Shown here one piece after another: positions 1-64,000 of a DNA stretch of 64,000 bases. Source of the stretch: Antarctobacter heliothermus (lineage in GTDB: Bacteria > Pseudomonadota > Alphaproteobacteria > Rhodobacterales > Rhodobacteraceae); the NCBI RefSeq assembly GCF_002237555.1, contig NZ_CP022540.1, forward strand, positions 310,001 to 374,000. Direction: 5' to 3'. The position numbers were made by a program, and so were the translations under genes. The notes under the pieces were generated by a model that searched no databases, had not been told where the DNA came from, and saw nothing but the letters and a program-made list of their open reading frames with translations. Numbering within the stretch: position 1 is the first letter of the stretch; each line of letters opens with the position of its first letter.

Positions 1-157
1 TGCCTTCATGATCGGCACGCTGCAAAAGGGGATCGAGTTCTTCAACCCCTCCAACACGCTGGCGGCACAGACCTACATGATCCTTTTCATCATCCTCTTT
101 ATCCAGTTCCGGCCAAAGGGCATCGTCGCCCTCAAAGGCCGCGCAGCAGGGGATTGA
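1..157 (+). CDS. urtB: UrtB, urea ABC transporter permease (C-terminal fragment)
   Basis: The reading frame is open from the window edge and stops with TGA at 155-157, giving the last 51 residues of a membrane protein. It has a final hydrophobic helix (TYMILFIILFIQF) followed by RPKGIVALKGRA, the usual cytoplasmic tail of the LivH-type permease UrtB. Immediately downstream are urtC, urtD and urtE in the same direction, which makes urea the likely substrate. UrtB forms the membrane channel with UrtC. The start and most of the gene lie outside the window. Confidence 0.85.
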   Translation, partial: AFMIGTLQKGIEFFNPSNTLAAQTYMILFIILFIQFRPKGIVALKGRAAGD

Positions 158-160
158 GCC

Positions 161-649
161 ATGATCACCATCGAAACACTCACCGAACCCACACCGGGTT
201 TTGCCGATCTGGTCGAGACGCACACCACCTTCTGCGATGGCACCGCCCCTCCTGAAAGCTGCCACCGGCTGCCGATCTCTGCCCTGTTCACCCCGGACCT
301 GACGGTATGGACAGCCAGCGAGAACGGCACGCTCTACGGCATGGGCGCGATGAAGGCACTCTCCGACACAGAGGGTGAGATCAAGTCCATGCACACCCGC
401 GCCGCCGCACGCGGCAAGGGGATCGCCCGAATTCTGCTGGAAACCATCATCCAAGAGGCGCGCCGCCGGGGATACACCGGCCTCTGGCTAGAAACCGGCG
501 TGCATCCGGATTTCGCAGCGGCCCGCGCGCTCTATACCGCCTTCGGTTTCACGGAAACCGGCCCGTTTGGCAGCTATACCCGCGACCCGCACAGCGTCTT
601 CATGACGCTCGACCTCACCGCCGACAGCAAAGCGAAGGCTCACACATGA
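161..649 (+). CDS. GNAT-family N-acetyltransferase inserted in the urt operon
   Basis: A 162-residue protein with the GNAT fold. The acetyl-CoA pyrophosphate loop ARGKGIA lies near residues 83-89, and the C-terminal strand-helix ARALYTAFGF is typical of small-molecule or protein N-acetyltransferases. The substrate cannot be read from the sequence. It begins 3 nt after the urtB stop and its TGA overlaps the urtC ATG by 4 nt (ATGA), so it is almost certainly cotranscribed and translationally coupled with the urea transporter. An acetyltransferase is not a standard urt component. It could modify an amine or a regulatory protein in nitrogen metabolism, but that is inference. Confidence 0.85.
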   Translation: MITIETLTEPTPGFADLVETHTTFCDGTAPPESCHRLPISALFTPDLTVWTASENGTLYGMGAMKALSDTEGEIKSMHTRAAARGKGIARILLETIIQEARRRGYTGLWLETGVHPDFAAARALYTAFGFTETGPFGSYTRDPHSVFMTLDLTADSKAKAHT

Positions 650-1812
650 ACCGCAGCTTCATCTCCCGGAACCCCTCCGTTCTCTGGTTTCTCGCCATTC
701 TTGGCCTGTTCACCCTTGGCGTGACGCTGTTGTCAGAGGCGACCGGCACCGGCCTGATCTCAACCAGTTTCGTCAAGACGCTGGGCAAGACGCTCTGCCT
801 GTGTCTTGTCGCCATCGCGATGGATGTGGTCTGGGGCTATTGCGGCATCCTCAGCCTTGGCCATTTCGCCTTTTTCGGCATCGGCGGGTATGCTATCGGC
901 ATGTGGCTGATGTACGCAAGGACAGAGGTCATCGTCTCGGCCAGCATGGCCAATCAGGTGATCCCGCCCAGTGCGACAGAGGTGTCAGATGCCATCGCCA
1001 GCCAGATTTTTGGCGTGGTCGGCGCGTCGGAACTGCCGACGATCTGGTCCTTTGCCCACTCGCTGCCGCTGCAACTGATGATGGTTGTGCTGATCCCCGG
1101 CCTGCTGGCGCTGGTCTTTGGCTGGCTCGCCTTCCGCAGCCGCGTCACAGGTGTTTACCTGTCGATCCTGACTCAGGCGATGACGCTGGCGCTTTCGCTC
1201 TACCTGTTCCAGAACGACAGCGGCCTGCGCGGCAACAACGGGTTGTCCGGCCTGCAAAATATCCCCGGCTTTGAATCCACCCCGCAAAGCCTTGTCTCCA
1301 TGGCCTTCTTCTGGGCCTCGGCCTTGGCGCTGGCCATCGGCTATCTTCTCTTTGCCTTTGTCACCTCCGGCAAGATGGGCAGCGTGATCCGCGCCATCCG
1401 CGACAATGAAACCCGCGTGCGCTTCCTTGGCTACCACGTCGAAAGCTACAAGCTCTTCGTCTTCACCCTGACCGCCATCGTGGCCGGCATCGCAGGTGCG
1501 CTGTATTACCCACAGGCGGGCATCATCAACCCGGCGGAAATCGCCCCCATCGCATCCATCTACCTTGCGGTCTGGGTCGCCATCGGCGGGCGCGGACGGC
1601 TGTACGGCGCGGTCCTCGGCACGGTCTTTGTCACGCTCGCGTCCAGCTGGTTCACCGGCGGCGGCGCGCCCGACATCAACCTCGGGTTCTACGTCGTCAA
1701 ATGGACCGACTGGTGGCTGGTGCTGCTGGGCCTGTCGTTTGTCGCCGTCACCCTGCTCGCCCCCCAAGGCATCGGCGGCCTCGTCGACAAACTGGTGAGG
1801 AAAAAAGCATGA
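646..1812 (+). CDS. urtC: UrtC, urea ABC transporter permease
   Basis: A 388-residue polytopic inner-membrane protein of the LivM/UrtC family. Many hydrophobic helices are visible, with the conserved regions DVVWGYCGILSLGHFAFFGI near residues 60-80 and AIGGRGRLYGAVLG near residues 305-318. It pairs with UrtB to form the translocation path for urea. The length fits UrtC, which is longer than LivM because of an inserted loop (roughly residues 90-140 here). The start overlaps the upstream acetyltransferase by 4 nt and the end overlaps urtD by 4 nt, so the operon is tightly coupled. Such operons are normally under nitrogen control, but no NtrC site lies inside the window. Confidence 0.93.
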   Translation: MNRSFISRNPSVLWFLAILGLFTLGVTLLSEATGTGLISTSFVKTLGKTLCLCLVAIAMDVVWGYCGILSLGHFAFFGIGGYAIGMWLMYARTEVIVSASMANQVIPPSATEVSDAIASQIFGVVGASELPTIWSFAHSLPLQLMMVVLIPGLLALVFGWLAFRSRVTGVYLSILTQAMTLALSLYLFQNDSGLRGNNGLSGLQNIPGFESTPQSLVSMAFFWASALALAIGYLLFAFVTSGKMGSVIRAIRDNETRVRFLGYHVESYKLFVFTLTAIVAGIAGALYYPQAGIINPAEIAPIASIYLAVWVAIGGRGRLYGAVLGTVFVTLASSWFTGGGAPDINLGFYVVKWTDWWLVLLGLSFVAVTLLAPQGIGGLVDKLVRKKA

Positions 1813-2552
1813 GCAAGACGCTCCTAGAACTCTCCGGCGTCTCCGTCTCTTTTGACGGCTTCAAGGCGATCAACAACCTCAGCTTCCAGATCGGCGAACC
1901 CGAACTGCGCGCCATCATCGGCCCCAACGGCGCGGGCAAGACCACCTTCATGGACATCATCACCGGCAAGACCAAACCGGATGACGGCCATATTCTCTGG
2001 GGGGACAAGGGCATCTCACTGCTCGGCCTGTCGGAATCCGCCATCGCCCGCGAAGGCATCGGCCGCAAGTTCCAGAAACCCACCGTGTTCGAGGCGCAGA
2101 CCGTGCGCGAAAACCTCGCCATGGCGCTGAAAAACCCGCGCGGCCCCTTCGACGTGCTGTTCTACAAGAAAACCCGCCAAGGCGCCGACCGGATCGAGGC
2201 GATCGCCGAGCAGACCGGCCTGACAGACAGCCTCACCCGCCCGGCAGGGGAACTCAGCCACGGCCAGAAACAATGGCTGGAAATCGGCATGCTGCTGGCG
2301 CAGGAACCGCGCCTGTTGCTGGTCGATGAACCCGCCGCCGGCATGACCCCGGCAGAGCGCGAGAAAACCACCGAAATGCTGGTCGAGGCCGCGAAAACCC
2401 GCGCCGTCGTTGTTGTCGAACACGACATGGAATTTGTCCGCCGCCTGAACTGCAAGGTGACGGTGCTGAATGAGGGCTCCGTCCTCGCCGAAGGCTCCAT
2501 CGACCATGTGACCAGCGATCCGCAGGTCATCGAAGTCTATCTGGGGCGCTGA
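1809..2552 (+). CDS. urtD: UrtD, urea ABC transporter ATP-binding protein
   Basis: A 247-residue ABC ATPase. Walker A is GPNGAGKTT, the signature region reads LSHGQKQWLEIGMLL (SHGQ in place of SGGQ, as is usual for UrtD/LivG types), and Walker B is LLLVDEPAAGMT followed by the switch histidine in VVVEHDMEF. The frame is open further upstream, but ATG 1809 is chosen because it overlaps the urtC stop (ATGA) and starts the conserved N-terminus MSKTLLELSGVSVSF. It powers urea import together with UrtE. Confidence 0.95.
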   Translation: MSKTLLELSGVSVSFDGFKAINNLSFQIGEPELRAIIGPNGAGKTTFMDIITGKTKPDDGHILWGDKGISLLGLSESAIAREGIGRKFQKPTVFEAQTVRENLAMALKNPRGPFDVLFYKKTRQGADRIEAIAEQTGLTDSLTRPAGELSHGQKQWLEIGMLLAQEPRLLLVDEPAAGMTPAEREKTTEMLVEAAKTRAVVVVEHDMEFVRRLNCKVTVLNEGSVLAEGSIDHVTSDPQVIEVYLGR

Positions 2553-2559
2553 CCCATGG

Positions 2560-2584
2560 GCTTCTTCTCTGTCCAAATACCCAC
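2560..2584. repeat. Partial copy of the TTCTTCTTT...ATACCC intergenic repeat
   Basis: The 25 bp between urtD and urtE read GCTTCTTCTCTGTCC then AAATACCCAC. The same word, slightly varied, occurs at 12924-12947 and as an inverted pair at 31207-31269. Only one arm is present here, so it cannot form the hairpin seen at 31207. It is probably a decayed copy of a dispersed element rather than a terminator. Confidence 0.6.
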
Positions 2585-2635
2585 ATCCGCCCGCGCGTCA
2601 CAGCGCCACGTCCTGACGACAGGAACACCGCCGCC

Positions 2636-3334
2636 ATGCTGAGCCTTTCCGACCTGACCCTTCATTACGGCCACAGCCAGATCCTGCACGGGATCTCGAT
2701 GCAGGCGAAACCGGGTGCCGTCACCTGCCTGATGGGCACCAATGGCGTGGGCAAGACCTCCTTGCTCAAGGCCATTTCCGGCACCCATGCGCGCTCTGGA
2801 GGGGAGATGAACATAGAGGGCAACGACATGCCCAAGAACACCTCGGCCCATGCGCTGGCCCGCGCGGGCGTCGGATATGTCCCGCAGGGGCGGGACATCT
2901 TTCCGCTGATGACGGTGAAGGAAAACCTTGAGACCGGCTTTGCCTGCATCCCCAAATCCGAATGGCACATCCCCGATGAGATCTTTGAATTGTTTCCCAT
3001 CCTGAAACAGTTCCTCGCCCGGCGCGGCGGCGACCTCTCCGGCGGTCAACAGCAACAGCTGGCCATTGCCCGCGCGTTGATTGCCAAGCCGAAACTGCTG
3101 CTGCTGGACGAACCGACAGAAGGCATTCAGCCCAACATCATCAAGCAGATCGGCGAGGTCATCAAATACCTGCGCGAAAAGGGCGACATGGCGATCATCC
3201 TTGTCGAGCAGTTCTTTGATTTTGCCTATGACCTTGGCGATCACTTCGTCGCGCTGGAACGGGGCCGCGTCATCCACGACGCAACCAAGGCGGACACCCC
3301 GCGCGACGTGCTGTTGCAAAAGGTCTCAGTCTGA
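2636..3334 (+). CDS. urtE: UrtE, urea ABC transporter ATP-binding protein
   Basis: A 232-residue ABC ATPase of the LivF/UrtE type. Walker A is GTNGVGKTS, the signature is LSGGQQQQLAIARAL, and Walker B is LLLLDEPTEGIQPNI, with IILVEQFFDFA as the switch region. ATG 2636 is preceded by AGGA at 2621-2624. It is separated from urtD by 83 nt carrying a repeat remnant, unlike the overlapping genes upstream. It is the last urt gene; no urease gene follows in this window. Confidence 0.94.
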   Translation: MLSLSDLTLHYGHSQILHGISMQAKPGAVTCLMGTNGVGKTSLLKAISGTHARSGGEMNIEGNDMPKNTSAHALARAGVGYVPQGRDIFPLMTVKENLETGFACIPKSEWHIPDEIFELFPILKQFLARRGGDLSGGQQQQLAIARALIAKPKLLLLDEPTEGIQPNIIKQIGEVIKYLREKGDMAIILVEQFFDFAYDLGDHFVALERGRVIHDATKADTPRDVLLQKVSV

Positions 3335-3500
3335 CCAAACCGGGTGGATCGCTATCCGCTCAGAGCAAAGCTGCCCAAAAGTACCGCAGTCTCCAGATTT
3401 GTATCAACCACATGCGCGGTGGCAGGCCGGATCTGTTCCGCACCGCATAAGATATTAACGTTTGCGGCGTCTAACCCGTCTGACAAGTGCTTGGCAGTCG

Positions 3501-4967
3501 ATGGGACACGATATGACACCCGAACTAAAAAAGAAGCTCGCGCAATTCCAATTGGACGGCTCGGATACGGACACATTGCGCGAAGTCGGCAGGCTTCTCA
3601 TCCCCGAACTCGACACCGTCCTGAAGGCGTTTTACGCCCGGGCGCTGCGCGATCCAGACACCGCCGCTTTCTTCGTTACCCCTGATCGGGTGGATTTTGC
3701 CCGCAATGCGCAGAAAAAACACTGGAGCCGGTTGCTGTCAGGCGATTTCGGCGATGACTACCTTGCCTCCGTCGATCGCATCGGGCGAACACATGCCCGG
3801 ATCAATCTGCCGCTGGACACCTACATGTCGGCCTATTCGCTGGCGACATCCGATCTGATCGCCGCCCTGTTCAAGCGGGTACCGCGCCGCAGCCGAGGGC
3901 GTCTGGCGGACATGATCGGGGTTTTGACCCGAGCGTTTGCACTCGATATCGAAAGGGTTGTCGAAACCTGTTTCAGCATCCTTGCAGAGGAACAGACCGC
4001 TGCGTTTTCGCACCTCAACACCGCCATCGACAAATTGGCCGATGGCGACCTGACCCATGTGATCCCCGCGCCGCAGCACAGCGACTATCCCGTCCGGTTC
4101 GACGATGTGCGGCAAAAGCTGAACGCCGCCACCGGCAACCTGCGCGCAACGATGACGCAGGTCACGGGGACCATGGCGAATCTGGGCAAGATCATTGGTG
4201 AAGTCGCAAGTGCGTCGGACGACCTGTCGCAACGCACCGCCAATCAGGCCGCATCTCTGGAACAAACCGCCGCAGCGGTGCATGAATTGTCGGTCAACGT
4301 CGCCAGTTCGGCTGAAAACACGGCTGAGGCGGATCAGGTCGCCGCCAGCGCCGCACAGACCGCGATGGAGGGCGCCCGCACAGTGCAGGAGGCATCCGGT
4401 GCCATGACCCGCATCCAGACATCGTCCGACCAGATTACCCGGATCATCGGGCTGATCGACGACATTGCCTTTCAGACCAACCTTCTCGCGCTCAACGCCG
4501 GGGTCGAGGCGGCGCGCGCCGGCTCTGCCGGACGCGGTTTTTCCGTCGTCGCCGAAGAGGTGCGCGTGCTTGCAGGCAATGCCTCGGGTGCCGCGCGCCA
4601 GATCACCGAACTTGTTTCAAACAGTTCCAAAGAGGTGGCCGCTGGGGTCGACTTGATCGACAATGCCGGACGCAACTTGCAGGCTATCGTGGACAGCTTC
4701 GAAAAAGTGTCGAGCCTGACCGCAACCATTGCGACCGCCTCAGGCGAACAATCCACCGCATTGTCCGAAGTAAACTCTGCCGTCAGCCAGATGGATACGG
4801 TGACGCAACAGAATGCCGCAATGGTCGAACAGACGACCGCCGCCGCGTCTATGATGCGCCGGAACGCCGCCGATGTCGAAAGTGCTCTGGCCGGTCTCAA
4901 ACTCACCGATGGGCACACCGCCGGAAACGCCGACATTGGCGCGATGCACGGGGACGTGGCCGCCTAG
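3501..4967 (+). CDS. Globin-coupled methyl-accepting chemotaxis protein (HemAT-like)
   Basis: A protein of about 488 residues with no transmembrane helix. Residues about 15-165 are a protoglobin sensor domain with a candidate proximal haem histidine in [18 protein letters not shown] (His about 98). A short linker follows, then a chemoreceptor signalling domain with the hairpin tip [19 protein letters not shown] and [15 protein letters not shown]. Such proteins sense O2 or redox through haem and signal to CheA/CheW. No CheW or CheA gene is near. Starts at ATG 3501 or ATG 3513 are both possible, since no strong ribosome site decides between them. It converges on the next gene with overlapping stop codons (CTAG at 4964-4967). 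Confidence 0.88.
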
Positions 4968-6511
4968 CGCAGCTCGGGAAAGGCGTCGCGAATAGAACGC
5001 TCCTGCGCAGTGCTCAGGTAGTCGGGCCGATGCTCTGCCAAAATACGCCGCGCCTCTGTTCGGGCGCGGGTCCAGGCATCCTCGGCCCCCGCCGCCTCCC
5101 ATGTGCGCGGATCGGTGCGGTCAGCCATCCGGGGATAGACATAATCCCGCTCCATCGCGGCGTGGGTCTGGGCCGAGCCCAGAAAATGCCCCTCGCCCAG
5201 CACCGCCTCGCGGATTGCGTCATAGCCCAGCGTCTCCTCGCTGACCTCGACCCCGCGCAGCACGCGGTACACTGCGCCCAGCATCTCGTTGTCCAGCACA
5301 AACCCCTCAAAGCTCGCCCCTAACAGGGCCGCTGTCATGCCCGCGCTTTCATAGACCAGATTGCCGCCTGCCAGCCCCGCCGCCAGCGCCGTCATGCCCT
5401 TTTCCATTCCGTATTGCGCATCCACCGCCTTGGCGTCCGTCATCGACGCCGCCACGCCGGACGGCAGCCCCAGCCAGTTGGACAATTGCGCCGAGGCCGC
5501 ATTCAACAGCGTCACCTCACCGCCTCCACCGGAAAACGCGCCCGTGCGCAGGTCGATCACCAAGGGCCAGTTGGAAAACACCATCGGATGTCCCGGGCGG
5601 ATGGCATGCACCATCACAAGGCTGGCCAAGGTTTCGGCCAGCGACTGCGCAAGGAACCCCGCTAAGGGGGCCGGGGCGGTCGCGCCGGACTGGGCGGCGG
5701 TGATGCAGGACATCGGGATATTGTTGTCGATGCAGGCATAGACCACATCCACCGCGTCCTCGCCGTAGCGCATGGGCGAGATCACCGGGCTGATATGCGC
5801 CTTCACAAAAGGCCGCGCGGCAAAGGCCCCCTCTTGCCCCAGCGCCATGTCCATCATCGCCACCACCGGCGCGACGCTGGACGCCTCGGTAAACGCCGTC
5901 GCCACCGGTTTTGTCGTATGCGCCAGCAGCGCAAAGGCGGTGTTCAGGTCCAGATCCAGCACCCCCGGCACATCCGTGGCGATGCAACAGCGGGTGAACC
6001 AGCTGACGTTCTCCAGCGCGTCCTGCAACCGGGTGAAATCGCGCAAATCCTGCAAGGTGGCGGCGCGGTAGCGCGCGCTGTCCAGATCCAGCACCTGCAC
6101 CGCCGCCCCCCCGGTGCCAAAATGCACCCGGTCGCCGCCCACCTCGATATCCCGCGCCGGATCGCGCCCGTATAAAGGAAAGCGTTTCGTCGCGCCGTCC
6201 ACCGCCGCCTCGACCAGCGCCTCGGGGATCAAAACCCGGTCGCCGCGTGCCTCTGCCCCGGCGGCCAACAGATCACCGCGCAGTCGCGCGGGCACCTCCC
6301 CCATGCCCAGTTCCGCCAACAGCCGCTTGGCGGTGCGGTAGATCGCCCACAGTTCGGCATCCGTCAGCGGCGTATACTGCCCGCCCCGCTGCCCCGGCGG
6401 TGCCGGGTTCACCGGCCCCGCCGCCCGCGCCACATGCCGCGCCCCCCGGCCACCCAGCCTTCGTCCGCCTCGACCCCCAAGCAGGGGCCGCTGATCCTGA
6501 ACATCAACCAT
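4964..6511 (-). CDS. Trimethylamine methyltransferase (MttB)-superfamily protein without pyrrolysine
   Basis: A 515-residue protein of the MttB superfamily, TIM-barrel enzymes that move a methyl group from a quaternary or tertiary amine to a corrinoid protein. Recognisable parts include [16 protein letters not shown], the aromatic-rich [15 protein letters not shown], and [24 protein letters not shown] near the C-terminus. The frame has no in-frame TAG, so this is a non-pyrrolysine member, like glycine betaine methyltransferases. ATG 6511 was chosen; upstream sequence in the same frame is low-complexity Arg/Gly. It is divergent from a DMGDH-type flavoprotein, which supports a role in N-methyl compound breakdown. 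No corrinoid protein is encoded nearby. Confidence 0.85.
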
Positions 6512-6666
6512 GCCTGCCACTACGCGCCGCGCGGGCAAACCTGACAAGCGGCCCGACACACCTGCACTCATCCGAAATCGCAGTTTTCAGAAACGCAAAG
6601 TCGCAAGGAACCCCTTGCCCGAAACCGCGAAATCACCGCCGATACCGGCAATCCACGGAGGTTCCC

Positions 6667-9093
6667 ATGAAGACGACCACACGCGCTGTCGTGATCGGCG
6701 GCGGCATCGCAGGCTGTTCCACGCTCTACCATCTGACCCAAGAGGGCTGGACCGATGTCATGCTGCTCGAACGGGATGAGCTGACCTCCGGCACCACTTG
6801 GCACTCCGCCGCACAGGTGACCAACTTTGGCATGACGCAGACCATGGTCGGCCTCAAAAGCCATTCCATCGCGCTGTACAAGGAACTGGCCGAGGACCCG
6901 GATTACCCGATCACCTACCACCACGCCGACGGCGGCATCCGCCTTGCCAATACCCAGGCGCATATGGACGGCTACCGCCACTTCGCCTCGATGGCGCGCG
7001 GCATGGGGGTCGAGTTTGAGGTTATCGACGCCGCCGAATGCGCCCGCCGCCACCCACTGATTTCAACCGACAACCTGATTGGCGGGCTCTGGGATCCGCT
7101 CGACGGCGACATCGACCCGGCGCAGCTCTGTCAGGCGCTGGCCCGCCGCGCGCGCAAGGCGGGCGCAGAGGTCCACCGCAACACCCCCGTCACCGCCCTG
7201 CGCCAACTGCCCGACGACACCTGGATCGTCACCACCCCCAAGGGCGAGATCCACGCAGAGGTGGTCATCAACGCCTGCGGCTACCGCGTGAACGAGGTCG
7301 GCGCCATGATGGGCGTGCACCACCCCGTCATGTCGATGGAACACCAGTATTTCGTGACCGAGGAAATCCCCGCCATCCGCGACGCGGACCACCGGATGCC
7401 GCTCCTGCGCTGCCCGATCTCGGACTATTATTCGCGGCAGGAAAAGAACGGGTTGCTGGTCGGCTTCTACGAACAGGACTGCCGCACATGGGGCATGGAC
7501 GGGATCGACCCGAACTTCGTCAACGCGCTCTGCCCCGATGACCTCGACCGCGTGATGGACGTGCTAGAGGGCGCATTCGCCCGCATGCCCGCCCTGACAG
7601 AGGTTGGCATCACCACCATCGTCAACGGCCCCATCACCTACACCATCGACGGCGCGCCGCTGGTCGGCCCGATCCCGGGCAAGCGCAACGCCTATTGCAT
7701 CATCGGGTTGCGCGCCGGTCTGGGGGAGGGCGGCGGCCACGGCTGGCTGCTGGCGCAACAGATCGTCCATGGCGAGGCGCAATACGACACATGGGTCATC
7801 GACCCGCGCCGCTACACCGGCCACACCAACGTCGAGCTTTGCGCGCGCTACGCCGTGCAGGACTATCAAAACGAATTCCGCTTTCACTTCCCCAACGAAC
7901 ACCGCCCCGCAGGCCGCATGGCCAAGACCACGCCCCTGACCCCGATCCTGCAAAACGAAGGGGCGCATTTCGGCCCCGTCAACGGCTGGGAACGGGCCGA
8001 AGTCTTTGCCCCCGGCCTGCACATCACCCCCAGCTTCCGCTTTGATGAGGCGCATGACGCCGTGGCCGCCGAGGTGGGTGCCGTCCACACCGCCGTCGGC
8101 CTGTGTGAGGTCAACGGCTTCAACCGGCTGGAAATCACCGGCGTCGACCGCCACGCCTTCCTTGACCGGCTCTGCTGTGGCCGCGTCACCAAAAAGGACG
8201 GCCGCGTGGGCCTTGGCTACCTGCTGAACGACCACGGCATGATCAAGGCAGAGGCGACCTTCGCCAACCTGCCCGCCTCTGACCGGGGGCCTGCGCGGGT
8301 CTGGTACGGCTCTGCCGCCGCGTCGGAATTCCACGACATGGACTGGCTCATGGCGCATAAACGCGCCGATGAGGACGTGCAGATCCGCAGCCTGACCAAC
8401 GATTTGACCATTCTCGTTCTGGCAGGACCCAAGGCGCGCGAGGTGCTCTCCGCCACCTCACGCGGCAACTGGTCGGCGCAGGGCTTCCCCTGGCTGTCCA
8501 CTCGCGAATGTTTCATCGGCTTCGCCCCGGCCACCGTTCTGTCGGTCAGCTTTTCCGGCGAACTCGCCTATGAAATCCACGTCCCCAACGCCTCTCTCTT
8601 CGCCGCCTACACCGCCCTGCGCGAGGCGGGGGACAAGCACGGTCTCCGCCTGTTTGGCAGCCACGCGGTCGACTCCATGCGGCTCGAAAAGGGCTTTCTG
8701 CACTGGAAGGCCGACCTGCTGACCGAATTCAGCCCCTTCGAGACCGGGCTGGACCGCTTCGTAAAGCTCGACAAGGAGTTCATCGGCAAAGCCGCCCTGC
8801 TGAAACGTCAGGCAGACGGCCCGCGTAAATGCCTCGTCACCCTCAGCCACACCGCCACCGACCGCCGCGCCGCGCCCGGAGCCTCGATGATGATCGGCGA
8901 CAAGGTGGTCGGCACCGTGACCTCCGGCGCCTACGGTTTCCGCACCGGGCTGAACCTTGCGCTGGGATTCGTCGATCCGGACCTTGCCACCCCCGGCACC
9001 AAACTGGAACTGGACCTGCTGGGCCAGCGTTTCAACGCCGAGGTCATCGACCCAAGCCCCTATGACCCGGAGATGACCCTGCCACGGGGATGA
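6667..9093 (+). CDS. FAD-dependent dimethylglycine/sarcosine dehydrogenase-like protein with GcvT domain
   Basis: An 808-residue two-part protein. The N-terminal half is a DAO-type FAD domain with the dinucleotide loop VIGGGIAGCSTLYHL (residues about 9-23) and TSGTTWHSAAQV (about 40-51), where His46 is the usual site near covalent flavin. The C-terminal half, from about residue 430, resembles aminomethyltransferase GcvT and would pass the methyl-derived one-carbon unit to tetrahydrofolate. ATG 6667 follows the ribosome site GGAGG at 6656-6660, so open frame upstream is ignored. Dimethylglycine, sarcosine or a related N-methyl amino acid is the probable substrate. The exact one is undecided. 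Confidence 0.88.
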   Translation: MKTTTRAVVIGGGIAGCSTLYHLTQEGWTDVMLLERDELTSGTTWHSAAQVTNFGMTQTMVGLKSHSIALYKELAEDPDYPITYHHADGGIRLANTQAHMDGYRHFASMARGMGVEFEVIDAAECARRHPLISTDNLIGGLWDPLDGDIDPAQLCQALARRARKAGAEVHRNTPVTALRQLPDDTWIVTTPKGEIHAEVVINACGYRVNEVGAMMGVHHPVMSMEHQYFVTEEIPAIRDADHRMPLLRCPISDYYSRQEKNGLLVGFYEQDCRTWGMDGIDPNFVNALCPDDLDRVMDVLEGAFARMPALTEVGITTIVNGPITYTIDGAPLVGPIPGKRNAYCIIGLRAGLGEGGGHGWLLAQQIVHGEAQYDTWVIDPRRYTGHTNVELCARYAVQDYQNEFRFHFPNEHRPAGRMAKTTPLTPILQNEGAHFGPVNGWERAEVFAPGLHITPSFRFDEAHDAVAAEVGAVHTAVGLCEVNGFNRLEITGVDRHAFLDRLCCGRVTKKDGRVGLGYLLNDHGMIKAEATFANLPASDRGPARVWYGSAAASEFHDMDWLMAHKRADEDVQIRSLTNDLTILVLAGPKAREVLSATSRGNWSAQGFPWLSTRECFIGFAPATVLSVSFSGELAYEIHVPNASLFAAYTALREAGDKHGLRLFGSHAVDSMRLEKGFLHWKADLLTEFSPFETGLDRFVKLDKEFIGKAALLKRQADGPRKCLVTLSHTATDRRAAPGASMMIGDKVVGTVTSGAYGFRTGLNLALGFVDPDLATPGTKLELDLLGQRFNAEVIDPSPYDPEMTLPRG

Positions 9094-9167
9094 CGCGCCC
9101 GCCCTTGACCTTCCCCCAACCGGAACCCCCTATCTGGTCAGACAGCACCAGACAGGAACTGCAAACC

Positions 9168-9644
9168 ATGACCAACACCATTCACCGCCGGGGCCTCCTT
9201 TTGGGGGGCCTCGCCATGAGCACCCTGACCACCCTGCCCGGCGCGCTGTATGCCGCCGCGCCGGAAATCCATGTGCTCAAGGATCGCAACTGCGGTTGCT
9301 GCAGCGCATGGGTCGACATCCTGACGCGCGCCGGGTTTTCCGTCACCACGCAGGACACGCACAACGGGGCGCTGATCCGGTACAAGATGGACAACGGCAT
9401 CCCGCCAAAAATGGTCTCTTGCCACACCGCCCGCATCGACGGCTACCTGATCGAGGGCCACGTCCCACCCGCCGACATCCGCCGCCTGCTGGCCGAACGC
9501 CCCGACGCCCGCGGCCTTGCCGTCCCCGGCATGCCCTACGGCTCCCCCGGCATGGGGCCGGAGTCACAGCGCGAGGCCTACGACGTCCACCTCATCCGCC
9601 GCGACGGCACGACCGAGGTCTTTACTCGCTACGAGGGGGCCTGA
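9168..9644 (+). CDS. DUF411 metal-binding-like protein with Tat signal
   Basis: A 158-residue exported protein. The N-terminus HRRGLLLGG followed by a hydrophobic stretch is a twin-arginine-type signal. The mature part has the Cys-rich KDRNCGCCSAWVDIL, then VSCHTARIDGYLIEGHVP and GLAVPGMPYGSPGM, which together identify the DUF411 family, often found with copper-resistance genes. The cysteines and Met/His residues suggest metal binding in the periplasm. The start is ATG 9168 with AGGAA at 9154-9158. It follows the flavoprotein by 74 nt; the functional link is unclear. Confidence 0.8.
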   Translation: MTNTIHRRGLLLGGLAMSTLTTLPGALYAAAPEIHVLKDRNCGCCSAWVDILTRAGFSVTTQDTHNGALIRYKMDNGIPPKMVSCHTARIDGYLIEGHVPPADIRRLLAERPDARGLAVPGMPYGSPGMGPESQREAYDVHLIRRDGTTEVFTRYEGA

Positions 9645-9841
9645 GCCTCCATTGGTCGATGCGATGAGCAACCGCCCCCGCAAATCTTTGCCGGGGTGCG
9701 GTTGTCGTGAGTGACTGCTGTGCGGGACAAAGCTGACCTTCCTATCACTTCGGCTAACGTCAGCTGTCGATATGTTTACTCTCGCCTGTTAATCGTAGCC
9801 AGGTTAATTGCAGCGACGTCTCGTTAGAGGCCAATGGAGTA

Positions 9842-10462
9842 TCAATATTTCTTGAGCAAAGCGGTGGTTTTTGCAAGACGCAGGGCGGCACCCATTGCAA
9901 GTGCGTAGGCGGCCCAATGAAGCATTTTGGGTGTCACGAAGTTTGTCGGTCGACTTGCTGCAACTAGTTCTTTGACCTTCTGCTGTGCGCTAGCGATTTC
10001 CACTCTGTCAAAGAACATTGCCTCAGGAAATACAGAGGGCATATCTGTTGTAATGTTTGGATTTTCCCATGTCGCAAGGTACTCGATAGCGTTTGGGTAT
10101 GTCTTGCCAGTAAGCGTAACATACCCTCCTGTCGGGAAATCGAGAGAATGCCTGTGTTCTTTCAAGTTCTGGAGTTCATAGACCCAACTGTAGAGTGTGC
10201 CTTTTTTGTTTAGTTCCGATGCAAAACTTGCAACTCCAGTATCAAAAAACTCGCCTAGTTCAAATTTAAGCAACGCCTGCTTGGACAAATAGGCAGCCTC
10301 ATTCGCATCGAATACGAATAACAAAAGGCTTCCGGCGGCCAAGAAGTACCAAAGGTAGTCGGTATAATCCCAAATGCGCTTACCACGAAAAATTAGCGCC
10401 AATACTTGCATGACAATTATCGACGCAATCAGAAATGCCGAGAATGTTTGATAGTCAATCAT
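9842..10462 (-). CDS. Hypothetical membrane protein in an AT-rich patch
   Basis: A 206-residue protein of no recognised family. Hydrophobic segments lie at about residues 8-27, 36-53 and 183-200, so it is probably an inner-membrane protein with a soluble middle part of about 130 residues. The sequence is visibly richer in A and T than its neighbours and uses codons such as AAA, TTT and GCA freely, which suggests acquisition from another source. It has no partner gene in the same direction. The ATG at 10462 is the natural start. Confidence 0.6.
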   Translation of the reverse strand: MIDYQTFSAFLIASIIVMQVLALIFRGKRIWDYTDYLWYFLAAGSLLLFVFDANEAAYLSKQALLKFELGEFFDTGVASFASELNKKGTLYSWVYELQNLKEHRHSLDFPTGGYVTLTGKTYPNAIEYLATWENPNITTDMPSVFPEAMFFDRVEIASAQQKVKELVAASRPTNFVTPKMLHWAAYALAMGAALRLAKTTALLKKY

Positions 10463-10960
10463 TTCCGAAATCCGTAACAGTAAGTAGTTTTACCAACTTC
10501 ATCCCGTCTGCTATCTTCGTCAACACTTAATACGATACCATCAAAATCCACGTGTGGAAGTTGGTTGCTTCAAAATTATTGGCAACATAGAATTTTTTTT
10601 GCGGTGCGGATGTTGAAGCAGACTTTCACCAAGGTCAGATATTCTGACACTTTGGCCTCGGAGCGGACATTGCTCACCAAACGAACCTTCATGCCACATC
10701 GCACGATCAGCCCCACAATCGACAAGGGCCACCCCCTTGCCCCAATGCCGCTTCAAGGCCCCGAAGGCGATTGTCCGAGCAACCCGGCACAGCGGCGCTC
10801 CACCGCGCATTCCCTAACGAAGGGTAAAACCGCCCCTGTAACCCCTTGATTCTGCATTCCCGCTAAGCTGTCCACGCGTGGACACCCCAAACGCCCCCCT
10901 TGCCACACGGCCCCGATCCGGTCACAAATCCTCCAAACCCCGGACAATCAGGAGGCCCCC
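10463..10960. other. Intergenic region of about 500 bp between divergent genes
   Basis: This stretch lies upstream of both the AT-rich membrane gene (minus) and the aldo/keto reductase (plus). The first 230 bases are AT-rich. The rest returns to high GC and carries one copy of a roughly 76-bp repeat at 10812-10887. No open frame here has a recognisable protein or ribosome site, and I see no RNA gene. Confidence 0.5.
10812..10887 (+). repeat. Dispersed repeat with 16-bp palindrome, copy 1
   Basis: About 76 bp that match a second copy at 38538-38614. Shared blocks are GGTAAAA, CTGTAACCC, TTGAT and the perfect palindrome TGTCCACGCGTGGACA at 10869-10884. The copies share orientation but not context: this one is 74 bp upstream of a gene start, the other lies between convergent genes. 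A mobile or structural element fits better than a gene-specific operator. Confidence 0.75.
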
Positions 10961-11923
10961 ATGGCCCGCTACGCCCTCGGCAAGACCGACCTCGAAGTGA
11001 CAGACCTCTGCTTCGGCGCCTCCGCCCTCGGCGACATGCCCGACACCTATGGCTATTCCGTCTCGGAGGACCGCGCCCATGCCACGGTCAACGCCATCTT
11101 CGACGGCTCGGTGAATTTCCTCGACACCTCCAGAAACTACGGCTTTGGCCGGTCAGAGGAACGCATCGGACAGGTCATCAAGGAGCGCGGCGGCCTGCCC
11201 GACGGCTTTGTCCTGTCGACCAAACTGGACCGCGACATGGACACCCGCCGCTTTGACGCCGCCCGCGTGCGTCAATCGCTGGAGGAAAGCCTGACAGCGC
11301 TGAACCTAGACAGCATCCCCCTGCTCCACCTGCATGACCCCGAACATGCCCGCGACCTGAATGAAATCACCGGCGAGGGTGGCGCGCTGGACGAATTGTT
11401 CAAGCTCAAGGAAGAGGGCCTCGCTCAGGCCGTCGGCCTCGCCATGGGGCGGCTCGACGTGATGGAGCCGATCCTGCGCGCCTACCCCTTTGACGCGCTG
11501 ATCTCACACAATCGCTTTACCCTGCTGAACCGGTCGGCCGATGCGATGTTCGACTACGCCTATGATCAGGGCATCGCCATCCTGAACGCGGCCCCCTTTG
11601 CCGGTGGCGTGCTGGCCAAGGGCAGCGCGACCATGCCCCGCGTCACCTATCAGGTGGCAGACGATGCGGCCCTCGCCCCCGTCCGTGCCATCGAAGAGAT
11701 CTGCGCCCGCCACGGCGTACCCACGGGCGTCGCGGCGCTGCAATTCTCGCTGCGCGACCCGCGCATCACCTCGACGGTGATCGGCGTGTCCAGCCCCGAA
11801 CGGGTGCAAAAAACGATGGACTGGACGGCGATGAAACTGCCCGCCGCGCTGTGGGACGACCTGATGGCCCTGCCCTTCGCCGACACGGACCCAGAGGCCA
11901 ACCGCGACTACAAACCCGGCTGA
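10961..11923 (+). CDS. Aldo/keto reductase (aldose 1-dehydrogenase-like)
   Basis: A 320-residue NAD(P)-dependent (alpha/beta)8 oxidoreductase. The catalytic set is visible: Asp55 and Tyr60 in FLDTSRNYGFGRSE, Lys88 in LSTKLD, and His in LLHLHDPE (residues 121-128). The C-terminal ITSTVIGVSSPERVQKT is the family's cofactor-binding segment. The variant resembles D-threo-aldose/L-fucose dehydrogenases that oxidise a sugar at C1. ATG 10961 has a strong AGGAGG at 10950-10955. It stands alone; the next gene is the amino-acid binding protein 151 nt downstream. Confidence 0.85.
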   Translation: MARYALGKTDLEVTDLCFGASALGDMPDTYGYSVSEDRAHATVNAIFDGSVNFLDTSRNYGFGRSEERIGQVIKERGGLPDGFVLSTKLDRDMDTRRFDAARVRQSLEESLTALNLDSIPLLHLHDPEHARDLNEITGEGGALDELFKLKEEGLAQAVGLAMGRLDVMEPILRAYPFDALISHNRFTLLNRSADAMFDYAYDQGIAILNAAPFAGGVLAKGSATMPRVTYQVADDAALAPVRAIEEICARHGVPTGVAALQFSLRDPRITSTVIGVSSPERVQKTMDWTAMKLPAALWDDLMALPFADTDPEANRDYKPG

Positions 11924-12074
11924 CGGGCCGCGCCCAAACAGACCGGGTCAAGCCAAACACAAATTGACCGCCAAATCCAACACCAGCCCCCGAGCCAAAT
12001 GCGCGCATCAAATTGACAACGCCCGCCCCGGAGGCAAATCTGGCAACAACCATAATCCGACAGGGACCCCTGCT

Positions 12075-12890
12075 ATGAAACTCATGACCATGACCGCACT
12101 CGCTTGCGGCTTTGCCGGTGCTGCTTTTGCCCAGAACGACTGCGCCACGGGCAAGACCCTGATCGAAGGCACATTCACCGTCGCCACCGGCAACCCGGCC
12201 TTTTTTCCATGGGTGCTGGACGACGCTCCCGAAAGTGGCAAGGGGTTTGAGGCCGCCGTCGCCTATGCCGTCGCCGCCGAAATGGGCTTTGACGCCGATC
12301 AGGTGACATGGGTCCGCACCTCTTTCGATCAGTCGATTCAGCCCGGCGCCAAAGATTTCGACGTCAACATGCAACAATTCTCGATCACGCCGGAACGGGC
12401 GCAAGTCGTCGATTTCTCGACCCCCTACTATAGCTCGGCCATGGCTGTTCTGACGACAAATGCCGTGGTCGATGGCGGCGCAGAGGCCACAGTCTCCAGC
12501 CTCAAGACCCTGCTTTGGGGCGCGGATGCCAACACCACCGCCGTGCCGATGCTGATGGATCTGATCGCCCCCGACAAACAACCAATGATGTATGGCGACA
12601 ACGTCGACGTGACCGCCGCCATGCAAGCGGGCCAGATCGATGCCGCGCTGTTCGACCTGCCAACCGCGCTCTACCTGTCGGCGGTTGTGGTCAATGACGG
12701 CGTGGTTTTGGGTCAGTTCCCGCCAGAGCGCAGCGAAAACCCCGATCAGTTCGGCATGCTGCTGGAGAAAGACAACCCGCTCACGGCCTGCGTCAATGCT
12801 GCGCTGGCCGCGCTATCCGACAGCGGCAAACTGGCCGAGATCGAGGCCGAATGGCTTCAGGCCACAACCGGCGTCCCCGTCATCGAATAA
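12075..12890 (+). CDS. Polar amino-acid ABC transporter substrate-binding protein
   Basis: A 271-residue protein with a signal peptide (MKLMTMTALACGFAGAAFA, cleaved about residue 19) and the type II periplasmic-binding fold of SBP_bac_3 proteins: GTFTVATGNPAFFPW, GKGFEAAVAYAVAAEMGF, ITPERAQVVDFSTPYYSS, and the C-terminal LTACVNAALAAL with LAEIEAEWL. It would capture an amino acid or similar small polar solute in the periplasm. ATG 12075 begins the signal peptide; earlier in-frame sequence is not coding in character. The permease and ATPase follow. Confidence 0.9.
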   Translation: MKLMTMTALACGFAGAAFAQNDCATGKTLIEGTFTVATGNPAFFPWVLDDAPESGKGFEAAVAYAVAAEMGFDADQVTWVRTSFDQSIQPGAKDFDVNMQQFSITPERAQVVDFSTPYYSSAMAVLTTNAVVDGGAEATVSSLKTLLWGADANTTAVPMLMDLIAPDKQPMMYGDNVDVTAAMQAGQIDAALFDLPTALYLSAVVVNDGVVLGQFPPERSENPDQFGMLLEKDNPLTACVNAALAALSDSGKLAEIEAEWLQATTGVPVIE

Positions 12891-12920
12891 CAGGGTCCGG
12901 GGCAGGCCCGGCGCCGCGCC

Positions 12921-12981
12921 CCGGCTTCTTCTTTGCAAAAATACTCCGGGGGAGTCCCGAAGGGACGGGGGCAGCGCCCCC
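12921..12981 (+). promoter_or_regulatory. Repeat with three consecutive hairpins between binding-protein and permease genes
   Basis: The segment begins with the TTCTTCTTTGCAAAAATAC word. It is followed by three adjacent or overlapping inverted repeats: ACTCC/GGAGT (12943-12955), GTCCC/GGGAC (12954-12966) and GGGGGC/GCCCCC (12967-12981). No T tract follows. In this position such structure could slow RNA decay or partly terminate, making more binding protein than permease, a common need in ABC operons. It also belongs to the dispersed repeat family seen at 31207. Confidence 0.6.
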
Positions 12982-13017
12982 TTTCCCCCGATGCAAATTC
13001 GTCCTACAGGCCATTCC

Positions 13018-13830
13018 ATGCCCACCCGTCGCCAGATCTTCGAAGCGCGCCAGCGCCGTCGTGCCAACCTGATTGCCGCCGGATCGACCGGCGCAGTCCT
13101 GTTGGCCCTCATTATCCTTGTGCCGCTCGCCCCCGGATGGGACGCGGTGCAGCGCAGCTTTTTCAACGGCGCGGTATTTGCCAAGACCTTTCCGGGCCTG
13201 CTGAACGCGTTCCTGATGGACATCGCGATCTTTGCCTGGTGCTCGCCCATCATCGCGGCGCTGGGTCTGGCCGTGGCCGTGGCGCGCGATCTACGCACCC
13301 CGGCGCTTTACCCGGTCAAGCTGCTGGCGATTGTCTACACGGATATTTTTCGCGGTTTGCCGGTGATCCTTGTGATCTACCTGATCGGCTTTGGCATTCC
13401 CGGTCTGGGCCTGCCGCGCCCATGGAATTCCCCCTACATCTGGGGCTCTCTGGCGCTGGTGCTGGTCTATGCTGCCTATGTGGCAGAGGTCATCCGCTCT
13501 GGCATCGAATCCATCCACGACAGCCAGCGCGCTGCCGCCCTGTCGTTAGGGCTGTCGTCCTCGGATTCCATGCGTTTCGTAATCCTGCCGCAGGCGATCC
13601 GCCGCGTGGTGCCCGCCAACATGAACCTGTTCATCGCGCTGCAAAAAGACGTGGCCCTGCTGTCCTTTATCGGCCCGGTCGAGATTTTTCGACAGGCCGG
13701 CGTCTACAAGTCGCTGCTGGCGAATTTCACACCCTACGTCGGCGCGGCGCTGGTGTTTCTGGCGATCACCATTCCCGCCACACGATACGCCGACCACCTG
13801 ATGAACCGCCAGCGCAAGGCCCGCAGCTGA
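13018..13830 (+). CDS. Polar amino-acid ABC transporter permease
   Basis: A 270-residue inner-membrane protein of the HisMQ family, with about five helices after a basic N-terminus. The EAA loop is visible as [30 protein letters not shown], here given in two parts ([15 protein letters not shown] then [15 protein letters not shown]), the contact site for the ATPase. ATG 13018 was chosen over ATG 12991 because the latter directly follows the GC-rich hairpins. Its TGA overlaps the next ATG (TGATG), so translation is coupled. Only one permease is encoded, so it probably acts as a homodimer. Confidence 0.92.
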
Positions 13831-14558
13831 TGCCCACACTTGTCCTGAACGGCGTGCAGAAAAGCTTTGGCAAGAACCCGGTCTTGCAAGGGATCGACCT
13901 GACGGTCACCAGTGGCCAGATGGTCTGCCTGATTGGCGCGTCCGGGTCGGGCAAATCCACGCTGCTGCGCTGCATGAACCTGCTGGAGCCGATCGACGAC
14001 GGCTCCATCACGCTGGACGGGATCGACATCTCGGAACCCGGCTATGACCCCCAACCGGTGCGCCAACGCATCGGCATGGTGTTCCAGAGCTTCAACCTCT
14101 TTCCGCACATGACCGCGCTGGACAACGCCCTGCTGGCACCGCGCCGGGTCCACGGCACCAGCCGCGCAGAGCTGGAGCCGAAGGTCGTAGAGTTGTTCAG
14201 CCGCTTTGGCCTTGCCGACCGGATGCACCACTACCCCGACCAGTTGTCCGGTGGTCAGCAACAGCGCGTGGCCATCGTGCGCGCGCTGGCGATGAAACCA
14301 CAGATCATGCTGTTCGATGAGATCACCTCGGCCCTCGATCCCGAACTGGTGGGCGAGGTTCTGGACGTCCTTCGCCAGTTGCGCTCTGAGGGCATGACCA
14401 TGGTTCTGGCCACCCACGAGATGGGTTTTGCCCGCGAACTGGCCGACACGGTTTGCTTTCTGGATCGGGGTCGCATCCTCGAATCCGGGTCGCCGGAACA
14501 GGTCTTTGGGGCCCCGGAACAAGAGCGCACGCGCGCCTTCCTGTCCCGGGTGCTCTAG
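13830..14558 (+). CDS. Polar amino-acid ABC transporter ATP-binding protein
   Basis: A 242-residue ABC ATPase of the GlnQ/HisP type. Walker A is GASGSGKST, the Q-loop region is [14 protein letters not shown], the signature is [15 protein letters not shown], Walker B is [15 protein letters not shown], and the switch histidine is in [10 protein letters not shown]. The start ATG shares its A with the permease stop. It energises uptake of the solute bound by the upstream periplasmic protein. Confidence 0.94.
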
Positions 14559-14713
14559 GTCTGACTGGACCAAACAACGATTCATGTACGACAAACGCCG
14601 GATTTTCCCTGACTTTTCCGAAGGTCGGGTTTTCCTTCGTTGACGTGACGCCCCCTTCTGACGGAACATGAAGGCAACTTGTTAGCGTCAATTTTATCCA
14701 AAGGGGTCTGGCT

Positions 14714-16615
14714 GTGCGTACGTCGGCAATTCTGGCATCACTGATCGCCTCATTGGGGCTGTCGACCGTCGCGTCGACCCCGGCGCGGGCGCAGGACTTT
14801 GTCGGGTTCGACCGTACCAGCTTTGGCAGTGTCGTCCTCAGCCGCAACCAGTCCGCCGCTGGCGGCAGCGACATCACCCTTGAACTGGCGGTTGGCGACT
14901 ACAACAACGAACCGATCCTGAACTATTCGGAAAACAGCGTGTTTTCCAAGCTGGGACTGGCAGTGGGTCGGTTGGACATCCTGACCGACACCGGCGTCTA
15001 TCCCTGCACCGCCTTTATCGTCGACAAGAAACACATCCTGACCAACAACCACTGCGTACCCGGCATTCTGGAAAATGAACGCGCAGGCGCGACCCGTATC
15101 GATTCCGTGTTGTTTGTGGCGGGCTACCGCCAGCCCGGCGTAGATCAGGGAACCCGCCGGTTCACAGTTGTGCCGACGCCGGTCGAGACCTCCAAGGAAC
15201 TGGATTATTCGGTGCTGGAGGTGATCGGCGATCCCTCGGCCGAATTCGGGATGCTTGATCTGGCCGCAATCACGCCGCAAGACAATGACCCCTACTGGGT
15301 GATCGGCCACCCGATGGGTGAGGCGCAGCGCATCAGCCGCGAAAAGTGCCGTGCCAATGCACCTGCCCTGTCAAACAAGCAGTTGCTGCACACCTGCGAT
15401 ACGCTGCCCGGCAACTCCGGCTCACCGGTGATTGACGCCTCCTTGCAAAAGGTGGTGGGCCTGCACCATGCCGGGTCCAACCGCGACGCGGTGAACTATG
15501 CCATTCCGATGGGGGACATTCTGGCCCAATCCAAGGTGCTCAAAGCCGCCTTTGTGCCCGGCGCCGTTGACCCGACTCCGCCAACCACCCCACCTGTGCC
15601 CGAGCCTATCGACACCGGCGAAACCGCGCCGCCGCCGGACGCCAAGGACGAAACCGCGCTCAAGCTGTGCGACGCACTCTATGACGAGGCCAAGGCGTTT
15701 TCCGAATGTTTCGCCTATGAAGCCTATCTTCAGGTCTGCGGCGACCACCCCTATGCGATCCTTGCCAAGTCCTATGTGGCGCGTTTGTGCACCACGCCCG
15801 ACCCGGTCGAGGTGACACCGCCGCCCCCGGCCCCGCCCGAAGAGGTTGTCGACACGACGCCGCTGTTGTGGTGGTGCAAGTCCAGCGGGCTGAACGCGAC
15901 AGAGCGCACGATCTGCGGCGACCGCTATCTTGCCGGTCTGGATGAGGAAATGGAACGCGCGTACAAATCGCCAGCCCGCGCAGTCTCTTCGACCCAGCAA
16001 TCCGCGTGGCGCACCGGAACCCGTGACCGTTGTGGCGCGAATACCGACTGTATCTCTCGGGTGCTGATCGACCGGATCACCTACCTCAAGACCCCCGAAA
16101 AGGTCGTGACCCCGCCGCCGCCGGTTCAAACGTACACGATGTATGTCACCGGCACTGACCACCTCAACGTCCGCTCCGGTCCGGGCACGCATAACGGCGT
16201 CATCAACCGGATCGATTTCGGAGACAAGGTGACCGTGCTGGGCGAAAACGACGGCTGGAACAATATCCGCCTGTCGAACGGCCAGAACGGCTGGGTCTCG
16301 AACCGCTATCTGGCCTCGAACAAGCCGAAGGAACAGCCTGTCGCCCAATGCACGGCCACGGTGGTGAACCTCAACCGCTATTCCAGCCATACCCGCAACA
16401 ACGGCAGTGGCTTCCTGAACATCCGGTCGCAGGCCAGCACCCGTGGTCGGATCCTCTCCGAAACGTATCTCGGCGACACCGTTCAAGTGCTGAACCAAAG
16501 CGGCAACTGGGCCCAAATCCGATGCCTGTCGGGACAGTGCAAGAACCCGTTCCGGGGCTCTGGCGGCGTGACCGGCTGGGCCTCCAAAAAGTACCTTTCC
16601 ATCCGGTGCCGTTAA
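14714..16615 (+). CDS. Secreted trypsin-like serine protease with LprI-like and two SH3 domains
   Basis: A 633-residue exported protein starting at GTG 14714 (AAGGGG at 14701-14706). The signal peptide ends at ARAQD (about residue 26). Residues about 95-275 are a V8/trypsin-like protease with a complete triad: His113 in LTNNHC, Asp164 in ELDYSVLEV, Ser235 in LPGNSGSPV. Pro-rich linkers follow. A segment around residues 395-455 (ATERTICGDRYLAGLDEEME, RDRCG) resembles the LprI/DUF1311 lysozyme-inhibitor fold. Two bacterial SH3 domains end the protein (LNVRSGPGTHNGVINRI; FLNIRSQASTRGRILSETYL). It heads a three-gene run with a di-haem DUF4384 protein and an OmpA protein. The substrate is unknown. 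Confidence 0.82.
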   Translation: MRTSAILASLIASLGLSTVASTPARAQDFVGFDRTSFGSVVLSRNQSAAGGSDITLELAVGDYNNEPILNYSENSVFSKLGLAVGRLDILTDTGVYPCTAFIVDKKHILTNNHCVPGILENERAGATRIDSVLFVAGYRQPGVDQGTRRFTVVPTPVETSKELDYSVLEVIGDPSAEFGMLDLAAITPQDNDPYWVIGHPMGEAQRISREKCRANAPALSNKQLLHTCDTLPGNSGSPVIDASLQKVVGLHHAGSNRDAVNYAIPMGDILAQSKVLKAAFVPGAVDPTPPTTPPVPEPIDTGETAPPPDAKDETALKLCDALYDEAKAFSECFAYEAYLQVCGDHPYAILAKSYVARLCTTPDPVEVTPPPPAPPEEVVDTTPLLWWCKSSGLNATERTICGDRYLAGLDEEMERAYKSPARAVSSTQQSAWRTGTRDRCGANTDCISRVLIDRITYLKTPEKVVTPPPPVQTYTMYVTGTDHLNVRSGPGTHNGVINRIDFGDKVTVLGENDGWNNIRLSNGQNGWVSNRYLASNKPKEQPVAQCTATVVNLNRYSSHTRNNGSGFLNIRSQASTRGRILSETYLGDTVQVLNQSGNWAQIRCLSGQCKNPFRGSGGVTGWASKKYLSIRCR

Positions 16616-16658
16616 TCAGAATTCCACCCAAGCCCTCTTTCAACAGGAGACTTATGTC

Positions 16659-19313
16659 ATGCAACCCAACAACCTGATGAAGGTGAGCGTCATCGCCCTG
16701 GCGACCGCCTTCGCCCTGCCCGCTGTGGCGCAGGATCAGACCTTGCTGGTTGATCCAGAAGATCTGAATTATGAGCTGCCAGCCGACGCAACCGATTATG
16801 AAAAATCCGCTTATGGTGTCTTGCAGAAGTATTGCTCTGACTGCCACCAGGAAGGTGTGCTTGGCGATGGACTGACCAAACCCAAGGCCGGTTTTGGTCA
16901 CGTTCTGGACATGCGTCGCCTGGCGAATGACCCCAAGTTCGTCGCGGTCGGCGATCCGGAAAAGTCCAAACTTTATCAGGTGATCACCGGCGGCGCGCCT
17001 GCCATGCCGGACAACTGCTGGGATCCCAGCTGTGTGCCGACCGAGGCAGAGCTGCAACAGCTTCAGGACTGGATCATCGCACTGGGCGACACCGCACCAG
17101 AACCGCGGACCTACATCTCGCTGGCTGATATGTACGCCATGGCCCATGCCGATTTGCAGGCCCAGCCCACCAACCGCCGCGACCGCATCCGCTATATCTC
17201 GATGCGGCCAATGTGGAACGACCCGGACGTGTCGGACGAAAACTACCAAGGTTACTTGGCGGCGACCGTCAAGCTGATGAATGCCCTCAGCTGGAACGCA
17301 AATGTCTACAAGTTCGAAAAGGTCGACGAGCACGGCATCCTGCTGCGTGTCTTCCTGCCCGAACTGGATTGGACCCATGAAACATGGGGGTATCTCGAAG
17401 CACAATATCCCTACGCCATGGAAAGCGACACCGACCCCTATCTTGGCTCACTGCAACACTTGTCAGGCTCCATGACCCCCGTCATTCGGGCCGACTGGTT
17501 CACCGCGACCGCCTCTGTCAGCCCGCTTTACTACGACATGCTGGGTCTGCCTGACACGATTCAGGGACTAGAGGCCAAGCTGGGCATGAGCATGAGCAGC
17601 AACATCCTGAACGAACAGGTCGTCCGCGCCGGCTTTCAGGATTCGGGCGTGTCCTCGCATAACCGTCTGATCGAACGCCACCCTCTGGGAACCGGCTTTT
17701 TCTGGACCTCTTATGACTTTGCCGGATCGAAAGGGCGTCAGAGCTTTTTCGAATACCCGCTGGGTCCGATCGACGCCTACGGCCCCGATCTTGCTTTTGA
17801 GCACGATGGCGGCGAGTCGATCTTTACCCTGCCCAACGGCTTTCACGCCTACTACCTCAACACTGCCGACGGCGCGCGTCTTGACGTGGGTCCGACCTCC
17901 ATCGTGCGTGACACCGACTATCCGGACGGTACGGGTGAGGTTGTGAATGGGATCTCGTGCATCTCGTGCCACTCCAAAGGCATGCGCTTCAACGATGACT
18001 CTGTGCGTGAGGTTGCGCTGAACAACCTGTCGCTGCCCGCCTCGGCGCGTCAGACCATCGACGCGATCTATCCGGGCAAGGACGTCATTAATGAATACTT
18101 CCAGCGTGATTCCGACGCCTTCTTGAACACCCTCGCCAGCGCAGGGATCGAGCCGTCCATCAAAGCCGCCGGGTTGGAGCCGGTGCGGGGTCTGTTCGTC
18201 TATCACGTCGATTACTTCGTTGACTTCAATCAGGCCGCCAATGAACTGGGTCTGACGGCAGAGCAACTGCGCAGCCGGATGGCCTTTGCCGGTCATGACA
18301 TGGCTGGCCTGTTGACCCGTCTGGATATCTCGCCGATTGCGCGGGATGAATGGACCGCCGCCTATCCTGTCCTGCTGGACAAGCTGACCGACTACCGTCC
18401 GTACAAGACGGACCATGTGGTGACTGCGGACCTGAGCTATTCGGTCAAGCAGATCGTCAAGGACACCGATTACGCCCCGGTGAAAAAGGTCAAAGTGGTC
18501 AAGCCTGTCGAATACAAGCCTGGCGATCCCGGTTACGTTCCGCCCGCCGCCGACTACAAGCCTGGCGATCCCGGCTATGTGCCGCCCGCTGCAGACCACA
18601 AGCCCGGCGACCCCGGTTACGTTCCGCCCGCCGCCGACTACAAGCCCGGCGACCCCGGCTATGTGCCGCCCGCCAATGACTATGTGGTGAAGGACGACAA
18701 CTACAAGCCGACCGGCACGGACTACGTCGTGAAAGGTGACGAGCCGATCAAGACCCACAACGACGCCAAGAAATACGGCGGCGACTATGACCCGGTCCAG
18801 CACTCGGTCGCGGCACAAAGCCACCTGACGGTCTACACCAACCAGACCACCTACAAGGTCGGTGACGAACTGCAGGTCTTTATCGAACCGCGCCACGACT
18901 GCCGTCTGACGCTGATCTCAATCGACGACGATCACGATAGCTGCGTTCTCTACCCCTTCCCGGGTCTGGATGACATCGTTATCCCGGGTGGCACCCAGTA
19001 TGTCTTCCCGCCGAAGGGCGCGCTGCGCACCTCCGAGCCGGGGCTGGAAACCATCCTAGCGATCTGCAACGGCGGTCAGGCTGCCATCGACAAGGTGACC
19101 CGCGACACGTCCAAGGTGTCCTGCTCGGTCGGCCACAAGGCCGTTTCCAAGGACCACTATGAGGGTATCGTGAACGAAACCTTGGTGCTTGACCTCAACG
19201 CCGGGGCCAAGGACGCCAAGAAATCGGACAGCGGCGTCGATTACCGCGCCGTGTCCAAACACAACCCCGACGTGACCAAGGCCCAGATCTCGGTCGTGGT
19301 CCGGGAATACTAA
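16659..19313 (+). CDS. Exported di-haem c-type protein with tandem repeats and DUF4384-like domain
   Basis: An 884-residue exported protein (signal ends near PAVAQ, residue 25). It holds two c-type haem motifs: YCSDCHQ (Cys59, Cys62, His63), in a planctomycete-type cytochrome domain ending about residue 142 with GGAPAMP as a possible Met ligand, and ISCISCHSKG (Cys434, Cys437, His438). Residues about 619-674 are four copies of a 14-residue repeat, YKPGDPGYVPPAAD. The C-terminal part (YTNQTTYKVGDELQVF, DSCVLYPFPGLDD) resembles DUF4384. The start has AGGAGA at 16645-16650. It may be a redox or sensory envelope protein. No described protein with this order is known to me. Confidence 0.75.
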   Translation: MQPNNLMKVSVIALATAFALPAVAQDQTLLVDPEDLNYELPADATDYEKSAYGVLQKYCSDCHQEGVLGDGLTKPKAGFGHVLDMRRLANDPKFVAVGDPEKSKLYQVITGGAPAMPDNCWDPSCVPTEAELQQLQDWIIALGDTAPEPRTYISLADMYAMAHADLQAQPTNRRDRIRYISMRPMWNDPDVSDENYQGYLAATVKLMNALSWNANVYKFEKVDEHGILLRVFLPELDWTHETWGYLEAQYPYAMESDTDPYLGSLQHLSGSMTPVIRADWFTATASVSPLYYDMLGLPDTIQGLEAKLGMSMSSNILNEQVVRAGFQDSGVSSHNRLIERHPLGTGFFWTSYDFAGSKGRQSFFEYPLGPIDAYGPDLAFEHDGGESIFTLPNGFHAYYLNTADGARLDVGPTSIVRDTDYPDGTGEVVNGISCISCHSKGMRFNDDSVREVALNNLSLPASARQTIDAIYPGKDVINEYFQRDSDAFLNTLASAGIEPSIKAAGLEPVRGLFVYHVDYFVDFNQAANELGLTAEQLRSRMAFAGHDMAGLLTRLDISPIARDEWTAAYPVLLDKLTDYRPYKTDHVVTADLSYSVKQIVKDTDYAPVKKVKVVKPVEYKPGDPGYVPPAADYKPGDPGYVPPAADHKPGDPGYVPPAADYKPGDPGYVPPANDYVVKDDNYKPTGTDYVVKGDEPIKTHNDAKKYGGDYDPVQHSVAAQSHLTVYTNQTTYKVGDELQVFIEPRHDCRLTLISIDDDHDSCVLYPFPGLDDIVIPGGTQYVFPPKGALRTSEPGLETILAICNGGQAAIDKVTRDTSKVSCSVGHKAVSKDHYEGIVNETLVLDLNAGAKDAKKSDSGVDYRAVSKHNPDVTKAQISVVVREY
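18513..18680 (+). repeat. Four tandem 42-bp coding repeats
   Basis: Four in-frame 42-bp units start at 18513, 18555, 18597 and 18639 and encode YKPGDPGYVPPAAD with only His-for-Tyr and Asn-for-Ala changes. Units 1 and 3, and 2 and 4, share silent differences (GGTTACGTT versus GGCTATGTG). This suggests duplication of an 84-bp pair, so copy number may vary between strains. Confidence 0.9.
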
Positions 19314-19326
19314 GGAGATGAGAGCG

Positions 19327-20055
19327 ATGCGAAAGCTATTCCTGAGCGTCGCTCTCTGCCTTGGCCTGCCCCCCGTGGCAGGCCATGCGCAGAGCGGCGA
19401 AATCTTTATCCCCGGCAACGATCCGCTGGTGGAAATCAAACCGCAGCCGCAGAGCCAGATGGCCAACTGCCTGCTCAACCCCAACGCCGCCAACTGCGCT
19501 GGCGTCGACATCGACCCGGGCGGTATCGCGCTGGAAAGCGCCGGACCTTCGGTTACCTTTGAAACCCTTGTGCTGGATCTCGACAACAAGAAGGTCGTTG
19601 TCAGCAAGGCACCCCCGCCAGAGCCGCCAAGATACGACGCGCCGGAACCGCCCAAGACAGGCAAGGTCGCGCTGCCCTCCGTCGCCGTCACGATCGAGTT
19701 TGATTATGACAGCGACCGGGTGCGGGGCGACCAGCGCGGCAAGATCGACAGCCTGATTGCCGCTTTGAACGATCCTGCCCTTCAAGGCACCTCTTACGCT
19801 GTGATCGGCCACACCGACGCTGTCGGATCGGACGGCTACAACTGCGATCTCAGCCTGCGCCGCGCCGCCTCTGTCACGCGCCTGATCGAAGGGGCCTACC
19901 TTAGTGTGCCGCTCTATCCGGTCGGCTGGGGAGAGTATGTGCTCAAGAACGAATACGATCCCCGCGCGGCTGAAAACCGCCGTGTGACGTTCCTGCGACT
20001 GCCCGATACGCCGGGTGCCGTCTTGCAAACCGCCAGTACGCTCTGCCGGTACTGA
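19327..20055 (+). CDS. OmpA-family peptidoglycan-binding envelope protein
   Basis: A 242-residue protein with a signal peptide (MRKLFLSVALCLGLPPVAGHA). An unassigned Pro-rich middle is followed by a C-terminal OmpA-like domain from about residue 120: VTIEFDYDSDRV, YAVIGHTDAVGSDGYNCDLS, LRRAASVTRLIEG, and AENRRVTFLR. This domain normally anchors an outer-membrane or lipid-linked protein to peptidoglycan. ATG 19327 is preferred to ATG 19318 because AAGGAG at 19312-19317 then has proper spacing. It follows the di-haem protein by 13 nt and ends with a terminator, closing the three-gene unit. Confidence 0.85.
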   Translation: MRKLFLSVALCLGLPPVAGHAQSGEIFIPGNDPLVEIKPQPQSQMANCLLNPNAANCAGVDIDPGGIALESAGPSVTFETLVLDLDNKKVVVSKAPPPEPPRYDAPEPPKTGKVALPSVAVTIEFDYDSDRVRGDQRGKIDSLIAALNDPALQGTSYAVIGHTDAVGSDGYNCDLSLRRAASVTRLIEGAYLSVPLYPVGWGEYVLKNEYDPRAAENRRVTFLRLPDTPGAVLQTASTLCRY

Positions 20056-20079
20056 GATACGCATATTTGCAGCGTAATT

Positions 20080-20110
20080 GACCCTCGCCCATCCCGGGCG
20101 GGGGTCTTTT
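20080..20110 (+). terminator. Rho-independent terminator after the OmpA gene
   Basis: Arms GACCCTCGCCC (20080-20090) and GGGCGGGGGTC (20096-20106) pair over 11 positions with one T-G wobble, with a 5-nt loop, followed by TTTT at 20107-20110. It lies 25 bp past the stop of the OmpA gene and marks the end of the three-gene envelope cassette. Confidence 0.9.
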
Positions 20111-20269
20111 GCGACCTGCGTTCCTTGGATTGGAAATAGCGACACCACAGATCCAGCGCATCAGGGCCCACCCGATAACGCTTGCCAGATCTTCGGTTGC
20201 ATCGCTAACCTGACCGCATTGAATTGGAAACCGCAGGGCAACGCCTTGCTGGCAGGGAACCCTTTTAAC

Positions 20270-20740
20270 ATGGATGTCGACGACGACGTGGTGCCGCATT
20301 CGGTTGTGCCGCTCAACAGATTTCTCACTTACCGCCTTGCCAAGGTGCAGGCCAAACTCAGCGCTCAGGCCACGCGCATCTTGCGTGCCCATGCCGGGAT
20401 CACGATCACACAATGGCGCATCATCGCCGTGCTTGGCGATACCGGGCGCTGCACGTCCGCCCAACTGTCGCGGTTGACCGAAATGGACAAGGGCCTGATC
20501 AGCCGCAGCGTCAAGACCTTGACCGCCGAGAGGATGATCACCGTCACCCGCGACGCCTCAGACAACCGCGCGCTGCATCTGGACCTGACCGCCAAGGGGC
20601 GTGAAACCTTTGAACGCACCATTCCGCGCATGCGCTCGCGACAGATGGGATTGCGGGCCTATCTAGACGAAGCCGAATTTGACACGTTGATGCGGGCCTG
20701 CGAAAAGCTGGAAAAGGCGGCGGAAGATCCTGAAATCTAG
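20270..20740 (+). CDS. MarR-family transcriptional regulator
   Basis: A 156-residue winged-helix protein. The recognition region is TITQWRIIAVLGDTGRCTSA, then QLSRLTEMDKGLISRSVKTL, and the wing is MITVTRDASDNRALHLDLTA. These are MarR hallmarks; dimers usually repress nearby genes and respond to small aromatic or oxidising ligands. ATG 20270 follows AGGGAA at 20253-20258. The next gene in the same direction is an FkbM methyltransferase 74 nt away, but a regulatory link is not shown. Confidence 0.88.
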   Translation: MDVDDDVVPHSVVPLNRFLTYRLAKVQAKLSAQATRILRAHAGITITQWRIIAVLGDTGRCTSAQLSRLTEMDKGLISRSVKTLTAERMITVTRDASDNRALHLDLTAKGRETFERTIPRMRSRQMGLRAYLDEAEFDTLMRACEKLEKAAEDPEI

Positions 20741-20814
20741 GTCTGGTTTCACAGTGACCTCGATGGCGCGCCCGCCTATACCCGCGCCAACAAGGCGGCC
20801 CACGGGGAAGATGC

Positions 20815-21708
20815 ATGGCGCAGGATGACCAGAAACTCAGTATTGGATCGGCTGATCTGCTTTTGCCGCCCGATCACCACCTGCCGCGCATCATGCGGCA
20901 GCATCCGCAATACGATTACCTCTACTGGAACCTGATCCGCGTTCTTCTGGACGACAACAAAATGTCCAATGGCCCGCTGATCGACATCGGCGCCAACATC
21001 GGTGACACGATCAGCCATTTTCGCCGCTTTTCCAAAGGTCCAGTCTGGGGGATCGAACCGCATCCGGGCTATTTCGACTACCTTGAACGAAACATGTCTC
21101 AGTTTTCGGATGTGCGTCTCAGCCATGCGCTTGTTGCGCCGGACGCGGCACAGGATCGCGTGCGTTTGTCGATCAATCACGGCACAGGCGGCTCATCTCT
21201 AGAGCCTGACAGCGGTGAGGTCTTTGCCGGACCTCGCGTCTCTCCGCAACAGATTGCCGACACACTGACACCGGACACCGTGCTGAAATCCGACACCGAC
21301 GGTTTTGACGGTCACATCATCAGCGTCGTGGCCGAGTACATGGCCCAACGCAAAGTGCGCCCCGCCATCGTCGCCTTTGAGGGGCCGACCCGCCGGCAGA
21401 CCGAACAGGGGGAAATCCAGCGCCACCGCCACGCGCTGCACCGACTGCAACTGTTGGGGTATCGCATCCACATGCTGACCAACACCGGCCACCCGGTTGG
21501 GACCGTCGGCACCAGCGCCAGCGCGCTGGACTTGATGCTGGACACGCATCGCAACGCCCTGCTCTCGGGGACGATGATGTGCCCCTATCTGGATTTTATC
21601 TGCGTCGCGCCGGGACTGGGCGCAAGCGCGCTGTTCTATCCTCCGCGCGTGGAAAAGGCGCTGTGGGCGGACATCCCCCAACCCGAGGACGACACCGTCA
21701 CAAAGTGA
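20815..21708 (+). CDS. FkbM-family SAM-dependent methyltransferase
   Basis: A 297-residue cytoplasmic protein. SAM motif I is LIDIGANIGDTISHF (about residues 55-69), followed by GIEPHPGYFDYLERN, which would contact the ribose, and LKSDTDGFDG, as in FkbM proteins that O-methylate sugars or polyketides. It has no glycosyltransferase neighbours that would point to a substrate. ATG 20815 follows GGGGAAG. Its 3' end overlaps the convergent oxidoreductase gene by 11 nt. Confidence 0.82.
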   Translation: MAQDDQKLSIGSADLLLPPDHHLPRIMRQHPQYDYLYWNLIRVLLDDNKMSNGPLIDIGANIGDTISHFRRFSKGPVWGIEPHPGYFDYLERNMSQFSDVRLSHALVAPDAAQDRVRLSINHGTGGSSLEPDSGEVFAGPRVSPQQIADTLTPDTVLKSDTDGFDGHIISVVAEYMAQRKVRPAIVAFEGPTRRQTEQGEIQRHRHALHRLQLLGYRIHMLTNTGHPVGTVGTSASALDLMLDTHRNALLSGTMMCPYLDFICVAPGLGASALFYPPRVEKALWADIPQPEDDTVTK

Positions 21709-22822
21709 TCCGCGCGCAATCGCGCCGCGCACTGTCGGCGATGGCATGGATCACCCGCTCAAACCCCAGCGCATCCTGCATTGACGGATATGCCTGCACG
21801 CCGTCACGGATCGCCGCCATCAGCTCTGCCGCCTCGATTGTCTTGAGGTCGCCAAACCCCAGCTGATGCCCCGGAGCCGGAACAAAGGCGCCGAATGGCG
21901 GGTGGTCTGGGCTGGACAACACCGTGCGGAACCCCTGTTCCGCCTTTGGCCCCTCGTTCAGATAGATCTGTAACTCGTTCATCCGCTCCTGCGCGAAACA
22001 GATCATGCCCTTGGTGCCGTGCACCTCCCAGTCCAGCTTGTTCTTGCGGCCCCAGGCCGACCGTGAGGTCGACAGCGACCCATGCGCGCCACTGGCAAAG
22101 CGCAACAAAGCCGTCGCCGTATCCTCATTCTCGATCGCGCCGCGCCCGGTGCCATCCGGCAGCGGTCGGGTTTCATGGATGATCTGCGCATCCGCCACAA
22201 GGCTTTGGATCGGGCCACACAGACCCACCATCAGTGACACCAGATGACAGCCCAGATCCCCCAACGCGCCCAGCCCGGCCTCGGCCAAACGCGCCCGCCA
22301 TGTCCACGGCAGATCCGGATCGGCCTGATAATCCTCATCAACCCAGCCACGCACATGCACCACGCGCCCGATCCGCCCCTCGGCGATCAGCTTTTGCGCA
22401 TGACGGAACGCCGGATTTCGGATGTAGTTGTAACCCACCATCGTCATGGTGCCCGCCGCACGGGCCACCTCGGCCATCTCTTCGGCCTCGGCCAGTGTCA
22501 GCGCCATGGGCTTTTCGCACCAGACATGTTTGCCCGCCTTCAGCGCCGCGCAGGCCATCTCGTGATGCAAGCCGTTGGGCGTGGTGATCGACACCACATC
22601 GACGCGCGGATCGCGCACCAAAGCGCGCCAGTCATCGGTCGCACGGGCAAAGCCGAACTGCCTCGCCATGGTGTCCGCCTTGTCGCGCGGCGTGTCGCAC
22701 AGCAGTTCCAGCCGCGCCTCGGGCAGATCGCCCCCCATCACCGCGCGTGCCCCCCGCCACGCCAACGCGTGCGTCTTGCCCATAAAGCCCGTTCCGATCA
22801 GGCCGATTCCCAATTCCGCCAT
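21698..22822 (-). CDS. Gfo/Idh/MocA-family NAD(P)-dependent sugar/inositol dehydrogenase
   Basis: A protein of about 374 residues. The N-terminal Rossmann fold begins GIGLIGTGFMGKTHALAW, and the family's catalytic signature VWCEKPMALTLAEAEEMAEV is present. The C-terminal half holds the substrate-binding sheet, including HLVSLMVGLCGPIQSL. It oxidises a sugar, inositol or a derivative at one hydroxyl. It diverges from the LacI regulator of the iol cluster, so an inositol isomer or downstream ketone is plausible, but it is not clearly IolG. Three near ATGs exist; 22822 is favoured since GAGGG lies just upstream. Confidence 0.85.
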   Translation of the reverse strand: MAELGIGLIGTGFMGKTHALAWRGARAVMGGDLPEARLELLCDTPRDKADTMARQFGFARATDDWRALVRDPRVDVVSITTPNGLHHEMACAALKAGKHVWCEKPMALTLAEAEEMAEVARAAGTMTMVGYNYIRNPAFRHAQKLIAEGRIGRVVHVRGWVDEDYQADPDLPWTWRARLAEAGLGALGDLGCHLVSLMVGLCGPIQSLVADAQIIHETRPLPDGTGRGAIENEDTATALLRFASGAHGSLSTSRSAWGRKNKLDWEVHGTKGMICFAQERMNELQIYLNEGPKAEQGFRTVLSSPDHPPFGAFVPAPGHQLGFGDLKTIEAAELMAAIRDGVQAYPSMQDALGFERVIHAIADSARRDCARITL

Positions 22823-22958
22823 CATACCCTCCATCCCGCCCCCTCAGGACTAGCCAAACGGCAACAGCTTTCCCAGCACCCTCGCAGGCCCGGGATTGGA
22901 TTCCTTGCAAAAACCATCATACGGTGCGACCGACTTTTATCATCAGACTGAGGACATC

Positions 22959-23990
22959 ATGGCCAAACGCCCCACCATCTCCGACCTCGCCCGCGAATCC
23001 GGCGTCAGCGTTGCCACGGTGGACCGGGTGCTGAACGGGCGCGCCAAGGTGCGCGAGGAAACCGCCCGGCGAGTTTATGAAGCGGCGCAAAAGATCGGCT
23101 ATCACGCGGCGGCGCTGATCGGGCAACGGATGTTTGCCGACTTGCCAGAGGTGCGCTTTGGCTTTGTCTTTCCCAAGGCGCGGCAACCGTTCTGGCAAAA
23201 CGCCGCCCGCGAAATGGAGGCGGCCGTTGCCCGCGCCCCGGGCATCCGCGGTCAGATCGCGTTGGAGTTTGCCCCCTCGCAAAGCCCCGGTGACATCGCA
23301 GCGCTGATGATGGGTCTGGCGGACAGGTGTGACGCGATTGCCGCCTCTGCGGTGAACCATATGCAGATCACCGACACCGTCAGCTTGCTACAAGAGCGGG
23401 GCATCCCCTGCTTTTCCCTGCTCAATGATTTCGCCCAAGGCGTACGGCAAGGATATGTCGGGCTGAACAACATGAAGGCGGGGCGGATCGCGGCGCACAT
23501 GATGTCCAAGGTTGCGGCACGCCCGGGAAAACTTGCCGTCTTTGTCGGAGGTTACAGGTGGCATGGGCATGAGTTGCGCGAAACCGGCTTTCGCAGCTAT
23601 TTCCGCGAATACGCCCCGGATTTTACCATTCTCGACACGATGGTGAACCTCGAAACCCGGCAGTTGACCTATGAGGCGACACTGGAACTGCTGCAACGGC
23701 ACCCTGATCTGCGGGGGCTGTATTGTTCCGGCGGCGGGATGGAGGGCGCCATCGCCGCGCTGCGCGAGGCCCGCGCCCCCGGTCAGGTGGCGCTGATCCT
23801 GCATGAGTTGATCCCGGAATCGCGCGCCGCCTTGGCAGATCGCTATGCCGAAATGTCCATCGCCACCCCGCTGGAACAGCTGTGCAACGACACTGTCGCG
23901 CTGATGATCGACGCGGTACAAAAGGCAGAGGCCCCCACCCCGGGCCAACACTTTCTCAAACCCGATCTCTACCTGCCAGAGTCGGTCTGA
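22959..23990 (+). CDS. LacI-family transcriptional regulator of the inositol cluster
   Basis: A 343-residue regulator. The N-terminal helix-turn-helix and hinge read TISDLARESGVSVATVDRVL, and the rest is a periplasmic-binding-like sensor domain (FGFVFPKARQPFWQN; YVGLNNMKAGRIAAHMMSK). ATG 22959 follows GAGGA at 22950-22954. The gene is divergent from the Gfo/Idh/MocA gene and 268 nt upstream of iolC, so it most likely represses the iol genes until an inositol derivative binds. Its VDRVLNGRAKVREET box is shared with other sugar regulators. Confidence 0.85.
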   Translation: MAKRPTISDLARESGVSVATVDRVLNGRAKVREETARRVYEAAQKIGYHAAALIGQRMFADLPEVRFGFVFPKARQPFWQNAAREMEAAVARAPGIRGQIALEFAPSQSPGDIAALMMGLADRCDAIAASAVNHMQITDTVSLLQERGIPCFSLLNDFAQGVRQGYVGLNNMKAGRIAAHMMSKVAARPGKLAVFVGGYRWHGHELRETGFRSYFREYAPDFTILDTMVNLETRQLTYEATLELLQRHPDLRGLYCSGGGMEGAIAALREARAPGQVALILHELIPESRAALADRYAEMSIATPLEQLCNDTVALMIDAVQKAEAPTPGQHFLKPDLYLPESV

Positions 23991-24131
23991 CAGGCGGTAC
24001 TGCGCCCCACCACTGACCGGCCCGCGACCTGCGCGGCCTTTCAGCGGCACGCCCACAGGGCCGCCGCGACCGTTCCAAAACCGCACCGCCACTCTCAGGC
24101 AAAACCTCTCTCGCACCCGCTTTCAAAACCT

Positions 24132-24143
24132 CTCATGAATGAG
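24132..24143. promoter_or_regulatory. Small inverted repeat upstream of iolC (possible operator)
   Basis: In the 268-nt gap before iolC, CTCAT (24132-24136) and ATGAG (24139-24143) form a short perfect inverted repeat with a 2-nt spacer. Its place between a LacI regulator and the operon it probably controls makes an operator conceivable, but the arms are only 5 nt. Confidence 0.25.
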
Positions 24144-24258
24144 GCAAAGCGCGCAAAGGGGAATTGACCCGGCGCGCCCTGTCGGATCACTTTGCGTCAA
24201 CACGGACCGCGCTGAGGAGAGCGGGCCGTTCTTTCGATGATCCGAAAAGGCAGAACGC

Positions 24259-26157
24259 ATGGGCAAACCCCTGGACGTCATCACCATCGGCCGATCCTCT
24301 GTCGACCTCTACGGCGCGCAGATCGGCGGCCGGCTAGAGGATATGGCGAGCTTCAACAAATATATCGGCGGGTCGCCCACCAATATCGCTGCCGGCACCG
24401 CCCGGCTGGGCCTGAAATCGGCGCTGATCACCCGTGTCGGGGATGAGCACATGGGCCGCTTCATCATCGAGGAGCTGCAAAAAGAGGGGGTAGATACCCG
24501 CGGGATCGTCACAGATCCGGAACGCCTGACCGCCTTGGTGCTGCTGGGCATCCGCGATCAGGAACAGTTTCCGCTGATCTTCTACCGCGAGAACTGCGCC
24601 GACATGGCCCTGTGTGAGGACGACATCGACGCCGGCTTTATCACACAGGCCCGCGCCGTCACCGCCACCGGCACCCACCTCAGCCACCCGCGCACAGAGG
24701 CCGCCGTGCTGAAGGCGCTGACCATCGCGCGGGCCGACGGGATGAGGACCGCGCTGGACATCGACTATCGCCCGAACCTCTGGGGGCTGGCGGGTCATGG
24801 CGACGGCGAAAGCCGCTTTATCGCCTCGGAAAAAGTCACCGCAAAACTGCAATCGACTCTGCATCTGTTCGATCTGATCGTCGGCACCGAAGAGGAATTC
24901 CACATCGCGGGCGGCACCACTGATACGATTCAGGCGCTGCGCCATGTGCGCAAGGTCTCTGCCGCCACGCTGGTCTGCAAACGCGGCCCAATGGGCGCCG
25001 TGGCCTTTACCGGCGACGTGCCCGACACGCTGGACGAGGGGCAAAGCGGCCCCGGCTTCCCGATCGAGGTGTTCAACGTGCTGGGCGCGGGCGATGGCTT
25101 TATGTCCGGGCTGGTGAAGGGCTGGCTGACCGATCAGGACTGGCCCACCGCGCTGACCTACGCCAACGCCTGCGGTGCTTTTGCGGTCTCGCGCCACGGC
25201 TGCGCGCCCGCCTACCCATCGTGGACAGAGCTGGAATTCTTCCTCAAACGTGGCGTCAAACGGCCTGCGTTGCGCAAGGATGCGGAACTGGAACAGATCC
25301 ACTGGGCCACCAACCGCAAGGGCGACTGGCCGGTGATGCGGGTCTTCGCCTTTGACCACCGGTCACAGTTGGAGGATCTGGAGGGCGCGACGCCGGACAA
25401 GATCGGCGCGTTCAAGACACTGTGCCTTGAGGCCTGCGCGCAGGTGGCCGACGGGCATGACGGTTATGGCCTGCTGGTCGACTCGCGCCTTGGCCGCGAC
25501 GCGCTGTACAAGGCCGCCGGGACGGGTCTGTGGATTGGTCGCCCGGTGGAATGGCCCGGCTCCCGCCCCCTGACGCTGGAGCCTGAGATTGGCCCGGACT
25601 ACGGCGGGCTGAACGAATGGCCGCTGGAACACGTCGTCAAGGTGCTGTGTTTCTATCACCCTGACGACCCGGCAGAGATGCGGGCCGAGCAGGAGGCCAC
25701 CGTCATGCGCCTGTTCCACGCGGCGCGGCGCAACCGGCTGGAATTCCTGCTAGAGGTGATCCCGTCCAAGGCCGGGCCAGTGGGAGACGACACAACCGCA
25801 CGGGTGATCCGGCGCTTTTACGACATCGGCGTCTATCCTGATTGGTGGAAGCTGGAACCGATGACCTCGGACGCCGCATGGCAGATGACCGTCGCCGCGA
25901 TTCAAGACAATGATGCCCACACCCGTGGTATCGTGGTGCTGGGGCTGGGCGCGGATGAGGACAGCCTGAAAGCCAGCTTTGAGGTCGCCGCGCAATATCC
26001 GCTGGTCAAAGGCTTTGCCGTCGGGCGCACGATCTTTGCCGAGGCGGCCCGTGGCTGGATGACCGGCGCGCTAAGCGACGCGCAGGCAGTCGCGCTGATG
26101 AAGGACAAATACACACGTCTGTGCGGAGTCTGGGACGCCGCACGCGGGGAGGACTGA
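24259..26157 (+). CDS. iolC: IolC, 5-dehydro-2-deoxygluconokinase fused to DUF2090
   Basis: A 632-residue fusion. Residues about 1-320 are a PfkB-type sugar kinase (FNKYIGGSPTNIAAGTARLG near the N-terminus; catalytic FNVLGAGDGFMSGLVKGWL) that phosphorylates 5-dehydro-2-deoxy-gluconate in inositol breakdown. Residues about 340-632 are a DUF2090 aldolase-like barrel (RVFAFDHRSQLEDL; LLVDSRLGRDAL; EFLLEVIPSK), which in this class may perform the next aldol cleavage to malonate semialdehyde and dihydroxyacetone phosphate. This fusion is known in alphaproteobacteria. iolD starts 3 nt after the stop. Confidence 0.93.
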   Translation: MGKPLDVITIGRSSVDLYGAQIGGRLEDMASFNKYIGGSPTNIAAGTARLGLKSALITRVGDEHMGRFIIEELQKEGVDTRGIVTDPERLTALVLLGIRDQEQFPLIFYRENCADMALCEDDIDAGFITQARAVTATGTHLSHPRTEAAVLKALTIARADGMRTALDIDYRPNLWGLAGHGDGESRFIASEKVTAKLQSTLHLFDLIVGTEEEFHIAGGTTDTIQALRHVRKVSAATLVCKRGPMGAVAFTGDVPDTLDEGQSGPGFPIEVFNVLGAGDGFMSGLVKGWLTDQDWPTALTYANACGAFAVSRHGCAPAYPSWTELEFFLKRGVKRPALRKDAELEQIHWATNRKGDWPVMRVFAFDHRSQLEDLEGATPDKIGAFKTLCLEACAQVADGHDGYGLLVDSRLGRDALYKAAGTGLWIGRPVEWPGSRPLTLEPEIGPDYGGLNEWPLEHVVKVLCFYHPDDPAEMRAEQEATVMRLFHAARRNRLEFLLEVIPSKAGPVGDDTTARVIRRFYDIGVYPDWWKLEPMTSDAAWQMTVAAIQDNDAHTRGIVVLGLGADEDSLKASFEVAAQYPLVKGFAVGRTIFAEAARGWMTGALSDAQAVALMKDKYTRLCGVWDAARGED

Positions 26158-26160
26158 ACC

Positions 26161-27984
26161 ATGACCACGATCCGACTGACCGCCGCTCAGGCGATGGTGC
26201 GCTACCTGTCGGCGCAGATGAACGAGGAGGGCGAGCGTTTTCTGGCCGGGTGCTGGGCGATCTTCGGCCACGGCAACGTCGCCGGTCTGGGTGAGGCGCT
26301 GTATGGCGTGCGTGACACGCTGCCAACCAATCGCGGCCACAACGAACAGACGATGGCCCACGCCGCCATCGCGTTTGCCAAACAGTCGCAACGCAAGCGC
26401 GCGATGATGGTCACCTCCTCCATCGGGCCGGGGGCCACCAATATGGTGACCGCCGCAGCACTGGCGCATGTGAACCGTCTGCCGGTGCTGCTGGTGCCGG
26501 GCGATGTCTTCGCCCACCGTGGCCCCGATCCCGTCCTGCAACAGACCGAGGATTTCGGCGACGGCACAGTATCCGCCAACGACTGTTTCCGCCCCGTGAC
26601 GCGCTACTTTGACCGGATCACCCGGCCCGAACAATTGCTGACCGCCCTGCCCCGCGCCATGGCCGTGCTGACCGATCCGGCAGCCTGCGGGCCAGTGTGT
26701 CTTGCATTCTGTCAGGACGTACAGGCCGAGGCATATGATTACCCGCAGGCGTTCTTTGAGCCGAAAACATGGTATCAGCGCCGCATCCGCCCGGATCATC
26801 ACGAGTTGCACCGCGTCGTGGAAAAGATCCGCGCGGCGAAACGCCCGGTGATCATCGCGGGCGGGGGCGTGCATTACTCGGACGCTTGCGCGCAGTTGCA
26901 GGACTTTGCCGAGACGCACAACATCCCCGTGGTCGAAACGCAGGCGGGCAAGTCGGCGCTGGCATGGGATCATCCGCTGAACCTTGGCCCCGTGGGCGTC
27001 ACCGGCGCGGCCTCTGCCAACACCGCCTGCGGCGAGGCGGATCTGGTGCTGGGCGTCGGCACCCGGTTTCAGGATTTCACCACCGGGTCATGGTCGCTGT
27101 TCAAGACCCCCGGCCGGACCCTGATTAGCCTGAACGTCAACGCCTATGACGCGGTGAAACACGGTGCGCTGCCGCTGCAATCGGACGCAAGAACCGGCCT
27201 CACCGACCTCGCGCTGGAACTGGCCAACTACCGGGCCGAGGATGTCTCACCACAGCTGAAAACCGACTGGTTCGCATCGGTCGACCCGCTCACCGACACG
27301 CCCACGGATGGCAACGCCCTGCCCACCGACATGCAGGTGATCGGCGCGGTCCAGCGGACCAGTGGCCCCGACACGGTAGTGATGTGCGCGGCGGGCACCA
27401 TGCCCGGTGAGCTGCACAAACTGTGGAAAGCCCCGCGCCCCGGCGCCTATCACATGGAATACGGGTTCTCCTGCATGGGCTATGAGATCGCCGGTGCAAT
27501 CGGCATCAAGATGGCCCAGCCCGACCGCGACGTGGTCTGCTTTACCGGCGACGGCACCTACATGATGGCCAATTCCGAACTGGCCACCGCCGTCATGATG
27601 GGGATCAAGTTCACCCTTGTCCTGACCGACAACCGTGGCTTTGGCTGCATCAACCGGCTGCAAATGGGCACCGGCGGGGCCGAGTTCAACAACCTGCTGG
27701 ACCACGCCGTCCATGAGCACCCCAGCAACATCGACTTCGCCGCGCACGCCGCCAGCATGGGCGCGGCGGCCGTACACGTCAGCTCCATCGCCGAACTGGA
27801 GGATGCGCTAGCCCGCGCCAAGGACGCCACCGGCCCCTTTGTCATTGTCATCGACACCGACCCCTACCCATCCACCCCGCACGGCGGATCGTGGTGGGAA
27901 GTGGCGGTGCCCGAAGTATCGACCCGCACCGAGGTGCAAGACGCCCGCAAGGAATATGAAACCGCGCGGAAAGAGCGCGACTGA
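26161..27984 (+). CDS. iolD: IolD, 3D-(3,5/4)-trihydroxycyclohexane-1,2-dione acylhydrolase
   Basis: A 607-residue thiamine diphosphate enzyme that opens the inositol-derived ring. The N-terminal pyrimidine-binding domain has GHNEQTMAHAAIAFAKQSQR with the activating Glu. The C-terminal domain has the ThDP/Mg motif GDGTYMMANSELATAV ending at TDNRGFG, and the end SWWEVAVPEVS is typical of IolD. The ribosome site GAGGAC overlaps the end of iolC. Together with iolC, iolE and iolB it covers the pathway from 2-keto-inositol to the phosphorylated deoxygluconate. Confidence 0.95.
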   Translation: MTTIRLTAAQAMVRYLSAQMNEEGERFLAGCWAIFGHGNVAGLGEALYGVRDTLPTNRGHNEQTMAHAAIAFAKQSQRKRAMMVTSSIGPGATNMVTAAALAHVNRLPVLLVPGDVFAHRGPDPVLQQTEDFGDGTVSANDCFRPVTRYFDRITRPEQLLTALPRAMAVLTDPAACGPVCLAFCQDVQAEAYDYPQAFFEPKTWYQRRIRPDHHELHRVVEKIRAAKRPVIIAGGGVHYSDACAQLQDFAETHNIPVVETQAGKSALAWDHPLNLGPVGVTGAASANTACGEADLVLGVGTRFQDFTTGSWSLFKTPGRTLISLNVNAYDAVKHGALPLQSDARTGLTDLALELANYRAEDVSPQLKTDWFASVDPLTDTPTDGNALPTDMQVIGAVQRTSGPDTVVMCAAGTMPGELHKLWKAPRPGAYHMEYGFSCMGYEIAGAIGIKMAQPDRDVVCFTGDGTYMMANSELATAVMMGIKFTLVLTDNRGFGCINRLQMGTGGAEFNNLLDHAVHEHPSNIDFAAHAASMGAAAVHVSSIAELEDALARAKDATGPFVIVIDTDPYPSTPHGGSWWEVAVPEVSTRTEVQDARKEYETARKERD

Positions 27985-27992
27985 TCCGGATC

Positions 27993-28015
27993 CGTAGGCC
28001 GGGCTTAAGCCCGGC
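27993..28015. repeat. Palindromic dispersed repeat, copy 1
   Basis: CGTAG followed by the perfect 18-bp palindrome GCCGGGCTTAAGCCCGGC lies between iolD and iolE. The identical 23 bp recur at 38486-38508 after an unrelated gene. In RNA it would form a stable hairpin inside the iol transcript, with no T tract. It may act as a small mobile or mRNA-stabilising element. Confidence 0.8.
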
Positions 28016-28058
28016 TTACTCCCCCTGAAAACTGGCCCAGAACTGGAAAGCTAGACCC

Positions 28059-28958
28059 ATGAGCGTCAAGATCGGGATCTCTCCCATTGCCTGGCAGAAC
28101 GACGACCTGCCGGATCTCACCGCCGACTACACGATGGAACAGGCGCTGAAGGAAAGCCGCGAGATCGGCTATACCGGCGTCGAACGTGGCCAGCGGATGC
28201 CGCATGACACGCCGGGCTTGCGCGCCTACCTTGATGAATACGACATCGCGCTTTGCGGCGGCTGGTGTTCTGGCAACCTGCTGGTCAACGACGTCCAGCA
28301 GGAAATCGAGGCCGTGCGCCAGCAGGTCGAACAGTTCGTCGCGCTGAAAAGCCCCTGCATCGTCTATGCCGAATGCTCCAACACCGTGCAGGGCCAGATC
28401 GGCACACCGGTCAACAACCGCCCCAAACTATGCCGCGATCAGGTGCTGGACTACGGACGCAAGCTGTCCGAGGTCGCCAAGTGGATGCAGGATCAGGGCA
28501 TGCCCATGGCCTATCACCACCACATGGGATCCATCATCGAATCCGAAGACGACGTGAACTGGCTGATGGAGGGCGCGTCGAACGAGGTGTCCCTGTGTTT
28601 TGACACCGGCCACCTGCTGTTCGGCGGCGGCGACGTCATGGCCACGCTGGACCGTTGGGCCGACCGGGTGCATCACGTGCATTTCAAGGACATCCGCCCC
28701 GAAATCGTCGCGGACGTGCGCGCGCAGGATCGCAGCTTTCTGGACGCCGTGATCGCCGGTGCCTTTACCGTGCCCGGCGACGGCTGCATCGACTTCCAGG
28801 CCGTCGCGGATAAGCTTAAGGTGATGGATTACGCCGGATGGATCGTGGTCGAGGCCGAACAGGACCCGGCCAAGGCACCGCCCTACGACTACTCCCAAAA
28901 GGGCTATCAACACATCGTTCAGGTCTGCGCCAAGGCCGGGCTGGAAATCGACGGATAA
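28059..28958 (+). CDS. iolE: IolE, myo-inosose-2 dehydratase
   Basis: A 299-residue TIM-barrel protein. It begins SVKIGISPIAWQNDDLPDL, typical of IolE, and carries the AP-endonuclease-2-like metal site: MAYHHHMGSIIESEDDV, CFDTGHLLFGG, HHVHFKD and IVVEAEQDP. It removes water from 2-keto-myo-inositol to give the diketone used by IolD. GGAAAG lies 9 nt before the ATG. The 74-nt gap from iolD holds the palindromic repeat. Confidence 0.95.
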   Translation: MSVKIGISPIAWQNDDLPDLTADYTMEQALKESREIGYTGVERGQRMPHDTPGLRAYLDEYDIALCGGWCSGNLLVNDVQQEIEAVRQQVEQFVALKSPCIVYAECSNTVQGQIGTPVNNRPKLCRDQVLDYGRKLSEVAKWMQDQGMPMAYHHHMGSIIESEDDVNWLMEGASNEVSLCFDTGHLLFGGGDVMATLDRWADRVHHVHFKDIRPEIVADVRAQDRSFLDAVIAGAFTVPGDGCIDFQAVADKLKVMDYAGWIVVEAEQDPAKAPPYDYSQKGYQHIVQVCAKAGLEIDG

Positions 28959-28962
28959 ACCC

Positions 28963-29193
28963 ATGAAAAATCGCGCATTGGACGTCCAACACCCGTTTTT
29001 CCTGCCCCTCTGGCGGCGGATCGTGACCGTCGCGCTGTGCCTTGGCTGGGCGGGGCTGGAACTCAGTTGGGGCAACCCGCTTTGGGCCACGTTGTTCGCA
29101 GCAGTAGGCACCTATTGCGCGCATCAGTTCTTTATCGCCTTCGACCCAGAGGCGATCCGGAAAAAACACACCGACGAAGGAGGATCGTCATGA
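28963..29193 (+). CDS. Small two-helix membrane protein in the iol operon
   Basis: A 76-residue protein with two hydrophobic segments, about residues 18-36 and 39-56, and a charged tail. The N-terminal HPFFLPLWRRIVTVALCLGW recalls the DUF3329 family, small proteins also seen as sensor-kinase N-termini, but I am not certain. It starts 4 nt after iolE and overlaps the dioxygenase gene by 4 nt (ATGA), so it is expressed with the operon. Its role is unknown. Confidence 0.65.
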   Translation: MKNRALDVQHPFFLPLWRRIVTVALCLGWAGLELSWGNPLWATLFAAVGTYCAHQFFIAFDPEAIRKKHTDEGGSS

Positions 29194-30356
29194 AAGACAG
29201 TGCCTATTTCGACGTCACAAGCTGTGATCTGGCGGAATTTGCGCGGCTCACCGGTCAAACCCTGTCGCCCTCGGACCTGCGCTTTGCCGCGGCGGTGGAC
29301 AAGAACGTGCCGATCTATGACATGGCGGCCCTCAATGGTGTGTTGTCCGACCCGGTGCAACGCGCCGAACTGCTCGCCGAATGGGGATTTGTGCTGGGCC
29401 GCTCTGCCGGGGTGTTGGTGCTGCGAACCGCCTATGCCGACACCACCCCCATCGACGCGGCCACCGCGATATTTGACCGGATCATCGCCCGCGAACAAGA
29501 GGCTGGCAAAGGCGCGGGCGACCATTTCGCCAAGGCCGGGTCGAACGCGCGGATCTGGAACGCGCTGCAAAAGCACTGTTTCGAGGACCCTCACGCCTTT
29601 GCGCTCTACTATGGCAACACCGCTATCGCGGCGGTCTGCGAGGCATGGCTGGGCCCCTTCTACCAGATGACCGCGCAGGTGAACCTTGTCCGCCCCGGCG
29701 GTCAGGCGCAAAGCGCGCACCGGGACTATCACCTCGGGTTCCAGACGGCGGAGGTCGCGGCGCGGTTCCCGGCCCATGTACACGACCTGTCGTCGGTGAT
29801 GACGCTGCAAGGCGCCGTGGCCCATTGCGACATGCCGGTGGAAAGCGGCCCGACCAAACTGCTGCCGTTCTCGCAACTGTTCCGCCCCGGCTACATGGCC
29901 TACCGCCGCGACGATTTCCGCGCGTTCTTTGAGGAAAACTGCATCCAGATGCCATTGACCAAAGGCGACGCGCTGTTCTTCAACCCGGCGCTGTTCCACG
30001 CCGCGGGCGAAAACCGCAGCGCGGACATCCAGCGCATGGCCAACCTGCTGCAGATCTCCTCGGCGCTGGGGCGGGCGATGGAAACCATCGACCGCACGGC
30101 CATGTGCCGCGTCCTCTACCCGGCGATCCAGTCACTCAGGGCGCAAGGCGCGCTGGAAGACGCAAACCTCAATGCCGCCATCGCCGCTGCCGCAGAGGGC
30201 TATTCCTTCCCCACCAACCTCGACAACGACCCGCCGCTGGGCGGACTTGCCCCCGAAACCCAGAACGCCCTGTTCCACCGCGCCCTTGCCGAAGGCATCT
30301 CGCCTCAGGATTTCGCCGCCGCGCTGGCAGATCAGGACGCCCGCCGACAGCCCTGA
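29190..30356 (+). CDS. Phytanoyl-CoA dioxygenase-family Fe(II)/2-oxoglutarate enzyme within the iol operon
   Basis: A 388-residue protein with the PhyH jelly-roll signature. The iron ligands fit SAHRDYHLGF (HxD) and, about 100 residues later, FFNPALFHAAGENRSAD (distal His, then Arg for 2-oxoglutarate). Such enzymes hydroxylate or halogenate small molecules and consume O2 and 2-oxoglutarate. AAGGAGG precedes ATG 29190. It sits between iolE and iolB, so it may act on an inositol ether or methylated inositol before entry into the pathway. That is inferred from position only. Confidence 0.82.
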   Translation: MKDSAYFDVTSCDLAEFARLTGQTLSPSDLRFAAAVDKNVPIYDMAALNGVLSDPVQRAELLAEWGFVLGRSAGVLVLRTAYADTTPIDAATAIFDRIIAREQEAGKGAGDHFAKAGSNARIWNALQKHCFEDPHAFALYYGNTAIAAVCEAWLGPFYQMTAQVNLVRPGGQAQSAHRDYHLGFQTAEVAARFPAHVHDLSSVMTLQGAVAHCDMPVESGPTKLLPFSQLFRPGYMAYRRDDFRAFFEENCIQMPLTKGDALFFNPALFHAAGENRSADIQRMANLLQISSALGRAMETIDRTAMCRVLYPAIQSLRAQGALEDANLNAAIAAAAEGYSFPTNLDNDPPLGGLAPETQNALFHRALAEGISPQDFAAALADQDARRQP

Positions 30357-30369
30357 CCGGAGACCCTAG

Positions 30370-31194
30370 ATGAGCCTGCTGCACCGAAAGCCCACCGCAA
30401 CCACCGGCAAAGTCCATGAGATCACCGTCGCCAACGCCCGCACACCCGACAGCCCAAACTGGGGCTACGTCGGCTTTGACCTGTGGCGCCTACATATGGA
30501 CGACCACGCCGAAGGCCAGACCGGCGACCGTGAGGTCATCCTCGTGCTGGTCGAGGGCAAGGCCCACATCAGCGGCGGCGGGCATGACTTCGGCGAACTG
30601 GGCGACCGCATGACCGTCTTCGACAAGGGCGCGCCGCACGCCGTCTACCTCCCCGCAGGCGCCGACTGGACCGCGACGGCCACCACCACCTGCACCCTCG
30701 CCGTCTGCTCTGCCCCCGCCATCGCCGACTACCCCGCTGCAAAGATCGGGCCAGAGGGGATCGAACTGGTGGACCGCGGTAAAGGCACCAACGCCCGCCA
30801 CATCCACCCCATCGCGATGGAGGAACGCGACGTCGCCTCCTCGCTGCTGGTGACAGAGGTCTACACCCCCGCCGGACACTGGTCCTCCTACCCGCCGCAC
30901 CGTCATGACGAGGACAATTTCCCGAACATGACCTACTTGGAGGAAACCTACTACCACCGCCTCAATCCCGCCCAAGGCTACGGCCACCAGCGCGTCTTCA
31001 CCGAAGATGGCAGCCTCGACGTCACCATGTCCGTGTCCGATCACGACGTGGTTCTGGTGCCCAAAGGCCACCACCCCTGCGGCGCGCCCTATGGCTATGA
31101 GATGTACTATCTCAACGTCATGGCCGGACCGCTGCGCAAATGGCGGTTCCAGAACCACCCGGACCACGACTGGATCGCCCGGCGCGACGCCTGA
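30370..31194 (+). CDS. iolB: IolB, 5-deoxy-glucuronate isomerase
   Basis: A 274-residue cupin-type protein. It ends with the conserved KGHHPCGAPYGYEMYYLNVM and GPLRKWRFQNHPDHDW, and carries the metal-binding HWSSYPPHRHDEDNFP. It converts 5-deoxy-glucuronate to 5-dehydro-2-deoxy-gluconate, the substrate of IolC. The ribosome site GGAGA lies 9 nt before the ATG. It is the last gene of the operon and is followed by a hairpin-forming repeat. Confidence 0.94.
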   Translation: MSLLHRKPTATTGKVHEITVANARTPDSPNWGYVGFDLWRLHMDDHAEGQTGDREVILVLVEGKAHISGGGHDFGELGDRMTVFDKGAPHAVYLPAGADWTATATTTCTLAVCSAPAIADYPAAKIGPEGIELVDRGKGTNARHIHPIAMEERDVASSLLVTEVYTPAGHWSSYPPHRHDEDNFPNMTYLEETYYHRLNPAQGYGHQRVFTEDGSLDVTMSVSDHDVVLVPKGHHPCGAPYGYEMYYLNVMAGPLRKWRFQNHPDHDWIARRDA

Positions 31195-31206
31195 CAGGTT
31201 GCTTTT

Positions 31207-31269
31207 GGGTATTTGGACAAAGAAGAAGCCGCAGGCGCGCCCTGATGCTTCTTCTTTACAAAAATACCC
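31207..31269. terminator. Long inverted repeat, probable bidirectional terminator
   Basis: Two 23-nt arms (31207-31229 and 31247-31269) match at 20 positions: the left starts GGGTATTTGGACAAAG, the right ends CTTTACAAAAATACCC. The loop is 17 nt. It lies between the convergent iolB and flavin oxidase genes. The arms belong to the TTCTTCTTT...ATACCC repeat family, here as an inverted pair. Confidence 0.7.
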
Positions 31270-31384
31270 ACAGCAGCGCCGCCACCAGCGCCGCGCCTTC
31301 AATCGAAACGAGACCTCTCTACCAAACCCGAGCGTCCTGCCAAAGGCAGGGCGCGAGACATCCAGCGCGCCGCAGGCGCACCGC

Positions 31385-32788
31385 TTACTCCGGCAGCAGC
31401 TTACCGGGATTTAAGATGTCATGCGGGTCCAGCGCCGCCTTGATCGCGCGCATCATGTCCAGCGCCACGGGGTCCTTGCGCCGTGCCATCGACGGCCGTT
31501 TGGCCAATCCGATGCCGTGTTCGGCGGAAAACGACCCGCCCAGCGACAGCACCACATCCTCGACCGCCTCCATCACCGCGTTCTTTGCCTCTGGATTGGC
31601 AAGTTGCACCGAATAATGCACGTTGCCGTCCCCCAGATGCGCCACAACAGAGGTGCGCGCGCCGGGATCGATCCCCGTCAGCACAGTGTCGGCCTGCTCC
31701 AGAAAGATCCCGATCTTGTCCAGTGCAACGGCAATATCGTTGACCAGAACGTTGGGCCGCGCATAGGCCAGTTCGGCGGCGGCCTCCCGACGGGCCCACA
31801 TCTCACTGCGCTGGGTGTCGTTCTGCGCCACCACGGCATCCACAACCGCGCCATCCTCCATCATGGTGGCAAGCACGTCCTCCAGATACCCCATCAGCGG
31901 CACCGACCCATCCGGTCCCGGCGTCACGTCACGCGGCGCGGTGGCCCCCAGTTCGACCAGGATATTGACCGCGTGGTCCTGCGCAAATGGCGCGCGGGTG
32001 CCAGGGTGCATGTCTGCATAGGCCTTGAGGTAATCGGCGGGCATGTATTCAAACGCCTCAACCGCACCGCCGGTCAGATCCTGCAAGCGGTTCAGCACCT
32101 CCAGCGCACCGAGCAAAGTCTGCGTCGCCACCATCGCCGTGACATAGGCGCGGGGCTGCGGCACCAGTTTCAGCACCGCGCGGGTGATCACGCCCAGCGT
32201 CCCCTCGGACCCGATCAGCAGGTGGCGCAGGTCATAGCCGGTGTTGTTTTTGTGCAGGTCGGACATCAGATCCACGACGCGCCCATCCGCCAGCACCGCC
32301 TCCAGACCCAGCACCAGATCGCGGGTATTGCCATAGCGCAGCACGTTGGACCCACCCGCATTGGTTGCCAGCAGCCCGCCGATCCGGGCAGAACCGCGCG
32401 CGCCGAATGTCATGGGAAAGTTGAGGTCCGCCGCCCCGGCCGCCGCGTGCAGATCGCTCAGGATCACCCCTGCCTGCACCACCGCCAGCCGCGCATCAGA
32501 GCGGATATCCTCGACCGCGTTCATCCGGTCCAGTGACAGCATCACCGCGCCTTCGCCATAGCTGCCCCCGGCTAGCCCGGTATGGCCGGACACCGGCACC
32601 ACCGGCACCCGTGCGCCATGGGCGGCCTTGAGCACCGCAGAGACCTGCGCGGTATCGCGCGGACGCGCCACGCACAGAGGTGTCCATGCAAACTGCCCGG
32701 TCCAGTCCTGCGACCATGCCGCCATATCGTCGCCGGTCAACAGGCCGGGGCCGTCCAGCGCCTCGCGCAGCAGGTCAATCAAGCTCAC
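31385..32788 (-). CDS. FAD-linked D-2-hydroxyacid dehydrogenase/oxidase (GlcD/Dld-like)
   Basis: A 467-residue flavoprotein. The PCMH FAD domain shows VPVVPVSGHTGLAGGSYGEG and the covalent or tight-binding loop GLLATNAGGSNVLRYGNTRD. The C-terminal FAD-oxidase domain ends with GSFSAEHGIGLAKRP and LDPHDILNPGKLLPE. Likely substrates are D-lactate, glycolate or D-2-hydroxyglutarate. GTG 32788 is chosen because it overlaps the upstream gene's stop (GTGA), giving translational coupling; further in-frame sequence belongs to that gene. Confidence 0.87.
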   Translation of the reverse strand: MSLIDLLREALDGPGLLTGDDMAAWSQDWTGQFAWTPLCVARPRDTAQVSAVLKAAHGARVPVVPVSGHTGLAGGSYGEGAVMLSLDRMNAVEDIRSDARLAVVQAGVILSDLHAAAGAADLNFPMTFGARGSARIGGLLATNAGGSNVLRYGNTRDLVLGLEAVLADGRVVDLMSDLHKNNTGYDLRHLLIGSEGTLGVITRAVLKLVPQPRAYVTAMVATQTLLGALEVLNRLQDLTGGAVEAFEYMPADYLKAYADMHPGTRAPFAQDHAVNILVELGATAPRDVTPGPDGSVPLMGYLEDVLATMMEDGAVVDAVVAQNDTQRSEMWARREAAAELAYARPNVLVNDIAVALDKIGIFLEQADTVLTGIDPGARTSVVAHLGDGNVHYSVQLANPEAKNAVMEAVEDVVLSLGGSFSAEHGIGLAKRPSMARRKDPVALDMMRAIKAALDPHDILNPGKLLPE

Positions 32789-33600
32789 TCTGGCACCTCG
32801 AACGTCAGAGAGGCCCACAGGCTTTCCCACGCCGGGTCGGTGTCCTCGGCGACCTCCAGTTCCCGCATGACCACCGCGTCCACCAGATAGAAATGCCCCG
32901 GTTTGACCTCGACCATCGCGCGGCCCTGATCATCGGTGCGGTACAGTCGGATCGTGACCTCGCCCGCCGCGTCGCGTTCAAACAGTTCCACCTGTGCGTC
33001 GGCGCGCGGCGCGCCCTCATACAGCACACGCACCGGAAAGCCCCCCGACAGGTCATCGGTATAGGGGTTCGCCTCGGCCACGATTTCAGTCAGCAGGCCC
33101 ACCTCACGGTCGGCCCCGGCCCCGTCGCCCAGCGCGACAAGGCTTTTGGCGTGGCGCGAATAGCGTTCGTACACCCGTTCCTGCCCCAGACCGCGTTCCA
33201 GATGCCGGCCGATGGCCCAAGTGAAATCCTTATGTTCGCAAAAGGCGGCGAACTTTTCCCACTCGCGGTAGGTCAGGCTGTAGTCCCGTGTGACATGCAC
33301 GATGGTGGCCAGCCCGCGGCCCTCGGGCACCATGTTCAGCGCCGGTTTGTCGCCCAACCGCCCCTCGACCGGCTGTACGCCTGCATCGGTGACAATCTCG
33401 AACCGGGTAAAGTTTTGCGGGTTATAGCTGTAGGTTGCGCCCTTCAGTTCTGATCCGACAAGGGTTTGCGCCATCACGGGCGCGCCCTCTTCCAGTGCGA
33501 ACACCTCTGGTTCAATCCAGAATTCATGCGCCGACAGCGGAGAGGCCAGCAGGGCCAAGGCCCAAGTCAGACGGGTCAGGCGGTTCGGGTGGCGTCTCAT
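32785..33600 (-). CDS. DUF4198 exported protein
   Basis: A 271-residue protein with a signal peptide (LTRLTWALALLASPLSA) followed at once by HEFWIEPEVFALEEG, the hallmark start of DUF4198. Members are periplasmic beta-rich proteins, some tied to nickel or cobalt uptake. The mature N-terminal His may bind metal. The C-terminal part (DDQGRAMVEVKPGHFYLVDA) fits an Ig-like domain. It overlaps the flavin oxidase by 4 nt. Why an exported protein is coupled to a flavin oxidase is not clear. Confidence 0.78.
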   Translation of the reverse strand: MRRHPNRLTRLTWALALLASPLSAHEFWIEPEVFALEEGAPVMAQTLVGSELKGATYSYNPQNFTRFEIVTDAGVQPVEGRLGDKPALNMVPEGRGLATIVHVTRDYSLTYREWEKFAAFCEHKDFTWAIGRHLERGLGQERVYERYSRHAKSLVALGDGAGADREVGLLTEIVAEANPYTDDLSGGFPVRVLYEGAPRADAQVELFERDAAGEVTIRLYRTDDQGRAMVEVKPGHFYLVDAVVMRELEVAEDTDPAWESLWASLTFEVPE

Positions 33601-33662
33601 GTGGCGTTCCTTTGGGCTGCGCTTGCGCTCAATCTAGCGCCCGATGCCACAGCCGCAACGGG

Positions 33663-34124
33663 TCACGCCATACCGCGCAGCCGGTTTTCCATGTCACCCG
33701 CCAATTCGCCGACCCGTTTGCGGAACCGCTTGTCGATGCCGCCGCGCGCCAGTTTGATGGATTGCAGGAACAATCGTGCCGACAGTGTCTTGGCCCCCAG
33801 AACGCTGGTGACATTGATCCGCGTCCGGGTCGGAGACAGCGCCACCACATCCAGCGTCAGCGCCATTTCAAGCCCGCCTGACACGCTGTCAAAAACCATC
33901 CGCTCCGGCGGCTCATATGTGGACAGTGTCACCGACGCGACGCGTTTCTTGCCGCGAAACTGGAACGTTGCGCGCCATGCCATGCCCACGCCGGGGCCGT
34001 CATCGGTGCGGATGATTTCGGTGCCGCGCCGCATCGCCTGCCGTTCGATCGTGTCAAAGTCCGATAACATGGCAAAGACCCGGTCTTGCGGGGCTTCGAT
34101 GTCTTCGCGTGCCGTCAGTTCCAT
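33663..34124 (-). CDS. SRPBCC-superfamily protein
   Basis: A 153-residue protein with the START/Bet v 1-like helix-grip order: an opening strand (MELTAREDIEAPQDRVFAML), repeated beta strands (RMVFDSVSGGLEMALTLDVV) and a long C-terminal helix (KRFRKRVGELAGDMENRLRG). Such proteins enclose hydrophobic ligands. No ligand can be named. It lies 62 nt downstream of nothing it overlaps, so it is probably transcribed alone or from the nudC promoter. Confidence 0.7.
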   Translation of the reverse strand: MELTAREDIEAPQDRVFAMLSDFDTIERQAMRRGTEIIRTDDGPGVGMAWRATFQFRGKKRVASVTLSTYEPPERMVFDSVSGGLEMALTLDVVALSPTRTRINVTSVLGAKTLSARLFLQSIKLARGGIDKRFRKRVGELAGDMENRLRGMA

Positions 34125-34210
34125 GTGCCTGCTCTTGCCTCTTTATTTTCGGCCTCGTGTCGGGTCGGTTACTGCAGGCCTCTTTCCGGCACTTTACCCC
34201 AACAGCGGTG

Positions 34211-35176
34211 TCAGTCCAGTCTATCCGCCATCCAGTTGTGCAACAGAAAGTGCGCAATTGCCCCTTTCCGGGCGGGCAGCAAATCGGGCCGCTGTCCGGC
34301 GGCGGCCTCGGCCAGATCCTCGCGGGTGATCCACATGGCGTCTTCCAGTTCGGCCGGGTCGATGGTGATGTCCTCATTCAGGGCCTCGCCGTGACAGCCG
34401 AACATCAATGAGGTCGGAAAGGCCCATGGCTGGCTGGCCAGATAGCGCACAGACCCAACGCGGATGCCGGCCTCTTCCCAGACCTCGCGGCGGACGGCGG
34501 CCTCTATCGTCTCGCCAGGTTCGACAAACCCGGCAAGGCAGGAATACATCCCCTGCGGCCAAACCGGAGAGCGCCCCAGCAGCGCGCGGTTGCCCCGGGT
34601 GATCAGCATGATCACCACCGGATCGGTGCGCGGGAAATGCTGCGCGCCACAGGCCGGGCAGATCCGCTGCCATCCGGCCTGATGCATCTCGGACGCCACA
34701 CCGCAGCGCGAGCAGAACTTGTGCGAAGCGTGCCAGCCGAACACCGCCTTCGCCGTCGCCACCAGTTCCGCGTCGCGCGGGGTCAGTTGCGTCATGATCC
34801 GGCGCAGCTCGGCAAAGCGGCCCTCGGGACAGGTGCCATGGCTGTATTCGGTCGGATCAAGGAAAGAGGCCTGCGCCTCGGCGTCGAAATCCTCTGGCAC
34901 CCAGCCAGAGATGTCATGCGCAAAGACCGCCGCGCCGTCCTCACGCCCCAACAGGATCGGCGGTCCACCCGCCTCTGCGAGGATCGGATGATCCAGCGGC
35001 AGACGCAGCGCCTGCAACGCATCTTCACCCGACACCAACGGCTTACCGCGCCAGATCAGTACCGTCCGCGCCGCCGGATCCTGCATCGCCGCCGCCAGCG
35101 CGCCAACGTCGCCCCGGATCTCTGCCGCCCGGTCCAGACCCGATCCGCCGAATGTCACCTCTTCCGCGTGTCTCAT
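34211..35176 (-). CDS. nudC: NudC, NAD(+)/NADH pyrophosphatase
   Basis: A 321-residue Nudix hydrolase. It has the NudC zinc ribbon (FCSRCG, then RICPACGAQHFPRTDP), the Nudix box GFVEPGETIEAAVRREVWEE followed by AGI, and the NADH-specific SQPWAFPTSLMFG. It cleaves NADH to NMNH and AMP and may remove NAD caps from RNA. The ATG at 35176 is the first in frame. It is divergent from the nucleotidase gene that starts 186 nt away. Confidence 0.92.
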   Translation of the reverse strand: MRHAEEVTFGGSGLDRAAEIRGDVGALAAAMQDPAARTVLIWRGKPLVSGEDALQALRLPLDHPILAEAGGPPILLGREDGAAVFAHDISGWVPEDFDAEAQASFLDPTEYSHGTCPEGRFAELRRIMTQLTPRDAELVATAKAVFGWHASHKFCSRCGVASEMHQAGWQRICPACGAQHFPRTDPVVIMLITRGNRALLGRSPVWPQGMYSCLAGFVEPGETIEAAVRREVWEEAGIRVGSVRYLASQPWAFPTSLMFGCHGEALNEDITIDPAELEDAMWITREDLAEAAAGQRPDLLPARKGAIAHFLLHNWMADRLD

Positions 35177-35361
35177 GCCCGCCCCTCTGTTGCTGGCCGC
35201 AAATTGCCCATCGCAGCACCGAAATGTAAACCGGCGGCACGATTATCTTTGGTACAATGCCGCGCCCTCGCTAGAGTTGAGTCCTGATATGCGTGACTGT
35301 CATGCAACTGTCGAAAACGTGGTGCATGGGGGTCGCCAGACCGAACCTCGAAAGGTATCCC

Positions 35362-37338
35362 ATGTCCTTGCCCAACGCCCCCCTTTCGCGCCGCCAGTTT
35401 CTGGCTGGCACCACCGCCGGAGCTGCCTTGATCACGCTGCACCCCTTTTCCGCAAACGCGGCGACAAATCAGGCCCATCTCCGGATCATGGAAACGACGG
35501 ACATTCACGTCCACGTCCACCCCTATGACTATTACGCCGACCGCCCCGTCGACACCGTGGGCCTGTCGCGCACCGCGTCCATCATCGACGGCATCCGCGC
35601 CGAGGCGACCAACACCATGCTGGTGGACAACGGCGACTTTCTGCAGGGCAACCCGATGGGCGATTACATCGCCTATGAGCGCGGCATGAAAGAGGGCGAC
35701 ATGCACCCGGTCGTCACCGCCATGAACACGCTGGGGTTCGACGCCGCCACCGTGGGCAACCATGAATTCAACTACGGCCTCGATTTCCTGATGAAATCCA
35801 TGGCCGGGGCGGATTTCCCGGTGGTGCTGGCCAACCTCGCCAAGTCTCAGGGCGCGACCGCGCGTGAGGATGAAACCCTGTTCAAACCCTATGTGATCCT
35901 TGACCGGATGCTGACGGACGGCGCGGGCGAAACCCACCCGATCAAGATCGGTGTCATCGGGTTCACCCCACCGCAGGTCATGAACTGGGACCGCAAGCAC
36001 CTTGAGGGCAATGTCACTGCCCGCGACATCGTCACCACGGCAAAGGCTTTTGTGCCCGAAATGCTGGAACAGGGGGCTGAAATCATCGTCGCCCTGTCGC
36101 ACTCGGGCATCGGCTCGGCCGACCACACCGACGGTATGGAAAACGCAAGCGTCCCGCTGGCGGCGGTTGAGGGCATCGACGCCATGATGACCGGCCACTC
36201 GCACCTTGTGTTCCCCTCGCCCACCTATGCGGATTATGCCACTGTGGACGTGGACTCAGGCACCATCCACGGCACCCCCGCCGTCATGGGCGGCTTCTGG
36301 GGCTCGCACATGGGTCTGATCGACCTGCTTCTGGAACGCGACGGCAACACATGGCGCGTGGTCTCCACCACGTCAGAGGCGCGCCCGATCTCCAAACGCA
36401 ATGAGGACCGCAGCTACACCGCACTGGTCGAGGATTATCAGCCCGTCATCGAGGCCACCCAGCAGGACCATGACGAAACGCTGGCCTATGTGCGTCGCGC
36501 CGTGGGACAGACCTCGGCCCCGCTGCACAGCTACTTTGCGCTGGTGGCCGATGATCCCTCGGTCCAGATCGTGTCGATTGCCCAGAAATGGTACATCGAA
36601 CAGATGATGCAGGGCACCGAATACGAAGGCCTGCCCATCCTCTCCGCCGCCGCCCCGTTCAAGGCCGGTGGCCGTGGCGGGCCAGAGTATTACACCGATG
36701 TCGCCCCCGGCGCGGTGGCGATCAAGAACGTCGCCGACCTGTATCTCTACCCCAACACCGTCCGCGCGGTGAAGGTGACCGGCGCACAGGTCAAAGGCTG
36801 GCTGGAACGCTCTGCCGGGATGTTCAACCAGATCGACGTCGGCGCGCAGGATGCGCTGCTGCTGAACCCGTCCTTCCCGTCCTACAACTTCGACGTGATC
36901 GACGGCGTGACCTACCAGATCGACCTCAGCCAGCCGTCCATGTTCGGCCCCAAGGGAGAGCTGGAAAACCCCGACGCCAGCCGCATCGTCGACCTGCAAT
37001 ACAACGGTCAGCCGGTGACGGATGACATGGAATTCATCATCGCCACCAACAACTACCGCGCCTCGGGTGGCGGTGACTTCCCCGGTGCCAAGGGCGACAC
37101 GATTGTGTTCGAGGCGCCCGACACCAACCGCGACGTGATCGTGCGCTACATCGTCGAACAAGGCACCATCAACCCCTCGGCAGATGCCAACTGGTCGTTC
37201 AAACCGCTCGAAGGCACCAGCGTGCTGTTCGAAACCGGCCCCAAGGCGCGCGACTACATCAATGACGTCAAGGCCGTGACCATCGAGGACGCAGGCGAAG
37301 GCGCGGATGGCTTCGCCCTGTTCCGCATCAACCTGTAA
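35362..37338 (+). CDS. cpdB: Tat-exported 2',3'-cyclic-nucleotide phosphodiesterase/3'-nucleotidase
   Basis: A 658-residue periplasmic enzyme. The Tat signal is LSRRQFLAGTTAGAALITL. The metallophosphatase domain holds METTDIHVHVHPYDY, LVDNGDFLQGNPMGDY, VGNHEFNYG, ALSHSGIGSADHTDG and MTGHSHLVFPSP, covering the two-metal site. The C-terminal 5'-nucleotidase domain includes NVADLYLYPNTVRAVKVTGA and IATNNYRASGGGDFPG. It frees phosphate and nucleosides from external nucleotides. ATG 35362 follows GAAAGG at 35350-35355. The salvage operon at 55527-60091 could use its products. Confidence 0.9.
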   Translation: MSLPNAPLSRRQFLAGTTAGAALITLHPFSANAATNQAHLRIMETTDIHVHVHPYDYYADRPVDTVGLSRTASIIDGIRAEATNTMLVDNGDFLQGNPMGDYIAYERGMKEGDMHPVVTAMNTLGFDAATVGNHEFNYGLDFLMKSMAGADFPVVLANLAKSQGATAREDETLFKPYVILDRMLTDGAGETHPIKIGVIGFTPPQVMNWDRKHLEGNVTARDIVTTAKAFVPEMLEQGAEIIVALSHSGIGSADHTDGMENASVPLAAVEGIDAMMTGHSHLVFPSPTYADYATVDVDSGTIHGTPAVMGGFWGSHMGLIDLLLERDGNTWRVVSTTSEARPISKRNEDRSYTALVEDYQPVIEATQQDHDETLAYVRRAVGQTSAPLHSYFALVADDPSVQIVSIAQKWYIEQMMQGTEYEGLPILSAAAPFKAGGRGGPEYYTDVAPGAVAIKNVADLYLYPNTVRAVKVTGAQVKGWLERSAGMFNQIDVGAQDALLLNPSFPSYNFDVIDGVTYQIDLSQPSMFGPKGELENPDASRIVDLQYNGQPVTDDMEFIIATNNYRASGGGDFPGAKGDTIVFEAPDTNRDVIVRYIVEQGTINPSADANWSFKPLEGTSVLFETGPKARDYINDVKAVTIEDAGEGADGFALFRINL

Positions 37339-37362
37339 GATCGCGACATATCTTGTGACGGC

Positions 37363-37382
37363 GGGCGGCTTTCGGGCCGCCC
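37363..37382 (+). terminator. GC-rich hairpin after the nucleotidase gene
   Basis: Arms GGGCGGC (37363-37369) and GCCGCCC (37376-37382) form a perfect 7-bp stem, 25 nt after the stop. The following bases are not T-rich, so it is a weak or Rho-assisted terminator, or an mRNA end-protecting hairpin. Confidence 0.45.
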
Positions 37383-37425
37383 GTTGCCGTTATACGCCAC
37401 AGCCGAACCCAAAGCAGGACCGCCC

Positions 37426-38064
37426 ATGCCCTATGACGCCGTGATCTTTGACCTTGATGGCACGCTGCTCGATACTGAACGGCTGGCCTTTGTCTCTGGC
37501 CAGCGGGCCCTTGCGCGCCACGGGCTGACCCTGACGGAACCACTGTTCTTGAGCCTTGTCGGCATCGACTCCGTCACCGGCCGCGCCATACTGAAGGACC
37601 ATTTTGGCGATCACGACTTTGACGCCATCGACGCCGACTGGCAGGCAGAGGATCGCCAACTGGCAGAGGCGGGCATCCCGCACAAACCGGGGGCCGTGGC
37701 GCTGTTGACCCAACTGGCGGCACAGGGGACGCCCAAGGCCATCGCCACCTCATCCCGCCGCACCGGCGCGGAACACAAGCTGGCGAAATCGGCGCTTGCG
37801 GTGCATTTCGACGTGGTGGTCACGCGCGATTGCGTCACCCTTGCAAAACCCGCGCCAGAGCCGTTCCTTCTGGCCGCGCAACGCCTTGGCGTCGATCCGC
37901 GCCGCTGCCTTGCCTTTGAGGACAGCAATACAGGGGCCAAGGCCGCCTTTGCCGCCGGAATGACCGTGGTGCAGGTCGCCGATCTGGTGAGGCCCACCGG
38001 CCAGCACGCCCATCACCTTGCTGATGACCTGTTGAGCGGGGCGGAAATGGCCGGATTGCTCTGA
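37426..38064 (+). CDS. HAD-superfamily phosphatase (beta-phosphoglucomutase-like)
   Basis: A 212-residue hydrolase. Motif I is FDLDGTLLDTE with Asp nucleophile and acid/base, motif II is IATSSRRTG, motif III Lys is in KPAPEPF, and motif IV is FEDSNTGAKAA. The helical cap between motifs I and II places it with phosphoglycolate phosphatase and beta-phosphoglucomutase types. The substrate is a small phosphorylated sugar or acid, not identified. ATG 37426 has GCAGGA at 37414-37419. Confidence 0.85.
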   Translation: MPYDAVIFDLDGTLLDTERLAFVSGQRALARHGLTLTEPLFLSLVGIDSVTGRAILKDHFGDHDFDAIDADWQAEDRQLAEAGIPHKPGAVALLTQLAAQGTPKAIATSSRRTGAEHKLAKSALAVHFDVVVTRDCVTLAKPAPEPFLLAAQRLGVDPRRCLAFEDSNTGAKAAFAAGMTVVQVADLVRPTGQHAHHLADDLLSGAEMAGLL

Positions 38065-38133
38065 AAGCGCTGTTGCGCAAATCGCGCGCCTCGCCTACTC
38101 CACAGGACACTGTTGGGTGACTAGGGGTGCGCC

Positions 38134-38472
38134 ATGTTTCGCTTTCTTCTCGGTATGATTGCCATGGCGCTGATCGCCGCGTTTTTCACCAAACCGGGGC
38201 CAGAGGCGGCACAGGACGCGCTGCGCGACCAGATCCAACTGGCGGTGGCCAACGAAAAACTGGACAGCCGCTCAGGTCTCGACGCGGCGGCGCTGCTGCT
38301 CTGCCGGGTGGACCCCAAGGCCTGCACCGATCTTCTGGTCTCGGGCATCGACATGACCTACGAGGACCGCCACCTCTATGCCCGCGTGGATCTGAACGGC
38401 TACAAGATGACCGCCACCTGCTACGGTGCCTACACCCAGTTCTTCTGCCCCGGCGGGCTGGTCCGGGAGTAA
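38134..38472 (+). CDS. Hypothetical small membrane-anchored protein
   Basis: A 112-residue protein with one N-terminal hydrophobic segment (FRFLLGMIAMALIAAFF) and a soluble part with four Cys (LLCRVDPKACTD; ATCYGAYTQFFCPGG) that could form disulfides outside the membrane. No family is recognised. AGGGG lies 7 nt before the ATG. It is followed by two dispersed repeats at 38486 and 38538. Confidence 0.6.
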   Translation: MFRFLLGMIAMALIAAFFTKPGPEAAQDALRDQIQLAVANEKLDSRSGLDAAALLLCRVDPKACTDLLVSGIDMTYEDRHLYARVDLNGYKMTATCYGAYTQFFCPGGLVRE

Positions 38473-38485
38473 CCTCGCGTGACGC

Positions 38486-38508
38486 CGTAGGCCGGGCTTA
38501 AGCCCGGC
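38486..38508. repeat. Palindromic dispersed repeat, copy 2
   Basis: Identical over 23 bp to 27993-28015: CGTAG then GCCGGGCTTAAGCCCGGC. Here it lies 14 nt past a stop codon and 30 bp from a different repeat, between convergent genes. Confidence 0.8.
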
Positions 38509-38537
38509 AAAACCGGCACCCTCTCAACCCGGCGAAA

Positions 38538-38614
38538 CCCTTAACGCCAGGTAAAAACGCCTCTGTAACCCATTGATCTTACACACCCGCCCGGCTGTCC
38601 ACGCGTGGACAGCC
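38538..38614 (+). repeat. Dispersed repeat with 16-bp palindrome, copy 2
   Basis: Matches 10812-10887 along about 76 bp (GGTAAAAACGCC, CTGTAACCCATTGAT) and ends in the palindrome CTGTCCACGCGTGGACAG at 38595-38612. It abuts the stop codon of the convergent methyltransferase gene. Confidence 0.75.
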
Positions 38615-39709
38615 CTAAATCCGCGCCTGATACAGCTTCACCTGAAGCCCCCCAAAAGACACCGGAGGCCCCGCCGTCAGGGCCAATCCCGTCGCCTTGG
38701 CCAGCCCCCCGTCCGAGGTCACCATCCCCAGCCGCCAGCCACCAAAACGGTCCTTCAAAACGGCCCCAAGGCTGCCATAGAGCGCGAACAAAAGCTTTCG
38801 ATTGCCAATCCGCGCCCCATACGGCGGGTTCACAATGACCAATCCCGGCGGCCCCTCCGGACGCATCAAATCACTGACGGCGGCACGGGTGAAGCTGCAC
38901 AAATCCCCCACCCCGGCCCGCTCTGCATTGGCCGTGCTGCTGCGGATAGCCCCATCATCCCGATCAGACCCATAAAACCGATGCGCCACGTCACGCCGCT
39001 CGCCCAGCGCCGTCGAGGGCAGGTCCAGCGCCAGCTTGTCAAAGGCAAAGCCCCGCGCCCGCCCCGGTGCCAGCCCCGCCGCAATCTCTGCCGCCTCAAT
39101 CAAAAACGTGCCCGACCCGCACATAGGATCGACCACCGTTTCGGTCCCGTCATACCCACAAGCCCGCAAGAACATAGAGGCCAGCGTCTCACGCATCGGG
39201 GCCTTGCCCACCTGCTGCTTGTACCCACGCCGATGCAGCGGATCACCCGAGGTATCGACGGAAAAGACCGCCAGATCATCCTCGATCCGCACCATGATCT
39301 TCAGAGCTTCATCCGAGGCTTCCTTCAGAACCGGCGCGCCGACCGTCTCGGCAATGGCCGTCTCCACCCGCTGCCGCGCCGCGCGGTCATGATAGATTTT
39401 CGAGTTTCGGCACGTCACCTCGACCCGCACCGGCACATCGGGACGTAACAGAGCCGCCCAGTCCAGCTTGCGCGCGCGCTTGTCCAGCTGCGCCAGGTGC
39501 ATGACCCGGAACGCCGCGAAACGCGCCAGCACCCGCCCCGCCCCGCGCAACTCACGATTGGCCCGCGCCACCTCGGCCCAGCCCCCCTGAAAGGTCACGC
39601 CGCCCGGCACCTGCGCGGGTGTGCCAAACCCCGCCTCCTGCACCTCTGCCAGCAGGAAAGGTTCCAGCCCCGGAGGCGCGCTTGCGAAAATCTCGAATGT
39701 CTGATCCAT
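38615..39709 (-). CDS. RlmL-like rRNA guanine-N2 methyltransferase
   Basis: A 364-residue protein with an N-terminal ferredoxin-like/THUMP region (about residues 1-155) that binds RNA and a C-terminal UPF0020 methyltransferase. The SAM loop is DPMCGSGTFLIEAAEIAAG, and the catalytic NPPY is in LVIVNPPYGARIG. It resembles the N-terminal half of E. coli RlmL, which makes m2G in 23S rRNA, though the exact site is unproven. ATG 39709 starts MDQTFEIFASAPPGLEPFL. Confidence 0.87.
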   Translation of the reverse strand: MDQTFEIFASAPPGLEPFLLAEVQEAGFGTPAQVPGGVTFQGGWAEVARANRELRGAGRVLARFAAFRVMHLAQLDKRARKLDWAALLRPDVPVRVEVTCRNSKIYHDRAARQRVETAIAETVGAPVLKEASDEALKIMVRIEDDLAVFSVDTSGDPLHRRGYKQQVGKAPMRETLASMFLRACGYDGTETVVDPMCGSGTFLIEAAEIAAGLAPGRARGFAFDKLALDLPSTALGERRDVAHRFYGSDRDDGAIRSSTANAERAGVGDLCSFTRAAVSDLMRPEGPPGLVIVNPPYGARIGNRKLLFALYGSLGAVLKDRFGGWRLGMVTSDGGLAKATGLALTAGPPVSFGGLQVKLYQARI

Positions 39710-39760
39710 CCCGCTTCATAGCGTCCCGCAAGCCCGAACGGGAGAGGCCATCGCCCCCCA

Positions 39761-39789
39761 TTGCATATTCGATCTGAGGGCCCTAAATA
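39761..39789 (+). promoter_or_regulatory. Sigma70-type promoter of the SRP RNA gene
   Basis: TTGCAT (39761-39766) and TAAATA (39784-39789) are separated by 17 bp. Transcription would begin about 39796, at the predicted 5' end of the SRP RNA. A strong, near-consensus promoter is expected for a stable RNA. Confidence 0.75.
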
Positions 39790-39791
39790 AT

Positions 39792-39890
39792 GAGTCGAGA
39801 GGTTGTGCGGGCAAGCGCCTCGCCAACCCGGTCAGATCCGGAAGGAAGCAGCCGTAACGGGACCCGCTTGGGTCGTTACAATCTCTCACC
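39792..39890 (+). ncRNA. ffs: Signal recognition particle 4.5S RNA (small type)
   Basis: About 99 nt containing the conserved SRP domain IV loop: GGTCAGATCCGGAAGGAAGC followed by AGCC, with symmetrical flanks (AACCC before, GGGACC region after). The ends pair: GAGAGGTTGT (39797-39806) with ACAATCTCTC (39878-39887). It binds Ffh and guides membrane proteins to the translocon. The exact ends are estimated. Confidence 0.93.
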
Positions 39891-39967
39891 ATCAGCGGCC
39901 CGGTGCGCAAGCGCCGGGCCGATGCATTTCCGGTGATCGCTAAATGTCCGAAGTTCTCTGAACAGAG

Positions 39968-40525
39968 CTAGCCCGACTTGGCGTGGCGCACAAACGGCAC
40001 CGGCTCACGCTCTGCCCGCAGGGACCAATTACGCTGCCACGGCTCCAACCGCGCCGCGCCTTGGACCGATGCCAGCCGCTCCTCAGCCTCGTCCGGGGCC
40101 TCTCCGGCCTCGATCATCAGGCGCAGCGCCACCATGCCTGCCCGGCCGCGCCCGTCGCGGCTGTTGATCATCACCCGGCCACCGCCCAGCAGCGCCTTGC
40201 GGACCTGCGTGCTGATCCGCGGCCAATCCTCTTCGATATTGGCATTGGGCGCTTCGCCCCGCTTGATCGGCAGATGCACCCAACGCGTGCCCTTGTCCTG
40301 AATGTCCTGGCCTAGCGATTTGGCGCCCGCCTCCAGCAGTTCGACATGCGACACCAGCGAGATGACAAAAGCAGGCCGAAAGCTGGACAGGTGATCAAGG
40401 TCGCCGCGATAGTCGCCGCGCGCACCCGGCAACGGCGACAGCGCCAAAATCCCGCCCCCTGTCGGCAGGACATGCAGAACGACAGAGCCGGACGCATCCG
40501 CGCTTGCCTGATCCTCCTCGACCAT
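39968..40525 (-). CDS. Tyrosine/dual-specificity phosphatase-fold protein lacking the catalytic cysteine
   Basis: A protein of about 185 residues with the layout of a cysteine phosphatase: an early loop (FVISLVSHVELLEAGAKSLG), a general-acid region (WVHLPIKRGEAPNANIEEDW) and a P-loop followed by a helix. The P-loop reads INSRDGRGRAGMVALRL where active enzymes have HCxxGxxRS/T, so Cys is Ser and His is Asn. Arg is kept, so phosphate binding may survive. It is therefore probably a pseudophosphatase. ATG 40525 (MVEEDQASADAS) is preferred; ATG 40558 is possible. It follows the SRP RNA in convergent orientation. Confidence 0.72.
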   Translation of the reverse strand: MVEEDQASADASGSVVLHVLPTGGGILALSPLPGARGDYRGDLDHLSSFRPAFVISLVSHVELLEAGAKSLGQDIQDKGTRWVHLPIKRGEAPNANIEEDWPRISTQVRKALLGGGRVMINSRDGRGRAGMVALRLMIEAGEAPDEAEERLASVQGAARLEPWQRNWSLRAEREPVPFVRHAKSG

Positions 40526-40695
40526 GTCCCATACTCCCCGAAACAGCAGCAACGGCACCGGACCGCCCCCACGGCCGCAGTATTCCGCCGATCAAAAGCA
40601 TACACGCCCCGATCCGATGTCCTAGCGATTCGATCCCGCGAAACCGGCCATTCTGGGCCGGATTCGCGGGGGTTGCCGTCGGTTTTTCACGCACT

Positions 40696-40733
40696 GCGTT
40701 CAGAATGCAACGGAACCGACAGTTCCTGAACGC
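40696..40733. repeat. Nested inverted repeat between ankyrin and phosphatase-like genes
   Basis: Outer arms GCGTTCAG (40696-40703) and CTGAACGC (40726-40733) enclose a second pair GGAAC/GTTCC. It lies 8 nt past the end of the ankyrin gene and upstream of the phosphatase-like gene (both minus). It may be a terminator without a T tract, or an operator. Confidence 0.45.
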
Positions 40734-40740
40734 AAGAGAC

Positions 40741-42279
40741 CTAGACGACCTGACCGGGGTGACGGTCGGCCCAATCCTCCAGTACGTCCCGAATATCCTC
40801 CCGCGCCACCTGCGAAATGGTGTGCCGTGGCAAGGCGACGCCGTGGTGCAGCGCATGCTCCAGACAGGTGACGTGATCGCGTTTGTCGCGGTCTGGTGCG
40901 TTTTCGGCCCCGTGCAGGATGGTCGACAGCAATGTGCCACCGTAGCGGTTCACATGACTGAGGTCGGGGCGCAGGCTGAGGAAATACGCCATGACCTCGG
41001 GCAGGCCTTGCCACCCGGCGAATTGCACCGGCGGCACGCCCTCACCGTTCGGCGCGTCCCACGGCAGACCCAACGCCATGAGCCTGCGCAGATGCGGCAG
41101 ACGGTCAGGCAGGTGCAGGATCTCGTTGACGATCAGACGGTAGGCCGCGGGCAGTTTGTCGGGGTCGATGTACTGGCCGGGGCTGTCCTGTCCCTCTGCC
41201 GCGCGGGCCAGCAGCGTCTCTTCGGGGGACAGCGAGGGTTGCACGCCGCGCGCCTCGATCGCCTGCCAGACCGCCGGATTGCCAAGCGCGCGGGCATAGG
41301 CGTAGGCACTGGCCCCCTGATAGCTGCGGGCGGGATCGGCGCCCGCATCCAGCAACAGATCGACCATCCGGCGGTCACAGCCGCGCCGCGCCGCCTGATG
41401 CAGGGCGGGCACCACCCAAGGCTGTTCACCGCCAACCTCGGCGTCATTGTAGTCATCCGCCTTGGCCCCGTGCGCCAGCAGCATCTCGACCGCCGTATGA
41501 TCGTGGAAATCCATCGCCCGCAGCAGTGCATTGGTCCCCTTGGGATCGGCCCCGGCCTGCAACAGCATCGACAGCCCCTCATGATGGCCCAGTTCGGTTG
41601 CGTGATACAGCGACTCGCCATCGTTCGGGTCGGCCCCGTGGTCCAGCAGCCAGCGGCCCAGCACCATGTTGTCCGCGTGCCCGATAGCCCCGTACAGCGC
41701 CGACAAAAGGTGATCGTCGCCCTCTGCAAAAGCATAGCCGTCGTTCACATCGGCCCCATGCGCCAGCAACAGTTCGGCCACCGCCAGCATGTCGGACTCC
41801 AGTTCCGGATGCGCCTTGATCCAGCGCGAAAAACTCAGGTGCAGGATGGGACGGCGCGGCCCGGCAAGGCGGGTCGCAAGGCCGGGGTCACGCGCCAGCG
41901 CCGCCGCGACGGCATCGCGCCGGTAAAACGCGCATTCAAGGCCAAACAGTCCATCGGCAAGGTCCGGGGTATCGGCCAGCAGGGTTTCCACCAGCGCCGT
42001 CTGGCCGTGAAACAACGCAATCTTCAAGCGTTGTTGTTTGGCGGCACGGTCCAATCCCACAGTCTCTGCCGCCAGCTTCAGCTTGGGCCAACTGGCAAAG
42101 CCGGTCTCTTGCGCGATCACATGCAGGAAATCGGCGCGTTTGAGATCATCTGTGGCGTGACGGGGTGGGTGCTGTTTCAGGCGCTGAACGGCCCAGACTT
42201 CGCGAGCGGCATAGGCGCGGTGCAGGCGCTTGGCCTCTATCCGCAGGTCATCAAGCACAAGGGGGACGTCGGGTGACAT
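40741..42279 (-). CDS. Ankyrin-repeat protein
   Basis: A 512-residue soluble protein. At least four ankyrin repeats are visible in the middle: AVAELLLAHGADVND, LGRWLLDHGADPND, GLSMLLQAGADPKG, AVEMLLAHGAKADD and RMVDLLLDAGADPA. The first 100 residues are helical and the last 150 carry degenerate repeats (LRRLMALGLPWDAPNGEG). Ankyrin arrays bind other proteins; the partner is unknown. There is no signal peptide, so it is probably cytoplasmic. ATG 42279 has GGAGG at 42290-42294. Confidence 0.85.
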   Translation of the reverse strand: MSPDVPLVLDDLRIEAKRLHRAYAAREVWAVQRLKQHPPRHATDDLKRADFLHVIAQETGFASWPKLKLAAETVGLDRAAKQQRLKIALFHGQTALVETLLADTPDLADGLFGLECAFYRRDAVAAALARDPGLATRLAGPRRPILHLSFSRWIKAHPELESDMLAVAELLLAHGADVNDGYAFAEGDDHLLSALYGAIGHADNMVLGRWLLDHGADPNDGESLYHATELGHHEGLSMLLQAGADPKGTNALLRAMDFHDHTAVEMLLAHGAKADDYNDAEVGGEQPWVVPALHQAARRGCDRRMVDLLLDAGADPARSYQGASAYAYARALGNPAVWQAIEARGVQPSLSPEETLLARAAEGQDSPGQYIDPDKLPAAYRLIVNEILHLPDRLPHLRRLMALGLPWDAPNGEGVPPVQFAGWQGLPEVMAYFLSLRPDLSHVNRYGGTLLSTILHGAENAPDRDKRDHVTCLEHALHHGVALPRHTISQVAREDIRDVLEDWADRHPGQVV

Positions 42280-42463
42280 CGGTCGGTTTCCTCCATCAAC
42301 GCCCGTGATCCGCTGTTCGGGCAAGAGAGAACCGAATTCTCAGTGAAAATTCGTCAATGGCCGGCGCAGGCGCTTTCCGCGGATCAGGAGGCCCCCGGCG
42401 AGCGGCCCTGTCCGTTTTTTGCCGTGCGCGGCGCGGCAAATCAAGCCCCGCCGCGCAGAAAAC

Positions 42464-43312
42464 CTACAAACGATCCGTGTCGAAGGTGTTGCACTGGTTG
42501 GGATCACCCGACTCGTACCCGGTCACAAACCAGCGTTGCCGCTGCTCCGAGGTGCCGTGGGTAAAAGTATGCGGCTGCGGTACCCGTCCGGCGCGCTTCT
42601 GCAAATGGTCATCGCCGATCTTGCGCGCAGCATTCAGCGCCTCTTCAAGGTCGCCCTTTTCCATCAATCCGGCCACATTACGCGCCCAGACGCCGCTCAG
42701 GCAATCGGCCTGCAATTCCAGCCGCACAGTCAAGGCATTGGCCTCCCGCGTGCTGACCTGTTGGCGGGCGGCGTTGACCTGCCCCAGAATACCCAGCTCA
42801 TTCTGGACATGGTGCGCGACCTCATGCGCGATCACATAGGCCGAGGCGAAATCACCCCCCGCGCCCAGTTGCTGCCGCATGGTGGCAAAGAAATCGGTGT
42901 CCAGATAGGCCTTTTCATCCGCCGGGCAGTAGAACGGCCCGGTCGCGCCAGAGGCATTGCCACAAGGGCTGGCTGTGACTTGCGAAAACAGCACCATCAC
43001 CGGCGGGTCATAGGGTTTGCCGAACGCCTGCGGGAAAATCCCGGTCCAGACCTCTTCTGTCGTGGCCAGCACGCGGGCGCTGAATTCACCGGCCTGCTGT
43101 TCGGCCTCTGTCAACGCGCGCGGGGCACTGGTCTGTTGCGGCTGCGCACCGCCATTCAACAGCGGGGTGACGTCGATCCCGGTGAAATAGCCGATCGCCA
43201 GCACAAACAGCACACCGCCAACACCCAGCCCGCCAACTCCGGCCACACCCTTGCCGCCGCGTCCGCGCCGATCCTCGATGTTCCGGCTGCGTTTCACATT
43301 TCTCAGGCGCAT
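42464..43312 (-). CDS. Neutral zinc metallopeptidase family protein (YpfJ-like)
   Basis: A 282-residue protein. A basic N-terminus is followed by a Gly-rich hydrophobic segment (about residues 22-43) that anchors it in the membrane with the catalytic part outside. The zinc motif HEVAHH lies at residues 163-168, and RLELQADCLSGVWA near residue 200 gives the third ligand. The N-terminal RLRNVKRSRNIEDRRG is the family hallmark. Substrates are not known. It is divergent from dnaX. Confidence 0.88.
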   Translation of the reverse strand: MRLRNVKRSRNIEDRRGRGGKGVAGVGGLGVGGVLFVLAIGYFTGIDVTPLLNGGAQPQQTSAPRALTEAEQQAGEFSARVLATTEEVWTGIFPQAFGKPYDPPVMVLFSQVTASPCGNASGATGPFYCPADEKAYLDTDFFATMRQQLGAGGDFASAYVIAHEVAHHVQNELGILGQVNAARQQVSTREANALTVRLELQADCLSGVWARNVAGLMEKGDLEEALNAARKIGDDHLQKRAGRVPQPHTFTHGTSEQRQRWFVTGYESGDPNQCNTFDTDRL

Positions 43313-43446
43313 TTCGCGTCTCCGACCTATCCCCGTTACACTTCAAACGCCGCCACGCACGCCCCGGTTCCCGGAATAAGCGCCCAACTGCTTGCGGTCT
43401 GCCCTGCCGACCCGATACCTTTGGCCCGTCGCCATAAGGACCGCCC

Positions 43447-45224
43447 ATGACCGACTCGCCCGCCTATCAGGTGCTCGCCCGCAAGTACCGCCCCGAGACC
43501 TTTGCCGATCTAGTCGGTCAGGACGCCATGGTGCGCACCCTGAAGAACGCCTTTGCGGCGGACCGCATCGCCCAAGCGTTTATCATGACCGGCATCCGCG
43601 GCACGGGGAAAACCACCACCGCCCGGATCATTGCCAAGGGCATGAACTGCATCGGCCCGGATGGCGAGGGCAGCCCGACAACGGAACCCTGCGGCCAGTG
43701 CGAACACTGCGTGGCGATCATGGAAGGCCGCCACGTCGATGTGATGGAAATGGACGCCGCGTCGCGCACCGGCGTCAACGACATCCGTGAGATCATCGAC
43801 AGCGTGCATTACCGGGCGGCCAGCGCGCGCTACAAGATCTACATCATCGATGAGGTTCACATGCTGTCCAAAAGCGCGTTCAACGCGCTGCTGAAGACGC
43901 TGGAAGAACCGCCCGCCCATGTGAAATTCATCTTCGCCACAACAGAAATCCGCCAGGTGCCGGTCACCGTCCTGTCGCGCTGCCAGCGGTTTGACCTGCG
44001 CCGCATCGAACCCGAGGACATGATCGCCCTGATGCGCAAGATCGCCGCCTCTGAGGGGGCAGAGATCACCGACGACGCGCTGGCGCTGATCACCCGCGCC
44101 GCCGAGGGATCGGCGCGCGATGCGACCTCGCTGCTGGACCAATCCATCTCACATGGGGCGGGCGAGACCACCGCCGATCAGGTGCGCGCCATGCTGGGTC
44201 TGGCCGACCGGGGCCGGGTCATGGACCTGTTTGAGCGCATCATGCGCGGCGATGCGGCGGGTGCTTTGCAGGAACTTTCAGCGCAATATGCCGACGGGGC
44301 AGACCCGCTGGCGGTGCTGCGCGATCTGGCCGAACTCACCCACTGGATTTCCGTGGTCAAGATCACGCCCGAAGCGGCCGAAGACCCCACCGTCTCACCG
44401 GATGAGCGGGGTCGGGGCCAATCCTTTGCCGACGGGCTGGGCATGCGCACGCTGGCGCGGGCCTGGCAGATGCTGCTGAAAGCCATCGAAGAGGTCTCCA
44501 ACGCGCCCTCAGCCATGATGGCGGCAGAGATGGCGGTGATCCGGCTGACCCATGTAGCAGAGGGGCCAACACCGGACGAGTTGATGCGCAAGCTGGCCGA
44601 CACTCCCCCCCCCCCGCCCCCACTGGGGGACATCCGGGTGGGCATCCGGGTGGTCCGTCAAATGGGCACACAGGGGGCCATTCAGGCAACGCGCAAGGCG
44701 GCCATGCCCCCCACGCCACGGCCCCACGCATGTCCTCCGGCAGCGGCCATGTTGCCGCCACCGCAGCCGCCCCCGCCGTGGCCGAGGCATTGGCCCGCTA
44801 CCCCTCATTCGACCACGTTCTGGAACTGATCCGCACCAACCGCGATGTCAAACTGCTGGTCGAGGTAGAGGCCGGCGTCCGGCTTGCCGCTTATCAGCCG
44901 GGCCGCATCGAATTTACGCCGGCGCAGGACGCCGCCAATGACCTTGCACAGCGCCTTGGTGGGGCGCTGCAACGCTGGACCGGCAACCGCTGGGCGGTGA
45001 CGCTGGTGAACGGTTGCGACGCGCCGACCGTGGTGGAAACCCGCGACGCGGCGGAGTTGGCACTGCGGGCAGAGGCGCGCGCGCACCCTCTGGTTCAGGC
45101 CGCCATCGCTGCCTTTCCCAAGGCGACGATCACCGGCATCCGCACCCCGCAAGAGGCCGCGACCGAGGCGCTGGAAGAGGCGCTGCCAGAGGTCGAGGAT
45201 GAATGGGATCCGTTCGAGGAATGA
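43447..45224 (+). CDS. dnaX: DnaX, DNA polymerase III gamma/tau subunit, split by a frameshift at a C11 tract
   Basis: The clamp-loader ATPase. Frame 1 (43447-44829, 460 residues) has the N-terminus YQVLARKYRPETFADLVGQD, Walker A GIRGTGKTTTA, the Cys-rich zinc site (CGQCEHC), Walker B YIIDEVHML and domain III. After C11 at 44605-44615 the frame continues as an odd Pro/Arg tail and stops at 44829. The proper C-terminus, with a Gly/His-rich linker and YPSFDHVLELIRTNRDVKLL, continues in the -1 frame to TGA 45224. So tau (about 592 residues) needs a -1 shift or one extra C, and gamma would come from the zero frame. A homopolymer sequencing error is the alternative. Confidence 0.88.
44605..44629 (+). 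promoter_or_regulatory. Candidate slippery site and hairpin in dnaX
   Basis: Eleven C residues (44605-44615), a G, then CCCCC (44617-44621), ACT and GGGGG (44625-44629). The C run permits -1 ribosomal slippage (C CCC CCC heptamers) or transcript slippage, and the CCCCC/GGGGG hairpin directly downstream is the kind of block that stimulates it. It lies exactly where the reading frame must change. Confidence 0.6.
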
Positions 45225-45649
45225 CGCGTCCCACACGCCCCCGGTCACCCGGCCTGTCGCGTGGCCTGTTCGCGATACTGGCGCTGATCTGGCCCTCATC
45301 GGCGCTGGCAGAGGCCTGCACCACCGAACGCCCCGGCTGGGACGGCACGCCTGCCAATGCCATCAGCGAGGCGCTGTTTCTTGCCTCTTCCCTGCCCGCT
45401 GTCGTGTTGATCGTCGCCACCGCCCTTGCCCTGCGCTTTCGCAGCAAATGGGGCGGGCTGGCGGTGGTCAGCGGCTGGTCGATCCTGATCTCTCTGCGGG
45501 TCTTCGGCACAGACCCCACCGGCACCCGGCAAAAGGCGACAATCGAGGGCTGCATCGGGTCGCCCACCTTGTTCATCGCCCTCGTCGCTGCGATATGTAT
45601 AGCAACAATCCTGTACACCGCCCCGACAGAGCGGCGGTCCAACGACTAG
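45221..45649 (+). CDS. Hypothetical membrane protein between dnaX and ybaB
   Basis: A 142-residue protein. A basic N-terminus leads into a hydrophobic stretch (GLFAILALIWPSSALA) that may be a cleaved signal, followed by two more helices (about residues 55-73 and 115-132). Cys pairs (EACTTE, EGCIGS) lie on the outside. The ATG overlaps the dnaX stop (ATGA), so its translation depends on ribosomes that reached the tau end. No family recognised. Confidence 0.65.
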   Translation: MTRPTRPRSPGLSRGLFAILALIWPSSALAEACTTERPGWDGTPANAISEALFLASSLPAVVLIVATALALRFRSKWGGLAVVSGWSILISLRVFGTDPTGTRQKATIEGCIGSPTLFIALVAAICIATILYTAPTERRSND

Positions 45650-45659
45650 GAGACGACAC

Positions 45660-46004
45660 ATGCTCAAGGGCCTCGGTGGACTTGGCGATATGGCCAAGAT
45701 GATGAAACAGGCGCAGGAAATGCAGTCCAAGATGGCCCAGATGCAAGAGGATCTGGCCAATATGACCGTCACTGGCGAATCCGGTGCCGGACTGGTCAAG
45801 GCCACCGCAACAGCCAAGGGCGAACTGACCGGGCTGGAAATTGATCCCAGCATCTTTGTGCCGTCGGAAAAAGAAGTGGCTGAGGATCTGATCCTTGCCG
45901 CCATCAAGGACGCACAGGCCCGCGCCAGTGACCGCGCTCAGGCCGAAATGCGCGCCCTGACAGAACAGATGGGCCTGCCCGCCGATATGAAACTGCCGTT
46001 CTGA
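45660..46004 (+). CDS. ybaB: YbaB/EbfC nucleoid-associated protein
   Basis: A 114-residue DNA-binding protein. It begins MLKGLGGLGDMAKMMKQAQE, followed by MQSKMAQMQEDLANMTVTGE and VKATATAKGELTGLEIDPSI, the standard YbaB order. The dimers bind DNA and are usually encoded between dnaX and recR, as here. AGGAGA lies 6-7 nt before the ATG. Confidence 0.95.
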   Translation: MLKGLGGLGDMAKMMKQAQEMQSKMAQMQEDLANMTVTGESGAGLVKATATAKGELTGLEIDPSIFVPSEKEVAEDLILAAIKDAQARASDRAQAEMRALTEQMGLPADMKLPF

Positions 46005-46007
46005 TCC

Positions 46008-47075
46008 ATGACACATCCGGTCCGGGGTTTCGCACGCGCAGGCCTTGCCTGCCTTGCCCTGTTTGTCGCCACATCCGGCGCACAGGCGCAGGACTGGGCC
46101 ACGCGCGAGGTTTGCGAGCCGCCCCGGATCGCCGTCTTTGATGAGGTCTTTGCCCCCGAGGGCGCAGAGGAACTGCAACGCCGTGCTGCTCTGATCCCTA
46201 ATTCCACGGGGCGATTCTGGCGCGTCACCGCACCGGACGGCGGCATCTCATACCTGTGGGGCACGATGCACAGCAGCCACCGCAGCGTGTTGGACCTGCC
46301 GGACACCGTTCTTGACGCGATCAAAGGCGCATCCCGCGTGGCACTGGAAATCGACCCCCGCTTTCCCGATCGCGAAAGCCATGACCGGTTCATGCAAGGC
46401 GCCGATGTCTACCGTCCCGCGCAATCCAGCTTTCGCTTTACCGATCTTGGCCTGCCCGGGGACATTGAAGAAAACCTTGGCAACCGACTGGTATCGCTGG
46501 GCTGGCCCCGCACGGCGTTGGACCAGTTGAAATTCGGCACCCTTGCCGAACTGCTGCTGTATGACCCTTGTGAGGATTTCACCGGCGGCGTGCTGCCGAC
46601 ACAGGACAGTTTCATCCAGACCCTTGCCCATATCCAGGACATCCCGATCCTGCCGCTGGAACCCCGTAACCGCCTGTCAAACAAGCTGAACACACCGGGA
46701 AATGAGGATCTGGCCCGCGCGATCATCGGCACCTACGCCATCTACCTGTCCCCTGGTGCCACGCCAGAGGCGCGCGCCACGGGTCTGGGTCTGTACCAGC
46801 AGGGGCGCGTCGGTGTGATGATGGCTTGGGATCACGCCCAGATCAGCGCCGCCCTTGGCAATGAGGGGCCCGCGCTCTACGTCCAGATGACCGACTATCT
46901 TGTGGATGAACGGAACGTCGATTTCGTGACAGCCGCGCGCGATGCGCTGGAACAGGGCGGCCTGTTTGTTGCCGTCGGCAATTTCCACTTGCCCGGCGAC
47001 ACCGGCATGATCGAACTGCTGCGCGCCGAGGGGTTCACTGTCACGCGGATTGCCTTGCCGGGTGAGGCGCCCTGA
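46008..47075 (+). CDS. TraB/GumN family protein
   Basis: A 355-residue exported protein (signal [20 protein letters not shown]). The TraB/GumN core has two G-x-x-H motifs, [10 protein letters not shown] near residue 85 and [18 protein letters not shown] near the C-terminus, with VALEIDPRF and the basic/acidic helices between. These motifs form a putative metal-dependent protease-like site. It starts 3 nt after ybaB and ends 1 nt before recR, so it is embedded in the recombination operon. Its role there is unknown. Confidence 0.87.
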
Positions 47076-47076
47076 C

Positions 47077-47676
47077 ATGATCCGCAATTCCAGCCCCATT
47101 GACCGACTGATCGACCTCATGGCACGGCTGCCCGGCCTCGGGCCGCGCTCTGCCCGCCGTGCGGTGCTGCACCTGATCCGCAAGCGCGCTCACCTGCTGA
47201 CACCCCTGGCCGAAGCCATGACAGAGGTCGCCCAGACCGCGCGCGAATGCCTGAACTGCGGCAATGTCGGCACCTCCGACATCTGCCCGATCTGCACCAA
47301 TGAGGCGCGCGCCACCGGGCTGTTGTGTGTGGTGGAAGAGGTGGCAGACCTATGGGCGATGGAACGCGGCGGTGCCTTCAAGGGGCGCTATCACGTTCTA
47401 GGCGGCACGCTGTCGGCGCTGGACAATGTCGGCCCCGAGGATCTGCGCATCCCGCAACTGCTGCGCCGGATCGGGGCAGAGAACGTGACAGAGGTCATCC
47501 TTGCGCTGAACGCCACCATCGACGGCCAGACCACCGCCCATTACATTGCCGACCAGCTAGAGCCGCAGGGCATCGCACTCAGTTCTCTTGCGCAGGGCGT
47601 GCCCATCGGCGGAGAGCTGGACTATCTGGACGACGGCACCATCACCGCCGCACTGAACGCCCGCAAACGCCTGTAG
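47077..47676 (+). CDS. recR: RecR, recombination mediator
   Basis: A 199-residue protein. The N-terminal helix-hairpin-helix is [20 protein letters not shown], the zinc finger is [16 protein letters not shown], and the Toprim domain begins [15 protein letters not shown]. It acts with RecF/RecO to load RecA at gaps. ATG 47077 lies 1 nt after the TraB/GumN stop; the GGTGAGG sequence at 47061-47067 may serve as ribosome site. Confidence 0.95.
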
Positions 47677-47680
47677 CGCG

Positions 47681-48097
47681 CTAACCATCCCGTCCCGGCT
47701 CATTCGGGTTGCTGGAGAAGAGGGCGATCTTGTTGCCCTGCGGGTCGCGCAGATAACCAACAAAGAACCGCGGTCCATAGGCATCGCGAAAGCCCGGTGC
47801 GCCCTCATCATGGCCCCCGGCGGCCAGCGCGGCGGCGTGCAAGTCGCGCACCTGTTCCTGACCGCACGCCTCAAAGGCCACCATCGTTCCGTTGCCGGCC
47901 AAGGCAGGCCGTCCGTCAAAGGCTAGCTTGACGTAAAAGTCAGGCGAAACAGCCACCTGCCCCATTGGCACCGGCAGCGCATAGCTCAGCCCCTCTGGTC
48001 CTTCTTTCAGGTCATAGCCAAGCGCGGGCAGGATCGCGGAGTAAAACCGCTTGGCTCGTGCGATGTCATCCGCGCCAACTGTGACGTAGGCAATCAT
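47681..48097 (-). CDS. VOC-family (glyoxalase/dioxygenase-fold) protein
   Basis: A 138-residue protein with the paired beta-alpha-beta-beta-beta modules of the VOC fold: MIAYVTVGADDIARAKRFYS at the start and YGPRFFVGYLRDPQGNKIAL near the end. The usual first metal His is replaced (VTVGADD), so catalysis is uncertain; a binding role is possible. It converges on recR with a 4-nt gap. Confidence 0.8.
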   Translation of the reverse strand: MIAYVTVGADDIARAKRFYSAILPALGYDLKEGPEGLSYALPVPMGQVAVSPDFYVKLAFDGRPALAGNGTMVAFEACGQEQVRDLHAAALAAGGHDEGAPGFRDAYGPRFFVGYLRDPQGNKIALFSSNPNEPGRDG

Positions 48098-48195
48098 GCG
48101 TCCCGGGCCTTTCCCACATTCGACCATGCCCCAGAGGGGGCCGCCAAACCCTAGGCCAACGCGCATCGACGCTCAACAAACGCCGCCCCGTCAGC

Positions 48196-48227
48196 CACAA
48201 AAAACGCCCCCGCAGCAACCTGCGGAG
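48196..48227 (-). terminator. Rho-independent terminator of the TrcR gene
   Basis: Arms CGCCCCCGCAG (48202-48212) and CTGCGGAGGCG (48217-48227) pair at 10 of 11 positions around a CAAC loop. On the minus strand the stem is followed by six T (48201-48196). It lies 51 nt past the stop of the DUF1013 gene. Confidence 0.9.
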
Positions 48228-48277
48228 GCGTGTATCTTTGGCATGACCGGATCGCGGCCTCTTTGGCCCCTCGCGGA

Positions 48278-49045
48278 TCAGCTTTTCTTGTCGTCGTCTT
48301 CGTCGTCGTCCTTGCCACTCTCGGGAAGGTTGAAAAAGCTGTCTGCGTCCAGAAACTCGCTGTCGCTGCGACGGTCTTCTTCGTCGTCGTCGCCACGCGG
48401 ATCGGACAGGCTAAAGGTTTCCAGCCCCTCGATCGCCGACGGCAGACGCGGTTCCGGCTCCATCCCAAGGCTCTGCTCGGTCGAGACCAGCTTGCGCCGC
48501 TCATCGTCCGTCATCACCTTTTCCATCGCCTTCGCGGCCTTGGCCACGGCGGCGTCCAGCTCGGACTGCTTGCACAGGCCCAGCGCCACCGGGTCAATCG
48601 GCTGCATCGCCTGAATGTTCCAGTGGGTCCGCTCACGGATGGTCTGAATGGTCGGCTTGGTGGTGCCGACCAGCTTGGCAATCTGGCTGTCCGCCAGTTC
48701 GGGGTGGAATTTCACCAGCCACAGGATCGCGTTGGGGCGGTCCTGACGTTTCGACAGCGGGGTATAGCGCGGGCCGCGCCGCTTGTCCTCATCCCGCGCC
48801 GCCGGGTTGTGCTTGACCTTCAGGCGGGCCAACGGATCTTTCTCGGCCTTGTCGATCTCGGCCTGATCCAGCTGGTTGTTGGCAATCGGGTCAAAGCCCT
48901 TGACCCCAACTGCCACGTCGCCATCGGCGATGCCCTGAATTTCCAACTCGTGGAATTCGGTGAAATCGGCGATCTGTTTGAACGTCAGGGTGGTGTTGTC
49001 CACCAGCCAGACGGCGGTCGCCTTGGGGTGCAGCAGCTTGGACAT
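48278..49045 (-). CDS. trcR: DUF1013/TrcR-type cell cycle transcriptional regulator
   Basis: A 255-residue protein conserved in alphaproteobacteria as DUF1013, named TrcR. It opens MSKLLHPKATAVWLVDNTTL, followed by TFKQIADFTEFHELEIQGIA, which suggests a helix-turn-helix. The middle has a second such region (NAILWLVKFHPELADSQIAK then LVGTTKPTIQTIRERTHW). The last 35 residues are very acidic (KDDDEDDDKKS at the end). ATG 49045 is preferred: AAGGAG lies upstream and the next 13 residues in frame are not conserved in type. It ends with a clear terminator. Confidence 0.85.
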   Translation of the reverse strand: MSKLLHPKATAVWLVDNTTLTFKQIADFTEFHELEIQGIADGDVAVGVKGFDPIANNQLDQAEIDKAEKDPLARLKVKHNPAARDEDKRRGPRYTPLSKRQDRPNAILWLVKFHPELADSQIAKLVGTTKPTIQTIRERTHWNIQAMQPIDPVALGLCKQSELDAAVAKAAKAMEKVMTDDERRKLVSTEQSLGMEPEPRLPSAIEGLETFSLSDPRGDDDEEDRRSDSEFLDADSFFNLPESGKDDDEDDDKKS

Positions 49046-49149
49046 CTCGTCTTCATCTCCTTGGTCTTGCGGGGCCGCGTCCATGCCTCTTGCCAGACCC
49101 AGGGCCAGTCGGGGCCAAGGGCGGCTCCGGCGGGCGGAGCGGGTTACCG

Positions 49150-49177
49150 TTGTCGGGGAACTCGGCGTCTATATAGT
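49150..49177 (+). promoter_or_regulatory. Probable sigma70 promoter of the RNase T2 gene
   Basis: TTGTCG (49150-49155) and TATAGT (49172-49177) lie 16 bp apart, 28 bp before the start codon. The short leader contains the ribosome site AAGGGGAA. Confidence 0.5.
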
Positions 49178-49204
49178 GATGCAGACTCCAAAGGGGAAGT
49201 AAAA

Positions 49205-49840
49205 ATGCGTTTTCTGAGTGTTCTGGTGCTGGGGACGGGTCTGATCGGCGGGATGCTGCGGGCCGATGGTGAACGCGCCGGAGAGTTTGACTACTACGTC
49301 ATGGCGCTCAGCTGGTCGCCGAACTGGTGCGCATTAGAGGGCGATGCCCGCGACGCCGAGCAATGCGACACCGATGCCGGATGGCTGTTGCACGGGCTGT
49401 GGCCACAGTTTCACCGTGGCTGGCCGGCCTACTGTCCCACGACCCAACGCGCGCCTTCCCGGCGGATGACAGGCGAAATGACGGATATCATGGGGTCTGG
49501 CGGGCTGGCGTGGCACCAGTGGAAGAAACACGGAGTCTGTTCAGGGCTGTCGGCAACCCAGTACTTTGACCTGTCGCGCACGGCCTATGGCGCGGTCACG
49601 CGCCCGGACGTGTTTCGCAAGCTGGACAAGACCGTTACCCTGCCTGCCGAACTGGTCGAAGAGGCGTTCATCAAGGCCAACCCGTCGCTGGAGCCGGACA
49701 TGATCACCATCACCTGTCTGGACGGCCATATCCACGAGGTCCGGATTTGCCTGTCAAAGGATCTGGACCCGGTGCCATGCGGCCAGGACGTGGTGCGCGA
49801 TTGCAAGATGTCAAATGCCCGGTTTGAACCGATCCGGTAA
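49205..49840 (+). CDS. Ribonuclease T2 family protein
   Basis: A 211-residue exported nuclease. A short signal (MRFLSVLVLGTGLIGGMLRA) is followed by FDYYVMALSWSPNWC, the catalytic block LLHGLWPQF with His, and the second block LAWHQWKKHGVCSGL. In most T2 enzymes this block is HEWxKHG; here Gln occupies the Glu position while the last His remains, so activity may be altered. Eight or so Cys are consistent with disulfides. ATG 49205 follows AAGGGGAA. Confidence 0.88.
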   Translation: MRFLSVLVLGTGLIGGMLRADGERAGEFDYYVMALSWSPNWCALEGDARDAEQCDTDAGWLLHGLWPQFHRGWPAYCPTTQRAPSRRMTGEMTDIMGSGGLAWHQWKKHGVCSGLSATQYFDLSRTAYGAVTRPDVFRKLDKTVTLPAELVEEAFIKANPSLEPDMITITCLDGHIHEVRICLSKDLDPVPCGQDVVRDCKMSNARFEPIR

Positions 49841-49993
49841 CAGTTACGCAAGAAATCAACAGGTTGCGGGTACGGCAGACGATATGCTTTGCCGCGTCTG
49901 CCGCGCACCCCGCAGCGCAACATCACACGTTACGGCAAAGACGCCCCAAACTGCACGCGCCGTGACAGGTGTCCTTGCTGACCCATGTCAAAG

Positions 49994-50013
49994 ACATTCG
50001 ATGATTTGAATGT
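49994..50013. promoter_or_regulatory. Inverted repeat upstream of the SH3 protein gene
   Basis: ACATTC (49994-49999) and GAATGT (50008-50013) are perfect 6-bp arms with an 8-bp spacer, 66 bp before the start codon. It may be an operator. No matching site was seen before the related gene at 14714. Confidence 0.3.
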
Positions 50014-50078
50014 TAACCTCTCTGGTGCGCCCACATCCCGACGGGGATGGTGCAGACCGTTTGACAAGGGAGAGAGAC

Positions 50079-50423
50079 ATGACACGCATTTTGGCCCTCG
50101 CCGCCGCCATCCTTCTGGCCGTTGCCGCCCCGCAGGTTCAGGCCGGGGACTGTACCGGCTGGGTTGTGGGCGTGCGCCCGATCAACCAATACAACCACTA
50201 TTCCGGCAATGGCTTCCTTGCGGTCCGCACCGGCCCCAGTTCCAACAGCCAGCAAATCGGAGAGCTGTATCTGGGCGATGAGATCTCTGTCTGGAACCGC
50301 TCGGGCAATTGGTATCGCGTGCAATGCATGACGGGGCGCTGTCAGAACCCGCTGTGGGGCGCGGCCAATCCCAACGGCTGGGTCTACGGCAAGTACCTCA
50401 ATATCGGCGGCGTCTGCCCGTAG
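50079..50423 (+). CDS. Exported single-SH3-domain protein, paralogue of the cassette protein at 14714
   Basis: A 114-residue protein with a signal peptide (ILALAAAILLAVAAPQVQA). The mature part is one bacterial SH3 domain: NGFLAVRTGPSSNSQQIGEL, YLGDEISVWNRSGNWYRVQC, GRCQNPLWG and GWVYGKYLNI. The same pattern (GFLNIRSQASTRGRI, YLGDTVQVLNQSGNWAQIRC, GQCKNPFRG, GWASKKYLSI) closes the protease-like protein at 14714-16615, with matching Cys. Such domains bind peptidoglycan or metal-held peptides. AAGGGAGAGA precedes ATG 50079. Confidence 0.8.
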   Translation: MTRILALAAAILLAVAAPQVQAGDCTGWVVGVRPINQYNHYSGNGFLAVRTGPSSNSQQIGELYLGDEISVWNRSGNWYRVQCMTGRCQNPLWGAANPNGWVYGKYLNIGGVCP

Positions 50424-50437
50424 AGCGTTTTCCGTTT

Positions 50438-50467
50438 GCGCCGCCCGGCCCGGCAGCGGGGCGGCGC
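50438..50467. terminator. GC-rich hairpin between convergent genes
   Basis: Arms GCGCCGCCC (50438-50446) and GGGCGGCGC (50459-50467) form a perfect 9-bp stem with a 12-nt loop, between the SH3 gene and the sulfotransferase gene. No T run follows on either strand. Confidence 0.5.
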
Positions 50468-50474
50468 GAATCGG

Positions 50475-51122
50475 TCAAAACACATAGCCAAACCGCGCAA
50501 TATCCTCGGCGCAGACATCGGCAACCACCTCCCGCGTTGTCCGGTCATAGCTGGCACGATAGTCCGCCACCCGGTCAGAGCGGTTCTCATGCGGCATATC
50601 CGGCGTAAACCCAAGATGCCGGGCCAACGGCCCCATGTCCTGATCAAGGTGTTCCAGCCGCAGGAAATGCCCATGCTCATGGCCGCGCGCATCCCGCATG
50701 TAGCGTGCACTGGGCCACGCCCGCAATGTCGCCTGCGTGTGATCATGCCGCACAAATCCGGCGAAATCATGCGCCTGTGCGTGGCCAACAGCCGGATGAT
50801 CAAACGCCTGCGCGCGCAGCCAATGGTAATAGCTGACCATCCGGTCCCACGGGTTGCGCACAAGGCAAAAGCAGAACATCGCGCCGATTTCCTCGGGGCT
50901 CAGCGCCCCGTCCAGATCCGCCAATGTCGAATGTTTCCAGATCCGCCCGCGCGCTGTCTCGGCCAGCTTGGTGGCGCGCGCCTTGCGGCGCTTTGCCTTG
51001 GGGGTGTCGCCGATCAGGATGTCGTCGCGATGCGCCCGCGCCTCCAGCGCCAGCGCCATCGAGGTGCCGCCGGTCTTGGGGATATGCACAAAGATGAACC
51101 GACGTCCGGGGGATAGGATCAT
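50475..51122 (-). CDS. Sulfotransferase-family protein
   Basis: A 215-residue protein. The 5'-phosphosulfate loop is FIFVHIPKTGGTSMALAL (residues about 9-26) and the 3'-phosphate loop is FCLVRNPWDRMVSYYHWLRA, both from the sulfotransferase family 2 group that uses PAPS to sulfate sugars or other acceptors. The C-terminus has HFLRLEHLDQDM and FTPDMPHENRS. ATG 51122 begins MILSPGRRF. Acceptor unknown. Confidence 0.82.
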   Translation of the reverse strand: MILSPGRRFIFVHIPKTGGTSMALALEARAHRDDILIGDTPKAKRRKARATKLAETARGRIWKHSTLADLDGALSPEEIGAMFCFCLVRNPWDRMVSYYHWLRAQAFDHPAVGHAQAHDFAGFVRHDHTQATLRAWPSARYMRDARGHEHGHFLRLEHLDQDMGPLARHLGFTPDMPHENRSDRVADYRASYDRTTREVVADVCAEDIARFGYVF

Positions 51123-51230
51123 GGCATTAGGTTTGCGACGGGATGCCGCGAAATGAAACCCTCTTGCGGGGCTTTTCTTGCGCAACACTCTTGCGCATAG
51201 TCGCGGCACAAAGCGGAAATGGAGGACTTC

Positions 51231-52859
51231 ATGGGCTGGCTGGCAGATGAAACCGGACTGGGCAAAACGACAGCGAATTACACGCCCCTGACACCCCTCA
51301 GCTTTCTGCGACGCGCCGCCGGGATCTGGCCCGATCAGCTGGCCGTGGTCTATGGCCCGCACCGCAAGACCTACGCCCAGTACATCGAACGGGTGACACG
51401 CCTTGCCTCGGCCCTCGCCCGCGCTGGCGTCATGCCCGGCGACGTGGTCGCGACGATCCTGCCAAACATCCCCGCCCATGCAGAGGCGCATTTCGCCGTG
51501 CCCGCCTGCGGCGCGATCCTGAACGCGATCAACACCCGTCTGGACGTGACCACCGTGGCCTACATCCTCGACCACGGCGGTGCCAAGGCTGTCCTCTGTG
51601 ACCCGCAATTCCTGCCCGTGCTGGCAGAGGCGCTGGACCTGATGGAGGGCGAACCGCCGATGATCGTCGAGGTCGCCGATGATCACGCCGGGGTCCACGC
51701 CCACGGCCACTACCCCGAATACGAGGCGTTCCTTGAAACCGGCGATCCCGATTTCGACTGGATCATGCCAGAGGATGAATGGGAAAGCATCGCGCTCAAC
51801 TACACCTCCGGCACCACCGGGCGGCCCAAAGGCGTCGTCTATCACCACCGGGGGGCCTATCTGAACGCGATGGGCCAGATCGTCAGCTGGCGCATGACGT
51901 TGCACCCCAAGTATCTGACCATCGTGCCGCTGTTTCACTGCAACGGCTGGTGCCACACTTGGATGATGCCCGCGCTGGGCGGCACCGTGATCTGCTGCCG
52001 CGACATCACCGCCCCCGCCATCTTTGACGCCATCGCAGATGAGGGAGCGACCCACTTTGGCGGCGCGCCCATCGTGCTCAACATGCTGGTGAACGCCCCC
52101 GCCGACCAGAAACGCGAGTTCGACCATGTGGTCGAGGTCTTCACCGCAGGCGCCCCCCCCGCCCCCGCAACACTGGCGAAAATCGAACCGATGGGATTCA
52201 ATGTGACCCAGGTCTACGGCCTGACAGAGGTCTACGGCCCCGCCACCGAATGCACATGGAAACCCGAATGGGAGCCGCTACAGGGCGAGGACCGCGCCGC
52301 CATCAAAGCCCGCCAAGGGGTCGCCATGCCCTTTATGGAAGAGGTCGCCGTGCATGACGACGAGGGCCACGACATCCCCCGCGACAGCGACACCAAGGGC
52401 GAAATCATGTTCCGCGGCAACGGCGTCATGAAAGGCTACTACAAGAACCCCAAGGCCACGACAGAGGCGTTTGCGCGTGGGTACTTCCACTCTGGCGACA
52501 TCGCGGTGCAGCATCCCGACGGTTACGTCCAGATCGCCGACCGCGCCAAGGACATCATCATCTCTGGCGGCGAGAACATCTCATCGGTTGAGGTCGAAAG
52601 CTGCCTGATGGGCCACGATGCGGTGCTGCTGTGCGCCGTGGTCGCCAAACCGGACGAGAAATGGGGGGAAGTGCCGTGCGCCTTTGTCGAACTCAAGGAC
52701 GGGCATGAGGCAACAGAGGCCGAAATGATCGCCTTTGCCCGAAACAAACTTGCCGGGTTCAAGACCCCCAAAAAGGTGGTGTTTCAGGAATTGCCCAAAA
52801 CCTCGACCGGCAAGATCCAGAAATTCGCCCTCAGAGAACAGGCTAAGCACCTGACATAG
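51231..52859 (+). CDS. Acyl-CoA synthetase (AMP-forming, short/medium-chain type)
   Basis: A 542-residue ANL-superfamily ligase. The P-loop is NYTSGTTGRPKGVVYHHRG, the A5 motif is QVYGLTEVYGPATECTW, the A8 hinge is FHSGDIAVQHPDGYVQIADR, and the catalytic Lys is in KTSTGKIQKFALR. The start ETGLGKTTANYTPLTPLSFL places it with the group that activates short to medium or branched fatty acids. Methylthiopropionate is used by some relatives, but this is not clearly DmdB. GGAGG at 51221-51225 selects ATG 51231. Confidence 0.88.
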   Translation: MGWLADETGLGKTTANYTPLTPLSFLRRAAGIWPDQLAVVYGPHRKTYAQYIERVTRLASALARAGVMPGDVVATILPNIPAHAEAHFAVPACGAILNAINTRLDVTTVAYILDHGGAKAVLCDPQFLPVLAEALDLMEGEPPMIVEVADDHAGVHAHGHYPEYEAFLETGDPDFDWIMPEDEWESIALNYTSGTTGRPKGVVYHHRGAYLNAMGQIVSWRMTLHPKYLTIVPLFHCNGWCHTWMMPALGGTVICCRDITAPAIFDAIADEGATHFGGAPIVLNMLVNAPADQKREFDHVVEVFTAGAPPAPATLAKIEPMGFNVTQVYGLTEVYGPATECTWKPEWEPLQGEDRAAIKARQGVAMPFMEEVAVHDDEGHDIPRDSDTKGEIMFRGNGVMKGYYKNPKATTEAFARGYFHSGDIAVQHPDGYVQIADRAKDIIISGGENISSVEVESCLMGHDAVLLCAVVAKPDEKWGEVPCAFVELKDGHEATEAEMIAFARNKLAGFKTPKKVVFQELPKTSTGKIQKFALREQAKHLT

Positions 52860-53038
52860 CGCTGCTGCCCATGCGCTGTTCGAAAGCGAGACGTACACCG
52901 CCTTGATCCCGGTCCGCGACCGCGCGTTCAGCACCGACAGCGTCAGCATCGTCAGCTAGGTCCACTTATCTGCGGTCGATTGCCCCGCCTTGCCCCGCGT
53001 GATAACTTTGCCAAAATGCGAGGCAGAGCAGCCCCCCG

Positions 53039-54055
53039 ATGACCGCCCTGAAACAGTTTGCACGTCTCGAAGCGACCGGCCTCTGGCGGGCCTCGCCAGA
53101 GGAACAGCGCCGAGAGGTGATCGTGTCGCTGGGCGACGCCACACTGACCCTGTCCGACATCAACGGCACCGCCTTGGCGCACTGGTCTCTGGGAGCGATC
53201 AACCGCGCCAACGGCAAGGATATTCCCGCCATCTACCACCCCGACAACGCGCCGGGTGAGACGCTGGAACTGGCCGGTTCGGAAACCCAGATGATCGAGG
53301 GTGTGGACCAGCTGTTGCGCGCGATAGAGCGCCGCCGCCCACGCCCGGGCAAACTGCGGTTTCTGCTAACCGGAGGACTGTTTGCGGCGCTGGTAGCGGG
53401 GGCGGTCTTTTGGCTGCCCGGCGCGCTGGAACGCTATGCGGTAAACGTTGTGCCGCCGGTCAAACGGGCCGAAATCGGCGGCCAATTGTTGCGTCACATC
53501 GAGAGAGTTTCTGGCAAACCCTGTACAACGCGCGATGCGCGCGGGCCGCTGGACAGGTTTTCTGCCCGACTGTTGGATCGCGGGCGTGTTGTGGTGCTGT
53601 CCGGCGGCGCACGGCGCAGCGCGCATCTACCGGGCCGGATCATCCTGCTCAGCCGCACCATTGTCGAGGATTACGAAGACCCCGATGTGGCCGCGGGGTT
53701 TGTGTTGTCGGAAACCGTCCGTGCCGCGCAAACCGATCCGCTGGCTGCGCTGCTCGATCACGCCGGGCTGGTGGCCAGCCTGCGGCTGCTGACCACCGGC
53801 ACACTGCCGGACTCGGCGTTGGCGGCCTACGCCGAACATCTGATGGCGATAGAGCCAGAGCTGCCCGCGCCGGACGCGCTGATCGCCGCCTTTGCGCGGG
53901 CCGAAATCCGCAGCACGCCCTTTGCCTATGCGCTGGACATCACCGGCGAACGCACACTGGCCCTGATAGAGGCAGACCCGCGCAGCGGTCAGGACAGCCG
54001 ACAAGTCCTCAGCGATGCGGATTGGGTGCGCCTGCAAGGGATTTGCGGCGGATAG
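53039..54055 (+). CDS. Hypothetical membrane-anchored protein
   Basis: A 338-residue protein with one hydrophobic segment (FLLTGGLFAALVAGAVFWLP, about residues 108-127). The N-terminal 100 residues look like a small cytoplasmic beta-rich domain (REVIVSLGDATLTLSDINGT). The larger C-terminal part is outside. It has a pattern recalling M48-type peptidases (LPGRIILLSRTIVEDYEDPD, VAAGFVLSETVRAAQTDPLA), but the zinc motif HExxH is absent. No firm family. It ends at a shared terminator. Confidence 0.65.
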   Translation: MTALKQFARLEATGLWRASPEEQRREVIVSLGDATLTLSDINGTALAHWSLGAINRANGKDIPAIYHPDNAPGETLELAGSETQMIEGVDQLLRAIERRRPRPGKLRFLLTGGLFAALVAGAVFWLPGALERYAVNVVPPVKRAEIGGQLLRHIERVSGKPCTTRDARGPLDRFSARLLDRGRVVVLSGGARRSAHLPGRIILLSRTIVEDYEDPDVAAGFVLSETVRAAQTDPLAALLDHAGLVASLRLLTTGTLPDSALAAYAEHLMAIEPELPAPDALIAAFARAEIRSTPFAYALDITGERTLALIEADPRSGQDSRQVLSDADWVRLQGICGG

Positions 54056-54094
54056 AAAAACCGCCCGCACGCGGGGCGTACGGGCGGTTCTATC
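54051..54094. terminator. Bidirectional terminator between convergent genes
   Basis: CCGCCCG (54061-54067) and CGGGCGG (54081-54087) form the stem, extended by flanking GATAG/CTATC. Five A at 54056-54060 give a T tract for the minus-strand SPOR gene. For the plus-strand gene it overlaps the stop codon region. Confidence 0.8.
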
Positions 54095-54108
54095 GAACGG
54101 GTTTTCGT

Positions 54109-55341
54109 TTAGCGGATATAGGCCTGTGTGTAGCCGGTGCTGTGCACCCGGCGCAGCGCGGTCTGCAACTGATCATAAGATGCATATGGACCAACCCGCA
54201 GCAGCGACAGGTTCTTGTGGCTGCCCATGCGGACCGTCAGTCCGGAGGATTGCAGGCGATGCGCGGCAGCGCGCGCTTTGTCGGCAGTGGTAAAGGCGCC
54301 GATCTCGATCCAGCGCCCGGTCTTGACCTTGGGCTCACTTGCCGCCTTGGGGGCGGAACTGCGGGTGGTCACAACCGGCGTCAAAGGCAACGGCGATGTG
54401 GTCCGGCCTACAACCACCGGCGGTTTGACCTCATGCCTGCGCGCCTGCGTGACCAGCTTGCGCGGCACGGTATTGGTCCAGATCTCTTGGGTGTCCTGAT
54501 GCCCCTTCACGGTCTGCCAGGCGCGGTAGGAATTCAGCCGGTCATCTTCCCACGCCGGGCTATAGCCTTCGGGCACATAGGCCACCTGCGGGTCATGCTG
54601 TTCCAGCACATGTTTCGGCACGATGCGCGTCTCAGGCGGCAGCGTCAGGCTGCTGCCTTCCCAGCTGTTCTTGTTGTAATAGACGTTCTTGCCCGGCGCG
54701 GGCGCCTCGCCCCGGCGGACGATGGTCACATGCGGCGCAGTCTGCGGACCACAGCTTGCGCGCAGTTTCATCCCGTTCACAACGCGGAACGTCTCACCGT
54801 TGACGCAGGGGTATTTGCCCTGCACCACCGTCTTGGGCACCACCTTGACCGGGGCCTTTGCCACCGGGGCGGCGGCGGGCACACGGCGCACCACACGCGG
54901 CGGCTGGGCGGCCACGGGTTTGGCGGCGCGCACCACGGTGCGTCTGACCACCTTGGGCGCGGGAGCGGTGGTTGTCGCCTGAACCCGCGCCGGGGCCGGG
55001 GTCGCGGCCTTGACCGGCGGCGTGGCGATGATCTGCACCGGCTTGGTTGCGGTCGGCACAGGTGCGGCGGGTGCCGCAGCGGTCCTGCCACCAAAGGTCG
55101 GCGTTTGACCGCAGATCTGCTGGCGCTGGCGCGACACGCGCGGCACCCATGTCACCGCCCCGTCAAAGCCGGCCCGCACATAGACGCAGCCCCGGTTGTC
55201 GACGAATTGGCTGCCCGTGTACGAGGTCGGCGGAAAGTTCACCGGAACGTCCCGAGACGCGGATTGCGCATGCAGCGGTAGAGAAGAAATTCCGAATCCG
55301 GAAATTAGCAGCGCGATAAAAGAGAACGATTTCAAGGTCAT
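54109..55341 (-). CDS. Exported SPOR-domain protein
   Basis: A 410-residue protein. After a signal peptide (FIALLISGFGISSLPLHA) there is a Cys-containing N-terminal region (QFVDNRGCVYVRAGFDGAVT), then a long Ala/Pro/Val/Lys-rich linker of low complexity (about residues 85-175), a second globular part (YPCVNGETFRVVNGMKL), and a C-terminal SPOR domain (WIEIGAFTTADKARAAAHRL, SLLRVGPYASYDQLQTALRR). SPOR domains bind denuded glycan at division sites. ATG 55341 is preferred to the ATG 12 nt upstream. Confidence 0.85.
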   Translation of the reverse strand: MTLKSFSFIALLISGFGISSLPLHAQSASRDVPVNFPPTSYTGSQFVDNRGCVYVRAGFDGAVTWVPRVSRQRQQICGQTPTFGGRTAAAPAAPVPTATKPVQIIATPPVKAATPAPARVQATTTAPAPKVVRRTVVRAAKPVAAQPPRVVRRVPAAAPVAKAPVKVVPKTVVQGKYPCVNGETFRVVNGMKLRASCGPQTAPHVTIVRRGEAPAPGKNVYYNKNSWEGSSLTLPPETRIVPKHVLEQHDPQVAYVPEGYSPAWEDDRLNSYRAWQTVKGHQDTQEIWTNTVPRKLVTQARRHEVKPPVVVGRTTSPLPLTPVVTTRSSAPKAASEPKVKTGRWIEIGAFTTADKARAAAHRLQSSGLTVRMGSHKNLSLLRVGPYASYDQLQTALRRVHSTGYTQAYIR

Positions 55342-55484
55342 GTCTGCCCCCACAGATTTGACCTATAGAATACCCCTTTGGAAACCATCCTGTAAAGCCT
55401 TGAAATTGTTAATGGCTTTGGGATGTCCACAGGCGGGATTGCGGAAAATTCGCCGATATGCCTGTGATTGTCACGGACCGCGAA

Positions 55485-55512
55485 ACACGCGCGCTATGAC
55501 TAGCGCGCGTGT
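55485..55512 (-). terminator. Perfect hairpin after upp
   Basis: Arms ACACGCGCGCTA (55485-55496) and TAGCGCGCGTGT (55501-55512) pair without mismatch around a 4-nt loop. On the minus strand it lies 14 nt past the upp stop and is followed by TTT. It ends the cdd-deoA-deoB-add-upp operon. Confidence 0.8.
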
Positions 55513-55526
55513 CGCGGCCCGCCGCA

Positions 55527-56159
55527 TCATTTGGTGCCGAACATCCGGTCGCCTGCATCGCCCAGCCCCGGAACGATGTACCCTCTGTCGTCCAACCGCT
55601 GGTCCAGCGACGCGGTGATGACCGGAACGTCCGGATGCGCCTCTGCCATCCGCGCGACGCCCTCAGGCGCGGCCAGCAGGCACAGAAACCGGATGTCCTT
55701 GGCGCCAGAGGCCTTGACCAGATCAATTGCGGCGGCCGACGAATTGCCCGTCGCCAGCATCGGGTCCACCACGATGGTCAGGCGGTCGCCCATCTGTTCC
55801 GGCAGTTTGTTGTAATACTGAACCGGCTTCAGCGTCGCCTCATCCCGGTACAGCCCGATAAAACCGACCCGCGCCGCCGGGATCAGCTCCAGAATGCCAT
55901 CCATCAGCCCGTTGCCCGCCCGCAGGATCGACACCAGCGCCAGCTTTTTGCCCTCGATCACCGGGGCGTCCATCTCACACAAGGGCGTTTCGATCCGCTT
56001 GGTGGTCATCTGCATCTCGCGCGTGACCTCATAGGCCAGCAGCAGGCTGATTTCCCGCAGCAGCCGTCGGAAGCTGGCGGTCGAGGTGTCTTTTTCCCGC
56101 ATCAGGGTCAGCTTGTGCTGGACTAGGGGGTGATCGACGACGGTGAGGTGCTTGCTCAT
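55527..56159 (-). CDS. upp: Uracil phosphoribosyltransferase
   Basis: A 210-residue enzyme that makes UMP from uracil and PRPP. The PRPP loop is [16 protein letters not shown], and the uracil-binding C-terminus has [19 protein letters not shown]. The N-terminal [20 protein letters not shown] is typical of Upp. Its start overlaps the end of add by 4 nt. It completes pyrimidine salvage after deoA frees the base. Confidence 0.96.
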
Positions 56160-57184
56160 GCGCTGGGCTCCAGTTTCTTCAGGACCGCTTCACGCGTGGC
56201 CGCATCGCAGAATGCAGCGTCGAGGGCGGTGCGGTTGATCATTGCGAACACCTCTTCGTCCCATCGATGCGCCTTGGCAAGGCCAAGGTACTCATCCTTC
56301 ATGGTGGTGTGAAAGAACGGTGGGTCATCTGTGGACACCGTCACCCCGACGCCTCGCTCGCGAAGCCGCTCAATCGGGTGCTCTTTCAACGACGGAAAGA
56401 CCCCCAGAAAGACGTTGGAACCGGGGCAGACCTCCAGCGTGATCTCGCGCTCGATCAGCATGTCGACCACCGCCAGATCGCCAATGGCGCGGACCCCGTG
56501 GCCGATGCGTTCAACACCCAGATCCTCAACCGCCTCGCGCACCTCACTCGGCCCCTGCCATTCGCCCGCATGGCTGGTCAGCCGCAGACCGGCCTCGCGC
56601 GCCATGTCGAAACTATAGGCAAAGTCGCGCTGTCGGCCCTGTTTTTCATCGCCGCCCATGCCCAGCCCGACAATCCAGTCGCCCGCGGTCTCTGCCGCGC
56701 AGCGCGCCGCCCGCTTGGCCTTTTCCGGGCCAAAATGACGGATCGGCGTGACGATGCCGCGCAGGGTGATGCCCATGTCGCGCTCTGCCGCATCCGCCGC
56801 CTCACGGATCGCGTGCAGGTATTCGCGCCACGCCGTCACATCGCCGCCGCCGCAGAAATCCGGGCTCAGGAAGGTCTCACAATAAACCACCCCGTTGCGC
56901 GCGCTTTCCTCCAGCAACGCTGTACAAAGCCGCGCGAAATCCTCGGGCGTCTTCAGAACCGATGTCGCCGCCTCATAAACCTCAAGAAAGTGCCAGAAAT
57001 CGCGATACGCGTATGAACCGTCCTCGTTGAAGATCCCGCTGATATCGACCTTCTTTTCCTTCGCCAGCCCCCGGATAAAGGCAGGCGGTGCCGCGCCTTC
57101 GAAATGCAGATGCAATTCGATCTTGGGCAGGTTCGCGATGCGGTGCAGTTCGTCTTCGTCGGTGATGGGGTCGCGGTCAATCAC
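56156..57184 (-). CDS. add: Adenosine deaminase
   Basis: A 342-residue metal-dependent deaminase converting adenosine to inosine. Zinc ligands and catalytic residues appear as [10 protein letters not shown] (HxH), [10 protein letters not shown] (His and Glu), RIGHGVRAI and [11 protein letters not shown] (Asp pair). It overlaps deoB by 4 nt upstream and upp by 4 nt downstream. Inosine would need a purine phosphorylase, which is not in this cluster. Confidence 0.94.
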
Positions 57185-58383
57185 AGGAAACTCCTTCCGG
57201 GGCCGTGCGATTGCACGCCAAGATGTGCAGCAATAGTGGCGGCGACATCGGCAAATCCGATCTGCCCCACCGTCCCCTCACCGCAGCCAGCCACCACAAC
57301 TGGCACCCGTTCGCGGGTGTGGTCGGTGCCGATCCATGTCGGGTCATTGCCGTGGTCCGCGGTGATCAGCAACATGTCGTCCGGACGCAGACGCGCCAAC
57401 AGCCCCGCCAGTTGCGCGTCGAACCATTCCAGATGCCGCGCATAGCCCGACACGTTGCGGCGGTGGCCATACAGGCTGTCGAACTCGACGAAATTGGCAA
57501 AGGTCAGGCTGCCGTCCTCGGCCTCGTCGATCAGGTCCGACAGGTGGCCCATCAGGTTGGCGTCATCGCCTTTGCGCACCTCGTCGATGCCGGTCATGGT
57601 AAAGATGTCGCCGATCTTGCCCACTGCATAGACCCGGCGGCCTGCGTCCTGCACCCAGTTGGTCAGCACCGGGTCGGGCGGCGTAATGGCATAGTCATGT
57701 CGGTTGCCGGTGCGGGTGAAGTTGCCCGGCTCGCCCACAAAGGGACGCGCAATCACCCGTCCCACCTTCATCTTGTGCAGGGTGGGGGCCAGCCCCTCAC
57801 ACAGATCCAGCAACCGTTGCAGGCTAAAATGTTCCTCATGCGCGGCGATCTGGAACACGCTGTCGGCAGAGGTGTAGCAGATCGGAAATCCGGTGCGGAT
57901 GTGATCTGCGCCGAATTCTTCCAGCATCACAGTGCCAGAGCCGTGGCAATTGGCCAGCACGCCGCCGACACCGGCAATCCGGCAGACCTCATCTGTCAAA
58001 TCCTTGGGAAAGGCCGGCGTGGTGTCGGGGAAATAATGCCAGTCCCACGGCACCGGCAGACCGGCCAGTTCCCAATGCCCCGACGGCGTGTCCTTGCCCT
58101 TGGACACCTCTGTGGCCGCGCCCCAACGCCCCATCGGCACCGTATCATCTGCGCGCGCCCCGCCCGAGGCCAGATCGGCGGCATGGCACAGGCCCAGCGC
58201 GCTCAGCGTCGGCAGGTGCAACGGGCCGCTGCGCCCCTTCTCTGCCGCGCCCTTGGCGCAGGCGTCAAGGATATGGCCCAGCGTGTCGGCCCCGGTGTCG
58301 GGCACCCCGTCATTGAAAAACGCATCAGCATCCGGCGCACCGCCGATGCCGACCGAATCCATCACAACCAGAAAGGCGCGCAT
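57181..58383 (-). CDS. deoB: Phosphopentomutase
   Basis: A 400-residue enzyme of the alkaline-phosphatase superfamily moving phosphate between C1 and C5 of (deoxy)ribose. The start MRAFLVVMDSVGIGGAPDAD gives first metal ligands; SKGKDTPSGHWELAG holds the phosphorylated Thr region; LLITADHGNDPTWIGTDHTR carries the remaining ligands. It shares one base with the deoA stop (TGATG), so the two are coupled. Confidence 0.95.
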   Translation of the reverse strand: MRAFLVVMDSVGIGGAPDADAFFNDGVPDTGADTLGHILDACAKGAAEKGRSGPLHLPTLSALGLCHAADLASGGARADDTVPMGRWGAATEVSKGKDTPSGHWELAGLPVPWDWHYFPDTTPAFPKDLTDEVCRIAGVGGVLANCHGSGTVMLEEFGADHIRTGFPICYTSADSVFQIAAHEEHFSLQRLLDLCEGLAPTLHKMKVGRVIARPFVGEPGNFTRTGNRHDYAITPPDPVLTNWVQDAGRRVYAVGKIGDIFTMTGIDEVRKGDDANLMGHLSDLIDEAEDGSLTFANFVEFDSLYGHRRNVSGYARHLEWFDAQLAGLLARLRPDDMLLITADHGNDPTWIGTDHTRERVPVVVAGCGEGTVGQIGFADVAATIAAHLGVQSHGPGRSFL

Positions 58384-59675
58384 CAGGTGATCCTCTCCAT
58401 GACCAGCGGCACGGCGTCGGGGGCGCCCTCCCCCAGCGTGATGGACTGCAACACCACCTGCGCAGCGGCGGCGGCCTGTTCCTCACGCGCCGCATGGACC
58501 CGCAGCAGCGGTTGGCCCTTGGCGATCTTGTCGCCCAGCCGCACCACGTCGGAAAAGCCCACCGCCGGGTCCACCACATCGGTCTCAACCCGGCGTCCGC
58601 CGCCCAGATCGACCACCGCCAACCCCAGCGCCTCGCCGTCCATCTGCGTCACCACCCCGTCGCTTGGCGCGGGCACTTCCAGAATCACGGTCGCCTCCGG
58701 CAGGAACCGCCGCCAGTCATCAACAAAAGCCAGCGGCCCGCCCAGCGCATAGACCATCCGACCAAACCGTTCCGCCGCCTCGCCAGAGGAGATGGCCTTG
58801 CGCAGTTTGGCCTCGCCATCGGCGATCCCGGCAGTGGCCAGCAGTTCCGCGCCCAACGCGATGCTCAACTCCAGCAGCGGGCCGCTGTCCTGCCCGGTCA
58901 GAACCGCCATCGAGGATTCAACCTCCAGCGCGTTGCCCAGCGACGACGCCAGCGGCTGCGTCATGTCAGTGACCAGCGCGGTCGTCGGACAGCCTGCCGC
59001 ATTGGCGGTGCTGACCAGCGCCTGCGCCAGCGCGCGCGACTCGGCCCTCGACTTCATAAAGGCGCCCGAGCCGGTCTTGACGTCAAGCACAAGCGACTGC
59101 AGCCCGGCGGCCAGCTTCTTGGACAGGATCGAGGCGGTGATCAGGTCAAGGCTCTCGACCGTGCCGGTCACGTCGCGGATCGCGTACAGCCGCTTGTCCG
59201 CAGGCGCGATATCGGCAGAGGCACTGACGATGGCACAGCCCACATCCCCCACCACCTGCCGCAGCATCGCCTCATCCACCGCCACCGAATAGCCGGGGAT
59301 CGCCTCCAGCTTGTCCAATGTGCCGCCGGTATGGCCCAGCCCCCGGCCAGAGATCATCGGCACATAAACCCCGCAGGCCGCCAACGCCGGTGCCAGCACC
59401 AAAGACGCGCAGTCGCCCACGCCGCCGGTGGAATGTTTGTCCACCACCGGCGCGTCCATGTCCCAATCCAGCACGTGCCCCGAATCCCGCATCGCCAGCG
59501 TCAGTGCCACGCGCCCCGCCTCTGACAACCCGCGCAGACAGACCCCCATGGCAAAGGCCCCGGCCTGTGCCGCGCTCACCGATCCGTCGGCAAGGCCATG
59601 GGCAAACCATGCAAGTTCTCGCGGGGCCGGTTCCTCGCCACGGCGCAACTCGCCGATAATGCCACGCGCATCCAT
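58383..59675 (-). CDS. deoA: Thymidine phosphorylase
   Basis: A 430-residue enzyme splitting thymidine or deoxyuridine to base and deoxyribose-1-phosphate. The glycosyl-transferase 3 signature is VVDKHSTGGVGDCASLVLAP, and MISGRGLGHTGGTLDKLEAI and LVLDVKTGSGAFMKS follow. The C-terminal part (GDKIAKGQPLLRVHAAREEQ) is the pyrimidine phosphorylase lid domain. It starts on the last base of the cdd stop (TGATG). Confidence 0.95.
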   Translation of the reverse strand: MDARGIIGELRRGEEPAPRELAWFAHGLADGSVSAAQAGAFAMGVCLRGLSEAGRVALTLAMRDSGHVLDWDMDAPVVDKHSTGGVGDCASLVLAPALAACGVYVPMISGRGLGHTGGTLDKLEAIPGYSVAVDEAMLRQVVGDVGCAIVSASADIAPADKRLYAIRDVTGTVESLDLITASILSKKLAAGLQSLVLDVKTGSGAFMKSRAESRALAQALVSTANAAGCPTTALVTDMTQPLASSLGNALEVESSMAVLTGQDSGPLLELSIALGAELLATAGIADGEAKLRKAISSGEAAERFGRMVYALGGPLAFVDDWRRFLPEATVILEVPAPSDGVVTQMDGEALGLAVVDLGGGRRVETDVVDPAVGFSDVVRLGDKIAKGQPLLRVHAAREEQAAAAAQVVLQSITLGEGAPDAVPLVMERIT

Positions 59676-60091
59676 CAGGCGCGGTCCATATGGGTCTTGT
59701 CAAAGGCCCCCGGCAGCAGGTCGGCGACGGTGACAGTCTGCTCGGCCCCGTCGACCGTGGCCATGGTCACTGACACATCCCCGCGCGCGAATTCGAACAG
59801 TTTTTGCCGGCAGCCGCCGCAGGGGGCCACCGGATGCGGGCTGTCGGCGATAACATAAGCTTCGGTGATCTCTGTCTCACCCGCCGCAACCATCGCGGCG
59901 ATTGCCCCCGCCTCGGCGCAGGTGCCTTCGGGGTAGGCGACGTTTTCGACGTTGCACCCGACATAGACCGCACCAGAGGGCGCGCGCAGGGCAGCCCCCA
60001 CCTTGAAATGCGAATAGGGGACATAAGCGTTCTCACGCACCGCACGGGCGGCGGCGGCAAGCTCGGCGAATCCGGATTTGGAATTGGACAT
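59675..60091 (-). CDS. cdd: Cytidine deaminase
   Basis: A 138-residue zinc enzyme deaminating cytidine and deoxycytidine. The zinc and proton-shuttle motifs are TCAEAGAIAAM and APCGGCRQKLFEF, with YSHFKVGAAL for substrate binding. ATG 60091 (MSNSKSGFAEL) was chosen; the frame upstream is open but not conserved in type. It is first in the salvage operon, so the promoter should lie between 60092 and 60316. Confidence 0.94.
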   Translation of the reverse strand: MSNSKSGFAELAAAARAVRENAYVPYSHFKVGAALRAPSGAVYVGCNVENVAYPEGTCAEAGAIAAMVAAGETEITEAYVIADSPHPVAPCGGCRQKLFEFARGDVSVTMATVDGAEQTVTVADLLPGAFDKTHMDRA

Positions 60092-60316
60092 GGGATGGGC
60101 CTTCCTCGATGAACGCCCCCCATGTTGCGGAGCCGGTCTGCGGATTGCAAGGGGCGGAGAGCGTCGAATGTTAGCGCGAAACGGCAATACCCTGCCGGAA
60201 CTACAGCCCGGATTCCATTTTCAATCGAATCCTGAAACTGCTATCGGACGCGAGACTCTTGCCGTGGGAGACCGGGGTCGTTTAACGCTCAACAAACTCT
60301 TCGGGAGGGCCTCTTC

Positions 60317-62596
<2,280 letters not shown>

Positions 62597-62608
62597 GCCG
62601 TCACGAAA

Positions 62609-62633
62609 AACGGCGGGCCTTCGGTCCGCCGTT
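62609..62633. terminator. Bidirectional hairpin terminator after maeB and the ParD-like gene
   Basis: AACGGCGG (62609-62616) pairs perfectly with CCGCCGTT (62626-62633). Flanking A run 62606-62610 gives five T on the minus strand, serving the ParD-like gene; it also lies 12 nt past the maeB stop. Confidence 0.75.
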
Positions 62634-62729
62634 CGCCGGAGATGCTGCCGTTTGTGGTGGGACGCCTTGCAGGCTCGGCGCAAAAGACCGCTTTCCCCAA
62701 AGCGCCCCTTGTAGTGAGAGCGCACTAGG

Positions 62730-62936
62730 TCAGGCGGCTTCGATATCTTGCACCTGAACATCGGCGTTCTTGAGTTGCTGCGCCATGATCTCCGTAAAGG
62801 GCAGTGTCGGGTTTGCCTCGGCAAGCATACCCACCTTTATCCAGAATTCCGCCTGCGCATTGATCGAACGACACATGACCGAACTGGACTTGCGCAGTTC
62901 CTCATGCAGGGCGTCCCCGATTTTCACGATGCCCAT
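62730..62936 (-). CDS. ParD-like antitoxin-family protein
   Basis: A 68-residue protein matching the ParD_like family: an N-terminal ribbon-helix-helix-type segment (MGIVKIGDALHEELRKSS), the conserved RSINAQAEFWIKVGMLAEAN core and a C-terminal helix (FTEIMAQQLKNADVQVQDI). The N-terminal part probably binds DNA as a dimer. AGGAGG lies 6 nt upstream of the ATG. It is divergent from a methionine aminopeptidase gene, with a palindrome between. No ParE-type toxin is adjacent. Confidence 0.8.
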   Translation of the reverse strand: MGIVKIGDALHEELRKSSSVMCRSINAQAEFWIKVGMLAEANPTLPFTEIMAQQLKNADVQVQDIEAA

Positions 62937-62957
62937 CGACGCACCTCCTGTTTATCT

Positions 62958-62985
62958 ATATACGAAACGTATACGATTCGTATAT
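62958..62985. promoter_or_regulatory. 28-bp palindromic operator between the ParD-like and MetAP genes
   Basis: ATATACGAA (62958-62966) and TTCGTATAT (62977-62985) flank the palindrome CGTATACG (62968-62975); only the two single A spacers break symmetry. It is 21 bp from the ParD-like start and 65 bp from the MetAP start. It is AT-rich against its surroundings, as expected for a promoter/operator bound by a ribbon-helix-helix repressor. Confidence 0.8.
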
Positions 62986-63049
62986 ACGCAATACTGGCTC
63001 ACGGTCAATCTGACCTCTGTTACTGCGCCGGATTCTACAGATAGGCCAC

Positions 63050-63907
63050 ATGATGGACAGCTATATCAACGTGCCCGTCGCCCCCAAGGCAAAGGACGCA
63101 CGCAGAACCGAGAGCATCAAGCTCTATGGACCGGACGCCTTTGAGGGAATGCGCCGCGCTGGTGCCTTGACCGCCAGATGTCTGGACGGTGTGTCCGATC
63201 TTGTCCGCGATGGCACCGCATTGGCACAGATCAATTCCTTTGTTCTCGACTTCGCCGCCGCCCATGGCGCGACGCCCGCGACACTGGGCTACAAGGGCTA
63301 CCAATACGCCTGCTGCACATCCGTTAACCACGTCGTCTGCCACGGCTTCCCAAACGAGAAAAAGCTGCGCGACGGCGATATCGTCAATGTCGATGTCACG
63401 TTGATCCTTGACGGGTGGTATGGCGATTCAAGCCGGATGTATGTGGCGGGCAGGCCCTCGCGCGCGGCGGAACGGCTGATCCAGATCGCGCATGAGGCCA
63501 TGATGCAAGGCATCAACGCTGTGCGGCCCGGCGCGCGACTGGGCGATATCGGCCACGCAATCCAGACCTATGCACATTCCGAACGCTGTTCCGTAGTCCG
63601 CGACTTTTGCGGCCACGGCATCGGTCAGGTCTTTCACGACTCCCCCAATATCCTGAATTTCGGGCGGGCAGGCACCGGCCCGGAACTGCGTGAGGGTATG
63701 ATTTTCACTGTTGAACCGATGATCAATCTAGGACGCGCCGACGTAAAGACTCTCGCCGACGGCTGGACTGCCGTGACACGGGATAGATCCCTTTCCGCAC
63801 AATTCGAACACTCGATCGGAGTGACGTCCGATGGCTATGAGATATTTACACGCTCGCCCACGGGGCTGCACGCGCCGGGGCTCCAGCTTCACGCCGGTTC
63901 TGCCTAA
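63050..63907 (+). CDS. map: Type I methionine aminopeptidase
   Basis: A 285-residue pita-bread peptidase that removes initiator Met. The metal ligands and catalytic residues are all visible: TSVNHVVCHGFPNEKKL (His), DIVNVDVTLILDGWYGDSSR (two Asp), CGHGIGQVFHDSPNILN (His), MIFTVEPMINLG (Glu) and AQFEHSIGVTSDG (Glu). An unusual N-terminal 25 residues (INVPVAPKAKDARRTESIKL) precedes the core. Its divergent pairing with a ParD-like gene suggests a second, specialised copy rather than the housekeeping map, but the rest of the genome is not seen. Confidence 0.92.
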   Translation: MMDSYINVPVAPKAKDARRTESIKLYGPDAFEGMRRAGALTARCLDGVSDLVRDGTALAQINSFVLDFAAAHGATPATLGYKGYQYACCTSVNHVVCHGFPNEKKLRDGDIVNVDVTLILDGWYGDSSRMYVAGRPSRAAERLIQIAHEAMMQGINAVRPGARLGDIGHAIQTYAHSERCSVVRDFCGHGIGQVFHDSPNILNFGRAGTGPELREGMIFTVEPMINLGRADVKTLADGWTAVTRDRSLSAQFEHSIGVTSDGYEIFTRSPTGLHAPGLQLHAGSA

Positions 63908-63912
63908 CGGGC

Positions 63913-64000
63913 TTACGACGCTGTCGCAGCATCCGTCACATCGGGCTCAAAGCGGACATTGCGCATCGCGCCACCGTATCGCTGACCTGCACCTTTCACT
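63913..64000 (-). CDS. C-terminal end of an unidentified gene
   Basis: On the minus strand the frame is open from the window edge to TAA at 63915-63913 and encodes 28 residues ending RYGGAMRNVRFEPD then VTDAATAS. The spacing to map (convergent, 5 nt) and coding-like composition support a gene end. No family can be assigned from so short a piece. Confidence 0.4.
   Translation of the reverse strand, partial: VKGAGQRYGGAMRNVRFEPDVTDAATAS

Follow-up and report, generated by a model that had tools for sequence, protein, structure and literature searches.

Three consecutive genes of Antarctobacter heliothermus, encoding a trypsin-like protease, a protein with two putative haem sites and an OmpA-type protein, raise the question of whether they form a unit and, if so, what a haem protein would do beside a protease. 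The genes lie in what we call the window, the whole stretch of 64,000 nucleotides that was analysed (contig NZ_CP022540.1, positions 310,001 to 374,000); gene 2 and its relatives are referred to as the core.

The three genes and their predicted products

The open reading frame listing places the trio on the + strand at 14714-20055 of the window (Table 1), with a gap of 43 nt between genes 1 and 2 and of 4 or 13 nt between genes 2 and 3, depending on the start chosen for gene 3. The alternative start at 19318 would give a protein of 245 aa, and the start at 19327 is likelier, as an AGGAG sequence ends 9 nt before this second ATG. Judged by eye, the N-termini of all three proteins look like Sec-type signal peptides. 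The hairpin downstream of gene 3 is absent from the pattern-scan list because the scan demands more T residues. The open reading frames, the signal-like N-termini and this hairpin bear out the original prediction of three consecutive exported-type proteins with a common terminator. Sites such as the terminator-like one upstream of gene 1 were not more frequent in the scan than expected by chance. Downstream of gene 3, an open reading frame at 20270-20740 resembles, by eye, a MarR-like regulator, and a gene of about 156 aa from the same cluster follows the trio in many close relatives.

Table 1. Positions of the features of the three-gene locus in the window
Feature	Position	Strand	Basis or value
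Terminator-like hairpin in the gap from the upstream ABC transporter gene to gene 1	14608-14629	+	pattern scan
Gene 1, putative exported trypsin-like serine protease, 633 aa, GTG start	14714-16615	+	ORF, Pfam
Putative signal peptide of gene 1, ends ARA	14714-14791	+	by eye
Trypsin_2 domain (PF13365), gene 1	15005-15463	+	Pfam 5.2e-17
Catalytic residues of gene 1	H113 15050-15052, D164 15203-15205, S235 15416-15418	+	alignment A2
LprI-like segment, gene 1, between protease and SH3	15863-16087	+	limits by eye
First SH3_3 domain, gene 1	16160-16312	+	Pfam
Second SH3-like domain, gene 1	16409-16603	+	Pfam, limits by eye
Gene 2, core protein: two CxxCH sites, middle domain, repeat linker, DUF4384; 884 aa	16659-19313	+	
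Putative haem site 1 CSDCH, residues 59-63, cytochrome c domain	16833-16847	+	
Candidate distal haem ligand M116, gene 2	17004-17006	+	alignment A1
Middle domain, gene 2 residues 150-605	17106-18473	+	model pLDDT 88, pTM 0.90
Putative haem site 2 CISCH, residues 434-438, in P460/c'-beta-like part	17958-17972	+	
42-bp repeat x4 (KPGDPGYVPPAADY), Pro/Gly, variable linker of gene 2	18509-18674	+	
DUF4384 (PF14326), gene 2, Ig/macroglobulin-like fold	18849-19067	+	Pfam 8.3e-8
Gene 3, putative exported protein, C-terminal OmpA (peptidoglycan-binding type), 242 aa	19327-20055	+	
OmpA domain (PF00691), gene 3	19699-19962	+	Pfam 3.1e-10
Terminator hairpin 3' of gene 3, then TTTT	20080-20106	+	-27.6 kcal/mol, z -5.4

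Gene 1 was proposed to combine an intact protease, an LprI-like segment and two SH3 domains, and it also carries Pro-rich linkers and a Cys-rich segment. The protease and SH3 parts of this description stood: H113, D164 and S235 are invariant in all 16 sequences of the gene 1 family alignment (A2), and SH3_3 matches two stretches (5.6e-27). The LprI label is its weakest point. Pfam LprI (PF07007) gave no match at E<=1 in gene 1 itself, the profile matched 2 of the 16 family members (best E 0.003), and the Cys/Trp pattern of the segment agrees with the label by eye. A profile search found 16 Trypsin_2 matches in the window genome; the domain is common in these genomes, so a trypsin neighbour in a single genome means little and the claim rests on conservation. 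Two further tandem pairs of trypsins lie in the window genome (L150, 5978-10206, at about 2.14 Mb; L151, 7222-13320, at about 3.41 Mb). Their N-terminal regions resemble that of gene 1 and their tails differ: Sel1 repeats, PG_binding (just below the cut-off) or a beta-helix are found in three of the four, and the fourth is without a Pfam tail.

In gene 2, both CxxCH motifs, the Pro/Gly repeat and the DUF4384 domain were found as foreseen, the last with 32.6 bits against a gathering threshold of 27. The match to Cytochrome_CBB3 (PF13442; 5e-6, 27.2 bits) is barely above its cut-off of 27. The first CxxCH site is kept in 58/60 cores of the four main groups and the second in 60/60, the two gaps at site 1 coming from a truncated contig and a gene that was called short. 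M116 is invariant in alignment A1, and the larger core alignment loses register at that column. The 42-bp unit occurred, among the cores read, only in the window (four units) and in an Antarctobacter heliothermus core (three units). An assignment of gene 2 to the di-haem peroxidases CCP/MauG (PF03150) was rejected, the score of 13.4 bits being below the gathering threshold of 25.6. Its matches to solved structures, all of them RNA polymerase II tail repeats hit through the low-complexity Pro/Gly repeat, were discarded. A profile search with alignment A3 returned only GGA1 (0.12) and cytochrome FoxE (0.32), which were not used, and the same type of search with the middle domain alone returned no match.

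Gene 3 proved OmpA-like, as had been supposed, with 40.7 bits against a gathering threshold of 27.2. Neither the Pfam nor the PADLOC scan found an NTPase domain in the three trio proteins, and Pfam found no caspase (Peptidase_C14) domain in them, a domain that is present beside relatives of the core. Membership in a PADLOC system was rejected: the matches span the trypsin domain only (RT-Protease_XI, 1.6e-10, the best) or the OmpA domain only (ZorB, 3.1e-6). These are likenesses of domains and not system membership.

Conservation of the trio and probable exchange of the protease partner

In the first survey, the core was present in 10/101 genomes, and 33 loci were obtained by scanning named genome contigs. 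Even sampling, in which no more than two first-look candidates were scored for any genome, found it in 2/385 genomes of the class and 4/398 of the phylum (the window genome is counted in all three surveys). As these were few, the search was then focused on the order to which an Afipia genome belongs, where core matches occurred in 44/297 genomes (E<=1e-20, partial matches counted); the matching genomes listed by a survey of the order of genome G802 are also among them. Thirty-six of the 44 genomes were read at 38 loci (L110-L147) with a core match under 1e-90. The others were G801 and G802, read through L054 and L058, G806 (L071), G844 (L149) and G1018 (L148), read separately, and G960, G1030 and G1092, which have short partial matches and were left unread. 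L018-L025 and L070 were dropped as the same genomes as other loci, L071, L148 and L149 were left out of the tree and the label counts (core match weaker than 1e-90), and L001-L017, L060-L069 and L072-L109 (fragments of loci that were read elsewhere, or unread) stood outside the context reading. Locus genes were called with a codon-usage script, which may have missed or mis-started some.

After the removal of duplicates, 24 loci with a trypsin partner remained, the window counted. Trypsin, core and OmpA genes are adjacent and on the same strand in 21 of them. In the exceptions, an amidase gene (Amidase_2, 8.8e-11) separates the trypsin from the core (L040), the order is core-OmpA-trypsin (L048), or the trypsin converges from the opposite strand (L049). 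In L045 there are two trypsins, and the tail of one is of another kind (WD40-like by eye). Upstream, an ABC transporter gene of about 242 aa on the same strand and within two genes of the trypsin is missing from 9 of the 23 readable loci, and two of these nine have a homologue of it on the other strand. The amino-acid ABC transporter was thus rejected as a member of the unit, as this flank varies among loci. That the three genes stay side by side in 21/24 loci while the upstream flank varies supports their forming a unit. One of the records, named Enemella evansiae (Actinomycetota; L033, JAFKDC010000008.1), contains roseobacter-like DNA in which both the trio and its flanks recur, and is therefore probably mislabelled or contaminated. 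In the separately read L149, a trypsin and an FGE-sulfatase domain (1.5e-51) share one chain, with an OmpA gene and a DUF4384 protein that lacks CxxCH nearby.

The expectation that the three genes would occur as neighbours held within the clade, where a trypsin and an OmpA gene lie near the core at 24/24 loci, and did not hold elsewhere, where the core is found with a caspase, a subtilisin or no protease within four genes. The trio thus appears to be one version of a larger theme. Among 73 core rows from Alphaproteobacteria, the nearby protease was a trypsin (S1) in 24, a subtilisin (S8) in 9 and a caspase (C14) in 16, and 24 had no protease within four genes. In a maximum likelihood tree of the 73 core middle domains, the 24 trypsin rows and the 9 subtilisin rows each formed one clade with 100/100 support, the subtilisin clade standing among caspase-type rows, and caspase rows appeared in several places; the label changed nine times for caspase and seven times for none. 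With trypsin and subtilisin cores each in a single clade and caspase cores scattered, the protease partner of the core was probably exchanged. We infer that a caspase came first, and only infer it, because support is weak at some deep forks and several branches are long.

The subtilisin version was seen in nine Afipia loci, in which an ECF sigma gene, a possible anti-sigma gene, and the subtilisin, OmpA and core genes run in one direction. In L054, Sigma70_r4_2 scored 4.3e-15 and Peptidase_S8 9e-47; the anti-sigma candidate (zf-HC2, 0.016) is below the cut-off, and the OmpA gene was called in seven of the nine loci.

Caspases beside the core matched Peptidase_C14 at 6.5e-14 (L058) and 2.6e-12 (G060), and the DUF4384 domain also terminates the adjacent caspase (4.7e-9 in L058, above the cut-off; 1.6e-4 in L026/G060, below it). 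A caspase lies within four genes of the core in 14/38 Afipia-order loci, a count that includes three looser cases (L133, L137 and L146, three to four genes off, one on the opposite strand). The 36 genomes hold 279 C14 genes, from which 0.78 caspase genes would be expected within 5 kb of the 38 cores, an expectation that assumes an even spread and independent loci, which these are not, with degenerate copies partly missed. The C14 family search also overlooks the caspase beside the G802 core, which was scored by Pfam. Tandem caspase pairs occur in genomes whose cores are labelled as having no protease (G841:C170, G842:C148 and G917:C155), either on other contigs or, in G917, 5-8 kb from the core.

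The clustering was densest in G060, a genome of the window's own family, where a flavoprotein, the core, OmpA and four caspases follow one another on one strand. All 7 detected caspases of this genome lie within 15 kb of its core, compared with an expected 0.05, and so do 4/4 in G1001. Over 12 caspase-type genomes, selected for having a nearby caspase, the count was 28/127, compared with an expected 0.74. Among the G060 caspases whose tails were scanned, we found LprI in two stretches (9.4e-11), SH3_3 in two stretches (6.1e-16), PG_binding_1 with a C-type lectin domain (two proteins) and NADase_transloc (9e-34). Some of these caspases thus carry tail types, LprI and SH3, that are predicted for the window trypsin as well. 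Directly upstream of the core in L110, L112, L114, L116 and L119 stand caspase pairs with one intact and one degenerate His-Cys dyad, as called by a motif pattern; by the same pattern, both members are intact in L120, L121 and L126, and the caspase of L123 is degenerate. Elsewhere in the window genome (L152, 3434-7456, at about 745-749 kb), an OmpA-domain gene (profile 2e-39) adjoins a 1125-aa caspase-domain protein, and no haem core was called within the 14 kb read around it.

The second haem domain and the redox neighbours of the core

A Foldseek search with the whole gene 2 model returned nothing under 0.001. As the VIA rows of the whole model cover residues 712-884, the DUF4384 part, the middle domain was folded alone. 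The VIA matches for this model at ranks 1-7, 9 and 10 were beta-sheet cytochromes c'/P460, and no other fold family was prominent in the lists, which barely probe outside model residues 144-343. When the haem-2 part of the core was aligned with P460 as profiles, the CxxCH motifs came into register (P 0.0004, HHalign probability 14%); control alignments, with the rest of the core and with four other families, gave P of 0.017-0.87. The P460 set comprised 26 matches, of which 16 were tried and 14 used, two being without a CxxCH frame. Pfam P460 gave no match in nine core segments. The model and the alignment suggest that the second haem domain weakly resembles the gas-binding cytochromes P460/c'-beta, a family with a five-stranded antiparallel beta-sheet. 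Like these (PMC11928373), gene 2 has a predicted c-type haem, with the weak fold match around its second CxxCH. The cytochromes appear, in the accessible part of that review, as small proteins, whereas gene 2 is a multi-domain protein of 884 aa; the words caspase and fused are absent from the review's text.

A cytochrome c' gene lies within four genes of the core at 13/76 loci (11 on the same strand, 2 on the opposite one), and a di-haem cytochrome gene lies near it at 11/76. In L110, Pfam scored these at 1.9e-31 (cytochrome c', PF01322) and 3.8e-15 (di-haem cytochrome). Both genes are directly upstream of the core in L049, a trypsin-type locus, so the neighbouring cytochromes do not go with a single protease. 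Six cores with four CxxCH motifs have, immediately upstream, a gene for a ferric-reductase-like flavoprotein (PF01794, 1.7e-11 in L126). According to the accessible part of one report, cytochromes c' are putative NO-binding proteins (PMC10318465). The gene neighbours of the core seem to point to reactive small molecules. Seven cores (L127-L132 and L136) have four CxxCH motifs, three in the L136 call, and no protease within four genes; a divergent OmpA gene accompanies six of the seven, and L129 sits at a contig start. Two core relatives, L140 and L141, have neither CxxCH motif, and a di-haem cytochrome gene is still next door.

A putative haem-protease module of the cell envelope

We found no description of a module of haem protein, OmpA and protease in open-access PMC text, in line with the original view that the combination matches no nameable system. 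We regard the module as new in its composition, and its function is a prediction from sequence. The nearest link found in print is that of the alphaproteobacterial pseudo-orthocaspases (QC; PMC6426788, 2019), in which, in the part of the paper that was available, trypsin and DUF4384 share one chain with a caspase p20 domain. The window resembles them in having, in an alphaproteobacterium, a trypsin with an intact H-D-S triad and a DUF4384 domain, and intact and degenerate caspase homologues also occur beside relatives of gene 2. In the window, however, different proteins carry the trypsin and the DUF4384 domain, and the latter shares its chain with haem domains; in the available text of that paper, no haem protein or OmpA is described and the word cytochrome is absent. 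In EAD/Death-like systems, as far as the consulted part of PMC8195603 goes, caspase and trypsin peptidases work with adaptors and NTPases, and as around the core, either one can represent the same system type; the trio differs in its signal-peptide-like starts and its haem and wall-binding domains. DUF4384 has also been listed, in the portion seen of PMC7475262, among the domains of cyanobacterial orthocaspases.

We regard it as an evenly balanced proposition that the trio represents one form of a periplasmic module of Alphaproteobacteria, which consists of a haem-c core, an OmpA-type tie to the wall and an exchangeable protease that the core controls. The signal-like starts, conserved motifs, conserved linkage, protease-fold exchange and common tail types on which it draws are seen in the sequences. 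In such a module, the OmpA partner and the SH3/LprI-like tail would hold the unit and the protease at the peptidoglycan. Haem 1, the cytochrome c, would gain or give up electrons, and haem 2, the P460/c'-beta-like one, may bind a reactive ligand, with NO as the first candidate, followed by peroxide or hydroxylamine. The resulting change in the core could be relayed, perhaps via the Ig-like DUF4384 domain, to the partner protease, and the state of the core would set the activity or the release of that protease. The core persists across versions in which the protease is swapped, which suggests a fixed input in the core and an interchangeable output in the protease. What we infer for the trio is that haem is attached, that the proteins touch one another and that activity is controlled, along with the ligand and the substrates. 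The unit of the wall-anchored redox-proteolysis complex envisaged originally is thus supported by the 21/24 loci, and its coupling of haem to proteolysis is our best, conditional reading, strengthened by the protease exchange around one core and by the neighbouring cytochrome genes.

The same neighbours, cytochrome c', di-haem cytochrome and ferric-reductase-like genes, would also suit a core that is itself a periplasmic redox enzyme or a protein that detoxifies reactive nitrogen or oxygen species, with the protease merely maturing it or clearing its damaged copies; protein cutting would then not be what the system delivers. The two haem sites fit such a core, its housekeeping processing protease could be replaced by one of any other fold, and 24/73 cores manage with no protease within four genes. 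Degenerate caspases paired with intact ones, seven caspases around the one G060 core and protease tails that bind the wall or a target would be unusual for a maturation protease, and we consider this explanation unlikely, if the strongest of the rivals. Those tails (LprI-like, SH3, PG_binding_1, C-type lectin and NADase_transloc) bring in envelope defence, the alternative offered originally, in which wall-tethered proteases would destroy foreign lytic enzymes or incoming proteins and the haem protein would be an accessory or a trigger. The tail-variant trypsin family in the window's own genome fits this as well, but the PADLOC matches are confined to the trypsin or the OmpA domain, and we hold it to be improbable.

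Finally, SH3, LprI-like and OmpA domains are widespread in envelope proteins, and three wall proteins could share regulation with no joint function, a view that the 24/73 core rows without a protease within four genes would also allow. It is opposed by an adjacency kept across genera while the flanks change (9/23 loci lack the ABC transporter gene) and by the fact that three protease folds are found linked to the core, and is in our judgement the least probable of the readings weighed here.

The preferred reading, of a core that controls an exchangeable protease, has a bolder form that we put forward as a long shot. In it, a core with one electron-transfer haem and one gas-binding haem would be a periplasmic switch for an exchangeable wall-tethered protease, working as a bacterial circuit from a cytochrome-c-type protein to a caspase. 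The caspase, often with a pseudo-caspase twin, would be the older partner, trypsin and subtilisin would be derived, and the switch would respond to NO or peroxide. In mitochondria, cytochrome c signals to caspases, and mitochondria are traced to Alphaproteobacteria. The likeness is that a c-type haem protein is genetically tied to caspase homologues in the ancestral class of mitochondria. No mechanistic homology is shown, however: mitochondrial cytochrome c is a different protein from the core, the caspases linked to the core appear exported, and the window itself has a trypsin.

If the preferred reading is true, the envelope of Alphaproteobacteria would house a system that governs an attached protease through haem chemistry, the protease slot being filled by any of three unrelated folds, and the way to search for such modules would be to follow the core rather than the protease. 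Bacterial caspase homologues and their inactive twins would gain a concrete partner and a testable input, and DUF4384 would gain a job. It could then be asked whether the coupling of c-type cytochromes to caspases predates eukaryotes.
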